A stretch of DNA of 49,715 nucleotides from Methanomassiliicoccus sp. (GTDB lineage Archaea; Thermoplasmatota; Thermoplasmata; Methanomassiliicoccales; Methanomassiliicoccaceae), in the NCBI GenBank assembly GCA_012719175.1, contig JAAYAX010000009.1, positions 1 through 49,715 on the forward strand. Reading direction: 5' to 3'. Position 1 is the stretch's first letter; each line of letters opens with the position of its first letter. This document shows positions 1 to 49,715 of the stretch, in pieces. Made by a program: the position numbers and the translations under genes. Under the pieces are notes generated by a model. That model saw nothing but the letters and a program-made list of their open reading frames with translations, made no database searches and was not told the origin of the DNA.

Positions 1-3
1 TGG

Positions 4-121
4 CTGACAGCGCCCCATGGTTCCCGCGGGCTCGCGCACCGCAGTACAGCATGGAACGTTGGCGGGCTTAACTACCGGGTTCAGATGGGACCGGGTGTAT
101 CCCCGCCGCTGTGGCCGTCAC
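4..121 (-). rRNA. rrf: 5S ribosomal RNA, stand-alone
   Basis: On the minus strand the sequence reads as a complete archaeal 5S rRNA. The two ends form helix I, with bases 114-120 pairing with bases 5-11 (seven pairs including one G-U). The interior carries the conserved segments CCCGGTCCCAT, TTAAGCCCGCC and GTACTGCGGTG. Length is about 118 nt, as expected. A TATA box lies about 25 nt upstream of the 5' end. No 16S or 23S gene lies beside it on the window side; unlinked rRNA genes are known in Thermoplasmata. End coordinates are good to a few bases. Confidence 0.93.
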
Positions 122-144
122 ACCAAAGCTCAGAATAGGGAGGT

Positions 145-154
145 CATATAAAAG
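145..154 (-). promoter_or_regulatory. TATA box of the 5S rRNA gene
   Basis: Read on the minus strand this is CTTTTATATG, with a purine-rich GAAATC just upstream in the BRE position. Its centre is about 28 nt from the inferred 5S rRNA 5' end, the usual archaeal spacing. It sits between the DUF92 gene stop (171) and the 5S gene, so 5S has its own promoter. Confidence 0.75.
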
Positions 155-170
155 GATTTCCTCGGTCGGG

Positions 171-899
171 TCACAGGAGTACGTAGATAACGGCCGCCAT
201 TGCGCCCCCGAAGGCCATGGACAGTATGTTGTTCTGCAACTTTCCTACCATCCCCCTCCGCTCCAGCGTGGCCCCTATCAGACTGTCCATCATGCAACCC
301 GCCACTCCCATGACCACGGGGATGATGAGCAGGGGATCGAAAAGCTGTTGGAAGGCGAAGAGCCAGCCAGTATAGGATGCGGCTATGGAGGCGACGATGC
401 ACCACCATGTCCCCAGGACGGACACTCCGCCATCGGTCCCTGGTGGTACCCGCTTTCCGGTCGTGATGAGGTAGGCTCGATCGGACAGGACGCCGAGCTC
501 GCTGGCCGTGGTGTCAGCGGCGGCAACGGCTATTGAGGATATGTAGGCTATGGATGCCAGGGCCGTCTCCTGCCCTCCCAGGAGGAAGGATATGACGGCC
601 ACCGCCGCCGGCACCAGCCCGTTGGCGAGGACGTTGCGGTAAGTCCTCTCCCCTTTCTTCCCTTCCTGGAGGCCCTTGGTCTCCTTGGTCTGGAACCGGA
701 ACTTGGTTACGAAGAAGCCCATGAACGTGAACACGATTAGGGTCAGGAGCCAACCTATGGAGCCTAGGCCTCCGATGATGATCCCCACGAGGAAGGAGGC
801 TATGGAGCCGCTCAGGGTCAGAAGACCGAACCAATAGGAAAGGAGGGATAGCACTGCGCATAACACCAGCACTATGGCCAGGCTCTCCAGGCTGAGCAT
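171..899 (-). CDS. DUF92 family integral membrane protein
   Basis: A 242-residue hydrophobic protein with about six or seven membrane segments. It matches the DUF92 (TIGR00297) family, whose plant relative VTE6 is a phytyl-phosphate kinase. Family hallmarks visible are the polar stretch AAADTTASELGVLS near residue 127 and the nearby GTDGGVS loop, which probably form the active-site region. In archaea a role in phosphorylating isoprenoid alcohols is plausible by analogy but is inference. The start at 899 gives a typical membrane N-terminus (MLSLESLAIVLVLC). It is transcribed toward the 5S gene on the same strand. The family call is strong; the substrate is unknown. Confidence 0.85.
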   Translation of the reverse strand: MLSLESLAIVLVLCAVLSLLSYWFGLLTLSGSIASFLVGIIIGGLGSIGWLLTLIVFTFMGFFVTKFRFQTKETKGLQEGKKGERTYRNVLANGLVPAAVAVISFLLGGQETALASIAYISSIAVAAADTTASELGVLSDRAYLITTGKRVPPGTDGGVSVLGTWWCIVASIAASYTGWLFAFQQLFDPLLIIPVVMGVAGCMMDSLIGATLERRGMVGKLQNNILSMAFGGAMAAVIYVLL

Positions 900-1007
900 G
901 AGAGTTCAACAGGGAGGTCGCATATTAATCTTGTCAGAAGGAGCCAGGAGGACGAAGGGAAGCATCCGACGCTAGAGAGGCGCCCATCGAGATGAGATAA
1001 GAGGGCT

Positions 1008-4000
1008 CTAGGAAGCTTTGCCGGGACCCTCGGGATCGCGCCTCTTCTCCCGCGGTGCAAGGTCCAGCACACTTCCCCGCAGCAGCCTGCTGGCCTCTGC
1101 GTTGATACCTCTCACCTTGTCCATGTCCCCGTCCCATTCTCCGAGGGTCTCGGAGAACCGTTCCTCAGTATGGGAGATGGCCTCCCTCATGATATGAGGC
1201 ACCCTTCCCTCGCGTTTTCCGTGGAGCACCACTGCCAGGTAAATGTTGTCCCCCTTCTCCACCAGGACCTTCCTCTCCCCGAAGTCCATCCTGTTCAGCC
1301 CGGTGGATGCATCCTCTTTGAAGGAGTCACGCACGAAGTCCTGGATGGCGACCAGCATGCTTCCCATTATCTGATCGTCCATCCCCGGCTTGAGCCTCCG
1401 GGTCTGATGGGCCATGAGGTTGCCGTCACGGTATATCATGAACACCTCATCGACCACCATGGTGGTCCTCCGGAAGTACAGCAGGAGGAGGGAAGCGACG
1501 ATTGTCGCTGCCGCCGCCAATGCCAACATCCAAATGCTGTCCGGCCTCTCCACGACCTTCACGTTCATGGTCGCGGACAGGGAGCTATGCCCGCCTGCAT
1601 CCTCGGCCTCGACATGGAAGGTCAAAGGACCGGTCAGGGGCAGGGCGGGGATGGTGGCCACATAGGTATCGGTCCCGGTGATCCTGCTCATAACCAACGT
1701 CCCGTTGACGTCCCCGCACTGGTAGAACAGGAGGACACGTTCGATGTTGGAGACATCGGTGACCTTAGCACGGACCACTACCTCCTCTCCGGCATAGGCC
1801 TCGGTCTGCACCGCGGCATCGTCCAGGTCGATAGAGGGTGCGCTGGTGTCCACGACGATATTGCCGGTCACGGAGTCCACCTCCCCCCAACGGTCCCGCA
1901 CCTCCAGAGAGGCCTGGTATATGCCATCCGTCGAGTACTGGTGCTGCACATAGCTGATGTTGGACCATGAGGTCCAGCCGCTGCCGTCGCCATAGTACCA
2001 GCGGTACTCCAGGTCGGAGATGTCCGTGGCCGAGTCCAGGCTGCTGCTCCCATCGAACGTCACGTGTCCTCCACCGGCGGTCTGGCTGACGAACCTGGCT
2101 GTAGGCAGGACATCGTTGATGGCCACCGTCAGGAAGCGTTCGGTGAATGAATTGGTGTCGTATATGCGCACGCACACCTGGTATTCTCCCGGTGCTCGGA
2201 ACGACCAGGTGGTCTGATTGACCGAGATGCCCGGGGTCTCGTTGAACCCTGATGAGGGATCGTGATCAAGGTCCCACGCGTACCTGACGATCGGGAGGTA
2301 GTGCTGCCATGCAGACACCCTGAAGGTTATGGGCTCGTCCATGGGGAAGCTCACGCCCCCCGCCACAGCGACCAGTTCTCCCGCCCCAGGATTGGTCCCC
2401 AGCACGGTGATGGTGTGATTGAACGAGGATGCCTGACCCTCCTGGTCGACAATGGTAAGCGCGACGATGTACTGTCCGGGATCTGGGTAAGATGTGGTGA
2501 CGTTCCGGGTTGTCAGAATCCGCCCGTCCCCGAGGTCCCACGACCACGAGGCGATGCCGTCATAGGCGTAGGAGGCATCAGTGAAGTGGATGGTCTCACC
2601 TTCCGAGAAGGAATACTTGGGCGAGCTGAACGAGGCCACTGGTGGCAGGTCCTGGACCACCACGGTGACGTTGGTCGTACTGATGTCGCCGTCCTCGTCC
2701 CACACCGTATGGGTGACCACATATGTGCCCTTGGTCAGGTAACGGTGCTCCGCATCGCGCGTGGACACCGGCGGGCTGGAGTCCCCGAACACCCACCGGT
2801 AGGCCGTTATTCTGTCGGGGAAGGATGAGGAGTCGTCGAAGAAGCCAATGAGCCCTCCTTCGTGGATGGTCGTCGAGGATAGGTACACGGCCGCCACGGG
2901 TCCGGCATCCTCGGCCACCACATGGAAGACCGCCCGCCCTTTCATCCCTGCCCGGTCGGTGACCTCCAGGTAGCCGTCGTAGGAGCCGTTGGCCCCGTAA
3001 GCATGATGCCCACTGACGGCCGTGGAGGTGTTCCCGTCACCGAAGTCCCAGAGGTATGTCAGCGAGGGGCGGTCGGACATGGAGTCGCTGCTGTTGCCGG
3101 CATCGAAGGCCATGTTGCCCCCCTCGATAGGGGTAAGATCAGAGAGCCAAGCCTGGGGCGATGGGGCAAGGTTCCTCTGGAACCATATGCTCAGGGCCCC
3201 GCTGGATGATGAGGAGGCAGCAATGTCGTCCCGCTGGTCACCGTTGATGTCCCCTGCGAAGATGCCGGCCGCTCGACCTCCGGCGGAGAGGTTGATGTTG
3301 TTGGAGAACGAGCTTCCGGTGCTTAGGAGGAGACCTACCTTGGATATGGAGGAGTATCCCACGGAGATGTCGTCCAGTCCGTCATCGTTGAGATCGGCGG
3401 AGCTAACATGCGAGACAGCTCCTGGCAGGTGCGAGGTGATGGATGCCGGTGTGTCACCGTAGAACCCCAGGTCGCTATTCAAGAACACCCTCACCTGCCC
3501 CTGGGCCGACCCCGCCGCCACATCGTCCCGCCCGTCACCGTTGAAATCCCCCATGGTCATGGAGGTGGGCGCCCGGCCCACCATGTTGAGCCATGCATTC
3601 GGTGTATCCGGGTAGCAGTCTCCGATCGAGGGAGACCCCTTCACCAAGTAGATCTCGATCCGTCCTGTGCCCTCGTTGAGGGCCGCTATCCCTCCGCTCA
3701 CAGAAGTGGACGAGATCTTGCCCATGGACACAGCGGTGCGGTTCCCCGTTGTACCCGCACCGATACTCTCCAGCACGGGCGTGGACAGAGGGTGGTAGAC
3801 GATCTCCACTCCATCGCTTCCGCCCACCGCCAGCACTCCCTCGCCCAGTGCCCCGATGTACCCTCCGCATATGGAACGGGGGGACGTCAGGCCTAGTGAG
3901 ACGATGGCATCGGGTACTCCCTTGGTCATTATTTCGCTGCTGCCCCTGAACACGCTGACGGTCCCTGCATCACCGTTCAGGACCGCGAGGTCATCGGTAC

Positions 4001-5444
4001 CATCGCCGTCAAGATCGCCGATGTAGAGCCCGCAAGGACCAGCCTGAGCGGGTAGGGTCGCCTGGGCCTCTCCGGCGATATCAGAGATCGTGACCAGGTC
4101 CTCCCCATCCACGATGGCCACCACGGCATCGAAGGAGAGGTTTCCGGCATATAGCGCGGTGAACTTACCGCCCTCGCGGAAGACGTTCACATCGGCGTTG
4201 CCGATCGTGCCGTTGACGTATGGGTAGAAGGCGAGGGAGGGAGCGTCCCCTGCCCCTCCGTTAGATAGTACATAGATGCCATCTGCACTGGAACCGTGGT
4301 CAAGAGCGAGCATCTTCACCGGACGATCTTCGATGGGGAACCGATGATCGTATTCTGCGTCCACCGTACCTCCTTCATTTGTGTACACGCGACAGGTATC
4401 ATCCTCCGATACAAGTACGAGGTCGGGACGGCTCGAGCCAGAGAGGTGCCCGAAGGACATGGCGACAGCATTGCCAAACCCGTCGATGATGGCGGTGGCC
4501 GAAGCAGGTATGCCAGAACCAGTATTGGCCCGGATCTCCACCCGCTCCTCACCCGAATTGATCACGGCGAGGTCCTTTGGTCCGTTGCCAGTATAGTTCA
4601 CCATCTGGACGTCCGTGAGCGATCCTCCAATCTCCACGTTCCTCATGCTCCAGGCCGGAGAGAAGGTGGATGGCTGAGTAAGGACCAGGACCCGATCGCC
4701 GCCTGGCTCTCCGGCGATGAGGTCGATCCGGCCGTCCGAGCCGTCGTATCCTGCTGTGAGATAGGCAATATCGGCCATTTGGGAGACGCCGATCTGGACC
4801 TGATGATATGTCTGGGTGAAGGGCCATCGGATGAGGGAGATGTTGGCATCGATGCCCTCTCCCGGGTCCCCCCGGCAGGCCACCGCCAGGCTGTTGTAGC
4901 TAGACCCCTCGAAGTGACCTATGACCACCCGCTGGGGATCGGGAAAGATTCCAACATCCAGCGCTGTGGAGAAGCCGGTGTTCTGGTAGAACAAGGTCAC
5001 CTTGGGGTTCTCCCCGCTGATGTTGGTGTAGGCCGCGGCCAAATCGTCCTTACCGTCCCCGTCCAGATCTCCTATGGCCAGGCTCCTTATGTCATCCATA
5101 CCTCCGCGGGTCAGCGTTGTGGATACAGCGCTCAGCGAGCCATCTCCCAGACCATGGTAGATCATGATGGAAGATGCGTTGGCGACGGCCACATCAGTGA
5201 TGCCGTCCCCGTTCAGTTCTCCCAGGGCCATGTCCCTCAATTCCCCGGGAAGGTCTAGTGGTTCACGGAACGAATCGAAGATCGTACCCTCAGAGAAGAT
5301 GCTGTCAGCGTTATAGGGGATGGAGGGGGTTGCGGCCTCATTGACCGCGGGAACGCTAGTTATGATAAAGGACGCGGGGACTGCCAGCAGCAGGGCTGCA
5401 GCAAGGACCGGAATTATCCAGAGGAACGCGCTCTTCTTCCCCAT
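1008..5444 (-). CDS. Large secreted FG-GAP/PKD repeat surface protein with membrane anchor and cytoplasmic tail
   Basis: About 1478 residues. I place the start at 5444 (MGKKSAFLW), because it follows a GGTGGAGGAG ribosome site and begins a signal peptide; an upstream start would add 24 non-signal residues. Residues about 40-760 carry many FG-GAP/VCBS blades with Ca-binding DxDGDGxxD-type loops (GDLDGDGKDD, GDFNGDGRDD, GDINGDQRDD), probably one or more beta-propellers. Residues about 760-1195 hold some five PKD domains (WDFGDGN, WVFGDSS, WDLGDG, WYYGDG), followed by an Ig-like domain. One transmembrane helix lies near 1300-1322, and a soluble tail of about 155 residues follows, expected in the cytoplasm. 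It is likely a cell-surface adhesin or sensor. It ends with TAG. The conserved-looking tail may signal or anchor (inference). Confidence 0.88.
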   Translation of the reverse strand: MGKKSAFLWIIPVLAAALLLAVPASFIITSVPAVNEAATPSIPYNADSIFSEGTIFDSFREPLDLPGELRDMALGELNGDGITDVAVANASSIMIYHGLGDGSLSAVSTTLTRGGMDDIRSLAIGDLDGDGKDDLAAAYTNISGENPKVTLFYQNTGFSTALDVGIFPDPQRVVIGHFEGSSYNSLAVACRGDPGEGIDANISLIRWPFTQTYHQVQIGVSQMADIAYLTAGYDGSDGRIDLIAGEPGGDRVLVLTQPSTFSPAWSMRNVEIGGSLTDVQMVNYTGNGPKDLAVINSGEERVEIRANTGSGIPASATAIIDGFGNAVAMSFGHLSGSSRPDLVLVSEDDTCRVYTNEGGTVDAEYDHRFPIEDRPVKMLALDHGSSADGIYVLSNGGAGDAPSLAFYPYVNGTIGNADVNVFREGGKFTALYAGNLSFDAVVAIVDGEDLVTISDIAGEAQATLPAQAGPCGLYIGDLDGDGTDDLAVLNGDAGTVSVFRGSSEIMTKGVPDAIVSLGLTSPRSICGGYIGALGEGVLAVGGSDGVEIVYHPLSTPVLESIGAGTTGNRTAVSMGKISSTSVSGGIAALNEGTGRIEIYLVKGSPSIGDCYPDTPNAWLNMVGRAPTSMTMGDFNGDGRDDVAAGSAQGQVRVFLNSDLGFYGDTPASITSHLPGAVSHVSSADLNDDGLDDISVGYSSISKVGLLLSTGSSFSNNINLSAGGRAAGIFAGDINGDQRDDIAASSSSSGALSIWFQRNLAPSPQAWLSDLTPIEGGNMAFDAGNSSDSMSDRPSLTYLWDFGDGNTSTAVSGHHAYGANGSYDGYLEVTDRAGMKGRAVFHVVAEDAGPVAAVYLSSTTIHEGGLIGFFDDSSSFPDRITAYRWVFGDSSPPVSTRDAEHRYLTKGTYVVTHTVWDEDGDISTTNVTVVVQDLPPVASFSSPKYSFSEGETIHFTDASYAYDGIASWSWDLGDGRILTTRNVTTSYPDPGQYIVALTIVDQEGQASSFNHTITVLGTNPGAGELVAVAGGVSFPMDEPITFRVSAWQHYLPIVRYAWDLDHDPSSGFNETPGISVNQTTWSFRAPGEYQVCVRIYDTNSFTERFLTVAINDVLPTARFVSQTAGGGHVTFDGSSSLDSATDISDLEYRWYYGDGSGWTSWSNISYVQHQYSTDGIYQASLEVRDRWGEVDSVTGNIVVDTSAPSIDLDDAAVQTEAYAGEEVVVRAKVTDVSNIERVLLFYQCGDVNGTLVMSRITGTDTYVATIPALPLTGPLTFHVEAEDAGGHSSLSATMNVKVVERPDSIWMLALAAAATIVASLLLLYFRRTTMVVDEVFMIYRDGNLMAHQTRRLKPGMDDQIMGSMLVAIQDFVRDSFKEDASTGLNRMDFGERKVLVEKGDNIYLAVVLHGKREGRVPHIMREAISHTEERFSETLGEWDGDMDKVRGINAEASRLLRGSVLDLAPREKRRDPEGPGKAS

Positions 5445-5598
5445 GCCTCCTCCACCTTTTATATGATGGCAGAGAGCCAGCGTATTTAATTCTACCTGGG
5501 TGAATACTAATTTCAAAAAATGAATCGAGAATTATATGACACTGGACAATTTAAAAATGAGGCCAGGCTATCAGGATGGATAATCGGGGACCAACTCC

Positions 5599-5612
5599 TT
5601 TATATTTATTTA
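5599..5612 (+). promoter_or_regulatory. TATA-like element inside the annotated start region of the HTH gene
   Basis: TTTATATTTATTTA, a strong archaeal TATA-type stretch. Its expected transcript start is near 5630, just before the in-frame GTG at 5643. This favours a shorter protein than the longest reading frame from 5520. Confidence 0.45.
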
Positions 5613-5642
5613 TCGGTCCTTATCTTAGGATGGGATGCAAAA

Positions 5643-6044
5643 GTGTACTTCGACATAGCACAGCTAACCTGTGATTTGGACAGCAGGAGAATATTATCAG
5701 CCATCGACCTCAAGCCAAGGTCGGCCAAGGAGATCGCTTCCGCAAGCCGGATGTCGATGTCCCGCTGCTACCGCATGATAAAGGAAATGGAGCAGAACAA
5801 GATCATCAGCCGGGCGAGCATTGACCGCCGGGAGATGTCCTACATATCCAACCTGCGCTCCATCGAGCTCCGTCTGGAAGAGGACCGGTTGAAGCTCGTA
5901 GTCAGCTACCGCGACGGATCCATCGCCGATCTGTGCCTTGGCCCTGAGGACCTCGAGAAGCCGCTGAAAGCACCAATGCGCCAGGAAATGCCTCAGGACC
6001 TTCTGGAAGGCACCGGCTCCATCGAACCCTCGACTATATCGTAG
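5643..6044 (+). CDS. Winged-helix (ArsR/MarR-like) transcription regulator
   Basis: A small DNA-binding protein. A helix-turn-helix is visible in RRILSAIDLKPRSAKEIA followed by SMSRCYRMIKEMEQNKII, the typical winged-helix arrangement, and then a beta-wing-like region. The longest frame starts with ATG at 5520 (174 residues), but its first 40 codons are AT-rich and contain a TATA-like element. I therefore prefer the GTG at 5643 (133 residues); the ATG at 5520 cannot be excluded. It is divergent from the surface-protein gene and could regulate it (inference). The 3' end overlaps the convergent small gene by 52 bases. It stops with TAG. Target and ligand are unknown. Confidence 0.72.
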   Translation: MYFDIAQLTCDLDSRRILSAIDLKPRSAKEIASASRMSMSRCYRMIKEMEQNKIISRASIDRREMSYISNLRSIELRLEEDRLKLVVSYRDGSIADLCLGPEDLEKPLKAPMRQEMPQDLLEGTGSIEPSTIS

Positions 6045-6292
6045 ATCCTATCTGCCACTGAAGCCGCCACCTCCTTGTTCTCCACATGAGAGAGAAGGAT
6101 GCGGCCGCTCGGATAGAAAGTGGCTTCGTGGTCCAGGTCCCTGATGACGACCATCGGTCCCTGGGCCACGACCTCATATCCTTTTTCCTTCAACAGCTCT
6201 GTGGCCGATTCCATATCGTAGCGGTGCATCTCCAGGGGCACCACCGACATGGCGTCCTCCTTGCACAGACGGATCAGCCTGTACTTCACCAT
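5993..6292 (-). CDS. Small conserved protein resembling a single TBP-like lobe
   Basis: 99 residues. The C-terminal half (ATFYPSGRILLSHV, then a helix VAASVADRIYDIV) resembles one lobe of TATA-binding protein, where a strand with F-SSGK/PSGK is followed by a long helix. The N-terminal half (a helix ATELLKEKGYEVV after strands) fits the same alpha/beta saddle. I infer a TBP-domain-like fold by eye; it lacks the second lobe needed for a normal TBP. It starts one base after the upstream kinase stop, so the two are almost certainly co-transcribed and translationally coupled. It overlaps the 3' end of the HTH gene on the other strand. Function unknown. Confidence 0.78.
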   Translation of the reverse strand: MVKYRLIRLCKEDAMSVVPLEMHRYDMESATELLKEKGYEVVAQGPMVVIRDLDHEATFYPSGRILLSHVENKEVAASVADRIYDIVEGSMEPVPSRRS

Positions 6293-6293
6293 G

Positions 6294-6821
6294 TCACATC
6301 AACTCCTTGTCGACAAGAGCATGGAACTCCTCCAAGGTGCCCTCGTTCACCATCATGATGTCGGCCATGGCTATCAGAGAGCCCAGGCCCCAGCCCAGTT
6401 CCCGTTCGTCCCGATCTGCAAACTCCTGGATGCTCCGTGGAGCATCAGAACGGTTGCGCTTACGTAGGCGCTCAAAACGGACGGCAGGAGAGCTGTGAAC
6501 GGCCACCAGCGCAGTATCCTCCCCGAGGGCCGAGCGGAAGGCCTTCATCTCCCTCAAGCTGCGGGATCCGTCAATGACCGTCGGCCCCGGTCCCAGCATG
6601 TCCAGGCACCGCCGTGCCCATATTTCTGGGCCATGCACCTGCCGCTCTGAGGTGGCGAACCCCCCGATCCCTTTGTCGTCCATGATCACGCCCTGTCGCT
6701 CTGCCTCTTGACGGACGACGTCGCCCATGCGGATGATGGCGTATCCTTTCCGCTGTGCGACCTTTACGAACTCCTCCTTGCCCGCACCAGGCATTCCCGT
6801 TACTACGAGGACCTTGTTCAT
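6294..6821 (-). CDS. UPF0200 family P-loop nucleotide kinase-like protein
   Basis: 175 residues with an N-terminal Walker A motif (GMPGAGKEE, residues about 9-17). The overall layout is that of adenylate/dephospho-CoA kinase-like proteins, with a lid-type basic region RFERLRKRNRSDAP and a C-terminal D-rich helix. It matches the archaeal UPF0200 family, which I recall being described as dephospho-CoA-kinase-like; the true substrate is not established here. It begins the two-gene operon with the TBP-lobe-like protein. The start ATG at 6821 is the natural one because the Walker strand (KVLVVTG) begins at residue 3. Confidence 0.82.
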   Translation of the reverse strand: MNKVLVVTGMPGAGKEEFVKVAQRKGYAIIRMGDVVRQEAERQGVIMDDKGIGGFATSERQVHGPEIWARRCLDMLGPGPTVIDGSRSLREMKAFRSALGEDTALVAVHSSPAVRFERLRKRNRSDAPRSIQEFADRDERELGWGLGSLIAMADIMMVNEGTLEEFHALVDKELM

Positions 6822-7014
6822 GGACCGCCTTGTCTGGAAGCATCGGTGATGTCATACATGTCTTTTTTCTCGTATAACGGGAAACGGACGGGAAAGGTGC
6901 TACATCGCGAGATAGTATGGAACCAGGTAACCAAATGCGGAAAGGATATAATCAAGCTCCCTCTTATACACCAAGACCTAGGGGAACGTGGGTTCACTGG
7001 GTGGAGGAAGGTCT

Positions 7015-7404
7015 GTGCAGGACGCCAAGTCTGTCGAGAACATCCTTGACGAAATCATCCGTGGGGAGTTCCCACAGGGGAAGAACGTTCAGAGCATCAC
7101 TATCGTATCGAAGACCGGTCTCATGATTGCGGGCAAGGCAGCATCCTCGGCTCGAGCGGAAACCTTCTCGGCCATGGCCGCCATCATGTTCTCGGCCGCA
7201 GAGGCCACCAAGAACGACATTTTCAAAGACAAGATCGAGTACCTCATAGCAGTATTCCGAAACACCAAGCTATTCATATCCGAGCTTTCCTCGAGCCTTC
7301 TAATCGTGGCCACGGTGGACCGCGATATAGAGGACCAGGTTATACTGGAGAGCATGAACCGCATAGTCACCAGGACCAAGGAAGAGCTCGTCTGGCTCCG
7401 GTGA
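7015..7404 (+). CDS. Roadblock/LC7 domain protein
   Basis: About 129 residues. I choose the GTG at 7015, preceded by GGAGGAAGG eight bases upstream, over the longer frame from 6988. The protein has the roadblock/LC7 pattern: N-terminal helix, strands IVSKTGLMIAG, a long helix FSAMAAIMFSAAEA, strands LFISEL and LLIVATVD, and a C-terminal helix. Such proteins usually dimerise and regulate small GTPases (MglB-like), or act in archaeal signalling and cytoskeletal complexes. No GTPase gene is adjacent. An ATATAAT element at 6946-6952 could be its promoter with a leader of about 40 nt. Partner unknown. Confidence 0.85.
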   Translation: MQDAKSVENILDEIIRGEFPQGKNVQSITIVSKTGLMIAGKAASSARAETFSAMAAIMFSAAEATKNDIFKDKIEYLIAVFRNTKLFISELSSSLLIVATVDRDIEDQVILESMNRIVTRTKEELVWLR

Positions 7405-7473
7405 TCTCGTCTATGCGGTGACGAGGACCACGTCCTCGCCCCGCGATATTCTTTCTCGGACCTTTTGATCGAC

Positions 7474-7929
7474 CTATGCCAGCCTCTCGGCGAAGTCCTC
7501 CTGGTTGCGGTCGCAGTATTTGCATCTGAGGACGACCGGGAGCTTGGACTCGACGATGAACTCAGGCTCCACCGGCTCGTTCTTGTTGGTGATGCAGTTG
7601 TGATTGCCGCATTTGATTATTCCCTTAACGACATCGGGCATGGTGACGCTGTACTTTTCGGCGACATTGAAGTCCCGGATGATGTTGATGGTCGCCTTGG
7701 GGGCGATTAGGGAGATCTTGTCGACCTCCCGGGGGTCCAGCTCCCGGTCCTCGACCTTGACGACGTCCTTCCAGCCCTCCTTCTTCGAAGGGACGTGCAT
7801 GAGCACCGACACAGTCGATCGGACGTCGCCGGTCACCTTGATGATGCGCAGGACCTTGAGGGCCTGGCCGCACTCGATATGGTCGATCACAGTACCGTTC
7901 CTGATCGGCGTAACCCTGAAGTCCTTCAT
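7474..7929 (-). CDS. pyrI: Aspartate carbamoyltransferase regulatory subunit
   Basis: 151 residues, full length for PyrI. The N-terminal allosteric nucleotide-binding domain (VTPIRNGTVIDHI near residues 5-17) is followed by a C-terminal zinc domain with the four ligands CGNHNC and CKYC. It binds the catalytic trimer made by pyrB and mediates CTP/ATP control of the first committed step of pyrimidine synthesis. The ATG overlaps the pyrB stop by four bases, so the pair is translationally coupled. It ends with TAG. Confidence 0.97.
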   Translation of the reverse strand: MKDFRVTPIRNGTVIDHIECGQALKVLRIIKVTGDVRSTVSVLMHVPSKKEGWKDVVKVEDRELDPREVDKISLIAPKATINIIRDFNVAEKYSVTMPDVVKGIIKCGNHNCITNKNEPVEPEFIVESKLPVVLRCKYCDRNQEDFAERLA

Positions 7930-8867
7930 CTCAGCTCCCCTCCTAAGATCATGGTCAGCAGAGCCATGCGCACTGGCACCCCGTTGAAGGCCTGCTGGAA
8001 GTACTTGGCGTTCTCGGTCATGTCCACCTCGGGGGCGATCTCGTCCACGCGTGGTAAGGGGTGCATGATGACCAGGCCCTTCTTTGCCTCCCTCAACAGG
8101 ATGTTGTCTATGCGGTAGCAGCCGGCCACCTTCTCGTACTCAGACAGGTCCGGAAATCTCTCCTTCTGGATGCGCGTGACGTAGAGAACATCCGCATCGG
8201 CGATGACGTCCTCCAGGTTCGAGCACAGGCGGGCCTTGACGCCCTCATTCTCAAGTAGCTTGGCCGTCTCGTTGGGCATCTGCAGGAGGGGCGGGGCTAC
8301 GAACGTCAGCTCCGCACCGAACATCGCCAGGGCCTCCGCCAATGAATGGACGGTCCTTCCGTATTTTAGATCTCCGACCAGAACCACGTTCTTTCCTGAG
8401 ATGCCCCCCAGCTGCTGTTTAATTGTGAACAGGTCCAGGAGCGTCTGTGTGGGGTGCTGCCCGGCCCCGTCCCCGGCGTTGATGACCGGCTTTCTGGAGA
8501 AGTGAGCAGCCAGTCGGGAGGCCCCCTCGTGCGGATGGCGCAGAACGATGGCATCGGAGTAGGCCTCCACCATCCTGATGGTATCGGCCAAGGTCTCGCC
8601 CTTAACGGTGGAGGACGTCTGAGGCATGGTGATCTCAATGCACTTCCCACCTGCGCGGGACATGGCGCTTTCGAACGACAGCCGGGTGCGAGTGGAAGGC
8701 TCGAAGAACAGGTTGGCCAGGATCTTCCCGTCCAAGGCCTTGCACGTCTTCTCGCCTGTGGCATATGGCATCATCTTTTCGGAAAGGTCCAGGACCTGCT
8801 CGATCTGGTCGATGGTCAGGTCGCGGATGGACACGATATCCAGTCCCTTGAACGTCATGGAGGTCAT
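7926..8867 (-). CDS. pyrB: Aspartate carbamoyltransferase catalytic subunit
   Basis: 313 residues, standard length. It carries the carbamoyl-phosphate loop FEPSTRTRLSFESA near residue 55, the HPTQTLLDL segment near 140 and the HPLPR(V)DEI motif near 275. It joins carbamoyl phosphate and aspartate to form carbamoylaspartate in the cytoplasm. The start is at 8867 or the second Met three codons on. It heads the pyrB-pyrI operon. The 260-base region upstream has a TATA-like CTATTATTA (minus strand), so a short or absent leader is likely. Confidence 0.97.
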   Translation of the reverse strand: MTSMTFKGLDIVSIRDLTIDQIEQVLDLSEKMMPYATGEKTCKALDGKILANLFFEPSTRTRLSFESAMSRAGGKCIEITMPQTSSTVKGETLADTIRMVEAYSDAIVLRHPHEGASRLAAHFSRKPVINAGDGAGQHPTQTLLDLFTIKQQLGGISGKNVVLVGDLKYGRTVHSLAEALAMFGAELTFVAPPLLQMPNETAKLLENEGVKARLCSNLEDVIADADVLYVTRIQKERFPDLSEYEKVAGCYRIDNILLREAKKGLVIMHPLPRVDEIAPEVDMTENAKYFQQAFNGVPVRMALLTMILGGELR

Positions 8868-9129
8868 TTGAGAATGTCCAAGGGGGGTAATAATAGCTAT
8901 CCAATCCCCTAATGGACTGGATTGACCGGAACGGACTGGGACGGAACATCGCGACCCTACATCGTAGGCGGTCCTGCTCCGCGGGCGTATGATGAATTAT
9001 CGCCCCATCTATGTCGGGTCGTTTGTATTTGAGCACATCTTGCGGTCCCACTCTGGATGGCAGTGGGGGCTCGCTCGTCGGGATCAACTACCGCAAGTGT
9101 GATGACCCCGCGCGTTATGAGGTGGTTCT

Positions 9130-10188
9130 GTGAGATATGGCATCGTCGTGCACGGTCCAGAGGCCCTCGATTCAGGCATGGCCAGGTGGTTCCTGGACCG
9201 CTTGTCCCAGGACCATGAGGTGGAGGCGACACTGGGAGGGGCCATGGGGTTGGCCGCCGTGCTTGACGCAGGCATGGAGGAGCGAATCGATGCGTCACGG
9301 CGGGAGCTTGTCTCCGAGGCCGTGGCGAGGCTGGGCCGTACCAGCGATATTGTTCTTTTGTTAAACTGGTCCAAGGACAGAGGGTCCGGAGAAGCGTTCG
9401 GAAGGTTGGTCTGGGAGCATGTACCTCCTGCCCTACGCTGTCCCATGGTGCAGGCGGACAGGGATTTCTTCATTGTTTGGGAGGGGAAACTGAACAAGGA
9501 GCTGGCCTCGCTGTTCCGGGAGCGGGACCTAGATAGGATAAGGGCCCCTCTATCTTGTGAGCAGCGGGAGGGCGTCCGCGCCATCAGCGGCGTGCGGCCC
9601 GGGGAGAACATCTGGATCAATGGTACTGTGGTCGGTCGAGCTACATCAGACGATGTCACCATCAGGATGTGCGGCGGCCGCCTATACTTCGAGGGGGTCG
9701 ACGTCAAGGCCCATGGCCTGGAGAGAGTGAGGGTGACGGACCTGGGTACGGCCATCATCCGTTCGGGCTCGGTACGAAGAACAAGCTCCCCCGCCCGGGC
9801 AGTAGGGACGGCCGGAGGGAGCAGGCTGATCCTCGTGGACCATAAGGGTGAGGATTCCATCTTCAGGGCTCGGGGGTCCCGGGCGGCGGTCACCGTAGGG
9901 GACGATACGACCCGAGTGTGCTCAGCTCTCCTTGCTCGTCTGGGGGTACCAGTCATAGGTATTGTGGATGGGGACGAGGATGGCATATGCACCGATAGCT
10001 CCTTCGCTCCCGGCACTATGATAGTAAAGCTCAGGCCGGGCAACGATGATCAGTTGGGTGAAAAGGTCCGAGCAGAGATATTTCACGGCGGCGATGAGAC
10101 GGAGTACGACGGCGATCTTTCGGCCCTTGCCGAGCGCATCGCCCGCATGGCCGGACCGTCATTGTTGGACGTCACTAGAATGATCTGA
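9130..10188 (+). CDS. DUF2117 domain protein
   Basis: 352 residues from a GTG start (MRYGIVVHGPE). The N-terminal half (GIVVHGPEALDSG, then LGGAMGLAAVLDAG) matches my memory of DUF2117, an uncharacterised family found mostly in methanogenic archaea. The middle (ENIWINGTVVGRATSDDVTI) looks like a beta-rich domain. The C-terminal half contains IGIVDGDEDGICTD, an acidic possible metal or nucleotide site reminiscent of Toprim-like folds, though this is inference from the alternating strand/acidic pattern. No known reaction. It stands alone on the plus strand between pyrB and the TrmB-like regulator. Confidence 0.75.
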   Translation: MRYGIVVHGPEALDSGMARWFLDRLSQDHEVEATLGGAMGLAAVLDAGMEERIDASRRELVSEAVARLGRTSDIVLLLNWSKDRGSGEAFGRLVWEHVPPALRCPMVQADRDFFIVWEGKLNKELASLFRERDLDRIRAPLSCEQREGVRAISGVRPGENIWINGTVVGRATSDDVTIRMCGGRLYFEGVDVKAHGLERVRVTDLGTAIIRSGSVRRTSSPARAVGTAGGSRLILVDHKGEDSIFRARGSRAAVTVGDDTTRVCSALLARLGVPVIGIVDGDEDGICTDSSFAPGTMIVKLRPGNDDQLGEKVRAEIFHGGDETEYDGDLSALAERIARMAGPSLLDVTRMI

Positions 10189-10247
10189 AGTTCGGAACGA
10201 TCGGCGTTCGGAAAGATCCAGTAGGAACGAATCTCCATCGGGGATCT

Positions 10248-10622
10248 TCAAACTATGTCGTTCGCAGAACGTTCATCGAATCGGGCCATCGCGTCCCTCA
10301 TGCGCTCGTTCCATTCTCCGATGCACCTCTCTATCTTTGACCTCAATACGTCCCGGTCGATGGTGCTGTAGACGTGGTAGTAGCCCCCCTTCTCCAGGCT
10401 CCTGGTCTCACGTATGCACATGCCGCAGCTCAGGAGCTTCTGTAAAGCCCTGTACACCTTTGAACGTTCCACCCCCATGAGGTCGGCCAATTCATCAGCT
10501 CGCATGGGCCCTTGCTTGAAGGCGGAGCGGAAAACCTCAACTTCGAAATCATTGAGGCTAAAGGCACACTGGACGATGTCCTTGCATGTGGATATGGACG
10601 ATATGGGTTTCTGCGGTGACAA
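10248..10622 (-). CDS. TrmB/MarR-like winged-helix regulator
   Basis: 124 residues. It has a clear winged HTH: FEVEVFRSAFKQGPMRADEL, then MGVERSKVYRALQKLLSCGM, then a wing GGYYHVYS, and a C-terminal coiled helix rich in R/E. This matches TrmB-type HTH domains without the sugar-binding domain. Two cysteines (CKDIVQC) near the N-terminus and another pair (CGMCI) in the recognition-helix/wing junction could sense redox or sulfur state; that is inference. It is divergent from tusA, with about 100 bases between them, so it is the natural candidate regulator of the sulfur-relay cluster and of itself. Confidence 0.82.
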   Translation of the reverse strand: MSPQKPISSISTCKDIVQCAFSLNDFEVEVFRSAFKQGPMRADELADLMGVERSKVYRALQKLLSCGMCIRETRSLEKGGYYHVYSTIDRDVLRSKIERCIGEWNERMRDAMARFDERSANDIV

Positions 10623-10678
10623 TCAGCTGGCACCCCACGTATCCTTACCGTTCATGGCAAATCATTATAAAGCATCGG

Positions 10679-10687
10679 TTATATATA
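10679..10687 (+). promoter_or_regulatory. TATA box upstream of tusA
   Basis: TTATATATA in an otherwise GC-rich region. The predicted transcript start near 10710 gives a short leader before the ATG at 10726. It lies in the intergenic space shared with the divergent TrmB-like gene, where a second AT-rich stretch (TCATTATAAAG) sits about 15 bases to the left. Confidence 0.65.
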
Positions 10688-10725
10688 GTTAGTGAAAAAC
10701 CGTGCAAAACCGTGGATGTGAAGCT

Positions 10726-10950
10726 ATGGTGGAAGTATTGGATGCGAAGGGGCTCATGTGCCCCATGCCCATCGTCCAGTTGGCTAAAAAGTTCAAGACC
10801 ATGAACGTGGGGGACGAGATAGAGCTACTGGCGACCGATGTGGGCTCCAAGGCGGACGTGCCAGCATGGTGTCAGAGGACCGGCAACGAACTGGTGGAGA
10901 CCCGCGAAGAGAACGGGGTCTACATCTATCGCATAAAGAAGCTTAAGTGA
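10726..10950 (+). CDS. tusA: TusA/SirA-family sulfur carrier protein
   Basis: 74 residues from ATG 10726; an in-frame GTG at 10702 would lie at the transcript start and is less likely. The TusA hallmark is present: LDAKGLMCPMPIVQLAKK, with the persulfide-bearing Cys in CPMP followed by the amphipathic helix, and GDEIELLATD at the second strand. A second conserved Cys lies in PAWCQ. TusA proteins carry sulfane sulfur as a persulfide between sulfur donors and acceptors. It leads the run of DsrE/F/H-like genes downstream, which fits a sulfur-transfer function. Confidence 0.94.
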   Translation: MVEVLDAKGLMCPMPIVQLAKKFKTMNVGDEIELLATDVGSKADVPAWCQRTGNELVETREENGVYIYRIKKLK

Positions 10951-11047
10951 TAGCGTGAGAGAGGCCAGGGATGATACCTTCAAGCATGCAATCCTGAGTT
11001 CGCAAGAGATGAGCTAGCATTTGGAATGAAATAACGGAGGCACTTTG

Positions 11048-11458
11048 ATGGCAGATACGAAGAAATTGATGATCGTCGTTTCTGAGGGGACATTCGACAA
11101 GGGAATGATGGCGATGATGATCGCCAACACCGCCGCGAGCATGGGGATGGATGTGCATATTTTCTTCTCCTTCTTTGGCTTGAACCTCCTCAAGAAAGGA
11201 GCGAAGCCGAAGCTGCCTGGTATGTATAGGCTGTTCACCGGTATGTTCGTGAAGCGCATGGCCAACGTTGGCGTGGGCAACTTCTCGGACCAGCTTACGA
11301 TGGCCCTGGACCTGGGCGTGAACTTGTACGGCTGCAGCACCACCATGGAGCTCATGAACGTTACCCAGGACAAGATGGTGGATGGGGTGAAGGTCCTGGG
11401 TGCCGCAGGGTTCCTGGACCTTGCCGCGGACTCCGACATGCAGTACTTCATCGGGTGA
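11048..11458 (+). CDS. DsrE/DsrF/DsrH-like family protein (DsrE2-like)
   Basis: 136 residues. The ATG at 11048 follows an ACGGAGG site with seven-base spacing. A hydrophobic N-terminus (KLMIVVSEGTFDKGMMAMMI, then MDVHIFFSFFGLNLL) and the motif YGCSTTMELMNV near residue 100 are typical of the DsrE2-like family (Pfam DrsE_2 type), whose Cys can bear a persulfide. It probably works with TusA in cytoplasmic sulfur transfer, perhaps membrane-associated through its hydrophobic segments. Second gene of the cluster, about 100 bases after tusA. The exact donor is unknown. Confidence 0.88.
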   Translation: MADTKKLMIVVSEGTFDKGMMAMMIANTAASMGMDVHIFFSFFGLNLLKKGAKPKLPGMYRLFTGMFVKRMANVGVGNFSDQLTMALDLGVNLYGCSTTMELMNVTQDKMVDGVKVLGAAGFLDLAADSDMQYFIG

Positions 11459-11463
11459 GATCT

Positions 11464-11763
11464 ATGTCCACTCTGTTCATATTGTTGAAGGCCCCCCATG
11501 AGTACCACTCGCTTGACGCCATGGCCGCTCTGGGTGGGGAGGATAAGATCGGAGCGTTGCTCCTTGAGGATGCTACTTTGTACTCGGTCTTCAAGGATAA
11601 GAAGGAAGAGATCGCCGATGTCGCGGACGAGATATTCGTGATGGGGGACGATCTTCAAGCGCGAGGCTTCAAGCTACGGCCAGGAGAGGGATTCCAGGAG
11701 ATCGATTATCCAAGGGCGGTCGATCTGATCATGGAAGACTATGACAAGACGATAACCCTGTGA
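11464..11763 (+). CDS. DsrH/TusB-like protein without cysteine
   Basis: 99 residues from ATG 11464, six bases after the previous stop; the in-frame GTG at 11455 overlaps the upstream gene. The fold pattern STLFILLKAPHEY, IGALLLEDATLYSV, ADEIFVMGDDLQARG resembles DsrH/TusB, the smallest subunit of the DsrEFH/TusBCD heterohexamer. No cysteine is present, so it would be a structural rather than catalytic subunit. DsrH/TusB family members often carry a Cys, so this is a notable absence. Operon position between the two other DsrE-like genes supports the assignment. Confidence 0.75.
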   Translation: MSTLFILLKAPHEYHSLDAMAALGGEDKIGALLLEDATLYSVFKDKKEEIADVADEIFVMGDDLQARGFKLRPGEGFQEIDYPRAVDLIMEDYDKTITL

Positions 11764-11773
11764 GGTGCGGAAG

Positions 11774-12130
11774 ATGGGTACGTTGTGCATACAATTGAGG
11801 ACCGGCACCATGATGAACATGGACACCAACGTGGCGGTAAAGCTAGCAAGAGCGGCTATGGACAAGGGCCACAAGGTCACGGTGTTCGGATACGGGGAAG
11901 GGGTCTTCCTCATCAAGGAGGGACAGGACCCCAAGCGCTTCCCCAACGTGGGGAAGGAAGTGCAGTCCATGACCAAGGAAGGATTGGAGGTGGCGGTGTG
12001 CGAGACCTGTTGCAACGCCCGGGGCTTCAAGAGGGGAGAGGAGATACCCGGCACCAAGATCGGCAGCATTACCAACGACTTCTCCCGAATGGCATCCGAG
12101 GCTGACCGGCTGGTCACGATAGCGAGGTGA
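11774..12130 (+). CDS. DsrE/TusD-like sulfur relay subunit
   Basis: 118 residues from ATG 11774, with GAGGTG ahead. The N-terminal strand and helix are LCIQLRTGTMMNMDTNVAVKLARAA. The key segment VCETCCNARGF near residue 77 matches the DsrE/TusD motif in which a Cys shortly before an ARG turn is the persulfide carrier. Three cysteines cluster here. It should form the catalytic subunit of a DsrEFH-like complex with its neighbours. The next gene starts five bases after its stop, so operon membership is firm. Confidence 0.87.
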   Translation: MGTLCIQLRTGTMMNMDTNVAVKLARAAMDKGHKVTVFGYGEGVFLIKEGQDPKRFPNVGKEVQSMTKEGLEVAVCETCCNARGFKRGEEIPGTKIGSITNDFSRMASEADRLVTIAR

Positions 12131-12134
12131 GTAG

Positions 12135-12494
12135 ATGGCCGAGAGCTTGTTGGTATTGATCACCAAGGGACCGTACGGGCTGGAGGAGGCCTTCGCAGGT
12201 GCGAGGCTTGCCCTGGGATGCAAGGTCAGCGGCATTATGGAGAACGCGACCATACTTCTCATCGGGGACGGAACCCTCAACGCATGCAAGGACCAGAGAT
12301 CGGAGGCGGTGGGAATGCCATCCAACCTGGCCGCGCTACAGGACTTCATGGACCTGGATGGCGTCATCTACTGCGTGGAGCAGGACCTGCGCCAAAGGGT
12401 GGACGACACAGAGGTCCTGGAAGGTGTGAACATGATCACCTGGGAGCAGGCCAGAGAGGTCATAAGCACCTACCAGTTGGTGAACACCTTCTAA
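12135..12494 (+). CDS. DsrF/TusC-like sulfur relay subunit
   Basis: 119 residues. The layout (LLVLITKGPYGLEEAFAGARLAL, ATILLIGDGTLNACKDQ, then VIYCVEQDLRQR) is that of the DsrF/TusC branch of the DsrE fold: an early glycine-rich turn, a helix, a central strand ending in GDG and a late Cys-containing strand. Together with the preceding two genes it would build a DsrEFH-type complex that passes sulfur to or from TusA. It ends with TAA and is followed after 43 bases by arcS with its own likely promoter. Confidence 0.84.
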   Translation: MAESLLVLITKGPYGLEEAFAGARLALGCKVSGIMENATILLIGDGTLNACKDQRSEAVGMPSNLAALQDFMDLDGVIYCVEQDLRQRVDDTEVLEGVNMITWEQAREVISTYQLVNTF

Positions 12495-12508
12495 ACACCT
12501 TCACATTG

Positions 12509-12516
12509 TTTTTTAA
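12509..12516 (+). promoter_or_regulatory. TATA-like element ahead of arcS
   Basis: TTTTTTAA centred 25 bases before the arcS ATG at 12538. No Shine-Dalgarno precedes the ATG, so the gene is probably transcribed from here as a leaderless mRNA, independently of the sulfur cluster. Confidence 0.5.
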
Positions 12517-12537
12517 GGAAGAGCCCAATCAACGTTC

Positions 12538-14265
12538 ATGCTCGATATCATCGACCGCTCTGGACCTGCCCGTTCCGGCAGATGGTCGTTCGGACAGACC
12601 AAGGTCGATCTCCCCAACATATTGTTCGTGGATACCCCGGTCCATCGGCCCCCTAGCTACGCAGATCTTACCATAACCAGTGGAGAGCGAATCTCTATCC
12701 AGGGATCGGGAGAGGAGGAGTACGGCGGCTTCGAGCAGAGGATTATCAAACCTAATGACTCCTTCCGCGAGGTTGCTTCCCTGGAGGAGGGTGACAAGGT
12801 CGTTATCGTCCGGGGAAGGAATTGCGAGGGACTGTGGGAGCGGGAGGAGGAGGTCTTTGTGCTGGGGAACGCCTTCGAGCTCAGAAGGGACGCACGGACC
12901 TTCGTGGAGAACCTCGTGGCGCTGCGGAAGGCCGTGGGTCCGTCCAAGCTCATATATGCCCCGGGACTTATGGAGCCTTCTAACCTGGCCCTGTTGGCCT
13001 ACATGGGTGTGGACCTCTTCGACTCCTCGCTTCCCCTATATCAGGCGGCCAGGGGCAGGGTTCTCCTGACGGAGGGTGCCGTGAAGGCCGATGATGCCAT
13101 GTGGCTGATGGAAAGCTCGGGGACGGTTGAAGCGCAAAATCTCCAGGCAGCATGGTCAGAGCTGCTTCTGGTGCGACACATGCTCCGGGTCGGTCGTCTC
13201 CGGGAACTGGTGGAGACGAGAGTTACCGCCAGCCCCTGGATGGTGGCCGCTCTGCGGATATTCGATCTGGAGCACTACGCACACCAGGAAAGGCTCACGT
13301 CGGTTCTCGGTCCCCGCTTCTACTGCAATTCCAAGGCCTCATTGTTCCGGCCGGACGTGTGGAGGTTTCGCCGGAGGATGATGGAGAGATGGGAACCTGC
13401 TCCTCACAAAAAGGTCCTCTTGCTGATACCCTGCTCGGCCAAGAAGCCGTACTACACATCCAAGAGCCATCGGTTATTCGAGGAGGTCCTGCTCTCCATT
13501 CCCAACTCATGTGCCGTGCAGGAGATGATATTGACATCTCCTCTGGGTGCGGTCCCTCGGGAGCTGGAACTGTTCTATCCTGCCTCCCAGTATGATATAC
13601 CGGTCACGGGAAACTGGGACCGCGAGGAGGTCAGCATGATACAGGAACTTGTAGGCAAGGCCGCCAGCTACGGTTTCCAGGCAACAATATCCCATCTCGG
13701 CTCGGAGAGCGGTTTCGTGGGCGAGGTCCTCGATTGTGTTGATACCACACAGGGCCAGGGCACCACGGCCCCGGAGTCCTTGGAGCGTCTGAGGAAGGTG
13801 CTGATGGAGGCATGTGGGAATGCGGACAAGGCCCCGCGGGCGCAGGACCGGGTTGAATTTCTCCGTTCGCAGGCCCGCTTCCAGTTCGGCAAGGAGGGAG
13901 GTGTGCTCCTGGACGGGTGTACGGTCGTAGGGAAGTACCCCTATCTGAAATTTCTACGCGAAGGCGTTCAATTGGGTATGCTCACCCCGGAGCGGGGCAT
14001 GCTCTCCTTGACCATGGAAGGCGGGGAGGTCCTGAGGGGACAGAACATCAACGTTGTTCGCATGGGGGATTTCGATCTGGGAGGCAATCTCTTCGCTGTC
14101 GGGATAAATGATGCCGATGAAGGGATCCGGGCAGGGGACGAGGTCGTCATACTCAGGGGCGAGGAGGTAGAAGGGGTAGGCGTGGCGGCCATGTCCGGGG
14201 AGGAGATGGTGCGGCTGAAGCGGGGAGAGGCGGTGCGGGTCCGGCACAAGCGGAAGAGGAAGTAA
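12538..14265 (+). CDS. arcS: Archaeosine synthase (glutamine amidinotransferase type)
   Basis: 575 residues, full length for ArcS/TgtA2. The ArcS-specific motif PCSAKKPYYTSKSH is at about residues 298-311. The N-terminal part is a degenerate TGT-like domain (TKVDLPNILFVDTP, then IYAPGLMEPSNLALLAYMGVDLFDSSLP). The C-terminal about 75 residues form a PUA RNA-binding domain (VVRMGDFDLGGNLFAVGINDADEGI). ArcS converts preQ0 inserted at position 15 of archaeal tRNA into archaeosine, using glutamine. The tgtA partner is not in the window. Confidence 0.93.
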   Translation: MLDIIDRSGPARSGRWSFGQTKVDLPNILFVDTPVHRPPSYADLTITSGERISIQGSGEEEYGGFEQRIIKPNDSFREVASLEEGDKVVIVRGRNCEGLWEREEEVFVLGNAFELRRDARTFVENLVALRKAVGPSKLIYAPGLMEPSNLALLAYMGVDLFDSSLPLYQAARGRVLLTEGAVKADDAMWLMESSGTVEAQNLQAAWSELLLVRHMLRVGRLRELVETRVTASPWMVAALRIFDLEHYAHQERLTSVLGPRFYCNSKASLFRPDVWRFRRRMMERWEPAPHKKVLLLIPCSAKKPYYTSKSHRLFEEVLLSIPNSCAVQEMILTSPLGAVPRELELFYPASQYDIPVTGNWDREEVSMIQELVGKAASYGFQATISHLGSESGFVGEVLDCVDTTQGQGTTAPESLERLRKVLMEACGNADKAPRAQDRVEFLRSQARFQFGKEGGVLLDGCTVVGKYPYLKFLREGVQLGMLTPERGMLSLTMEGGEVLRGQNINVVRMGDFDLGGNLFAVGINDADEGIRAGDEVVILRGEEVEGVGVAAMSGEEMVRLKRGEAVRVRHKRKRK

Positions 14266-14340
14266 GCGGTTTCGGTACGAACGTTACAATCCAGACAGCG
14301 AAACGGGGTTCCGGTTTTCGGTCACCTCCGGCCGTTCTGC

Positions 14341-14348
14341 ATATTAAA
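14341..14348 (+). promoter_or_regulatory. TATA-like element of a putative small transcription unit
   Basis: ATATTAAA. A transcript from about 14368 would run to the hairpin and T-run ending near 14525, giving an RNA of roughly 155 nt. Support is the spacing of the two signals only. Confidence 0.35.
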
Positions 14349-14472
14349 TGAAGAACGGTTTCCATGATCAGTGGTGTGACAATGGACTCCGGTGACGAGG
14401 AAGACAACAGTTGGGAAGATGTCTACCATGCCAATGGAGTAAGTTGTAACATCGATATTGTGTCATCCCCAA

Positions 14473-14525
14473 ACGAGCCTGGGGTTTGCCCAGCCCCGCT
14501 CGTAAATCCCTTCTTTTTTTCTTTC
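14473..14525 (+). terminator. Hairpin plus T-rich tract (intrinsic-terminator-like)
   Basis: Outer stem ACGAGC (14473-14478) pairs with GCTCGT (14498-14503). Inside, GGGG (14481-14484) pairs with CCCC (14494-14497), or alternatively CTGGG pairs with CCCAG. A pyrimidine run with seven or more consecutive T follows (14511-14525). It resembles a factor-independent terminator; archaeal polymerase mainly needs the T tract. Confidence 0.5.
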
Positions 14526-14653
14526 AATCCTAAGCAAAGATGGTCATCGAGCAGTGCAAAGACCCTTGATGCCTTCGCCTGAAGGCCTGTGACATAGATA
14601 CCAACTTTTCTGCTTGAGATGCATAAACGGACGCTTAGGAAACTCTGATCGAA

Positions 14654-14705
14654 CTAGAGGGGCGGTGCCCCACACGTCGCTTTTGCTAGCCCTTCCTCTA
14701 GGGCT
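14654..14705. other. Competing hairpins, possible structured RNA or attenuator
   Basis: Three inverted repeats overlap. GGGGC-ggt-GCCCC lies at 14659-14671. AGCCCT-tcctct-AGGGCT lies at 14688-14705. A long-range pair joins CTAGAGG (14654-14660) to CCTCTAG (14695-14701). The long-range stem uses bases of both short hairpins, so the two states exclude each other. A T-rich CTTTTGC follows. It lies upstream of the small membrane protein gene but before that gene's TATA box. Confidence 0.4.
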
Positions 14706-14853
14706 CTTTTGCTAAGCCAGTATATGATCGTCATCATTTCTGATGCACCTATCTCGATCCGATCCATGGGGGTGCGGAACGCCGACGATGGTAAGTAATA
14801 TATACTCATTGGTGCATTTGATACTTTGGTGCAATGGTGATTTGGTGACAAAT

Positions 14854-15195
14854 ATGACGGATAACATGACACCAGACGATGTTGGGAGCGATACCAAATT
14901 TCGCGAGAACGTTAGACGCCAGCTCCTGGAGAAGGGTGCTGAGGGAACAACGGATCCAAAGGACGCCTATGTTCCCATGGTCGAAATGGACCCTAGCGAG
15001 GGACGGGCCGTAAGATGGTTCGGCTCGGTAATAGGGGCCGGCCTGCTGCTGATAGGGGCCTTCTGGTTCCTGGACATACTCGGCTACAGGTTTCCATGGT
15101 ACACAATATTCCCGGTACTGGCCATGTTCGTGGGTGCATTCTTCCTGGCCGCTGCGTACGCCACGCGTGGGAACCATGAGAAGAGGGGCAGGTAG
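14854..15195 (+). CDS. Small two-helix membrane protein
   Basis: 113 residues from ATG 14854, chosen because GGTGA lies five bases upstream and a TATA box (14796-14804) sits about 50 bases before it; the longer frame from 14743 would start upstream of that TATA. A charged N-terminal half (residues 1-50) precedes two adjacent transmembrane helices (VIGAGLLLIGAFWFLDIL and a second spanning FPVLAMFVGAFFLAAAYA) and ends in a basic tail RGNHEKRGR. I do not recognise a family. The next gene starts six bases after the stop, so both probably share an operon. It stops with TAG. Confidence 0.75.
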   Translation: MTDNMTPDDVGSDTKFRENVRRQLLEKGAEGTTDPKDAYVPMVEMDPSEGRAVRWFGSVIGAGLLLIGAFWFLDILGYRFPWYTIFPVLAMFVGAFFLAAAYATRGNHEKRGR

Positions 15196-15200
15196 TCCCC

Positions 15201-15584
15201 ATGACCGACGTGACCATCCGCGGAATTGACGACGATGTCTACTCTAACTTTACCGCAGAGGCCAAGAGGCGCAACCTCTCCATAGGAGAGCTCACTACCA
15301 TCGTCATGCGGGCCCTGATCGATGATGTTGGCACGACGAACTACCGCATCGGCAACTTGTCGAGCCTAAACGTCTCCCGGAAGGACCTGGAGTCGTTGAA
15401 GGGCCCGGTCCTGTTCCACAACATAAAGTTGCTGGAGTTCACGGACGATGTAGATTGGAACCTGTTCGACAAGCGAGTAATGTCCATCAAGAACTGTACC
15501 AAGGTCATGATACCTCAATCACTGACCCGGTTCCAGGTACTGACAAAGTGCGCCCAGGTCGGAGAGGTGAAAGCGAAGGGATGA
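15201..15584 (+). CDS. Ribbon-helix-helix-like small protein
   Basis: 127 residues. The N-terminus has a strand TDVTIRGIDDDVYSNF, a helix EAKRRNLSIGELTTIVMRALID: the classic RHH (CopG/MetJ) arrangement of a short strand followed by two helices. The C-terminal 75 residues alternate strands with short helices (VLFHNIKLLEF, VMSIKNCTKVMIP) and are unfamiliar. It could be a DNA-binding regulator or an antitoxin-like protein, with the upstream two-helix membrane protein as its operon partner. No toxin family is recognisable in that partner, so I do not call a toxin-antitoxin pair. Confidence 0.75.
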   Translation: MTDVTIRGIDDDVYSNFTAEAKRRNLSIGELTTIVMRALIDDVGTTNYRIGNLSSLNVSRKDLESLKGPVLFHNIKLLEFTDDVDWNLFDKRVMSIKNCTKVMIPQSLTRFQVLTKCAQVGEVKAKG

Positions 15585-15707
15585 CGGTCAAGAAATGATC
15601 CGAGATCGATCCATTCGTTCATCTAAGGTCTTGGCGTCCGGTCGCCGGAGATGGCCACAAAACGGATACGCAATGGATGACGTGGATCAAGAAAGAAAGG
15701 TGATGGT

Positions 15708-15779
15708 GCAGGTGCCGGGATTCGAACCCGGGCGTTTAGCTTGGAAGGCTAAAATCCTAACCAACTAGATTACACCTGC
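15708..15779 (-). tRNA. tRNA-Gly (anticodon TCC)
   Basis: 72 nt on the minus strand. The acceptor stem GCAGGTG/CACCTGC has seven pairs, the D stem is ATCT/GGAT, the anticodon stem TTAGC/GCTAA has loop CTTCCAA, and the T stem CCGGG/CCCGG has loop TTCGAAT. The anticodon TCC reads GGA/GGG glycine codons. There is no intron and the CCA end is not encoded. Confidence 0.97.
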
Positions 15780-15802
15780 GCGCCCACCCTAATTCACTTC
15801 CC

Positions 15803-15811
15803 CTTTAAAAG
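15803..15811 (-). promoter_or_regulatory. TATA box of tRNA-Gly
   Basis: CTTTTAAAG read on the minus strand, centred 28 bases before the tRNA 5' end. A near-identical 10-mer, CTTTAAAAGG, recurs at 15893-15902 facing the other way. Confidence 0.65.
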
Positions 15812-15892
15812 GATTATTGAACACAAGGGCACTGGCCTAGGCCCGGCTACCAGAATGATGAACATGGGCCGAACCAACTCCACCACCGAGCT

Positions 15893-15900
15893 CTTTAAAA
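15893..15900 (+). promoter_or_regulatory. TATA-like element before a broken small ORF
   Basis: CTTTAAAA lies about 30 bases ahead of ATG 15926, in line with a leaderless archaeal start. It is the same 10-mer as the tRNA-Gly TATA region in opposite orientation, so a duplicated promoter is possible. Confidence 0.4.
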
Positions 15901-15925
15901 GGTAACGACAGTAGGCTTTCAAGAT

Positions 15926-16086
15926 ATGTCTGGGGGTGCGTAACACCAGCTCCAACAATACCTGCCTTCAAGAGCTATCTTGAACAGAACCTCGAACGTG
16001 GAATTGATTCTAAAGTGCGGAATGTTGATTAGAACTTGGAACAACTCAAGAGTCTTGCTGACAAAGTGCTGCATACAAGTGATTGA
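15926..16086 (+). pseudogene. Small ORF with an apparent frameshift and an in-frame TAG
   Basis: ATG 15926 opens a frame that stops after five codons. Adding one G to the G5 run at 15932-15936 would join it to a frame encoding TPAPTIPAF, SYLEQNLERG, then TAG at 16030-16032, then NLEQLKSLADKVL and a TGA at 16084-16086. The read-through product would have about 53 residues and looks like an amphipathic helical protein. I favour a decayed small gene. Programmed frameshifting or pyrrolysine read-through is possible but unsupported. TAG is a normal stop elsewhere in this window. Confidence 0.4.
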
Positions 16087-16116
16087 GGAACGAATATTGT
16101 CGATAACAGCATGATG

Positions 16117-16160
16117 AAAAAATTAAGGTGTAGAGGAAGCGCCCCATCCTGCGCTTCCTC
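16117..16160 (-). terminator. Strong hairpin plus T6 run on the minus strand
   Basis: A perfect 10-bp stem, GAGGAAGCGC (16133-16142) with GCGCTTCCTC (16151-16160), has an 8-base loop. On the minus strand it is followed after ten bases by six T (16117-16122). It lies just downstream of the 39-codon minus-strand ORF and looks like its terminator. Confidence 0.55.
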
Positions 16161-16175
16161 CAAAGGGGGCCGTGC

Positions 16176-16295
16176 TCACACCACCGCCACGATCAGCCTT
16201 GTTGTCTCCCATCCTGACAACTCAACCCAACGACCCTTAACAGGACCGATGTCATGCCAGCGGAACGATCCGTGCCTGTTTTTGTTGCATCCCAT
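16176..16295 (-). CDS. Putative 39-residue peptide or ORF fragment
   Basis: ATG at 16295 directly follows an in-frame TAG; stop TGA at 16176-16178. The peptide includes GSFRWHDIGPVKGRWVELSG and an LIVAVV end, a composition that looks protein-like rather than random. A TATA box at 16338-16345 and a hairpin terminator at 16117-16160 bracket it, giving a predicted RNA of about 190-200 nt. It may be a true small protein, a dual-function RNA, or a remnant of a larger gene such as a transposase fragment. I do not recognise a family and no ribosome site is visible. Confidence 0.35.
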   Translation of the reverse strand: MGCNKNRHGSFRWHDIGPVKGRWVELSGWETTRLIVAVV

Positions 16296-16306
16296 CTAAG
16301 ATATTG

Positions 16307-16443
16307 CGTCCGACACTAGTCCGACAAGAAAGGTAATACATATAACTTGTATTTAATGATTTGTAGTGGACGGGCTGACGATGATAATAATGTGATGCCA
16401 GATAGTATAACCTAATGCACTTTGAAAGAGCCCGTCCGACACT
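16307..16443. repeat. GTCCGAC repeats and a 9-bp inverted repeat
   Basis: GTCCGAC occurs at 16308-16314, 16319-16325 and 16434-16440. The first and third copies lie in an 11-bp identical block CGTCCGACACT (16307-16317 and 16433-16443). GGACGGGCT (16368-16376) and AGCCCGTCC (16429-16437) are inverted copies 52 bases apart. They lie between the minus-strand unit and the TPR gene promoter, so a shared regulator site is possible. Confidence 0.45.
16338..16345 (-). promoter_or_regulatory. TATA box of the minus-strand small unit
   Basis: TTATATGT on the minus strand within an AT-rich tract; expected start near 16316. Two tandem GTCGGAC motifs (minus-strand reading) lie exactly around that start. 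Confidence 0.5.
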
Positions 16444-16483
16444 GTGTAGCCAAAAATCAATCTTTCGTAACTTATAGAAAAGC

Positions 16484-16492
16484 CTTTTTATG
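16484..16492 (+). promoter_or_regulatory. TATA-like element of the TPR gene
   Basis: CTTTTTATG, with an expected start near 16513, leaving a short leader that includes the GGTGATGG ribosome site just ahead of ATG 16530. Confidence 0.5.
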
Positions 16493-16529
16493 CAACTACC
16501 CCAATGCTTCTCGATAGAAAGGTGATGGG

Positions 16530-19500
16530 ATGGGATTTCTAGAATCGCTCCGCGATAAGGAGCTTAGAGGGCTCTATAGAGCTCGAAAGCTGGTCGAGAG
16601 CGCTGACCTGCTTATCGAAAAAGGTCATGTTCAAGAAGCACTGGCCGAGTTTGAGACAGTCAAAGAACTGGTGTCTCGGGAAGGTATCAAGGAGAGCCCC
16701 CACTCCAAGGACTACGCTGATCTGCTGATCGTCCTTTCAGGAGTGATGTTAAAGGCCAAATCATATGATGATGCTCTAGCGACGGCAGACAAAGCGCTGA
16801 CGTTGAACCCATCCAATCCTTCCGCCATGTCCGCCAGGGCCCGGGCGTTCGCGGTGAAGGGATCACCCGCAGAAGCCATCACCCAGATGGACCGAGCGAT
16901 AGAGCTCAAGGGCAATGATAAGAAGTTGCTCTTTGATAAGGCCAAGGTCCTGGAGCAGTCGGGGGACAAAGAACAGGCGGCCGCGGTGCTGAAGAAGGTA
17001 GTGGAGATGGACCCGTCGGACATCGAGACCTACGACGCGCTCATCGCCCTAGATGATCAGAAGAGATGGACCATGGCCAAGGCCGAAGCTCTGCTTCGCA
17101 GCAAGCGGTATGATGATTCCCTCAAGGCTCTAGACGATGTTCTTTCTCATGACCCCAAGAACCTGGATGTAATGCTGGTCAAGGCCAAGATCCTGATGGA
17201 GGAGCGTTGCTTCGATGAGGCCTCTGCGATATACGATATGGTGCTGGACATCGAGCCGACATCGTTCAGCGCCAACATTGGCAAGGCCCTGGTGCTCCGT
17301 TCCGCGGGGGAACTGGAGGCCTCGGTGAAATTCTACAAGGAGGCCTTGAGAGCGGACGTGGAGAGGAAGGAGACATGGAACGAGGTCGGCCCCTTGCTGG
17401 AACAACTCAAGCGGTTTGAGGAGGCCGAGATGGTCTATACCCACGCGCTGAAGCTCGATCCCGATTACCTCTCCGCTCTGGAGGGCCATTACCGTACCCT
17501 GCAAGCTCTGGAGAGGTGGCCAGAGATGATCGATGCGGCCTCGCTCGTGCTGGCGCAGAAGCCGGAGCTCGCTGTCCACAAGAGCAAGATCACCGCCCTG
17601 GTTAAGACCCAGCGCTTCAAGGAAGGACTCGAAGCGGTTAACACCGCCCTGCTGCAGTTCCCCAAGGAGCCGGAGCTGGTCTCCCGCAAGAGAGATATCT
17701 CCGCGGCCCTGGGCATGGGGGATGAGACCGTCAAGTACTGCGAGGAGATACTTGCCGATAAGCCCCACGATCCCGAGACCATGTACGATCTGGGAGTGGC
17801 ATATTGCAGAGCCCTCCGGTTTCATGAATCCATAAAAATGTTGGAAAAGGCCCTCAAGACCCATGAGGACAAGGAGAAGGTCCTCCTGGCCCTGAAGGAT
17901 GCATATAAGGGCATAGGCAAGGACAAGGATGTCCTGATGATGTGCGAGCGGGTACTGGAGATCAACCCCCAGAACACCAGCGCCATGGTGGACGCGGCAG
18001 TGGCCCTGGACCGCTCTGGAAGAAGGGAGGAGGCCTGCCAGCTGTACGACCAGACCCTGCAGCTGGAGCCAGGCAACCAAGATGCCCTGCGCAACCTCTG
18101 CATCTCGTTGTTCAATCAGAAGAAGTACGATCGTGCTCTGGAGAAGTCCCTGGACGGCACGCAGCTTTTCTCATCGGACCCCAGCTTCTGGATGATCAAG
18201 GGGGACACCCTGTATGCAACGGGACGGTTCTCGGAAGGGGCGGAGGCATTGGCCAAGGCCATATCCCTGGACCCTACCGACAAGAGGCTGTGGTGGTCCC
18301 GCGGCATGGCCCTGGTGTCCGACGGCAGGCACGAGGAGGCGATAGTCTCCTATGATGAGGCCCTTAAGTTGGACCCTCAGGATTTCAACATACTCATCAG
18401 CAAGGGAGTGGCCCTGGCAATGATGGACCAGCATTCCCAGGCGATCCAGTGCTTCGATAGGGCCATCTCCGTGGACGAGGACAACAAGTTCGCTCAGGTC
18501 CAAAGAGGACGCTCCCTCGCCAAGCTAGGCATGCACGCCGAGGCCGTGAACTCCTACAACCGCGCCTTGGCCCTGGGCCACAAGGACCTGGAGGTCCTGG
18601 AGGCCAAAAAGGGGTCCCTGAAGCTCCTGGGTAGGGTGGACGAGGTGATCTCCACCTGCGACCAGATACTGAAGCTGGATCCCAAGAACAAGGCGGCCGC
18701 CATGGACAAGGCTTCCTCCCTTCAGACCCTGGGAAGGGTGGACGAGGCGCTTAGGACGTACAACAAGGTCCTGGACGGCAATCCGCGGGACGACCTGGTG
18801 CTGGAGAAGAAGAAGGAGGCCCTGATGCTGAAGGGGGACTACACAGGCGTGATCGATGCCTGCAACCTCCTGCTTCAGATCGAGCCTCGTTCCAAGTCCG
18901 CCCATACCGATCGCGGTGACGCCCTGCAGGCGCTGGGCCGGACACAGGAGGCATTGATCGAATATGATTATGCCCTGAGGCTCGATACCAGCGATAAGGC
19001 GTTATACAACAAGAAGGGGATCGCCCTGATGGACCTGGGCAACTATCAAGGAGGTGCCGAGGCCTTCGACCGCGGGTGGAAGATGGACCCCGGCGACTCG
19101 GTCATGCTGGACAACAAAGGCCGGGCCCTTTTGATGTCACGCGATGCCTCCGGAGCGCTGGAGGCTTTCAATCATGCGGCGAACATAACTCCTGCCAACC
19201 ACACCTTCCGCATGGACCAGGGACGGGCCCTGGCCACCCTGGGCAGCTACGACCAGGCACTGGAGGCATTTGAAGCAGCCCTGCAGCTCAATGCCAACGA
19301 TCCTCAGGTGTGGAAATACAAAGGGAACGTGCACCTGAAGCTCGGCAACAAGGAAGAGGCCATCAAGTGCTTCGACCGCTCCGCGGAACTGGGCTCCCCC
19401 GATCCCGCCACATACCTGTCCAAAGGTAAGGCGGAGGAGGAACTGGGCAGGCTCGAGGACGCACTTGGCTCGTATCTTGATGCGGCCAAGATCAACGCCA

Positions 19501-21344
19501 ACGACGCTCGGCTGTGGATGCGTATAGGGATCGCGCAGGCCAAGCTCGGCAAGCTCCCAGAGGCGGTGGAGAGCCTGGACCGTTCCATCGCCCTGGACCG
19601 CACCAACAATCGTGCCTGGCTCAACCGTGCCGCCCTGCTGGAAAGGCTGGGGGACGATGAGGAGGCGCTGCGTTCTTACGATACGGTCATCGGTAATGAG
19701 CCCCAGGACAAGTATGCCTGGAGCGGGAAGGGTCGCATCCTCATGAAGATGGACAAGCTCGACCACGCCAAGCGTTCTTTCGACCGGGCGCTGGAGCTGG
19801 ACCCGCAACTAGAGTCGGCAGTGGAGGGCAACACCGCCCTGGATTTGAAGCTGAAGCAGCGGCAGATCTCCATATACGCGGCCCGGGTGCTGGAGTACGA
19901 GCACCGCCGTAACGCCAAGGTAACGCGCGAGGAGGCCTTCAAGGACTGTGGGCTGCCCTTCAGCGCCCTGGACGAGGTTACGGCATACCTTCAGGCCAAG
20001 GAGGCAGTGGACGTGGAGGGGCTGGACGAGGGGCGCTTCCATGCCTACGAAGTGCTGTCGCACGATGTCCTCATGGCCACCCTGGGCAACCCCAACTATC
20101 AGAGGCAGGGGCTGCGCCTGGCCGACGTGTACATGAGCATGCCGGACCGAGATGTGGAAAAGGCCAAGAAGGTCATGTCGTACATCGAGACCGTCAACAA
20201 GATGGACTTTACCCCTGAGGCCATGGACAAGAAGACCGAGAAGATGGTGCGGGCGGCCCTGGAGCTGCCCTCGTCCGCCCATAGCACCCTGGGGATCATG
20301 CAGAACCTGGAGGTAGGTCTGTACACCGCCCGGCGGATAGTGAGCATGCTCAACAGCTTGAGCTCGGGAGCATCCGCGCCCCGTCAGTATCAGGTAGCAA
20401 GGGAGCGGCCCCCGTCAACAAAGGATGCGCCTCAGGCACCCGTTGCAAAGGGGCGTGTCAGATCACGAGAGACAGTGGACCCTGCCGATGTGGAGGGGAG
20501 CTATGAGAGGCAAGAGGTAAGACCGATGTTCAAAAGGAAGAGGAGAGAGGAGGCCGCACCCGCGAGGCCCGTGGACCGCTCCAAAGCGGTGACTGTCACT
20601 TATCAACAGGAGACCGGCCAGTACCATGGACGCAAGTGCCTTTTCCATGGGGGGGCGGCGGTGTCAGTGTGCCCCAGCTGCGGGACCATGTTCTGCATGG
20701 ATTGCGTAACCAACCTGGATATCTGTCCGAGGTGCCAGCTGGCCATCGACTTCGTCGATGGGGCGACCATAGGCAAGGCCGTGGACGACAGGGACCTTAT
20801 AGAGACCGAGGCCCAGAGGAAGGCGATCCAGCAGCGGTGGGCGATGAAGCGCCTGGCGGAGGCGGATCGCAACAGCGCTGCCGGTGAAAAGCAGTACAAG
20901 GCCGTGGAGCGGGAGCTGAAGGCTGCGAGGCCGGACAAGGAGAGGATGGTGGAGAGGCTGGTGCAGGAGTCGCAGAAGCGATATAACGCTCCGCCGGTCC
21001 AGAACGCCCCCCAGGCTGCATACCGTGCGGCCGCCGAGAGCGTGGAAGAGGCCCCGCCCACCCTGAAGGAGCAGATCGAGATGCTGCAGCAGGACGCCCC
21101 CGAGCCGCAGATCTATCAGCCGGCGAGCATGGTGGAGGAGACCATGCCCAGAGAGGCTGCGTTGGCAGAGGGAGAGCTCAATGAGATGGAGGCGGTGGAA
21201 GCAGCGCCAGAGCCCGAGGAGATATTGCCGGATGAGCGCGCCCCTCCCGTGAGAAGGTCCGACGACCGGAGGGAGAAGCTGAGGGAGATCCTGGAGGCCG
21301 AGCCGGAACCGGCGGCTGAGGTGCGTGACCTGAGCCGGTTGTAA
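16530..21344 (+). CDS. Giant TPR-repeat protein with C-terminal Cys-rich treble-clef-like domain
   Basis: 1604 residues. From about residue 20 to 1100 it is an almost unbroken array of some 30 tetratricopeptide repeats (for example ALEAFEAALQLNANDPQVW, AVESLDRSIALDRTNNRAW). A helical region follows (about 1110-1290), then a flexible linker. A zinc-binding-like module lies near 1366-1402 with C-x8-C-x2-C-x4-C-x2-C-x6-C-x2-C spacing (KCLFHGG...CPSCGTMFCMDCV...CPRC), like B-box/treble-clef fingers. The last about 200 residues are acidic, low complexity and coiled. It has no signal peptide or membrane segment, so it should be a cytoplasmic scaffold. The partner proteins are unknown. It stands alone with its own promoter. 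Confidence 0.88.
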   Translation: MGFLESLRDKELRGLYRARKLVESADLLIEKGHVQEALAEFETVKELVSREGIKESPHSKDYADLLIVLSGVMLKAKSYDDALATADKALTLNPSNPSAMSARARAFAVKGSPAEAITQMDRAIELKGNDKKLLFDKAKVLEQSGDKEQAAAVLKKVVEMDPSDIETYDALIALDDQKRWTMAKAEALLRSKRYDDSLKALDDVLSHDPKNLDVMLVKAKILMEERCFDEASAIYDMVLDIEPTSFSANIGKALVLRSAGELEASVKFYKEALRADVERKETWNEVGPLLEQLKRFEEAEMVYTHALKLDPDYLSALEGHYRTLQALERWPEMIDAASLVLAQKPELAVHKSKITALVKTQRFKEGLEAVNTALLQFPKEPELVSRKRDISAALGMGDETVKYCEEILADKPHDPETMYDLGVAYCRALRFHESIKMLEKALKTHEDKEKVLLALKDAYKGIGKDKDVLMMCERVLEINPQNTSAMVDAAVALDRSGRREEACQLYDQTLQLEPGNQDALRNLCISLFNQKKYDRALEKSLDGTQLFSSDPSFWMIKGDTLYATGRFSEGAEALAKAISLDPTDKRLWWSRGMALVSDGRHEEAIVSYDEALKLDPQDFNILISKGVALAMMDQHSQAIQCFDRAISVDEDNKFAQVQRGRSLAKLGMHAEAVNSYNRALALGHKDLEVLEAKKGSLKLLGRVDEVISTCDQILKLDPKNKAAAMDKASSLQTLGRVDEALRTYNKVLDGNPRDDLVLEKKKEALMLKGDYTGVIDACNLLLQIEPRSKSAHTDRGDALQALGRTQEALIEYDYALRLDTSDKALYNKKGIALMDLGNYQGGAEAFDRGWKMDPGDSVMLDNKGRALLMSRDASGALEAFNHAANITPANHTFRMDQGRALATLGSYDQALEAFEAALQLNANDPQVWKYKGNVHLKLGNKEEAIKCFDRSAELGSPDPATYLSKGKAEEELGRLEDALGSYLDAAKINANDARLWMRIGIAQAKLGKLPEAVESLDRSIALDRTNNRAWLNRAALLERLGDDEEALRSYDTVIGNEPQDKYAWSGKGRILMKMDKLDHAKRSFDRALELDPQLESAVEGNTALDLKLKQRQISIYAARVLEYEHRRNAKVTREEAFKDCGLPFSALDEVTAYLQAKEAVDVEGLDEGRFHAYEVLSHDVLMATLGNPNYQRQGLRLADVYMSMPDRDVEKAKKVMSYIETVNKMDFTPEAMDKKTEKMVRAALELPSSAHSTLGIMQNLEVGLYTARRIVSMLNSLSSGASAPRQYQVARERPPSTKDAPQAPVAKGRVRSRETVDPADVEGSYERQEVRPMFKRKRREEAAPARPVDRSKAVTVTYQQETGQYHGRKCLFHGGAAVSVCPSCGTMFCMDCVTNLDICPRCQLAIDFVDGATIGKAVDDRDLIETEAQRKAIQQRWAMKRLAEADRNSAAGEKQYKAVERELKAARPDKERMVERLVQESQKRYNAPPVQNAPQAAYRAAAESVEEAPPTLKEQIEMLQQDAPEPQIYQPASMVEETMPREAALAEGELNEMEAVEAAPEPEEILPDERAPPVRRSDDRREKLREILEAEPEPAAEVRDLSRL

Positions 21345-21389
21345 GCGACCTCATCCGGTCAGATGGTCCTGAGCGACGGAAGACCTGGC

Positions 21390-22691
21390 TCAGTAGTCCA
21401 TCAGCTCGCCCTTCTTCATGAACTCGCGGAGAAGTGAGGTGGCGTAGCAGCCCTTGTTCAGCTCGAACGAGAATCGGACGCTGTCCTCGGCGGCCTCGTA
21501 CCGGAGGTCCTTGACCCTCCCGAGGATCTCCCTCCAGCTCCCCTTGGAGGAGCACTGGTGGAGCTGGGGTACCATGAAGTCCTTTGCCTCCAGCCCCTCC
21601 CTCTCGATGATCAGGCGCTCGATCTCGCCCATGGTCCCCTCGGAGAGTACGGACTCAGATCCGAAGAGGACTCCCCCTATGTACGCTCTGCCGTTCCTGA
21701 CCTGCCTCTCCACAAGGTCCAGGTTCTTCGATGTTACCGGAACACCGTGATCGTGGTCCGGAAGACCTTGACGGTCCACGGGGAGGACTACGTCCCCAAC
21801 CAGAGGGCGGTTGAGAGGCAATCCCCTGCGGATACGCTCGCTCACCGTGAGGTTGAAGAGGTACGACTGGTAGGCATGGACGAACATCATCTGCAGGTTG
21901 GGGGGCAGCACCCGGATGGCTCCCATGTAGTCATCAGGGTTGCGGGCCAAGAAGCCTATGATCATCCTCTCGAAGGTCAGCGTGCGGGGGAAGTAATCCA
22001 GCGCCTCGCTGAAGTCCCGGTTCTCGTCCAGCCTCTTGCGGGCCTCCCTGGCGGCCTCGCTTTCCTGAGGTACAGGATTCCCGGCGTAGGTCATGACCGC
22101 CCGCTCGAAGTCCCCCTTCACGATCCACCTCCCCACCTCATGGGTCACCGGGCGCACTGCCCCGAAACGTTGCACCCCGAAGAAATTGGGATAGCCGCCC
22201 AGTTGATCGAGGGCGGCCGCCGTCCCATCGAGGGACGATCGAAGATCGTTTCCGGATAGAGCAGTCTCCTTCACTTGGATCTGGAACCGGTTCCCTACGA
22301 GGTCGCCGATCGTGAGCGGCTTTTTCGCTCGATATGCCCCCTCCACACTGACCTGGTGGATATGTACTTCCATGACCTGGTCCACGGGGGCCAGGAACGA
22401 CATGAGCTGAGTGGTGATCGCCCTCTTGTCCTTGGTCCCGGCGAACCCGATGGAGTCCCGGGAGATGCCCAGGGCCTTGGAGAGCTCCCGCACCAGACGG
22501 TTCATCTCCCAGTTCTGGGCGGTGACCTGAGCTATGGTATAGGGGCCGATATCGTTCCTCTCGGGAAAGGAGGATACCTCCTCGACCAGAAAGTCCTCGG
22601 GCGAACGCTTCAGCCGTCCCCCGATCCCAGTGGTATCAGAAAAATAGACCTCGAGGCCTATGACAGCCTCACGGGAACTGCACTCCAGCAT
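21390..22691 (-). CDS. truD: tRNA pseudouridine(13) synthase TruD
   Basis: 433 residues, normal for archaeal TruD. The N-terminal part has EDFLVEE near residue 32, and the catalytic motif GTKDKRA holds the nucleophilic Asp at about residue 88. NFFGVQRFG near 170 and the inserted TRUD domain follow, with NKGCYATSLLREFMK near the end. It isomerises U13 (and possibly other positions) in tRNA. It starts two bases after the rpoL stop, so it is the second gene of an rpoL-truD operon. Confidence 0.96.
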   Translation of the reverse strand: MLECSSREAVIGLEVYFSDTTGIGGRLKRSPEDFLVEEVSSFPERNDIGPYTIAQVTAQNWEMNRLVRELSKALGISRDSIGFAGTKDKRAITTQLMSFLAPVDQVMEVHIHQVSVEGAYRAKKPLTIGDLVGNRFQIQVKETALSGNDLRSSLDGTAAALDQLGGYPNFFGVQRFGAVRPVTHEVGRWIVKGDFERAVMTYAGNPVPQESEAAREARKRLDENRDFSEALDYFPRTLTFERMIIGFLARNPDDYMGAIRVLPPNLQMMFVHAYQSYLFNLTVSERIRRGLPLNRPLVGDVVLPVDRQGLPDHDHGVPVTSKNLDLVERQVRNGRAYIGGVLFGSESVLSEGTMGEIERLIIEREGLEAKDFMVPQLHQCSSKGSWREILGRVKDLRYEAAEDSVRFSFELNKGCYATSLLREFMKKGELMDY

Positions 22692-22692
22692 G

Positions 22693-22977
22693 TCACTTGC
22701 TCTTCTCTAGTTTCTCCCGCGCTTCCTTGAACTCATTGGAGAGGGTCTTGGCAGCCCTCTTCAGCGCGGTCTGGGGCTTGCCGCTCTTGACCTTGATCGT
22801 CAGCACCGGTATGTCCAGATCGGGGTGACCAGTAACCCACTTGACCTCCTCCACGCCCTCGTCCGCCAGGAGCTCGCTGATGAGCGGCTGGATCAAGGTC
22901 ATATCGGCGTCGCGGATCTGGACCTGTATGGAGTCCTTATCCTTGTCAAGGAGCTGAAGTTGCATGAAGGCGCTCAA
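22693..22977 (-). CDS. rpoL: DNA-directed RNA polymerase subunit L (Rpo11)
   Basis: 94 residues, the size of archaeal Rpo11. The sequence follows the subunit pattern: strands IQVQIRDADMTL, a helix LIQPLISELLADEGVEEVKW, a GHPDLDIPVLTIKVK strand pair and a long C-terminal helix ALKRAAKTLSNEFKEARE. Rpo11 pairs with Rpo3 in the alpha-like assembly platform of the polymerase. The N-terminal sequence is somewhat divergent, hence slightly reduced certainty. It is followed directly by truD. Confidence 0.88.
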   Translation of the reverse strand: MSAFMQLQLLDKDKDSIQVQIRDADMTLIQPLISELLADEGVEEVKWVTGHPDLDIPVLTIKVKSGKPQTALKRAAKTLSNEFKEAREKLEKSK

Positions 22978-23119
22978 TACTGCCGCCGATTATAAAGGTT
23001 TTCTCCTTCGCTCCCATATCCCCTGAGCCTCATGGCCAGCCCCATGGGCATGTGGAGAATGACTACCTGGGAACGATGGAGAAGGACGGTAGCATGTTGG
23101 GCATGCTTCTGGACTTACC

Positions 23120-23536
23120 TCATCCCTTAGGTGGTACGATCAAGACGGGGATGTGAACATGATGCGTTACCCTGCTGGTGACGCTCCCCAGGAGAAATCC
23201 CTCCACGCTCCCCAGTCCCCTGCTGCCCATCACCAAGAGGTCATAGCCCTTCTTGGACTCGTCGATGATGTGCATCGCTGGATTTCCTATCTTCTTGATC
23301 ACTGAGTAGGTTATACCAGCATCCTTCAGGATCTTCTCCGCCTTCACGAGCTTTTCCAGCTCATACTCCGGGATCTCACGAATGACGATCCCCTGTCCGG
23401 AAGCGGCCGGTGGGTGCCACACAAAGATCAGCGTTATGGAGGAACCGTATTTCCTCCAGATATCTTCCGCATATCTAACGGCCTCTTCGGAATTCTTCGA
23501 GCCATCAACGCCGACCAACAACCGTTCCATTACCAT
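23120..23536 (-). CDS. Universal stress protein (UspA family)
   Basis: 138 residues. It begins LLVGVDGSKNSEEAVRYA and ends with the ATP-binding signature GSRGLGSVEGFLLGSVTSRV, so it is of the ATP-binding class. Start is ATG 23536 or the second ATG at 23530; AGGAGG and GGGAG upstream do not decide between them. The upstream region is very AT-rich and carries a TTGATT-n9-AATCAA inverted repeat (23559-23579), a possible operator. It is monocistronic. Stress role by family; no specific trigger can be read. Confidence 0.93.
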   Translation of the reverse strand: MVMERLLVGVDGSKNSEEAVRYAEDIWRKYGSSITLIFVWHPPAASGQGIVIREIPEYELEKLVKAEKILKDAGITYSVIKKIGNPAMHIIDESKKGYDLLVMGSRGLGSVEGFLLGSVTSRVTHHVHIPVLIVPPKG

Positions 23537-23558
23537 CTCCCGAGCATCCTCCTAAAGC

Positions 23559-23579
23559 TTGATTGAAAAATTAAATCAA
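23559..23579. promoter_or_regulatory. Inverted repeat upstream of the universal stress gene
   Basis: TTGATT (23559-23564) and AATCAA (23574-23579) separated by nine bases, in the AT-rich promoter region 23-43 bases before the start codon. Plausible binding site for a dimeric regulator. Confidence 0.35.
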
Positions 23580-23725
23580 AAAGCTCTATATTAAACAAAT
23601 TTTTATTTCTATCTATACATGATGAAGGAAGATATCGACCACCGCGTCGGCGCCATCGGCAGGTATGACCAGGAATCGGTGGGTGGACAGAAAAGGTCAA
23701 CAACCTGGAGCCATCGATCGTCCTC

Positions 23726-25486
23726 TCAGCTCTCGACCTTCTTCAGCTGGGCGTTGTACATGTCGTACAATTCATGGCTGGTGGTGGCGTCCCTGGGTCT
23801 CTTATCGTCTCGGAACGTCCCCGTGAAGCGGGGGAATCTGATCGCCAGCCCCGCCCCGTCCCGGATGCGGCCATGGGCGCAGGTATGGATGGGGGACAGG
23901 CTTATCTCTGCCCCCAGCACCTCCAGGACCAATGCCGGTTCGAACCACACGTCAGCCTCCATCTTGGACTCCACCAGAGGATGACGTTCCGCAATACGGT
24001 AGGGGTCCAGCCTATCCGGCAAGAGGGCCAGGGTGGCATCGTCGAAACCGCTCCCGAGCTTGCTCACGGTCTCGAAGCGGTCCTCGTCCGCGTCGTACGT
24101 GGCCATGAGTAGAGCGCCATACATCCCCCCGCGCCGCCCTCGCCCGTGGAACGCTCCCACGACCACCAGATCGACGGTGTCGTTCATCTCCGAGCGGTAC
24201 TCCTTCTTGTACTTGATCCATAGGAAGCCACGGGAGCCGGCGCGGTAGACCGAACCCTCGCCGAGGAACTTGGCCATCAACCCCTCGCATCCAGCGTTGA
24301 GGGCCTCAATGAAGAACTCCTGGACCTTGGAGGGGTCGTCAAGGACCCTGGCCTCGGAGAAGCGGACGTCCTCGGTGATCTTGATGCACCTGGTGAGCGC
24401 GGTGCGGCGGTCCGGCAGGGGCTCATCGGTCATGTCCGCTCCGTCAAGGTACAGGCAGTCGAACAAATGTATGCGCACGGGATACTCCTCGATGGCCTCG
24501 GTCAGGCCGTGCTTCCTCCCTCGCCGATGCGATACCTCCTGGAACGGCAGAAGCTCCCCGGTGTTTATGTCCACAGGGACGCACTCCCCCTCGACGATGG
24601 CGCTTTTACAAGTGAAAGCCTCTTTCAGAGATTTGACCACATCGGGGAACTGGGAGGTGAGGTCCTCCAAGCGGCGGGAGTACAGGGTGACGTTCCCGTC
24701 CTGGATATGGGCCTGGACACGCAGGCCGTCATACTTGTACTCGAACATGGCCTGACCCCCCATCCTCTGCAGGATCTCCTCCGGTGATGGCAGTCTCTCC
24801 GCCAGCATGGCGCGTAAAGGGTTTCCGACCCGTACATGCATCTCCTCCAGCCCGGCGATCCCTTTCTGGCAAAGTACCTCCCCCACAAGGCCGAGGTCGG
24901 AGGTGATGTTGAACGCCCGCTCCACCGCCGCCTTGTCCTGCTTGGTGGCGAAGGCCTGGGCCAGCGAATCGATGACCGTCTGCGAGGCCACCCCCAGGCG
25001 CATGCGGCCGGTGACGATGCGTGCTATGTACCGCGCCTCGGCAGGCTTGGCGTCATGCAGTATGTCCGCCAGGTAACGGGTCTTGTACTCCTGGGAACCG
25101 CTCCCCTCGGAACGCGCGACCTTCAGGAGGGCATCGTAAACACGATCGAGCGTCAAGGGCTCGGAGAACAGGGTGGTCTGGCGTTTGTTCTCGAATACCT
25201 TCTCGGTGATGATACCGAGGTCTCCCTCCTGGGCCCACAGCTTGCGGACCGACTCCTCGTTGGCGCCAGTGGCCGCCAGCAGGGTGCGGACATACAGCTT
25301 ATCGGCCATCCCCAGCTTCTCCGGGCAGAAGTCGGGGACAATGCTGCCCTGGGTCATGTATACGATCTTCTTGATGTGAGCGCAGTCAGTGGACCTGAAG
25401 AGGTCGGCGAGGATGTCGGCCATCTCCAGCCTGGAAGTGGTGGACTCGAGGGCCTGGTAAACCTTGACCAGGTCATAGTATAGCAT
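23726..25486 (-). CDS. lig: ATP-dependent DNA ligase
   Basis: 586 residues from ATG 25486 (MLYYDLVKVYQAL). The longest frame adds 62 residues that overlap the upstream helicase gene and do not resemble the family, so I discard them. An N-terminal DNA-binding domain is followed by the nucleotidyltransferase motif EYKYDGLRVQ with the AMP-accepting Lys near residue 247, then FDCLYLDG, EGLMAK and WIKYKKEY. The OB-fold is at the C-terminus. Length and motif order are those of archaeal replicative ligase. It lies 43 bases after the helicase gene on the same strand, probably in one repair operon. Confidence 0.96.
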   Translation of the reverse strand: MLYYDLVKVYQALESTTSRLEMADILADLFRSTDCAHIKKIVYMTQGSIVPDFCPEKLGMADKLYVRTLLAATGANEESVRKLWAQEGDLGIITEKVFENKRQTTLFSEPLTLDRVYDALLKVARSEGSGSQEYKTRYLADILHDAKPAEARYIARIVTGRMRLGVASQTVIDSLAQAFATKQDKAAVERAFNITSDLGLVGEVLCQKGIAGLEEMHVRVGNPLRAMLAERLPSPEEILQRMGGQAMFEYKYDGLRVQAHIQDGNVTLYSRRLEDLTSQFPDVVKSLKEAFTCKSAIVEGECVPVDINTGELLPFQEVSHRRGRKHGLTEAIEEYPVRIHLFDCLYLDGADMTDEPLPDRRTALTRCIKITEDVRFSEARVLDDPSKVQEFFIEALNAGCEGLMAKFLGEGSVYRAGSRGFLWIKYKKEYRSEMNDTVDLVVVGAFHGRGRRGGMYGALLMATYDADEDRFETVSKLGSGFDDATLALLPDRLDPYRIAERHPLVESKMEADVWFEPALVLEVLGAEISLSPIHTCAHGRIRDGAGLAIRFPRFTGTFRDDKRPRDATTSHELYDMYNAQLKKVES

Positions 25487-25529
25487 GAGGTTCGATACGG
25501 CTCCCAGGTAGATAAACCGGATGCTAGCC

Positions 25530-27140
25530 CTATGCTTTCGGGGGGAAGTCTGACAGGTTCGACTGCCCCTTCTTAGGCTTCGGAACAGACGCCTCGTCCC
25601 TACCGTTCTCCCTGTCCCACTGCTGCTTAAGGGTACGCAGACGCTTGCGCATCTCCCGCTCCTTCTTCTCACTGGAGTTCAGCGAGGCCTCGTCCCTGGT
25701 GCCAGCGGTGACCAGCACCACCACGCGCCCCGCCCGCGACCGCCCCGTTCGCCCCCTCCTCTGAATCGATCGGATCTCGGACGGCACCGGCTCGTAGAAG
25801 ATCACCAGGTCGGTGTTGGCCACGTCCAGGCCTTCCTCGCCCACGGAGGTCGCCACCACCACGTTGAACTCTCCGTCTCGGAAGCGTTGCAGGACCCCGA
25901 TCTGCTCCTTCTGCCTCAGTCCCTTGTCACTCCCCCGTCCGGACTGGCCGATTAGCTTGGTGACCCTTGCGCCTTCTATTCTTGATAGGAGATTGGTGAC
26001 CATGTCACAGGTGTCGCGGTACTGGGTGAACACCAGCACCCGGGAGTCGGGCTTGACCTGCAGCTGGTTGCTCACGATACTCATGACACGCGAGATCTTG
26101 GGGTGCTCCATCTTCAGCGAGCCCAGCAGCCGCTCTACCTCCTGGAACTCCTCGGAGGCCACGATGGCCCGGGAGGCCTTGGAGCCTTCTTCTGATGAAG
26201 CCTCCTCCCGGAGCTTCTCCAGGTAGCTGGTCAGGGCCGTCACCCCCTGGGTCTCGGCCAGCTCCAGGGCATGGCCCACCTTGATGGCCCGAGCCTGGAC
26301 AGAAAGCGCGTTATATATGGTGCGGTTCTTCTCTCCCTTGTTGAGCCTTACCTGGATGGCCCTCTGGACCTCCAGCAGGTACTTGATGGATGGCGGCCGC
26401 GCGCTCGTCATCACACCCATCGCCACCAGCTCCTGGATGTACCGGTTGAACAGCTTCCGCAGCACATCGGCCAACTTTCGCATGCCCACCGGTACCTCGA
26501 CCTCCACCCAGTCCATCTGGATATCGTGGACGTACGGCGCGACGTCGGGGTCCATCTCCGAGCGTACCTCGATGTTCTCGATCCCCAGGTTGGTGCACAC
26601 CTCCTTGATCTTGGCCATGCTGGAGCCGGGGGAGGCGGTCATCCCCATCACCAGGCCGTTGTGCCCCATATACTCCTGGGCGATGGCCACGTACGCGTAG
26701 TTGCCCACACCGCGATGCGCTTCATCGAACATGATGAGGCGCACGTCCCGCAGCGAGACCCGCTCCGTGCGCAGGTCATTGGCCACCACCTGGGGGGTGG
26801 AGGCTATGACGTCGCTCTGGACCCATTCTGCTTCCCTCTCCTCGGGATCGATCTCCCCGGTGAGCACCGCGACCCTCTTACCCACCAGTTTGTCCTTTAG
26901 GAAAAGGGCGTGCTGCTCCACCAGGGGTTTGGTGGGCGCGAGCAGGAGCACCTTTCCCTTCTTGGCCATCAGCACGTCCGCGATGACCAGCAGGGCGATG
27001 ACCGTCTTCCCCATGCCCGTGGGGAGGACCACAAGCGTGGAGGAGCGCAGGCAGGATTCCGCCAGTGCTCGTTGATAGGTCCTATCTTCGACACTTTCCC
27101 GGGCGATTAGGGGATGCTCTACGAACACGGACCCCAGCAT
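25530..27140 (-). CDS. Hef/FANCM-type DEAH helicase lacking the nuclease domain
   Basis: 536 residues. Walker A is LPTGMGKT (about 40-47), then TPQVVAND, DEAH (about 136-139), MTASPG and motif VI QRRGRTGRS near 473. The inserted helical domain typical of Hef/FANCM lies between the two RecA lobes. Euryarchaeal Hef usually continues into an XPF/ERCC4 nuclease; here the protein ends soon after lobe 2 with a basic tail ending SNLSDFPPKA, perhaps a PCNA- or partner-binding tail. It should act on stalled forks or branched DNA. A separate XPF-like nuclease is not in the window. It stops with TAG. Confidence 0.92.
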   Translation of the reverse strand: MLGSVFVEHPLIARESVEDRTYQRALAESCLRSSTLVVLPTGMGKTVIALLVIADVLMAKKGKVLLLAPTKPLVEQHALFLKDKLVGKRVAVLTGEIDPEEREAEWVQSDVIASTPQVVANDLRTERVSLRDVRLIMFDEAHRGVGNYAYVAIAQEYMGHNGLVMGMTASPGSSMAKIKEVCTNLGIENIEVRSEMDPDVAPYVHDIQMDWVEVEVPVGMRKLADVLRKLFNRYIQELVAMGVMTSARPPSIKYLLEVQRAIQVRLNKGEKNRTIYNALSVQARAIKVGHALELAETQGVTALTSYLEKLREEASSEEGSKASRAIVASEEFQEVERLLGSLKMEHPKISRVMSIVSNQLQVKPDSRVLVFTQYRDTCDMVTNLLSRIEGARVTKLIGQSGRGSDKGLRQKEQIGVLQRFRDGEFNVVVATSVGEEGLDVANTDLVIFYEPVPSEIRSIQRRGRTGRSRAGRVVVLVTAGTRDEASLNSSEKKEREMRKRLRTLKQQWDRENGRDEASVPKPKKGQSNLSDFPPKA

Positions 27141-27197
27141 GATGGGGGACGTTGAAGAAACTTATGGTCGGTGGCCTGAAGCTCTGAGAAGGGTCGT

Positions 27198-27887
27198 TCA
27201 GAACCACTTGCGGCCAGCAGCCTGAGGGACGGGCCGTATCAGCTCCTCCGAGTCCCTGCTCAGGTCGTTGACCTGCCTGGACACGGGGTAGGTCTCCATC
27301 CTCTCTGATGGGAAGGGACTAAGGACCCTCTCCCTCTCCGCAGCCTCTAGCGTCCCCGGCTCCAGCCATACGACCTCGTCCTCGCGGGAGAGTATCACCG
27401 GCATCCGATCGTGCACCTCTGACAGGAGGTCATTGGCATTGGTGGTGATTATGGTGAAGCTGTGGATCTCCTCCCCTGAGGGTGCCTTCCAACGATCGAA
27501 GAGGCCCGCCATGGCAAAGAGCTTGTCATCCTTCAGGCGAGCAAAGTAAGGTGTCTTACCATTCTCACCGTCCTTCCATTCGTAGAAGCCTGTGGTGGGA
27601 ACCAGGCAGCGGCGATCCTTGAGGGCGGCACGGAAGGCCGGACGTTCGGCAATGGTCTCGGCGCGGGCGTTGATGAGCCTGGAGCCGATCTTCTGGTCCT
27701 TGGCCCAGAAGGGGATAAGGCCGAAGCGCATCATGATCAGGCGGTTAGGGCTCCTCCTCACGACCACGGGCGAGCTCTGCGTGGGAGCCACGTTATAGCG
27801 CGGCCTAGGCATGTCTGCAACGGGCTCCTCGATGGAGAAGCGTGTCATGAGATCCTTGATCTCCCCTATGGTGAAGCGGCCGCACAC
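27198..27887 (-). CDS. SRAP domain protein (HMCES/YedK family)
   Basis: 229 residues. The catalytic features are all visible: Cys2 right after the start Met (MCGRFT), Asn32 in YNVAPTQ, Glu103 in GFYEW and His159 in VHDRMPV. SRAP proteins form a thiazolidine crosslink with abasic sites in single-stranded DNA through Cys2 and so shield them; the start position is fixed by the need for Cys at residue 2. It precedes the helicase-ligase genes on the same strand with a 57-base gap, suggesting a DNA-damage group. Confidence 0.95.
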   Translation of the reverse strand: MCGRFTIGEIKDLMTRFSIEEPVADMPRPRYNVAPTQSSPVVVRRSPNRLIMMRFGLIPFWAKDQKIGSRLINARAETIAERPAFRAALKDRRCLVPTTGFYEWKDGENGKTPYFARLKDDKLFAMAGLFDRWKAPSGEEIHSFTIITTNANDLLSEVHDRMPVILSREDEVVWLEPGTLEAAERERVLSPFPSERMETYPVSRQVNDLSRDSEELIRPVPQAAGRKWF

Positions 27888-28039
27888 ATCATGTCATGTG
27901 AGCTAGGAGTATATCTTGCCAGCGGGAGGTATGCTGGGCGCGATCTTCGAGCCAGGCCTGAGCCAGGGGAGGGGGTCGCTGGCGATAATTGACAAAGTAA
28001 AAAATGAAGGATGGAGAGGCCGTAGGGCCTTCCCGATGT

Positions 28040-28360
28040 TTAATGGCAGCCGCCGCAGGTGCCGCAGCCGGACCTGAGGTTGGGGTTATTGACGACCAGA
28101 CCGGCACCGTTGGGCGTCTCGATGTAGTCGACCGTGGACCCCTCGAGCATCTCTCCGGTCTCTCCGTCATAGTAGAAGGAGAAGCCGTCGACCTTCTCCT
28201 CATTGTCATCCGAGTTCTTCTTCTCCTGGAAAGCCATCCCGAACTGGGGACCGGAGCAGCCCATGCCTGCCAGATAGATCCTGATACCGTATCCTTTCTT
28301 TTCGTTCTTTTCCAACAGGTCATTGATGAACTTTATCGCTTCAGTGCTGACGGTAACCAT
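28040..28360 (-). CDS. IscA/HesB-like iron-sulfur protein
   Basis: 106 residues with the A-type carrier fold (VSTEAIKFINDLLEKN, YGIRIYLAGMGCSGPQFGMAF). It has Cys35 in the first motif and a C-terminal CGTCGGCH with Cys at 99, 102 and 105. Typical IscA/ErpA proteins end in CGCG-type motifs, so this spacing is a variant. Expected to carry or deliver Fe-S clusters. TATA box at 28394-28402 and GGTGAT before the ATG support the start at 28360. Confidence 0.88.
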   Translation of the reverse strand: MVTVSTEAIKFINDLLEKNEKKGYGIRIYLAGMGCSGPQFGMAFQEKKNSDDNEEKVDGFSFYYDGETGEMLEGSTVDYIETPNGAGLVVNNPNLRSGCGTCGGCH

Positions 28361-28393
28361 GTACTATCACCATTTTTACTTGACAAATCTCAA

Positions 28394-28402
28394 GATATAT
28401 AA
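28394..28402 (-). promoter_or_regulatory. TATA box of the IscA-like gene
   Basis: TTATATATC on the minus strand, about 38 bases before the start codon. A small inverted repeat CTTGA-n6-TCAAG (28379-28394) lies just downstream over the expected transcript start. Confidence 0.5.
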
Positions 28403-28476
28403 GTCAATTGCCGTAAGCATACGATGGGCTCCTGTACCACGCGTTCCTGTTAGAAGGGTTTATCGTCGTCGGGAAC

Positions 28477-28992
28477 ATGCGGCAGAAGGTAATGATAGGA
28501 GCCATCTCCCGAACGATGACACGTAAGGACCTCCCCCAGGTCCTGGCCATCAGCAGGGAGAACATGTCGGCGATCATATTCTCATCGTGGGGGGTGGAAT
28601 ACCGTGATGAGGACCTCCTTCACATTCTTCTCGAGCCCTCCGCTCTCAACGAGGTGCTGGAGCTTGATGGGAGGATAGTCGCCTATTTCTCCGTGGACGA
28701 GCGCAACGGAAACCTCTTCATCAACTCCATACAGGTGCAGAAGGCCTGTCAAGGTTGCGGCCTGGGCAAGAAGATGATGGCCTACATCGAGGAGCAGGCC
28801 CGTCAGCGGGAGTCTCCTGCCATCGAGCTATTGGTGCAGTATACGAACAGGTCGGCTATGGAGTTCTACAGGCGCATGGGATATCGCCTCATCTCCCGCC
28901 AGGGCAACAACTACCTAATGAGGCGGACACTGGACCCTGGCAAGGGACCTCGTTTTGTGGGACTATCATTTAGAGAGGAGACTTTGGAATAG
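28477..28992 (+). CDS. GNAT family N-acetyltransferase
   Basis: 171 residues from ATG 28477; ATG 28492 is an equally good start. The acetyl-CoA-binding motif A is CQGCGLGKKMMAYIEEQA near residues 90-107, preceded by the strand LFINSIQVQ, and motif B is YTNRSAMEFYRRMGYRLI. The substrate is not readable; protein, amine and small-molecule acceptors are all possible. It is divergent from the IscA-like gene. It stops with TAG. Confidence 0.92.
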   Translation: MRQKVMIGAISRTMTRKDLPQVLAISRENMSAIIFSSWGVEYRDEDLLHILLEPSALNEVLELDGRIVAYFSVDERNGNLFINSIQVQKACQGCGLGKKMMAYIEEQARQRESPAIELLVQYTNRSAMEFYRRMGYRLISRQGNNYLMRRTLDPGKGPRFVGLSFREETLE

Positions 28993-29140
28993 AGCGATCT
29001 ATTGAGCGTCAGACCAGGTCTATGAATACTGGGTGAACGGATCAGGTGCGCTCCCCAGGATTTGATCCTTGTAAAAAGGAGGCGATAAGCGGATTAGAGA
29101 AACCATTATCTGACCGAAGCCGATTCCAGCGCTCACCGGT

Positions 29141-31396
29141 ATGTCCGAAGGGGAACATTCTCGCCCGAGCGGAGTCGAAGTCACTCTCAACCGAGATCTC
29201 GGTCTGGCCGAGGTCCTGATGATAGGTATCGGACCGAACATCGGCTCGTCCATCTTCCTACTCATCGGTCTGGCCACAGAGATAGTAGGCCCCGCCCTCC
29301 TGATAACGTTCCTACTGAACTTCATAGTGACCATATTCACCGCCCTGGCATATGCGGAGCTTTCCAGCGCGTTCCCGGAGACCGGGGGAGGTTACCTGTG
29401 GATTAAGGAGGGGCTCTTCGAACCGCTGGGGTTCCTGGGGGGTTGGATGTCATGGATCGGCCATTGCATCGCCTGCAGCGTTTATGCAATAGGCTTCGGT
29501 ACCGGTGTCTCCCTCCTCCTCGATCAGTACAACATCGTCATACCTGGGGTGCCCATGGAGTGGGTGTCCACGGCCTTTACCGTGGGTATCGCCGTGCTCT
29601 TCTGCCTGCTCAACATCCGAGGGGTGAAAGGTGCAGGGAAATCGGAGATACTGGTCTCCTCCTTCCTCTTGGGCATCATCGTCCTGTTCTGCCTCTTCTG
29701 CATCGCCTACGTATTCGGCAGCCCTGACGCCGCCGGGGCCTCGGGCTTCGGACCCGTTTTCCTCCCCTTCGGCTATCTATCCATAGCCACCTCCATGGGC
29801 TTCACCTTCATGATCTTCGAGGGCTATGAGGTCGTGGCGCAGACAGGGGAGGAGGCCAAGGACCCTGAGAGGACTGTGCCCAAGGCGATGTTCCTGTGCA
29901 TCACCATCTCCGCGGTGCTCTTTATCACCGTGGCCGCGGTGACCTTCGCCACCATCGGATGGGAGGCCGCGGCCGTGGGCGGAGATCACGCCCTGAACAT
30001 CGCGGCCGACCGGACCATACCCTTCATGGGAGGGGCACTGATGTCCGTGGGGATGATCATCGGCTCGGTGGCCGCGGTCAACTCCATTGTGTTCTCCACA
30101 TCCCGGGTCTCTTTCGCCATGGGCCGGGACGGGAACCTTCCTACGGTCTTCGGTAAGCTCCATCCCGAGACGCATACGCCGGTGATAGCCATCCTTATCA
30201 GCGGCATAATAATCATAGTCATGGCCGTGAGCTTTGACATCAGCAAGGTGGCCACGGTCGCGGACGTGCTGATCCTCCTCCTCTTCGTGCTGGTGAACCT
30301 GTCGGCCATATCGCTGCGGAAGAAGAGGCCGGACGCCAAGCGCTCATTCATCACTCCCTTCTTCCCCTGGATACCCATAATCGGGGTGGTCACCACCACA
30401 TTCCTGGCCATCCTCCTCTTCGAACTGGACATGATGGCCTGGTACATCGCCCTGGCGGTCATATTCGCAGGGCTGTTGGTCCACTACTTCGCCAAGGGAC
30501 GTGCAGAGATCGAACACTTCGCCCCCGCCGCCCTCCCCGAGCTGAGCGATGAGGCCAAGGCCCGCTACAGGGTCCTGGTGCCTATAGATGATCCCAAGAA
30601 CGAGGGCCTGGTGGACATGGCAGTGATGCTCGCGGCCAAGAACCAGGGCGAGATCGTACTCATCACCGTGGCGGAGGTCCCCCACGCCGTTCCCCTGAGC
30701 GCTGTGGACATGAAGCTGGTGGAGGACCGTGCCCATACCGTGAAAAAGGCCCAGGAGTACTCGGAGCTTAGAGGAATAAAGGCCAGGGCCATCGTCTCCG
30801 TGTCCCACGATGTGGTGGCCACGGTCATCGACACTGCCAAGGAGCAGGCGATCAACGTCATCATCGTGGGCTGGAAGGGTTACACCCACACCCAGAAGAG
30901 GGTCCTCGGCCGCAAGCTGGACGACATCGTTCGCCAGACACCATGCGACATCATGGTCCTGAAGACCGAGACCAAGCTGCGGCCGGAGAAGATCATGATC
31001 CTTTCAGGGGGGCTGTGGCATGTGAGCAAGGCCACCGAGGTGGCCGCGGACATCGCCCAAGTGAACAGCTCCCGTGTCACCATCCTCAACGTCATCATCA
31101 ATGAGCGATACCTCGTCAAGGCCTCCGACTATTCCAAGAGGCTCCGCAAGATCGTAGAGATGAGGAAGGTACCAGTGATCATAAAGGACATACGCCCGGA
31201 GTCGTTCGTGGGCGGAGTGGTGGCCGAGTCGCTGGAGACAGACCTTCTGGTCATCGGCTCCTCCGCCGCTAAGCGCTGGGACCAGTTCGCCTTCGGGGCC
31301 ATACAGGACACCATCGCCAAGAACGCCCGGAGCCCCGTGCTGGTGTACAAGCGGGTGGCCCCGGGAACACCGGACGCACCTGACGACAAGGACTGA
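29141..31396 (+). CDS. APC-family permease fused to two universal stress domains
   Basis: 751 residues. Residues about 15-450 form a 12-helix amino acid-polyamine-organocation transporter (GIGPNIGSSIFLLIG in helix 1; ETGGGYLWIKEG in the helix 2-3 region; EGYEVVAQTGEEAKDP in helix 6). Residues about 470-605 and 612-745 are two cytoplasmic USP domains; the first has YRVLVPIDDP at its start, the second ends with VIGSSAAKRWDQFAFGAIQDTI. The USP tails probably bind nucleotides and regulate transport. Substrate unknown. The ATG at 29141 lacks a clear ribosome site. A GGATCA/TGATCC hairpin lies about 75 bases upstream (29039-29068). Confidence 0.93.
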   Translation: MSEGEHSRPSGVEVTLNRDLGLAEVLMIGIGPNIGSSIFLLIGLATEIVGPALLITFLLNFIVTIFTALAYAELSSAFPETGGGYLWIKEGLFEPLGFLGGWMSWIGHCIACSVYAIGFGTGVSLLLDQYNIVIPGVPMEWVSTAFTVGIAVLFCLLNIRGVKGAGKSEILVSSFLLGIIVLFCLFCIAYVFGSPDAAGASGFGPVFLPFGYLSIATSMGFTFMIFEGYEVVAQTGEEAKDPERTVPKAMFLCITISAVLFITVAAVTFATIGWEAAAVGGDHALNIAADRTIPFMGGALMSVGMIIGSVAAVNSIVFSTSRVSFAMGRDGNLPTVFGKLHPETHTPVIAILISGIIIIVMAVSFDISKVATVADVLILLLFVLVNLSAISLRKKRPDAKRSFITPFFPWIPIIGVVTTTFLAILLFELDMMAWYIALAVIFAGLLVHYFAKGRAEIEHFAPAALPELSDEAKARYRVLVPIDDPKNEGLVDMAVMLAAKNQGEIVLITVAEVPHAVPLSAVDMKLVEDRAHTVKKAQEYSELRGIKARAIVSVSHDVVATVIDTAKEQAINVIIVGWKGYTHTQKRVLGRKLDDIVRQTPCDIMVLKTETKLRPEKIMILSGGLWHVSKATEVAADIAQVNSSRVTILNVIINERYLVKASDYSKRLRKIVEMRKVPVIIKDIRPESFVGGVVAESLETDLLVIGSSAAKRWDQFAFGAIQDTIAKNARSPVLVYKRVAPGTPDAPDDKD

Positions 31397-31474
31397 TGAT
31401 GCCCGGGGAAGAGCTCTCGGCCTGAGCGAGAAGCTACTGGAGCGTGATGGCAATGAATTTCTAGGGGTCCACGC

Positions 31475-32170
31475 ATGCCCCCCGCGTTGAGATATATCGG
31501 CATCGACCTGGCGTGGAAGGTGTCCCCTCCGCGGCACGAGGGGACCGGCCTCTGCATCATCGAAGGGGACGGGGAGGTTTCCTGCGCCCGGTCGCTGACC
31601 ACGGACCAGGAGGTGCTCGACCAAATAAGATGTGAGGACATCTGGGTGGGTGTGGACGCACCCCTCCGTATCCCTCCAGGGAAATCCATTCGTAACTGCG
31701 AGAGGGATCTCCGGTCCATGGGCATGAGGATCCTTCCCTCAGGAAGGGAGTTCCACCAGAACCATTACGGGGGCTGCCGCGGAGCGATGCTGGCGAACAG
31801 AATGATGGGGATGGGGCTGGAGTACTTCGGAAAGGGTCGGAGGGCGCTCTACGAGGTCTACCCCCATGCCGTCCTACGGTCCCTCCCGCCACCCCCACCA
31901 CGGTACAAGAAGGGACCCCGGTCCCTTCGCGAGGCTGAGGCCGCGAGGGCCTTGGAACTTCTATCGCGTTGGGAATCGACGCTGCAGTGGTCGCCTACGA
32001 TGAGCAAGGTCCTGACCCGGGGGGAGGGGGCGGCCGACCGGCTGGACGCTCTCCTGGCCGCAGTTTCATTGTATCGCCATAGCCTATACTCCGGGGAGCG
32101 TTCACTTATCCTCGGAGACGATGATGACGGATTCCTGCTATTGCCTCGGGGCTGGGAAGATGACCGCTGA
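31475..32170 (+). CDS. DUF429 family protein
   Basis: 231 residues. It begins with YIGIDLAWK and later has WVGVDAPLRIP, the actin/RNase H-like acidic strands typical of DUF429. RPSGREFH-like LPSGREFHQN and YEVYPHAVLR follow, and DRLDALLAA near the C-terminus completes a plausible acidic active site. The family has been suggested to be a nuclease-like fold but has no assigned reaction. AGGGGTCC precedes the ATG. Its last bases overlap the next gene, so they are coupled. Confidence 0.86.
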   Translation: MPPALRYIGIDLAWKVSPPRHEGTGLCIIEGDGEVSCARSLTTDQEVLDQIRCEDIWVGVDAPLRIPPGKSIRNCERDLRSMGMRILPSGREFHQNHYGGCRGAMLANRMMGMGLEYFGKGRRALYEVYPHAVLRSLPPPPPRYKKGPRSLREAEAARALELLSRWESTLQWSPTMSKVLTRGEGAADRLDALLAAVSLYRHSLYSGERSLILGDDDDGFLLLPRGWEDDR

Positions 32171-32864
32171 ATGTGACGAACTGGGTACCGCGTTTTGCAC
32201 CGTGGGAACGAACTTCGGTTACGAGGACATCGATGTCAAGTTCGGACGATACAAGGAGTTCAAGAGCACTTGGTGCCGGAGCGGCAAGAAGGTCTCTTTC
32301 CAGATAACCGATTACCTTTCGGGAGCGGGTCCCGAGGTATTGGAAGACTTTGCCCTGTCCCTCTACATGAAGATCGCCCACAGGGGGGACGGCAACATAT
32401 ACGGTCCCCGACTGAAGGAGTATCTGGTCTCCGATGAGTTCCTGGAGCGAAACCAGCCTCTTTACGTGAAGCGGAGCCGCAACCTATCGAGGAGCCCTCT
32501 GGGTGAGAACTTCGATCTACGGGACACCCACAACAACCTCTTGGCATCGGGGATGCTGGGTGAGTCCCGGAACGTTTCGCTGAACTGGACGATAAACGAG
32601 AACCGGATGAGGGTGGGGTACTGCAGCACCATAATGCATGTGGTGGCCATCTCCTCGATCCTGGACAACATGAACGTCCCAGAATATGTCCACGAGTATG
32701 TCCTGTACCATGAGCTCCTGCACCTCGAGGACGGTCTCTCTAACGGTAGGAGGCACCACACTGCTGAGTTCCGGGCCAAGGAACACCTCTACCCCAGGTG
32801 GAGAGAGTCCGAGGATTGGCTGAGGCGGCTGGCAGCGAAGAAGGTGGACCTTTCACGTTCATGA
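32160..32864 (+). CDS. Putative zinc metallopeptidase-like protein
   Basis: 234 residues from ATG 32160, overlapping the DUF429 stop by 11 bases; an in-frame ATG at 32121 with GGAG ahead is an alternative. A zincin signature is visible: VLYHELLHLEDG (HExxH type, HELLH) followed about 15 residues later by HHTAEFRAKEHLYP, which can supply the third ligand. The preceding half (GRYKEFKSTWCRSGKKVSFQITDYL; SLNWTINENRMRVGYC) recalls YgjP/SprT-like metallopeptidases. No signal peptide, so cytoplasmic. Substrate unknown. The translational coupling with DUF429 suggests joint function. Confidence 0.78.
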   Translation: MTAECDELGTAFCTVGTNFGYEDIDVKFGRYKEFKSTWCRSGKKVSFQITDYLSGAGPEVLEDFALSLYMKIAHRGDGNIYGPRLKEYLVSDEFLERNQPLYVKRSRNLSRSPLGENFDLRDTHNNLLASGMLGESRNVSLNWTINENRMRVGYCSTIMHVVAISSILDNMNVPEYVHEYVLYHELLHLEDGLSNGRRHHTAEFRAKEHLYPRWRESEDWLRRLAAKKVDLSRS

Positions 32865-32893
32865 GGGCCTCCGGCACCCCATTCATTATTAGA

Positions 32894-32911
32894 GGCGGGG
32901 GATATCCCGCC
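32894..32911 (+). other. Hairpin in the leader of the OB-HD gene
   Basis: GGCGGG (32894-32899) and CCCGCC (32906-32911) form a perfect 6-bp stem with loop GGATAT, ending four bases before the GGGAGA ribosome site of the gene at 32926. An alternative pairing GGGATATCCC is also possible. Confidence 0.35.
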
Positions 32912-32925
32912 CCCGGGAGAGATCG

Positions 32926-33906
32926 ATGGCCGCCGGGCGCCAATGGGTAAATGAGATATCAGAGAAAGGATTGGAGATCGACTGCATATATGCTATCAAG
33001 AAGAAGGACCCCCCTCGGAAGGGGAAGAAGGCTGGTTACTTCTTCAGCATCGTCGTCTCCGATGCCACGGGAGAGATAAAGGTCAATTTCTGGGGAAAGG
33101 GCGAGGAGGCCTCGGTACGCAGCACCTACGAGGCGCTGCGCGAGGGCAGCATGGTCCGTGTGAGGGGCCGTAGCGACCTCTTCGGGGATTCGGTGGTGGT
33201 GCAGGTGAACCAAGGTAACGGTGACATCCTCGAGGAGGCCAAGGAGGGCACCTACGACCTCGCGGAGTTCATTGTCACCTCCAAGAAGGATCCGGAGGTC
33301 ATGTTCCAGGAACTGCTGGATCTGTTGTCCCAGATCAGGGATGAGAACATCCGCCGCATGCTGGAGCTCATGTTCTCGGACCCCGCTCTGGTCACTGCCT
33401 TTAAGAGATCCCCCGCATCCGTTTCGTACCACTGCGCATGGGTAGGAGGGTTGCTGGAGCACACCCTCAAAGTGGCCCGGGCTTGCGACTTCATTTCGCA
33501 GCTCTACGATGAACTGGACCGCGATCTTCTGCTGGCATCGGCGGTCCTGCATGACATCGGCAAGGTGAGGTGCTACAACGTCTCCACGGCCATCACCGAG
33601 TCGGTGGACGGTCGGTTGAGGGGACACATCGTGATAGGTGCCCAGATGGTGGAGGACACTTGCTCTCGGTGCCCTGATTTCCCCGAGACCCTGAGGACCA
33701 AGCTGGTGCATATGGTCCTGGCCAGCCACGGTGCTTACGAGAAGGGGTCTCCCACCCTTCCCTCGATACCGGAGGCCCTGGCCCTGACATTCGCCGATGA
33801 GATGGACGCCAAGCTGGAACGTTTCATACGGGCGCGGGACAACGGGGGCCGCGAGGACCTCTTCGTTGTCGACCACATGCTTGGAACCAAGGTCTTCCTG
33901 GGTTGA
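32926..33906 (+). CDS. OB-fold plus HD-domain phosphohydrolase (YhaM-like)
   Basis: 326 residues. The N-terminal OB-fold (residues about 15-115: YFFSIVVSDATGEIKVNFWGKG, SMVRVRGRSDLFGDSVVV) is followed by an HD domain with H in GLLEHTLKVARACD, HD in AVLHDIGKVR, H in LRGHIVIG and HMVLASHG, then ADEMDAKLE. This is the arrangement of the YhaM family of 3'-5' exoribonucleases and its archaeal relatives. A role in RNA or ssDNA processing is likely but unproven here. Start ATG with GGGAGA nine bases upstream. Confidence 0.92.
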   Translation: MAAGRQWVNEISEKGLEIDCIYAIKKKDPPRKGKKAGYFFSIVVSDATGEIKVNFWGKGEEASVRSTYEALREGSMVRVRGRSDLFGDSVVVQVNQGNGDILEEAKEGTYDLAEFIVTSKKDPEVMFQELLDLLSQIRDENIRRMLELMFSDPALVTAFKRSPASVSYHCAWVGGLLEHTLKVARACDFISQLYDELDRDLLLASAVLHDIGKVRCYNVSTAITESVDGRLRGHIVIGAQMVEDTCSRCPDFPETLRTKLVHMVLASHGAYEKGSPTLPSIPEALALTFADEMDAKLERFIRARDNGGREDLFVVDHMLGTKVFLG

Positions 33907-34024
33907 GCAACGACCTCGCAGGCCAGACCGCAGCCGCTGATGCTCTTGTTAAAAGCATGTTAGCATCACTGTACGCGCTGAGATCTTCACCCTTGCCCAT
34001 CCCTGGCCCTCCCAGTGATAATTT

Positions 34025-34885
34025 ATGCAGTCGGTCTGGACAAAGAGGCCTAGCTGGTCGCAGCTGGCGGCGCTCGCGCTGGGAATTGCCAGCGTATTCC
34101 TTGCGTGGTCTGAGATAAGATACGGGACGCACTACATCGAGGCCAGGCTCATCGATCTGATGGTGGAGGGAGGGGATGCGAACTTCCTTTTCCTTATTTT
34201 TGGAACGGCGTTCCTCGCCGGCCTACTGTCGTCTCTGTGGTGGGAGAAGGCGTGGTTCCTGCAGCTCTCGGGGCTCGTGCTTCTCACCCTCACCCTCATC
34301 GGCTCGCTGGGGAGGACCACGGGGTCCGAGGGCCTACTGGAGATGCTGGCCGCATCATTACATAGGATGGGCCTGGGAACCTTCCTAGCGTGGACGGCCA
34401 CCCTCATCTCGATTCCCCTGCATCGTCCATACATCTCTCGTTCGATACACGGCCGGGACCGACCCTCAGGGCGCAGCTCACGACGTGAACGCTCCAAGGG
34501 CGACCACGTCAGCACCATCAGAATCCCCCCTCGGACGCGGGATGGATCAGGCGGGAACGGTCAGCGACCATCGTCCAACTATGACCAGGCGATGGCCCAA
34601 GGTTCCTTCGAGCTCAGCAACGGTGACCTCGACTCAGCCTTGCGCTCATATGGTCGGGCCCTGCGCGCCTGCAGGAACGCCAGCGAGAGGGCCGCCTGCA
34701 AGGTGCAAATATCTGTGGTCCTTCACCGGAAGGGAGACCTGGAAGAGGCACATCTGTTCCTTCAAGAGGCGAAGGTGCTCGATCCCCTTTCCTGGACCAA
34801 CGGTCAGGGGACAGCTCGATTGCTGCCGATGAAAAGACCCACCTCGAAGAAAAGGATAAGGTTCGGATTGTCCCCCGAGCCGTAA
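34025..34885 (+). CDS. Membrane protein with cytoplasmic TPR-like tail
   Basis: 286 residues. Four transmembrane segments lie in the first 140 residues (LAALALGIASVFLAW; FLFLIFGTAFLAGLL; LQLSGLVLLTLTLIG; GTFLAWTATLISIPL). A strongly basic, disordered linker follows (RSIHGRDRPSGRSSRRERSK). Residues about 185-255 form two TPR-like helical hairpins (MAQGSFELSNGDLDSALRSY; VVLHRKGDLEEAHLFLQ). I do not recognise a family. ATTTATG before the start may be a TATA element too close to serve this ATG, so the promoter is unclear. It follows the OB-HD gene by 118 bases on the same strand. Confidence 0.7.
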   Translation: MQSVWTKRPSWSQLAALALGIASVFLAWSEIRYGTHYIEARLIDLMVEGGDANFLFLIFGTAFLAGLLSSLWWEKAWFLQLSGLVLLTLTLIGSLGRTTGSEGLLEMLAASLHRMGLGTFLAWTATLISIPLHRPYISRSIHGRDRPSGRSSRRERSKGDHVSTIRIPPRTRDGSGGNGQRPSSNYDQAMAQGSFELSNGDLDSALRSYGRALRACRNASERAACKVQISVVLHRKGDLEEAHLFLQEAKVLDPLSWTNGQGTARLLPMKRPTSKKRIRFGLSPEP

Positions 34886-35225
34886 CAGATTGGTTCATGG
34901 ACGGCGTGTGCCTATTCTCCCCACACTGACCCAGGCCGGGGGTTGTTTGTCGTGCGTCGGGGTTGTTTCCCAATCATGACCCGATGTCACATCGTTGTTC
35001 ATGGAAAGACCCATAATAACGACACACTGTGCGCCCCTAGCATGCAAGGGGATTCACTGATCGTCCCCGATCTCTAAGAGCGAAAAGGCCATGGACGCAC
35101 CAGGCTTAAGAGTTTGCATGAGACCTACCAGGAAGATCACGCCAACGATGGACAGGCCATGTCCGGGTTGAACTTCCACAGGGAAGCTATATGTATCCTC
35201 GGAAGGCATCATCATTGGGGGTCTC
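34886..35225. other. 340-base intergenic stretch with a direct repeat and a hairpin
   Basis: No gene seen. GGGGTTGTTT occurs twice 20 bases apart (34939-34948 and 34959-34968). CCCCT (35034-35038) and AGGGG (35047-35051) form a short hairpin with an 8-base loop. CTATATGTA at 35187-35195 is a good TATA box for the following DUF72 gene. Confidence 0.5.
35187..35195 (+). promoter_or_regulatory. TATA box of the DUF72 gene
   Basis: CTATATGTA about 35 bases before the GTG at 35226, leaving a short leader. Confidence 0.5.
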
Positions 35226-36122
35226 GTGTTTATCGGCTGTAGCGGATGGTCTTTCGAGGATTGGGTAGGTAGGTTCTACCCTGTCAACATGGCCAAAAAG
35301 AAGGAGGAATGGCTCAGATATTACTCCGGCTACTTCAACACAGTGGAGATAAACAGCACCTTCTTCCGCGAACCGGAGGATTTCATCGTTAACGGTTGGA
35401 TAAAGAAAGGCTCCGTGCTGAAGGACTTCGAGTTCTCCGTGAAGATGCCGCAGACGGTCACTCATCAAGCCCTAGTAAAGAACGAGGGCGAGCAGGCAGG
35501 GGTCATGGCCTCGTCATTCGAGGTCCGCTGCGTCAAGCCGTTGGCGGAGAGCGGACTGCTGGGAGCGGCCCTGCTGCAACTGTCACCCTCCTTCGAGAAC
35601 GAGGAAGGACCCCGTGAGGCCCTGCGCAGCGCCCTCAGCGCTCTGGACACGGACGTCTACCGCTACGCCGTGGAGTTCCGCCACGGTTCGTGGTTCGACG
35701 GCACCAGCGGGGATCTGGAGGAACAGGCGTTCGAACTGTTGCAGTCCCTCAATGTCGCCAATGTCCTGGCGGACGGACCGGAAGCTCCTGCAGGTAGGAA
35801 ATGTTCTGCCAACCACGCCTACTTCCGCTTCCACGGGCGTACACGGGAAGTTTGGTCGGACCAGGAGCAGGAGGAGTCCCTCCGCCTCAGCCGCTTCGAC
35901 CACCTTTATGATGATGAGGAGATGAAGAAGCTGGCAGCAAGTGTGCAGGTGGTGTCTGCCACTCGTTCCCAGACGCGCGCCTATTTCTGCAACAATAGCA
36001 GGGCCAAATCCGTCAGGAACGCTTTGCAGCTGATGGACCATCTAGGCATCGCCCACAAGGAGAAGGACATACCGGTGGACGACCATTCGGCCGTGGGCCC
36101 CTTCCTGATGAGCAAGCGCTAA
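35226..36122 (+). CDS. DUF72 family TIM-barrel-like protein (YecE-like)
   Basis: 298 residues from GTG 35226. The DUF72 hallmarks are present: FIGCSGWSFEDWVGRFYP at the N-terminus, FNTVEINSTFFREP, FSVKMPQTVTH, YAVEFRHGSWF and AYFRFHGRTREVW. The fold is a TIM barrel and the biochemical function of the family is unresolved. Length is slightly above the usual 240-270 because of a C-terminal extension (IPVDDHSAVGPFLMSKR). It may share a transcript with the acyl-CoA synthetase gene, which starts 17 bases downstream. Confidence 0.92.
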   Translation: MFIGCSGWSFEDWVGRFYPVNMAKKKEEWLRYYSGYFNTVEINSTFFREPEDFIVNGWIKKGSVLKDFEFSVKMPQTVTHQALVKNEGEQAGVMASSFEVRCVKPLAESGLLGAALLQLSPSFENEEGPREALRSALSALDTDVYRYAVEFRHGSWFDGTSGDLEEQAFELLQSLNVANVLADGPEAPAGRKCSANHAYFRFHGRTREVWSDQEQEESLRLSRFDHLYDDEEMKKLAASVQVVSATRSQTRAYFCNNSRAKSVRNALQLMDHLGIAHKEKDIPVDDHSAVGPFLMSKR

Positions 36123-36139
36123 GGCCAGAGGTCATCACC

Positions 36140-38314
36140 GTGATCCGTGGCGAGGACATGCCCAAAATGATAAAGCCCATCTACGACGATATGGTGAACG
36201 TGGGACCGGTCGGGGGGTTGAGGGAGCTGTTCGAGGCCTCTTCCATAGCAGTGGTGGGGGCCTCAAGATCGGAGGGCAAGATCGGTCATGTGGTTCTCAG
36301 GAACATCATCGGCTCCGGCTACCGCGGGGCGCTGTACCCGGTGAACCCCAAGGCGGACAACATCCTCGGCCTGAGGACGTACCCGGACGTATCCTCGATA
36401 CCGGGTGAGGTGGAGATGGTGGTGATCACCGTTCCCAACCACGCCGTTCCCCAGGTGATGGAGGATGCAGGAGAGAAGAGGGTGAAGGTGGCCGTGGTCA
36501 TCACCGCCGGCTTCAAGGAGACCGGCAGGAAGGGCGCGGAGCTGGAACAGCAGGTGGGGGAGATAGCCCGCAAGCACGGCATCCGTGTGCTGGGCCCCAA
36601 CTGCCTAGGGGTCATCAGCACATCCAACGGCATGAACGCCACCTTCACCAATGACTATCCGAGGGAGGGGTCGGTGGCCATCACCTCGCAGTCCGGGGCT
36701 ATCTGTTCGGTGGTGCTGGACTGGGCCCGGGCGACCAGGATCGGCTTCTCCAAGTTCGTGTCCGTCGGCAACAAGCTGGACATCGATGAGGCGGACCTGA
36801 TGACCTATCTCAAGGATGATGAAGGCACCAGGGTCATCGGCATGTACATCGAGGGCATGGCCCGCGGCCAGGAGTTCATGACGGCTGCGAGGGCGGTGAC
36901 GCGCGAGAAGCCGGTGATCGCCCTCAAGGCAGGTCGTACCGCCTTCGGAGCGAAGGCGACCTCATCCCACACCGGGGCCCTTTCGGGCAGCGACCAGGTC
37001 TACGAGGCCGCCCTGGCGCAGTCAGGAGTAATACGCGTGGACACCATCGATGAGCTGTTCGACCTGCTCCAGGCCTTCGGAACGCTCGCCCTCCCGCAGG
37101 GAGATGGGCTGGCGATCGTCACTAACGCCGGTGGCCTGGGCGTTCTCGCAGCAGATGCGGTGTCCGATCACGGCATAACCCTGGCGTCCTTCACAAAGGA
37201 GACGGTGGAGCGGCTGGCATCGGGTCTGCCGGAGGAGGCAGGCCTGTACAATCCCGTGGACGTGATCGGGGATGCGGACTCCGCCCGCTTCGAGCATGCC
37301 ATCAACACCGTGATGGAGGATCCCCATGTGCATATGGTCCTGGCCATGCTGGCGCCCACGGACATGCTGGACGTCACCAGCGTGGCGAGCACCATCGCCG
37401 CCTTCTCCGGGACCACCCGGGTACCGGTGGCCACGGCGTTCGTGGGCGGCGAGGATGTGGCTAAGGGCTCCCGCATACTCATGGAGGCCGGTGTGCCCTG
37501 CTACCAGTCGCCGGACCGAGCCGTTCGGGCCCTGGCAGCGATGGTCGACTACAAGGAGATGCAGGACCGCAGGACCGAGCGCGATGCGCCGCCCGTGCTG
37601 GGAGATCAGGCGGCAGTGAGGAGGCTGCTGGACCGGGTAAGGGCGGAAGGCCGGACCGCGCTCACCGAGAGCGAGGGGAAGGAGATCCTGATGGCGTACG
37701 GAATGCCCGTCCCCCCCGAAGGAGAGGCGCGTACCGCCGATGAGGCGGTCAAACTTGCCCACGTCATCGGCTACCCCGTGGTCATGAAGGTATCTTCCCC
37801 GGACATAGCCCACAAGACCGATGTGGGAGGCGTGGCCGTCAACCTGCGGAGCGATGACGAGGTCCGCCGAAGCTACCAGCTCATGATGTCCCAGGTACGC
37901 TCACGCATGCCCATGGCGCGGATAAACGGGGTCACCGTGGAGAAGATGTTCAGTGGACGGGAGGTCATAGTTGGCATGGTCCGCGACGAGACCTTCGGAC
38001 CGGTGATGACGTTCGGTCTGGGCGGAATATTCGTGGAGGTCATGAAGGATGTCAGCCACCGCGTGGTACCGCTTACGGAGGAGAGCGTGGACGATATGAT
38101 ACGCTCCATCAAGGCATATCCTATTCTGACGGGTGCCCGGGGCCGCCGTCCGGCCGATGTGAACGCACTCAAGAGCATCATCTTCGGTGTGGCCCAGATC
38201 GCCCTGGACTTCCCGGAGATAACTGAGTTCGAGATAAACCCCGTCATGGTCGGTGACGAGGGCCAGGGTTGCGGCGCGGTGGATGCGCTGGTGACCATAA
38301 AGAGGGTGAGCTGA
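36140..38314 (+). CDS. acd: Acyl/acetyl-CoA synthetase (ADP-forming), fused alpha-beta
   Basis: 724 residues from GTG 36140 (the ATG at 36158 is also possible). Residues about 25-480 are the alpha part: CoA-binding Rossmann domain SIAVVGASRSEGKIGH, LGPNCLGVIS, SQSGAICSVVLDWA, and the phospho-His loop SSHTGALSGSDQVY. Residues about 500-724 are the ATP-grasp beta part (MAYGMPVPPEGEA, VVMKVSSPDIAHKTDVGG, EFEINPVMV). It interconverts acyl-CoA + ADP + Pi with acid + CoA + ATP. Fused forms occur in several archaea. The acid specificity cannot be read. It overlaps the next gene by one base. Confidence 0.95.
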   Translation: MIRGEDMPKMIKPIYDDMVNVGPVGGLRELFEASSIAVVGASRSEGKIGHVVLRNIIGSGYRGALYPVNPKADNILGLRTYPDVSSIPGEVEMVVITVPNHAVPQVMEDAGEKRVKVAVVITAGFKETGRKGAELEQQVGEIARKHGIRVLGPNCLGVISTSNGMNATFTNDYPREGSVAITSQSGAICSVVLDWARATRIGFSKFVSVGNKLDIDEADLMTYLKDDEGTRVIGMYIEGMARGQEFMTAARAVTREKPVIALKAGRTAFGAKATSSHTGALSGSDQVYEAALAQSGVIRVDTIDELFDLLQAFGTLALPQGDGLAIVTNAGGLGVLAADAVSDHGITLASFTKETVERLASGLPEEAGLYNPVDVIGDADSARFEHAINTVMEDPHVHMVLAMLAPTDMLDVTSVASTIAAFSGTTRVPVATAFVGGEDVAKGSRILMEAGVPCYQSPDRAVRALAAMVDYKEMQDRRTERDAPPVLGDQAAVRRLLDRVRAEGRTALTESEGKEILMAYGMPVPPEGEARTADEAVKLAHVIGYPVVMKVSSPDIAHKTDVGGVAVNLRSDDEVRRSYQLMMSQVRSRMPMARINGVTVEKMFSGREVIVGMVRDETFGPVMTFGLGGIFVEVMKDVSHRVVPLTEESVDDMIRSIKAYPILTGARGRRPADVNALKSIIFGVAQIALDFPEITEFEINPVMVGDEGQGCGAVDALVTIKRVS

Positions 38315-39315
38315 TGAAGACCCTGTTTCTAAGTTCCGTGGTGGAGAGGTCTGGTAAGAGCATGGTGACCCTGGGGCTGGCCAAGAACTGCCCCGTCAAG
38401 GTGGGATACTTCAAGCCGTTCAAAGAGGTCGTGATGAACGTGGACGGCAAGGTTGTCGATCAGGACGCCCTCCTAATGAAGAGGGCGCTGCGCCTGACGT
38501 TCGACGAGGAGGAACTGTGCCCTCTGACGTATGATATCTACCAGCCGGTGGGAATGGAGGATATCCTCAAGGCCTACGATAAGGTCAAGGAAGGAGCGGA
38601 GGCCATGCTGGTAGAGGGCACCCGGGACATAACCACCGGCTGCATGGGGTCGGTCTCAGGGATGACCATCGCCCAGGCCATGGACGCCCAGGTGGTGCTG
38701 GTCTCATCGGCCCAGATATCTGCCCTGGACAAGATCTGCATGCTGCGGAGGCTGATGGACCAGTATCCAGTGCATTTCCGGGGAGTGGTGCTCAACCAGG
38801 TCGAGGACATGAAGATGGGCAGGCTCCTGGAGAGGCGGGGCATCCGCGTGCTGGGGATGATCCCTCCGGTCAAGGAGCTGCGCGCCTTCCGGGTGAAAGA
38901 GGTGGCCGACGCCATAGGGGCCGAGGTGATCAATGGCGACAGGGGCATGGACGGGATGGTGGAGAGGGTCCTGATAGGGGCCATGACCATAGAGACGGCC
39001 ATGCTCCACATGCGCCGGGTCACGAGAAAGGCCATCATCACCGGGGGCGACCGCACCGACATCCAGATGGCCGCCCTGTCCACGGACACGTCCTGCCTGG
39101 TCCTGACCGGCGGCATGTTCCCGTCCAAGACGGTGATGACCAAAGCCTACGAGGTGGGCGTCCCCATCCTGGTGACACGACACAACACCATGGAGGCGGC
39201 GGAGATGATAGAGCATCTGATCGCCCGCATCGACCCAGAGGATGGGACCAAGATATCCCAGATCGCGGACGTGGTGAAGCGACATGTGGACCTGGAGGCG
39301 GTGTGGGGGGATTGA
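38314..39315 (+). CDS. P-loop (BioD/CobQ-like) plus DRTGG domain protein
   Basis: 333 residues from ATG 38314, which overlaps the acd TGA as TGATG. The N-terminal domain has a P-loop-like VVERSGKSMVTLGLAK and BioD/CobQ-type features (VGYFKPFKE, AMLVEGTRDI, VVLNQV). The C-terminal about 120 residues are a DRTGG domain (ITGGDRTDIQMAALSTD, VTRHNTMEAAEMIE). The same two-domain arrangement precedes the catalytic part in long phosphotransacetylases; here that part is absent. Coupling with acd suggests a regulatory or nucleotide-sensing role in acyl-CoA/acetate metabolism (inference). Confidence 0.88.
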   Translation: MKTLFLSSVVERSGKSMVTLGLAKNCPVKVGYFKPFKEVVMNVDGKVVDQDALLMKRALRLTFDEEELCPLTYDIYQPVGMEDILKAYDKVKEGAEAMLVEGTRDITTGCMGSVSGMTIAQAMDAQVVLVSSAQISALDKICMLRRLMDQYPVHFRGVVLNQVEDMKMGRLLERRGIRVLGMIPPVKELRAFRVKEVADAIGAEVINGDRGMDGMVERVLIGAMTIETAMLHMRRVTRKAIITGGDRTDIQMAALSTDTSCLVLTGGMFPSKTVMTKAYEVGVPILVTRHNTMEAAEMIEHLIARIDPEDGTKISQIADVVKRHVDLEAVWGD

Positions 39316-39378
39316 GCCAAGATAAAATGGTAAATATACTGCCAGGAGAATCTGGTCCAGACTACACTGGGGCTAAAC

Positions 39379-40380
39379 ATGACGACCAACGCAGCACCTA
39401 ATGAGGGAGAGCGGCACAAGTTCCCGAAAAAGCACCTCGTGACCGGTGAGAGGATCTTATGGGAGGGGAGGCCATCCATCGTGGTTTACTTCCTGCGCTC
39501 GCTCCTCCTATTCGTCTTCGGTGGCCTGTTCGGGGTTATGGCGATCCTGCAGAGCAATCAGGAAGTGGACCTGGCGAACCTAGGCACATTCCTGGCATTG
39601 TTGGCCATGCTGCTGCTGGTCGTGCTCATGGTAGGGGTGCACCGCAAATGGGGGTTATTATCCGGCCTGATCTCTGTGGCGATAATAGTTCTCGTCGTCC
39701 TTAACGTTCATGTCAACGGCCTGGTGTACTTCATCCCCATGATAATCGGCCTGCTGGCCTTTGCCATAGAGTACTTGATATGGTCCCACACCTTCTTTGC
39801 GATCTCCGATCGCAGGATCATGACCCAGTATGGCATCTTCAACATAATGTTCGCCGACACCCAGATAGACAGGGTGCAGAACGTGACGGTGGTGCAGCCT
39901 CTCATCGAGCGCATACTGGGGTACGGGGACGTGATGTTCGCTACCGCGGGCGAGATGGGTGGCATACAGAGCAGCGACCCCCGGGAGATGATGAAGTCCG
40001 GTGGCGCCATAGTCTGGGATAATATCCCCAAGCCCTTCCAGGTCCGTAAGGTCGCCGAGGAGATCATCTTCTCAGCGAACCGGAGGCAGACGGTGCAGTA
40101 CGTCCCCGCTCCTGCCCCGACCTACGTTGCGCCTCAGGTCGTGAGCCAGCCAGCGCCGGCCTATGCCCCCTCCCAGTCCGCTGCTCAGCCAGCGCAGACC
40201 TACGCTACTTCTGCGCCCGCGGTGCAGCCAGCCGCATCTACGGCAGCTCCGTCTCAACCGTCCATACCCACGGCGGAGGCCGAGGAGAGGATGATAAAGC
40301 TCAAAGAGATGCGGGACAAGAACCTGATCTCCGAGGAGGAGTACCAGCAGAAGAGGAAGGAGATCCTGGGGCGGTTCTGA
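39379..40380 (+). CDS. Membrane PH-domain protein with SHOCT tail
   Basis: 333 residues. LVTGERILWEGRPS opens the protein, then about four transmembrane helices (residues 35-145), then a bacterial-PH-like (bPH_2/YdbS-type) domain, HTFFAISDRRIMTQYGIFN...DTQIDRVQNVTVVQP...ILGYGDVMFATAG. A Pro/Ala/Gln-rich linker of about 60 residues follows, and the end is a SHOCT module (LKEMRDKNLISEEEYQQKRKEIL). The role of such proteins is unknown; SHOCT tails often mediate oligomerisation. AAATATACT near 39332 is a possible TATA box. Convergent with rad50. Confidence 0.88.
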   Translation: MTTNAAPNEGERHKFPKKHLVTGERILWEGRPSIVVYFLRSLLLFVFGGLFGVMAILQSNQEVDLANLGTFLALLAMLLLVVLMVGVHRKWGLLSGLISVAIIVLVVLNVHVNGLVYFIPMIIGLLAFAIEYLIWSHTFFAISDRRIMTQYGIFNIMFADTQIDRVQNVTVVQPLIERILGYGDVMFATAGEMGGIQSSDPREMMKSGGAIVWDNIPKPFQVRKVAEEIIFSANRRQTVQYVPAPAPTYVAPQVVSQPAPAYAPSQSAAQPAQTYATSAPAVQPAASTAAPSQPSIPTAEAEERMIKLKEMRDKNLISEEEYQQKRKEILGRF

Positions 40381-40402
40381 GGTCGCCCCGGTCCATTTTT
40401 CT

Positions 40403-42850
40403 TCAATACTCGATGGCGCTGGTGCCGTCCTCAAGCTCCTTTATGGTGATGACATTGGTCATCAGGTCCTTGGTGTCGTCGATGTGCGTGATGAGGATGA
40501 TCTGATGGAACTGCTTCTCCAGACGGTTCAGGGTGGTCATGATGTTCCTCTTGCGAGTGTGGTCCTGGGAACCGAATATCTCATCCAGGATCAGGAAGTT
40601 GATGTCGTTGCCGGAGCGGTCGGCCAGCAGCCTGGAGATGGCCAGCCGCAGGCTTAGATTGGCCAGGTCCCCCTCGCCTCCCGAGAACCGGCTCAGCGGG
40701 TACTTGTCGCCACCGTCGTAGATCTGCATCTCGTAATCCTCGTCCAGCTCGATCCCCCCGTAGCGGGAGTCGGTCATGTCAGTGAAGAGATGGGAGGAGA
40801 CCTCGGAGAGGGTGGGGACCACCCGTTCCATGACGTTCTGCTTGAAGTCCAGCATCACCTTCTCCAGGGTTGCCAGCTGCTCCACCTTGGTGGCTCGGAG
40901 AGACACTCCCCTCTCCTTCTCCAGGACCTCATCCAAGGCCACCTTACGGTCGTCCCTTCGCCCGGCGGCCAGCTCCAGGGCCATGGCCTTGCGGGACACC
41001 TCTGCATACGCCGCCTCCCGGGCATGGAAGGCAGCATCGTACGCGTCCCTGGCCGACTGCAGCTCCTGGGGAAAGAACCCTACCGCCGCGAGTTCCTCCT
41101 CTGCGCTCCTCAGCTCCCTTTCGAGAAGCTCCATCGATGACCTCCTCTCCGCCATCCTCTGCTCCAGGTCGGGGAGGTTGGAGCACTCTCCCCTCAGCTT
41201 CTTGGCCCTCTCGGCGAGCGGTCTCAGAGCGGTGATACTCTCCCTCACCTCCCTGTGCTCCGAGGGGTCGAAGCTGACCTCACCCATGGACTCCATCTCC
41301 TGCACCGTCCTGGCCAGATCGGCAGAGAGTTCGTTCGATCTCTGCTCGAAGCCTTCCACGCGAGCGGACAGCGTCCTCTCCCGGTCGACGTCGTCCTGCA
41401 GCTTCTTCTTCCTCTCCTCCAGTAGCTCCTTGCGCCGCCTTGCCTGCTCCGTCTCCTCCCGGATGTCCTGAAGCTCACAGTCCAGCTGGTGGAGCTGGGC
41501 GGATTTCTGGGAGCGCTCCTCATCCAGCTTGATGACCAGGTGGTGATGGTGCTCCCCCAGGGGCCGCTCGCAGGTGGGGCAGATGCTCTCCGGCCCCAGA
41601 CGTGACATCTCCTTGGTCTTGGTGCCCAGGTCATCTGTCTCGCGTTGCAGCCGCTGCCTCTCCGATCCTAGTCGGGCCAGGGACTCCCTCCTTTCTGCGA
41701 GGGTCTGGTCCAAAAGCTCCAGATTGGACGTCACCCTCATCAGGCTGTCCTGGGGGCCCTTCAGCGTGTTAATCTCCTCCTGGGCGTTCGTCCATGCCTC
41801 ATCGTTCTTACGTATCTCGTCGCGGATGCGGTTGATGTTCTGAGCTATGGCCTTCCTTCGTTCGTATCGCCCCAGGCCCTCGTCCATCAGTTCCTTCCGG
41901 GATATCAGGGCCTCCAGCTCCTTCTCCTGCTGCTCCAGCGACGGCAGGGCGGCGAGCCTCTGCCTGATCTTGCGCACATCCCCGTCCAGAAGCTCCAGGG
42001 CCCGACGCCCCTCCTCGACCTCCTTCCGCTTGTCCAGGGCCCGACGCTCCACTCTCCTGTGCTCCTCCTCCTTAAGGGAGAGCCATTCTCTCCTGCCTTT
42101 TGTTGCTTCCAGTTCCGTCTCCCTGGCCCTCGCTTCCTCGTTGGCGGTTGCCATCTCCTGATGCAGCTCGGCGATCTGGGACTCTAGGGAATCGATCTCC
42201 TCGCCCAGGACGACCTTGCGCTCCCTGCGGTCCGGGGTCATCAGCTGCTCGTTGACCGCTTGTAAGAGCTGCCGCTCGCTCTTAACATCCCGGCGGATCC
42301 CGTCCACCACGTCCTGTAGGACGTCCAGTTGGAGCATTCGCATCACCAGCCTCTTTCTGTCTGCGGGGGTCAGAGCAGATAGGGCGGATAGGTCCTTCTG
42401 CCGGGCGAACACCGAGATGAAGAACGCCTGGTGGTCCATACCCAGTATTTCCTCGATCTTCTTCGTCACCCCGCGATCGCTCTTGGCGATGACGCCGCCG
42501 CCGGCCATAAGCTCGGCCTCGGTCTTTAGGTCCTTCCCCCGCAGGGAACGTTTGAGCCGGTACTGGACCTGGCCCAGCTCGAACTCCAGTTCCACAGCGC
42601 AGTCCTCATGGGGCCCTGCCCCGCTCCTCTTGATGCCTTCCTTCCCGCTGCGGCTCTCGCTGCGGTTACCATAAAGGGCCCAGGAGACCGCCTCAATGAG
42701 AGTGCTCTTGCCGGCCCCGTTGGGTCCCATGATTCCGATCACGCCCTCAGGGAACTCCACCCGGGCATGCCTGAACTTCCGATAGTTTATCAGCTCCAGG
42801 TAGATCAGTCTGATCCTTCCAGCCCCCTCTTGAGGTACTCCAGGCCGCAC
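40403..42850 (-). CDS. rad50: DNA double-strand break repair ATPase Rad50
   Basis: 815 residues from the first canonical start (GTG 42850), but a better start may be the CTG at 42808 (codon 15), which overlaps the mre11 stop as CTGA and gives the usual Rad50 N-terminus IYLELINYRKF. Walker A GPNGAGKST lies near residue 45, long coiled coils on both sides of the zinc hook CPTC near 420, signature motif SRFSGGEGDLANLSLRLAISR near 720 and Walker B FLILDEIFGSQD near 755. With Mre11 it senses and processes DNA ends. Third gene of the herA-mre11-rad50 set. Confidence 0.96.
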   Translation of the reverse strand: MRPGVPQEGAGRIRLIYLELINYRKFRHARVEFPEGVIGIMGPNGAGKSTLIEAVSWALYGNRSESRSGKEGIKRSGAGPHEDCAVELEFELGQVQYRLKRSLRGKDLKTEAELMAGGGVIAKSDRGVTKKIEEILGMDHQAFFISVFARQKDLSALSALTPADRKRLVMRMLQLDVLQDVVDGIRRDVKSERQLLQAVNEQLMTPDRRERKVVLGEEIDSLESQIAELHQEMATANEEARARETELEATKGRREWLSLKEEEHRRVERRALDKRKEVEEGRRALELLDGDVRKIRQRLAALPSLEQQEKELEALISRKELMDEGLGRYERRKAIAQNINRIRDEIRKNDEAWTNAQEEINTLKGPQDSLMRVTSNLELLDQTLAERRESLARLGSERQRLQRETDDLGTKTKEMSRLGPESICPTCERPLGEHHHHLVIKLDEERSQKSAQLHQLDCELQDIREETEQARRRKELLEERKKKLQDDVDRERTLSARVEGFEQRSNELSADLARTVQEMESMGEVSFDPSEHREVRESITALRPLAERAKKLRGECSNLPDLEQRMAERRSSMELLERELRSAEEELAAVGFFPQELQSARDAYDAAFHAREAAYAEVSRKAMALELAAGRRDDRKVALDEVLEKERGVSLRATKVEQLATLEKVMLDFKQNVMERVVPTLSEVSSHLFTDMTDSRYGGIELDEDYEMQIYDGGDKYPLSRFSGGEGDLANLSLRLAISRLLADRSGNDINFLILDEIFGSQDHTRKRNIMTTLNRLEKQFHQIILITHIDDTKDLMTNVITIKELEDGTSAIEY

Positions 42851-43920
42851 AGCTTGAGCGTGTCCTTGTCAACATTGTCGATGGGATAACGGTCCAGATA
42901 CGACACGAACTCCTCTTCCAGGGAGGTCAGGGCGGAGGAGCCTACCTGGATCGAGACCCCCTCCTGGACGACCTCGAACTTGGGCTCGAAGTGCGCGGCC
43001 CGGGCGGCCAGGTCACGGAGTCGCTTGAAGTCCACCGTCACATATAGGGATCGGCTCAGGTTCTTGACCACCAGCCTTACAATCTTGTCCTCCAGTTCCT
43101 GAGACAGGAGGCCCTCCAGTTCCTCCTTCAGCGTTGTCGGCTCCATCCCTCGTGCGTCCACAGGGCCCAGGTCCAGCATGGGGCGGGTGGGCAGCTCGCG
43201 GAAGGTCCTGCTCCCGGCCTCCAGGTCCAGGACGTAGAAGCCCTTAGGCTGTCCCGCCTCCGAAAAGGAGAAGCGCTCGGTGGAGCCGGAATAGGCCGCG
43301 TTACTCTTCACATCGTAGCGCTGGTGGTAGTGGCCCAGGGCGATGTAGTCCATGTCGTCCCGGAGGTAACCAGTGTCGACCAGCTGCTCGTTGAACTCGT
43401 TCATCTTGAACTCGCTGAACCCCACCACGCCAGCATGGAGCATGGCGATGTTAAAGCGTGTCGCATCGCTCCTCTGGATGAGCGGTAGCTGCTCCTTGAA
43501 GCCCTCCCCCTCGGAGTGGGGCACGGCGTGAACTGTGAGGTCCCCGATGACGATCCTCTGATACTCGCCTCGATAAACTGGATATATGCCATCAAGGTGC
43601 TCGAAGAGCCGGAAGGCGCTGCCTGTCTCCCTCAGTCGGGGAGTGGAGTGGTTGCCGGCTATGATCACCACTGGTATCTTCGCCTGCGACAGTCGCACCA
43701 GCTGCTCCAGGGCGAAGCTCAGGGCACGGTTGGACGGCCTCACGGTGTCGAAGAGATCGCCGCTGTGCAGTACCACGTCGGGTCGAAGCTCCAGGACACT
43801 GTCCACGAACGCCTCGAACGAGCGGTATGTGTCCACCTCACGCTGGTTCAAGCCCTTGTAAGGACCGTCCTTCTCGCACACCTTGCGGTACGCGGAGAAG
43901 CCCAGGTGAGTATCCGCCAC
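42805..43920 (-). CDS. mre11: DNA double-strand break repair nuclease Mre11
   Basis: 371 residues from the first canonical start (GTG 43920), which would begin at VADTHLGF and lose the first beta strand. The frame is open upstream and reads LKVVHVADTHLGF with CTG at 43935 in the place of an ATG, six bases after GAGGGTG; I think translation really starts there. Phosphoesterase motifs: DTHLGF, SGDLFD, AGNHS, MLHAG and GHYH. The C-terminal cap contacts Rad50 and DNA. It makes 3' overhangs at breaks together with Rad50, HerA and NurA. Confidence 0.95.
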   Translation of the reverse strand: MADTHLGFSAYRKVCEKDGPYKGLNQREVDTYRSFEAFVDSVLELRPDVVLHSGDLFDTVRPSNRALSFALEQLVRLSQAKIPVVIIAGNHSTPRLRETGSAFRLFEHLDGIYPVYRGEYQRIVIGDLTVHAVPHSEGEGFKEQLPLIQRSDATRFNIAMLHAGVVGFSEFKMNEFNEQLVDTGYLRDDMDYIALGHYHQRYDVKSNAAYSGSTERFSFSEAGQPKGFYVLDLEAGSRTFRELPTRPMLDLGPVDARGMEPTTLKEELEGLLSQELEDKIVRLVVKNLSRSLYVTVDFKRLRDLAARAAHFEPKFEVVQEGVSIQVGSSALTSLEEEFVSYLDRYPIDNVDKDTLKLCGLEYLKRGLEGSD

Positions 43921-44033
43921 GTGAACGACCTTCAGATCGACACCCTCGCCGAGCCCACAAAGCTGACGCTCCGCTTTAGTCTTTTTCCCCAGTTGCCCGA
44001 AGTTGCCTCACCAAACTATTCACATTGACTCTG

Positions 44034-45572
44034 TCAGTAGAATCCCCTGTCCGGGACCGTTCGTGTGGACGCTAACTTCTCCGTCCCCATCGCCGGCACA
44101 CTCGCCAGGTACTCCTCATAGAGGTGGATCTTCACAGGCACCGCGAAAGGTGTGAACGGGGACGCTATCAGCGCCTCCCCTGGCATCAGCATCTGGATCT
44201 CGTTCTCCAGCTGGGAGATGTCCTGCTTAGCGGAGTTCTTCAGTATGTCCCGGTCCTTGCGGTCTGCCAGGCCGAGGACGAAGAGGGTGTTGAACTGGGA
44301 TATGATCTCGCTGTCGATCAACTTAGGCTGCTGGGACACCGCGCACAGGCCGGTCTTGAACTTCCTTCCTTCCCGGGCGATCTGCGCGAAGATGCTCCCC
44401 TTGGCCTCGGTGAGAACACGCTGCGCCTCCTCCAGGGCGATGAGCACTGGTGGAAGCTTATCGAACCTCTCCTTATCTCCGTAAAGCTCCTTGTTCCTTT
44501 CAAAGATGGCCCGCGAGAGCACCGTGGAGATGAGAAGCTCCTCGGTCTCGAACATGTTGGACGTGTCCACCAGGACGACCTTGCAGTCGTGGAGGGAGTC
44601 GATGATGTTCTTGGTGACGGAGAGCTTGGGGTCCCTGGTGACCAGGTCAAGGCGGAAGAGGTTCTCCAGACGACGCTTTATCACGTTGATCGTACCCTCG
44701 TGATATTTCTCCCCCAGGTCCTTGTTTATAGCGGCCACCGAGCGGTCGTTCAGCTCCACCAGCCAGTTCTCACCGTAGCGGTACTGGGCGGACTGCATGC
44801 ACTCCTTCTGGGGCTCGGTGAACTCATAGAGATTCTGTAGGTCGGCGATCTCGATCTCCGAGGAAGCGAGGTACAGGCTGTTATATGGGCCATCCAGTTT
44901 CCGGGAGGAGAACACCACCAGGGCATCAGGACGTCCGGCGTGCTTCAAACCCCTCTTCTTGGCCTCGCCGCCATCATAGTACTCGCCGTGAGGATCGAGG
45001 ATGAGGAAGCCGTACCTGCGTATGCTCATGCACGACAGGGCCAGGTTCTTCATGAGATTGCTCTTGCCCATACCCGTTGTGGCGAAGATGCCGATATGGT
45101 GTGGTATGGCCTGCCCCGTGATGCCTACAGGAAAGTCCAGGACCTGGTCCCCGGAGCGAAGGTTGCCCACCTGGATGTCGCCGAGGCTTTCCTTCAAGAA
45201 CTCATAATCACGGATATCGGTCCGGCGCACCTTGGAGAAGTGGTGAGGAATGGTCTTGGTCTTCCGGAAAGTGCTCCCGATGCAGCCCAGGGGGATGGAG
45301 ATACCTGCACAGAAGAGCTTCCCCTTGATGCGCTCGAGGTCGAAGACGTCCATCTCCGCATCCTGCTTTAATGCCTGGCCTGCGTGGGTCACCAGCCAGT
45401 CCTTCTCATCGGAATCGGCCCCATGGAATATGTCCATGACCCGTATAAGGTAACGGTCCGTAGAGGTCTCGTTCTCCACCACCAACATCTCCCCCACCTG
45501 CAGGGGCTCTCCGAAGTTCATCCTGAACCGCGTTTCCATGACGCTGTTACCTACAACTCGACCAATGTGCAT
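44034..45572 (-). CDS. herA: HerA-type bipolar DNA helicase/translocase
   Basis: 512 residues. An N-terminal HAS barrel (MHIGRVVGNSVMETRFRMN, GEMLVVEN) precedes the FtsK/HerA ATPase core with Walker A ATTGMGKSNLMKN near residue 165 and Walker B VLIALEEAQRVL near 375, then the arginine-finger region SQQPKLIDSEIISQFNTLFV. The C-terminus has the usual swapped strand (AIASPFTPFAVPVKIHLYEEYL). HerA works with NurA to resect DNA ends loaded by Mre11-Rad50. NurA is not next to it in this window. GGAGAGG precedes the ATG. Confidence 0.96.
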   Translation of the reverse strand: MHIGRVVGNSVMETRFRMNFGEPLQVGEMLVVENETSTDRYLIRVMDIFHGADSDEKDWLVTHAGQALKQDAEMDVFDLERIKGKLFCAGISIPLGCIGSTFRKTKTIPHHFSKVRRTDIRDYEFLKESLGDIQVGNLRSGDQVLDFPVGITGQAIPHHIGIFATTGMGKSNLMKNLALSCMSIRRYGFLILDPHGEYYDGGEAKKRGLKHAGRPDALVVFSSRKLDGPYNSLYLASSEIEIADLQNLYEFTEPQKECMQSAQYRYGENWLVELNDRSVAAINKDLGEKYHEGTINVIKRRLENLFRLDLVTRDPKLSVTKNIIDSLHDCKVVLVDTSNMFETEELLISTVLSRAIFERNKELYGDKERFDKLPPVLIALEEAQRVLTEAKGSIFAQIAREGRKFKTGLCAVSQQPKLIDSEIISQFNTLFVLGLADRKDRDILKNSAKQDISQLENEIQMLMPGEALIASPFTPFAVPVKIHLYEEYLASVPAMGTEKLASTRTVPDRGFY

Positions 45573-45596
45573 AGGTGATCCCTCTCCTCTCAGCTC

Positions 45597-45615
45597 CCAT
45601 GGTCAATGACCATGG
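45597..45615. promoter_or_regulatory. Perfect 19-bp palindrome upstream of herA
   Basis: CCATGGTCA-A-TGACCATGG, perfectly self-complementary around one central base. It lies 25 bases before the herA start codon, just downstream of a T-rich CCCTTTTTCTAC that could be the TATA region, so it would cover the transcript start. Candidate operator of the herA-mre11-rad50 group; a hairpin in the leader is the alternative. Confidence 0.55.
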
Positions 45616-45703
45616 AGTAGAAAAAGGGATTCGCACTACCCCTACGCCTCATTCTAGCGGTAACGTTAATATTGACGATCTCGAAATATTTCAATCTCAA
45701 CGG

Positions 45704-46948
45704 TTAAACCAGGTCCCGATTCCTCTTATCTGTCTGCAGGCAGAGCAACAGTCTTCCCAGTGCATGCATCATCCAGGCCTGGCCCCAACGCATATACGGG
45801 ATGCGGTTACTGATGAGCCCGCTCTGTTGGTAATAAAAATAACCTGACGGGCTTTGCATGTTCTGAATGGTCCATCTGGCTATCTTACTTGCGAATCGAA
45901 GATGCTCAGGATCGTATCGGCCGAGCTTGGAGAATGTCAGTATTCCCTGCGATTGATGGTGTATGTCCGTTGGCATTAACCATGGCAAACGCCAGTAGGC
46001 GCGTCCAGTAGGGTGGAACTGGGCGTTCCTATAGAAGTTAGCCCCATTTTCCAGAGCCGAACGGTCCTGGGGACGGTGAAGCCCGGAGCACTCCATGAAT
46101 TCAGCAAGGGATGTTAGGATGAAGCCTTGATGGAAATCGATCTGCATGCGTTTGCTTCCAGTTTTAGGATCATAGCTGTATGCCCATGAGCCGTCCTCTT
46201 CCTGATGTGCGAGAAGATGATCGATGGCCCGTACCGATCCCTCCAAATAGTCACTCCTTCCTGTATGATGGTACATCCTGGAGAGCAGAGCAGCTCCTAG
46301 GGCGTTCGCGTTATGGACCGCATGTTGATCGATCGGCGTATAACTGTAGCATATGCCATATTCATCTTCCAGGACGTTCAGGTCCTCTAATATGAACTCA
46401 CACACGCCCTGTGCGGCCTGGATGTACTCCGGGTCCTTGGTGATGGAGTAGGCATCAAGGAGGGAGTTGCCCACGAACGAGGATACGACTATCGTAGGTA
46501 ATCCCGGTTCTGAATACCTGGTCACGTCCTGCCATGGGAAGTTGAAGCCCCAACTGTAACCATGGTATCTCTGGCTCCTTGACCTCATCAGGCCATCTAC
46601 GATGAGGGCAGCATTTGATTCGAACGTGGTCTGAGAGATGAGCCCCGCCTCTCTCAGGTCGCAATATGAGCTGAGGAACAAAGCCAGAGCCTTAGGATTC
46701 CTACCTTTCTCCACTTTGAAAACCTTTCTGAGGTTTAACGGTGAATAGACCATCAGCTGGGTCACTGCAACCTTGAGATACCGTCCGGGTATGGTCCGAA
46801 GGAGAGGTGAAAGTAGCGCGTCATATGGATCGAAGCCCTCATAGCTTTCCTTTTTTACGTATCCATCCAGGTCTAAGATCGAATGTTGAAACAAACTCAA
46901 TTCGTCAGAGCTAGTTATATCTTGATTTCTGGATAAGGTCGATGACAT
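45704..46948 (-). CDS. Alpha/alpha-barrel protein of a surface-polysaccharide locus
   Basis: 414 residues. Repeating helical hairpins with glycosidase-like motifs (VHNANALGAALLSRMYHHTG, QEEDGSWAYSYDPKTG, DFHQGFILTSLAEF) suggest an (alpha/alpha)6 toroid, as in unsaturated-uronyl hydrolases, heparinase-type enzymes and terpene cyclases. Similar proteins occur in archaeal and bacterial polysaccharide clusters, often misnamed. It may act on a uronic-acid-containing glycan (inference from the UDP-sugar dehydrogenase nearby). The ATG at 46948 overlaps the DUF354 gene end by 38 bases. Codon use is more AT-rich than in the repair genes. Confidence 0.72.
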   Translation of the reverse strand: MSSTLSRNQDITSSDELSLFQHSILDLDGYVKKESYEGFDPYDALLSPLLRTIPGRYLKVAVTQLMVYSPLNLRKVFKVEKGRNPKALALFLSSYCDLREAGLISQTTFESNAALIVDGLMRSRSQRYHGYSWGFNFPWQDVTRYSEPGLPTIVVSSFVGNSLLDAYSITKDPEYIQAAQGVCEFILEDLNVLEDEYGICYSYTPIDQHAVHNANALGAALLSRMYHHTGRSDYLEGSVRAIDHLLAHQEEDGSWAYSYDPKTGSKRMQIDFHQGFILTSLAEFMECSGLHRPQDRSALENGANFYRNAQFHPTGRAYWRLPWLMPTDIHHQSQGILTFSKLGRYDPEHLRFASKIARWTIQNMQSPSGYFYYQQSGLISNRIPYMRWGQAWMMHALGRLLLCLQTDKRNRDLV

Positions 46949-47927
46949 CAGCTTTAACCTTCTTGCTTCGGGAAAGGTCAGGGCGATTATGTGGCCGTGG
47001 TCTTGACATAACGTATTCCACGATAGCCTTGGGATCTCTGGAGTGTATCATCTTTCCTTCATCAATTAATCTTTGGTCCACGGATAATAGTTCGTTGCTA
47101 GGAAAGAAGGATACCGATGTCTTTCCCATGCAAGCCGCCTCCCTCGCCATGGTTCCGGAACCCGTGAGTACGGCCATTGAGTGATAACAAAGGTCAAGGC
47201 CGTTCACAGCCTTATCAGGAATGTATGCATCAAGGCCTTTAGCGAAATCTGCATCTCCCTTGTCCCGTGGCAGATATATGACCTTTATGTCCTCAGCTGC
47301 GAACAATTTTATTATCTCAGGAACGAGGGTGTGGAGCTCCTTCACATAGAATGAAGATAGGGCTTCTGGCCTAAGGACGACGTAGTTGTCGAATTGAATA
47401 CTATCCTTGAAGTGTGGGTCAGGAGAATAATCAGCGATGTACACATCCTCCTTGAAACCATCATATGTGTAGATAATATTCTGGTCTACATGCTGCGAGA
47501 ATGCATCTAAGCATGCTTGAGGTATTATGATACGATCCGCCCGGTCCTTGATCATTGTTTCCAGGTCTTGCATGTAAGAGCGTTTTTGGTAGAATTTAAG
47601 GTCATTATCGCAAAGGAGGATGGACCTCTTCCCCCTGACCTTAGAGACCGTGACGCTCATGCCGTTCTCGAAGGACAGAGATTGATCGAAGTCATCAAGG
47701 GTGCTCATCAAGGAGAGGGTACGTCCGACCATCGCCAGTGATTTCCAGACCCTTAAGCTATGGTCCGCACCTACAACTTTGCCTTCGATGCCGAGCATCC
47801 TCGACAGCTCCACCGTCTCCGCCCTTTCCCGCAGTGTTATCTGAACCTCCTCGTCAGGGAGTTCCTTAAGAATGGAACTAAAGAAAAGAGCGTGTGATGG
47901 ATTGATTATGTCTATCCATAAGCTCAT
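46911..47927 (-). CDS. DUF354 glycosyltransferase-like protein
   Basis: 338 residues. Begins SLWIDIINPSHALFFSSILKEL, the DUF354 N-terminal signature (substrate loop NP-HV/A-FF), with a GT-B-like layout: VVLRPEALSSFYV in the middle and LTGSGTMAREAACMGKTSVSFFP near residue 255, the nucleotide-sugar side. DUF354 proteins resemble UDP-GlcNAc 2-epimerases and glycosyltransferases and sit in polysaccharide clusters. The start lies 10 bases after the wecC-like stop. Stops with TAG. Exact reaction unknown. Confidence 0.87.
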   Translation of the reverse strand: MSLWIDIINPSHALFFSSILKELPDEEVQITLRERAETVELSRMLGIEGKVVGADHSLRVWKSLAMVGRTLSLMSTLDDFDQSLSFENGMSVTVSKVRGKRSILLCDNDLKFYQKRSYMQDLETMIKDRADRIIIPQACLDAFSQHVDQNIIYTYDGFKEDVYIADYSPDPHFKDSIQFDNYVVLRPEALSSFYVKELHTLVPEIIKLFAAEDIKVIYLPRDKGDADFAKGLDAYIPDKAVNGLDLCYHSMAVLTGSGTMAREAACMGKTSVSFFPSNELLSVDQRLIDEGKMIHSRDPKAIVEYVMSRPRPHNRPDLSRSKKVKADVIDLIQKSRYN

Positions 47928-47937
47928 TTTGTTCCAC

Positions 47938-49254
47938 TCAGATGGAGATACGTTGTTCCAGGGTCCCTTTTATCTTGGGTTCTACAGTTTCCTCAATACT
48001 CGGAATTCCTTTTATCATTTCGGGACGTCCGAGAACCTTCACATCAAAACCGGATTTTTTCCAGGCCTCATGATCAAGGAAATTGCGGGTGTCCAGCAGG
48101 AATTTATTCCTTACACGAAGTTGCTGAGGGTTTATGGCTCTGAATACCTCATGATCGGTAAGAAGTACTACGCAATCGCTCTCAAACGTGGCGTCCTTCA
48201 GCTCCTCCAGTGGATAGTCGAACCTCTTCACGAGAGGATCATGGACTCGGATAACATATCCCTCGTTCAAGGCCAATCTGATGAATTTCATTGCGGGGGT
48301 CTCTCTCGCATCGGAGATGTTCCCCTTATACGCTACTCCTAAGACGGTAATGATCGGGTGCTCCACGTCCTTAACGATGGATTTGACCATATTAAGAACG
48401 ATATTTGGCATATTGTCATTCACATCTCGTGATGCCTTGATCAACTGGCAATTATTGGGGTTGTTGGTCAAAAACCATGGATCGACCGCTATGCAATGAC
48501 CTCCCACCCCTGGACCAGGCTTTACATAATTGACCCGTGGGTGTTTGTTCGCCAGCTCTCTTGCCTCCCAAATATCGATATTGTTGTCCTCAGCGATCTT
48601 TGCCATTTCATTGATAAGGGCAATGTTGACATCACGGAATGTGTTCTCCATAACCTTGGTGAACTCGGCCGTGTTCATGTTCGTCAGATGGATGGTGCCT
48701 TTTACGAACGATGAATACAACAGCATCGCTTTGGTTGCCGATCCGAGGTCCTTTCCCCCGACGATGCGGTCGTTATGGACCATTTCGTGTATCACATTTC
48801 CGGGCAGCGCACGCTCGGAGCAGTAAGCAACAAAGAACTGGTCAGATTCCAGCCCGCTCTTCTTTAATATGGGGATAACCAGATTTCCCGTGGTGCCGGG
48901 GGGAACAGTGGATTCGACAATCACCAAGTTACCCTCCCTTAATTGAGGAGCTATCATTGCCGCAGCATTCTTCACGCAAGTTAGATCGGCGACCCTAAGT
49001 TCTCCGTCAATAGGAGTTGGAACGCAGATAAAAAAAGCATCCGCTAAGGGCACTTCTAGCTGGGCATGGAACCTTTCTGAGGCTCGTCTGAAAAGGTTCA
49101 ACATCATCGGTTCCTCGATCGAAACGACGTTCATGTTAAGCTTCTCTATCAATGACTTGTTAACATCAACGCCTATGACCTCATGTCCAGCATCGGCCAG
49201 AAGAAGCGCTGTTGGTAGACCAATATAGCCCAACCCAAGAACGCATACTCTCAT
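47938..49254 (-). CDS. wecC: UDP-N-acetyl-D-mannosaminuronate dehydrogenase-like nucleotide-sugar dehydrogenase
   Basis: 438 residues. NAD-binding GLGYIGLPTALLLADAG at the N-terminus, VESTVPPGTT and YCSERALPGN in the middle, and the catalytic motif PGPGVGGHCIAVDPWFL with the nucleophilic Cys near residue 260. The C-terminal UDP-binding domain has LGVAYKGNISDARETPA. This pattern is the WecC/UDP-ManNAc dehydrogenase branch, which makes a UDP-uronic acid for surface glycans or N-glycosylation. A G-rich run (GGGGGGGG) precedes the ATG. The epimerase WecB is not in the window. Confidence 0.93.
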   Translation of the reverse strand: MRVCVLGLGYIGLPTALLLADAGHEVIGVDVNKSLIEKLNMNVVSIEEPMMLNLFRRASERFHAQLEVPLADAFFICVPTPIDGELRVADLTCVKNAAAMIAPQLREGNLVIVESTVPPGTTGNLVIPILKKSGLESDQFFVAYCSERALPGNVIHEMVHNDRIVGGKDLGSATKAMLLYSSFVKGTIHLTNMNTAEFTKVMENTFRDVNIALINEMAKIAEDNNIDIWEARELANKHPRVNYVKPGPGVGGHCIAVDPWFLTNNPNNCQLIKASRDVNDNMPNIVLNMVKSIVKDVEHPIITVLGVAYKGNISDARETPAMKFIRLALNEGYVIRVHDPLVKRFDYPLEELKDATFESDCVVLLTDHEVFRAINPQQLRVRNKFLLDTRNFLDHEAWKKSGFDVKVLGRPEMIKGIPSIEETVEPKIKGTLEQRISI

Positions 49255-49614
49255 TCTGCCCCCCCCAATACCTTTAATTTGGCGACACTCATGTTATTTA
49301 GTCCTCGCAAGTTATTCAATTTAGGCTAGGGTGTTGGTTGGAAGCACAGACTATTTATTTATTCCTACTTTATCAATTTTAATATTATAGCATGTAGTCA
49401 GTAATAACTAATCAAGTAATCGAGGTAGTATTTAAATCGCATTAATGAAAAAAAGGATACTATATATAATAACTCAAAGCACGCGTAATCCCGCCCATCA
49501 AGCGTTTAACTAGGAAAAGTCGCCTCGTGAAGATACCCATCGACAACCCTGATTCTCAAAATGAGCTTTAGAAAGTAGCCTCCTACCAGGATAGATTTAT
49601 GACGGTATGACAGA
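49255..49614. other. AT-rich intergenic region between wecC and ftsZ-like gene
   Basis: About 360 bases of low GC with several TATA-like tracts (TATTTAAAT near 49430, CTATATATAATAAC near 49461) and no coding frame I trust. It separates the minus-strand polysaccharide genes from the plus-strand ftsZ-like gene, so it should hold divergent promoters. A 69-codon minus-strand frame at the edge is the shadow of ftsZ. Confidence 0.55.
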
Positions 49615-49715
49615 ATGTCGAAGTGGATGGTAAGGGACATAGTCCCCCTGGGGGTCAGCGATGGTAAGGGGAGGCCAAGGTTACGTGCCGTGGGCATCGG
49701 GGGCGCGGGATGCAA
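49615..49715 (+). CDS. ftsZ: FtsZ-like tubulin/GTPase, 5' end only
   Basis: The window ends after about 33 codons. Read from ATG 49615 (or the in-frame ATG at 49627) the last residues are LRAVGIGGAGC followed by an incomplete AA codon that would fit Asn. This is the first strand and first nucleotide-binding loop of FtsZ (VVGVGGAGCNAV). FtsZ polymerises at midcell and drives division. ATTTATG at 49595-49601 may be the TATA box, which would favour the later ATG. A CetZ or other tubulin-like protein is possible but the GGAGCN pattern favours FtsZ. Confidence 0.75.
   Translation, partial: MSKWMVRDIVPLGVSDGKGRPRLRAVGIGGAGC

Follow-up and report, generated by a model that had tools for sequence, protein, structure and literature searches.

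The window, i.e., the whole stretch of DNA that was analysed (49,715 nt, contig C9 of genome G000, from a methanogenic archaeon), contains a gap between a tRNA-Gly(TCC) gene and a divergent TPR gene. This arrangement is syntenic throughout the family and recurs in modified form in other families of the order. The features of the gap and its neighbours are as follows.

15704-15779, minus strand: tRNA-Gly(TCC), downstream neighbour and synteny anchor
16117-16122, minus strand: T6, probable archaeal terminator, assigned from sequence; similarity to G003 falls just beyond it
16117-16329, minus strand: predicted noncoding RNA of ~205 nt, its ends placed from the TATA box and the T-run
16131-16162, minus strand: hairpin H3, 12-bp stem with the loop AGGATGGG at 16143-16150; same loop in 11/11 family loci on differing stems
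16176-16295, minus strand: 39-codon ORF, not coding sequence; stop at codon 13 in G003
16201-16221, minus strand: hairpin H2, GTTGTC-AGGATGGGA-GACAAC, loop at 16207-16215; covarying stems, invariant loop
16287-16296, minus strand: leader motif GATGGGATGC, conserved in relatives; 19 copies in the genome vs 2 for the control
16308-16325, no strand assigned: tandem operator GTCNGAC-N4-GTCNGAC, located where transcription is predicted to begin
16350-16357, minus strand: TATA box ATTAAATA for the RNA; 11/11 family loci have an A/T box aligned with it
16434-16440, no strand assigned: one GTCNGAC half-site in the spacer separating the two promoters; family loci have it in the equivalent position
16530-21344, plus strand: TPR gene, divergent, 1604 aa; relatives syntenic

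Read along the minus strand, the TATA box is followed by the tandem GTCNGAC-N4-GTCNGAC, the leader motif, a variable middle, H2, H3, and T6, with the ATTAAATA box lying ~25-28 nt ahead of the GTCGGAC pair. The signal GGAUGGGA is present in three copies, one in the leader and two in the hairpin loops, and the stem of H3 contains a perfect 10-bp inverted repeat (16133-16142/16151-16160) that is extended to 12 bp by flanking pairs. At the edge of the gap, GATGGGATGGGA (16524-16535, plus strand) overlaps the start codon of the TPR gene and is retained in the family; since the conserved MGF N-terminus of the TPR protein accounts for part of this retention, the occurrence is no more than suggestive. 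Across the tRNA-Gly gene from the gap, a 127-aa protein is encoded at 15201-15584 (plus strand), with a weak FitA-like RHH match at its N-terminus (E 0.0075, below the cut-off).

The segment 16122-16325 is 98.5% identical to the nearest relative, G003, vs 76.6% for the spacer between the two promoters, 72.6% at the third positions of TPR codons, and 45.7% beyond the T-run, where similarity falls just past T6. The 39-codon ORF shares in this conservation, its DNA being 99.2% identical in G003, yet the frame is interrupted there at codon 13. Conservation of the RNA thus greatly exceeds that of the flanking sequence even though the ORF is interrupted, which argues for selection on the RNA, and the locus very probably holds a conserved noncoding RNA inside a cell-division operator regulon, with the transcript itself predicted. 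Covariance models of Rfam gave no match above threshold on the gap. A C/D or H/ACA guide RNA was considered and rejected, given that conserved boxes are lacking by eye and that there is no Rfam support. In the literature on Methanomassiliicoccales, covered in part, no account of the RNA, the motif or the operator was found.

The original prediction had proposed a hidden minus-strand unit of ~200 nt encoding a small protein, a regulatory RNA or both. Conservation strongly supports the unit and favours the regulatory RNA, whereas the 39-aa protein is rejected and the promoter has to be moved, as the box proposed at 16338-16345 is not conserved and the family keeps the one at 16350-16357. The tandem GTCGGAC, by contrast, is present at 16308-16325 (minus strand) as proposed, the site being kept in relatives, and both it and the hairpin are meaningful. 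The conservation check suggested at that time gave a divided answer: the stem pairing is kept by compensatory change, and neither the ORF nor the claimed TATA box is conserved. Both the 10-bp repeat and T6 (A6 on the plus strand, 16117-16122) exist, although T6 does not adjoin the stem but is separated from it by 8-10 nt. A bacterial intrinsic terminator was rejected on account of this distance, and a terminator scan makes no call. H3 is probably better viewed as a carrier of the AGGATGGG loop, and T6 would then be the terminator, of the archaeal T-run type.

The 39-codon frame does run from an ATG at 16295 to 16176, and the ATG, a TATA-like box, a hairpin, and the T-run follow each other in the proper order for a real small protein, acting alone or with an RNA function. 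Such a protein is nevertheless scarcely credible, since the frame terminates at codon 13 in G003, and no frame resembling it was found in the other relatives, nor any match of the 39-aa peptide in Pfam or NCBIfam. In G001, G005, and families f3-f6, the corresponding transcript encodes a different, conserved protein of ~58-67 aa with a WM-x-x-H core. Within the order, 27 of 147 genomes carry this protein, for which Pfam and NCBIfam give no confident match. A search with alignment A1 for an intact ORF of this kind, with the WM-x-x-H core, gave no match in G000. In the window, G003, G006, G009, and genus g3, the small-protein frame is decayed or absent, and the leader and the 3′ hairpins are kept. 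The protein-coding transcript is likely to represent the ancestral state. In genus g6 of family f3 (L014-L020, L052-L060), the loop of the 3′ hairpin in the small-protein mRNA is C-rich (CCCCCC) instead of GGATGGG, which would allow pairing with the leader motif, itself G-rich.

H2 and H3 have widely varying stems among eleven loci of the family, and GGATGGG is invariant. Alignment A4 comprises eleven hairpins with 9-nt loops, ten from the family of the window and one from L016 (f3). Two-sided changes occur in 8/8 pairs, and the covariation score is 1.139 vs 0.327 for shuffled and at most 0.32 for slid controls. Paired bases occupy 96.6% of the cells, a percentage biased upward because the hairpins were picked with structure in mind, so that more weight belongs to the two-sided changes and the comparison with slid controls. 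The locus appears to exceed chance, for which the cross-species evidence is strong and the fold of the single sequence by itself modest (z = -1.97). Hairpin model R1 matches the window at 16197-16225, the model having been built partly from that hairpin, and a genome-wide search with R1, a weak model, yielded no further loop-presenting RNAs.

The operator GTCNGAC-N4-GTCNGAC was found in 35 of 41 genomes, mostly at three to four sites each, vs one site in each of two of the 41 genomes for the reversed control. The four sites of G000 lie at the noncoding RNA, at smc (which adjoins a weakly ScpA-like gene), at a gene for a 307-aa protein that lies upstream of PCNA, and ahead of ftsZ1 at a distance of ~140 nt. 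As counted from the site listing, the operator occurs at smc in 21 genomes and at the PCNA-linked gene in 18. In locus L109 (5015-5938), the 307-aa protein encoded upstream of PCNA has hydrophobic stretches and no assigned family, and the start codon of its gene lies within a GGGATGGGA motif immediately after the operator. An RNA hairpin formed by the operator is possible at many loci, but the sites upstream of ftsZ1 are not co-transcribed with the gene and the copy in the window has a G-G mismatch; therefore, this candidate was rejected and a DNA operator is preferred.

A gene for an RHH protein of 79-85 aa is present in 30 of the 41 genomes (C3:29324-29560, minus strand, in G000), and 29 of these 30 have GTCNGAC at -43 to -52 in the promoter. 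It is absent from the nine f2 genomes and G007, with 0-2 operators each, and from the incomplete G004. The RHH gene largely co-occurs with the operator, with the exception of G015, in which two operator-like sites were found and no RHH gene was detected. The autoregulated RHH protein is accordingly a tentative candidate for the operator binder, tentative because of G015. An 11-bp spacing is compatible with cooperative RHH binding.

The sequence GGGATGGGATGC or a close variant lies just 3′ of the operator at smc, the PCNA-linked gene, and the noncoding RNA, and the motif beside the PCNA-linked gene is missing in G019, G022, and G025. Its near-constant spacing to the operator at smc and the PCNA-linked gene would be expected of a DNA element, i.e., a second transcription-factor site or a promoter element by the operator, with the transcript incidental; the leader motif, taken alone, could act as DNA or have a part in ribosome binding. 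However, the RHH 3′UTR, a hairpin RNA beside ffh, and covarying loops that lack an operator contain the motif as well, and a DNA element is accordingly considered improbable. Of 41 genomes, 40 contain the related pattern AGGGATGGGATGC, for which the control gives 0 matches. Outside coding sequence, it lies in the leaders of smc, of ftsZ2 (in several genomes behind a CdrS-like RHH gene), and of the small-protein gene, in the RHH 3′UTR (27/30 exact and three with one change), and in the ffh-side hairpin RNA. About half of the 19 copies of GATGGGATGC in G000 are within coding sequence, and these may be due to chance. The presence of the motif in 3′UTRs, stand-alone hairpin RNAs, and covarying loops argues for reading as RNA, and GGAUGGG probably works as an RNA signal.

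The hairpin RNA beside ffh is ~66 nt long (C4:192236 in G000, L200; L212-L241, alignment A6); its core is invariant across the order, GTCAGAAGGGATGGGATGCACTC is invariant in most rows, and Rfam gave no match to it above threshold. A second copy of the motif in the window, CTTAGGATGGGATGCAAAA at 5628-5638 (plus strand), is preceded by a TATA-like box and followed by the GTG start (~5643) of an ORF that begins VYFDIAQL. In relatives, a GGATGGGA- or GGAAGGGATG-like sequence stands immediately ahead of the start of this gene, which is probably a further member of the RNA-signal regulon.

An RNA signal of this form might alternatively act as antisense, with GGAUGGG loops pairing with CCCAUCC in targets. 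Exposed G-rich loops can serve as antisense seeds, TCCCATCC is approximately twice as common as its reversed control (141 vs 69), and UCCCAUC is present in 5S rRNA; nonetheless, the cell-division mRNAs bear the sense motif and not its complement, and no conserved complementary RNA occurs among the motif sites examined, so that antisense pairing is, if anything, slightly more improbable than the DNA element. Pairing with UCCCAUC of 5S rRNA in particular was set aside, as the invariant first G lacks a partner.

The explanation that best accommodates these observations, with a probability of roughly 0.45-0.5, is that the window encodes a multivalent decoy RNA titrating a putative RNA-binding protein in a cell-division and chromosome-maintenance regulon of Methanomassiliicoccales. 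The comparison supplies the conserved RNA, the covarying hairpins, the regulon of operator and motif, and the decay of the ORF, and from these we infer transcription, operator binding by the RHH protein, a protein that reads the RNA signal, and action as a decoy. Briefly, the RNA would be transcribed from the conserved TATA box and controlled at its start site by the tandem GTCNGAC operator, to which the autoregulated RHH protein would most likely bind. It would display its copies of GGAUGGGA from the leader and the two covarying loops, and a putative RNA-binding protein would read this signal near start codons or in UTRs. As the leaders of smc, ftsZ2, and the PCNA-linked gene and the RHH 3′UTR carry the same signal or a close variant, the RNA would compete for that protein and thereby tune the translation or stability of those mRNAs, by repression or activation. 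Its presumed origin is a small-protein mRNA, of which the ORF decayed and the RNA signals were retained.

The same origin would also fit a remnant that acts in cis only, in which the hairpins and the motif serve the processing, stability, and 3′ end of their own transcript and nothing is titrated. The ORF is intact in G001, G005, and f3-f6 and decayed in the window, and the motif is found in cis within other mRNAs as well; once the protein was lost, however, cis control should have relaxed, yet the RNA has stayed 98.5% conserved with three motif copies, and a purely cis-acting remnant is thus rather unlikely. Furthermore, multiple motif copies arose in this transcript by two routes, namely as tandem leader copies in L069, L073-L076, and L078 and as 3′ loop copies in f1, L016, L067, L068, and L071, which appears to fit titration better than a role in cis only, short of proof.

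The proposed decoy is comparable to several known systems. CsrB/CsrC and RsmX/Y/Z are decoy RNAs of the CsrA/RsmA system (review PMC7652899), and the RNA resembles CsrB/RsmZ as a noncoding RNA with repeated GGA loops in hairpins, the signal of which is also found in the leaders of target mRNAs (PMC7652899). The trait of multiple GGA motifs in hairpin loops is seen here as two GGATGGG loops together with one leader copy. Unlike CsrB/RsmZ, the RNA is archaeal and presents a 7-nt invariant GGATGGG in loops of 7-10 nt on stable, variable stems; CsrA (PF02599) was found in 0/15 genomes, with matches in control genomes, and because of this absence the RNA is likened to CsrB/RsmZ and not regarded as a member.

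In the CdrS-FtsZ2 regulon of haloarchaea, a small RHH regulator is linked to ftsZ, and the response includes an smc homologue (PMC7439475, PMC8406309). The transcriptional side of the regulon proposed here resembles it: the operator lies at smc and ftsZ1, and the candidate RHH regulator, whose gene largely co-occurs with the operator and has GTCNGAC in its own promoter, is predicted to bind there. It differs in its tandem GTCNGAC operator, placed mostly at the start site, and in the added RNA signal; moreover, the candidate RHH protein is a different protein from CdrS and is unlinked to ftsZ. In several relatives (L215, L220, L221, L228), the gene ahead of ftsZ2 encodes a CdrS-like RHH protein. 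Beyond CdrS in haloarchaea, the coordination of FtsZ, SMC, and replication genes in archaea is poorly known, and the present analysis supplies an operator, a candidate regulator, an RNA signal common to key messages, and a decoy-like RNA. As with mRNA-derived regulatory RNAs, related loci code for a protein and the window keeps the RNA features only, although the features retained here are a regulon-wide operator and RNA motif. If the decoy reading holds, this would be a CsrB-like strategy without CsrA, in which an mRNA has turned into a regulatory RNA.

The signal extends beyond the order. Among 300 genomes of the class, GATGGGATGCACT is present in 158, with two control matches, and hairpin RNAs like the ffh-side one occur in other families of the class in different gene contexts. 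It is plausible, though somewhat less likely than the decoy itself, that a class-wide post-transcriptional cell-cycle regulon exists, in which the mRNAs of ftsZ, smc, and the RHH regulator would be recognised through GGAUGGGAUGC by a putative RNA-binding protein, with two noncoding RNA families competing for that protein. These would be the class-wide hairpin RNA of ~66 nt, located near ffh in Methanomassiliicoccales, and the multivalent RNA of the window's family. Locus L297, outside the order, combines the motif and the small protein with GTCGGAC and GTCCGAC sites.
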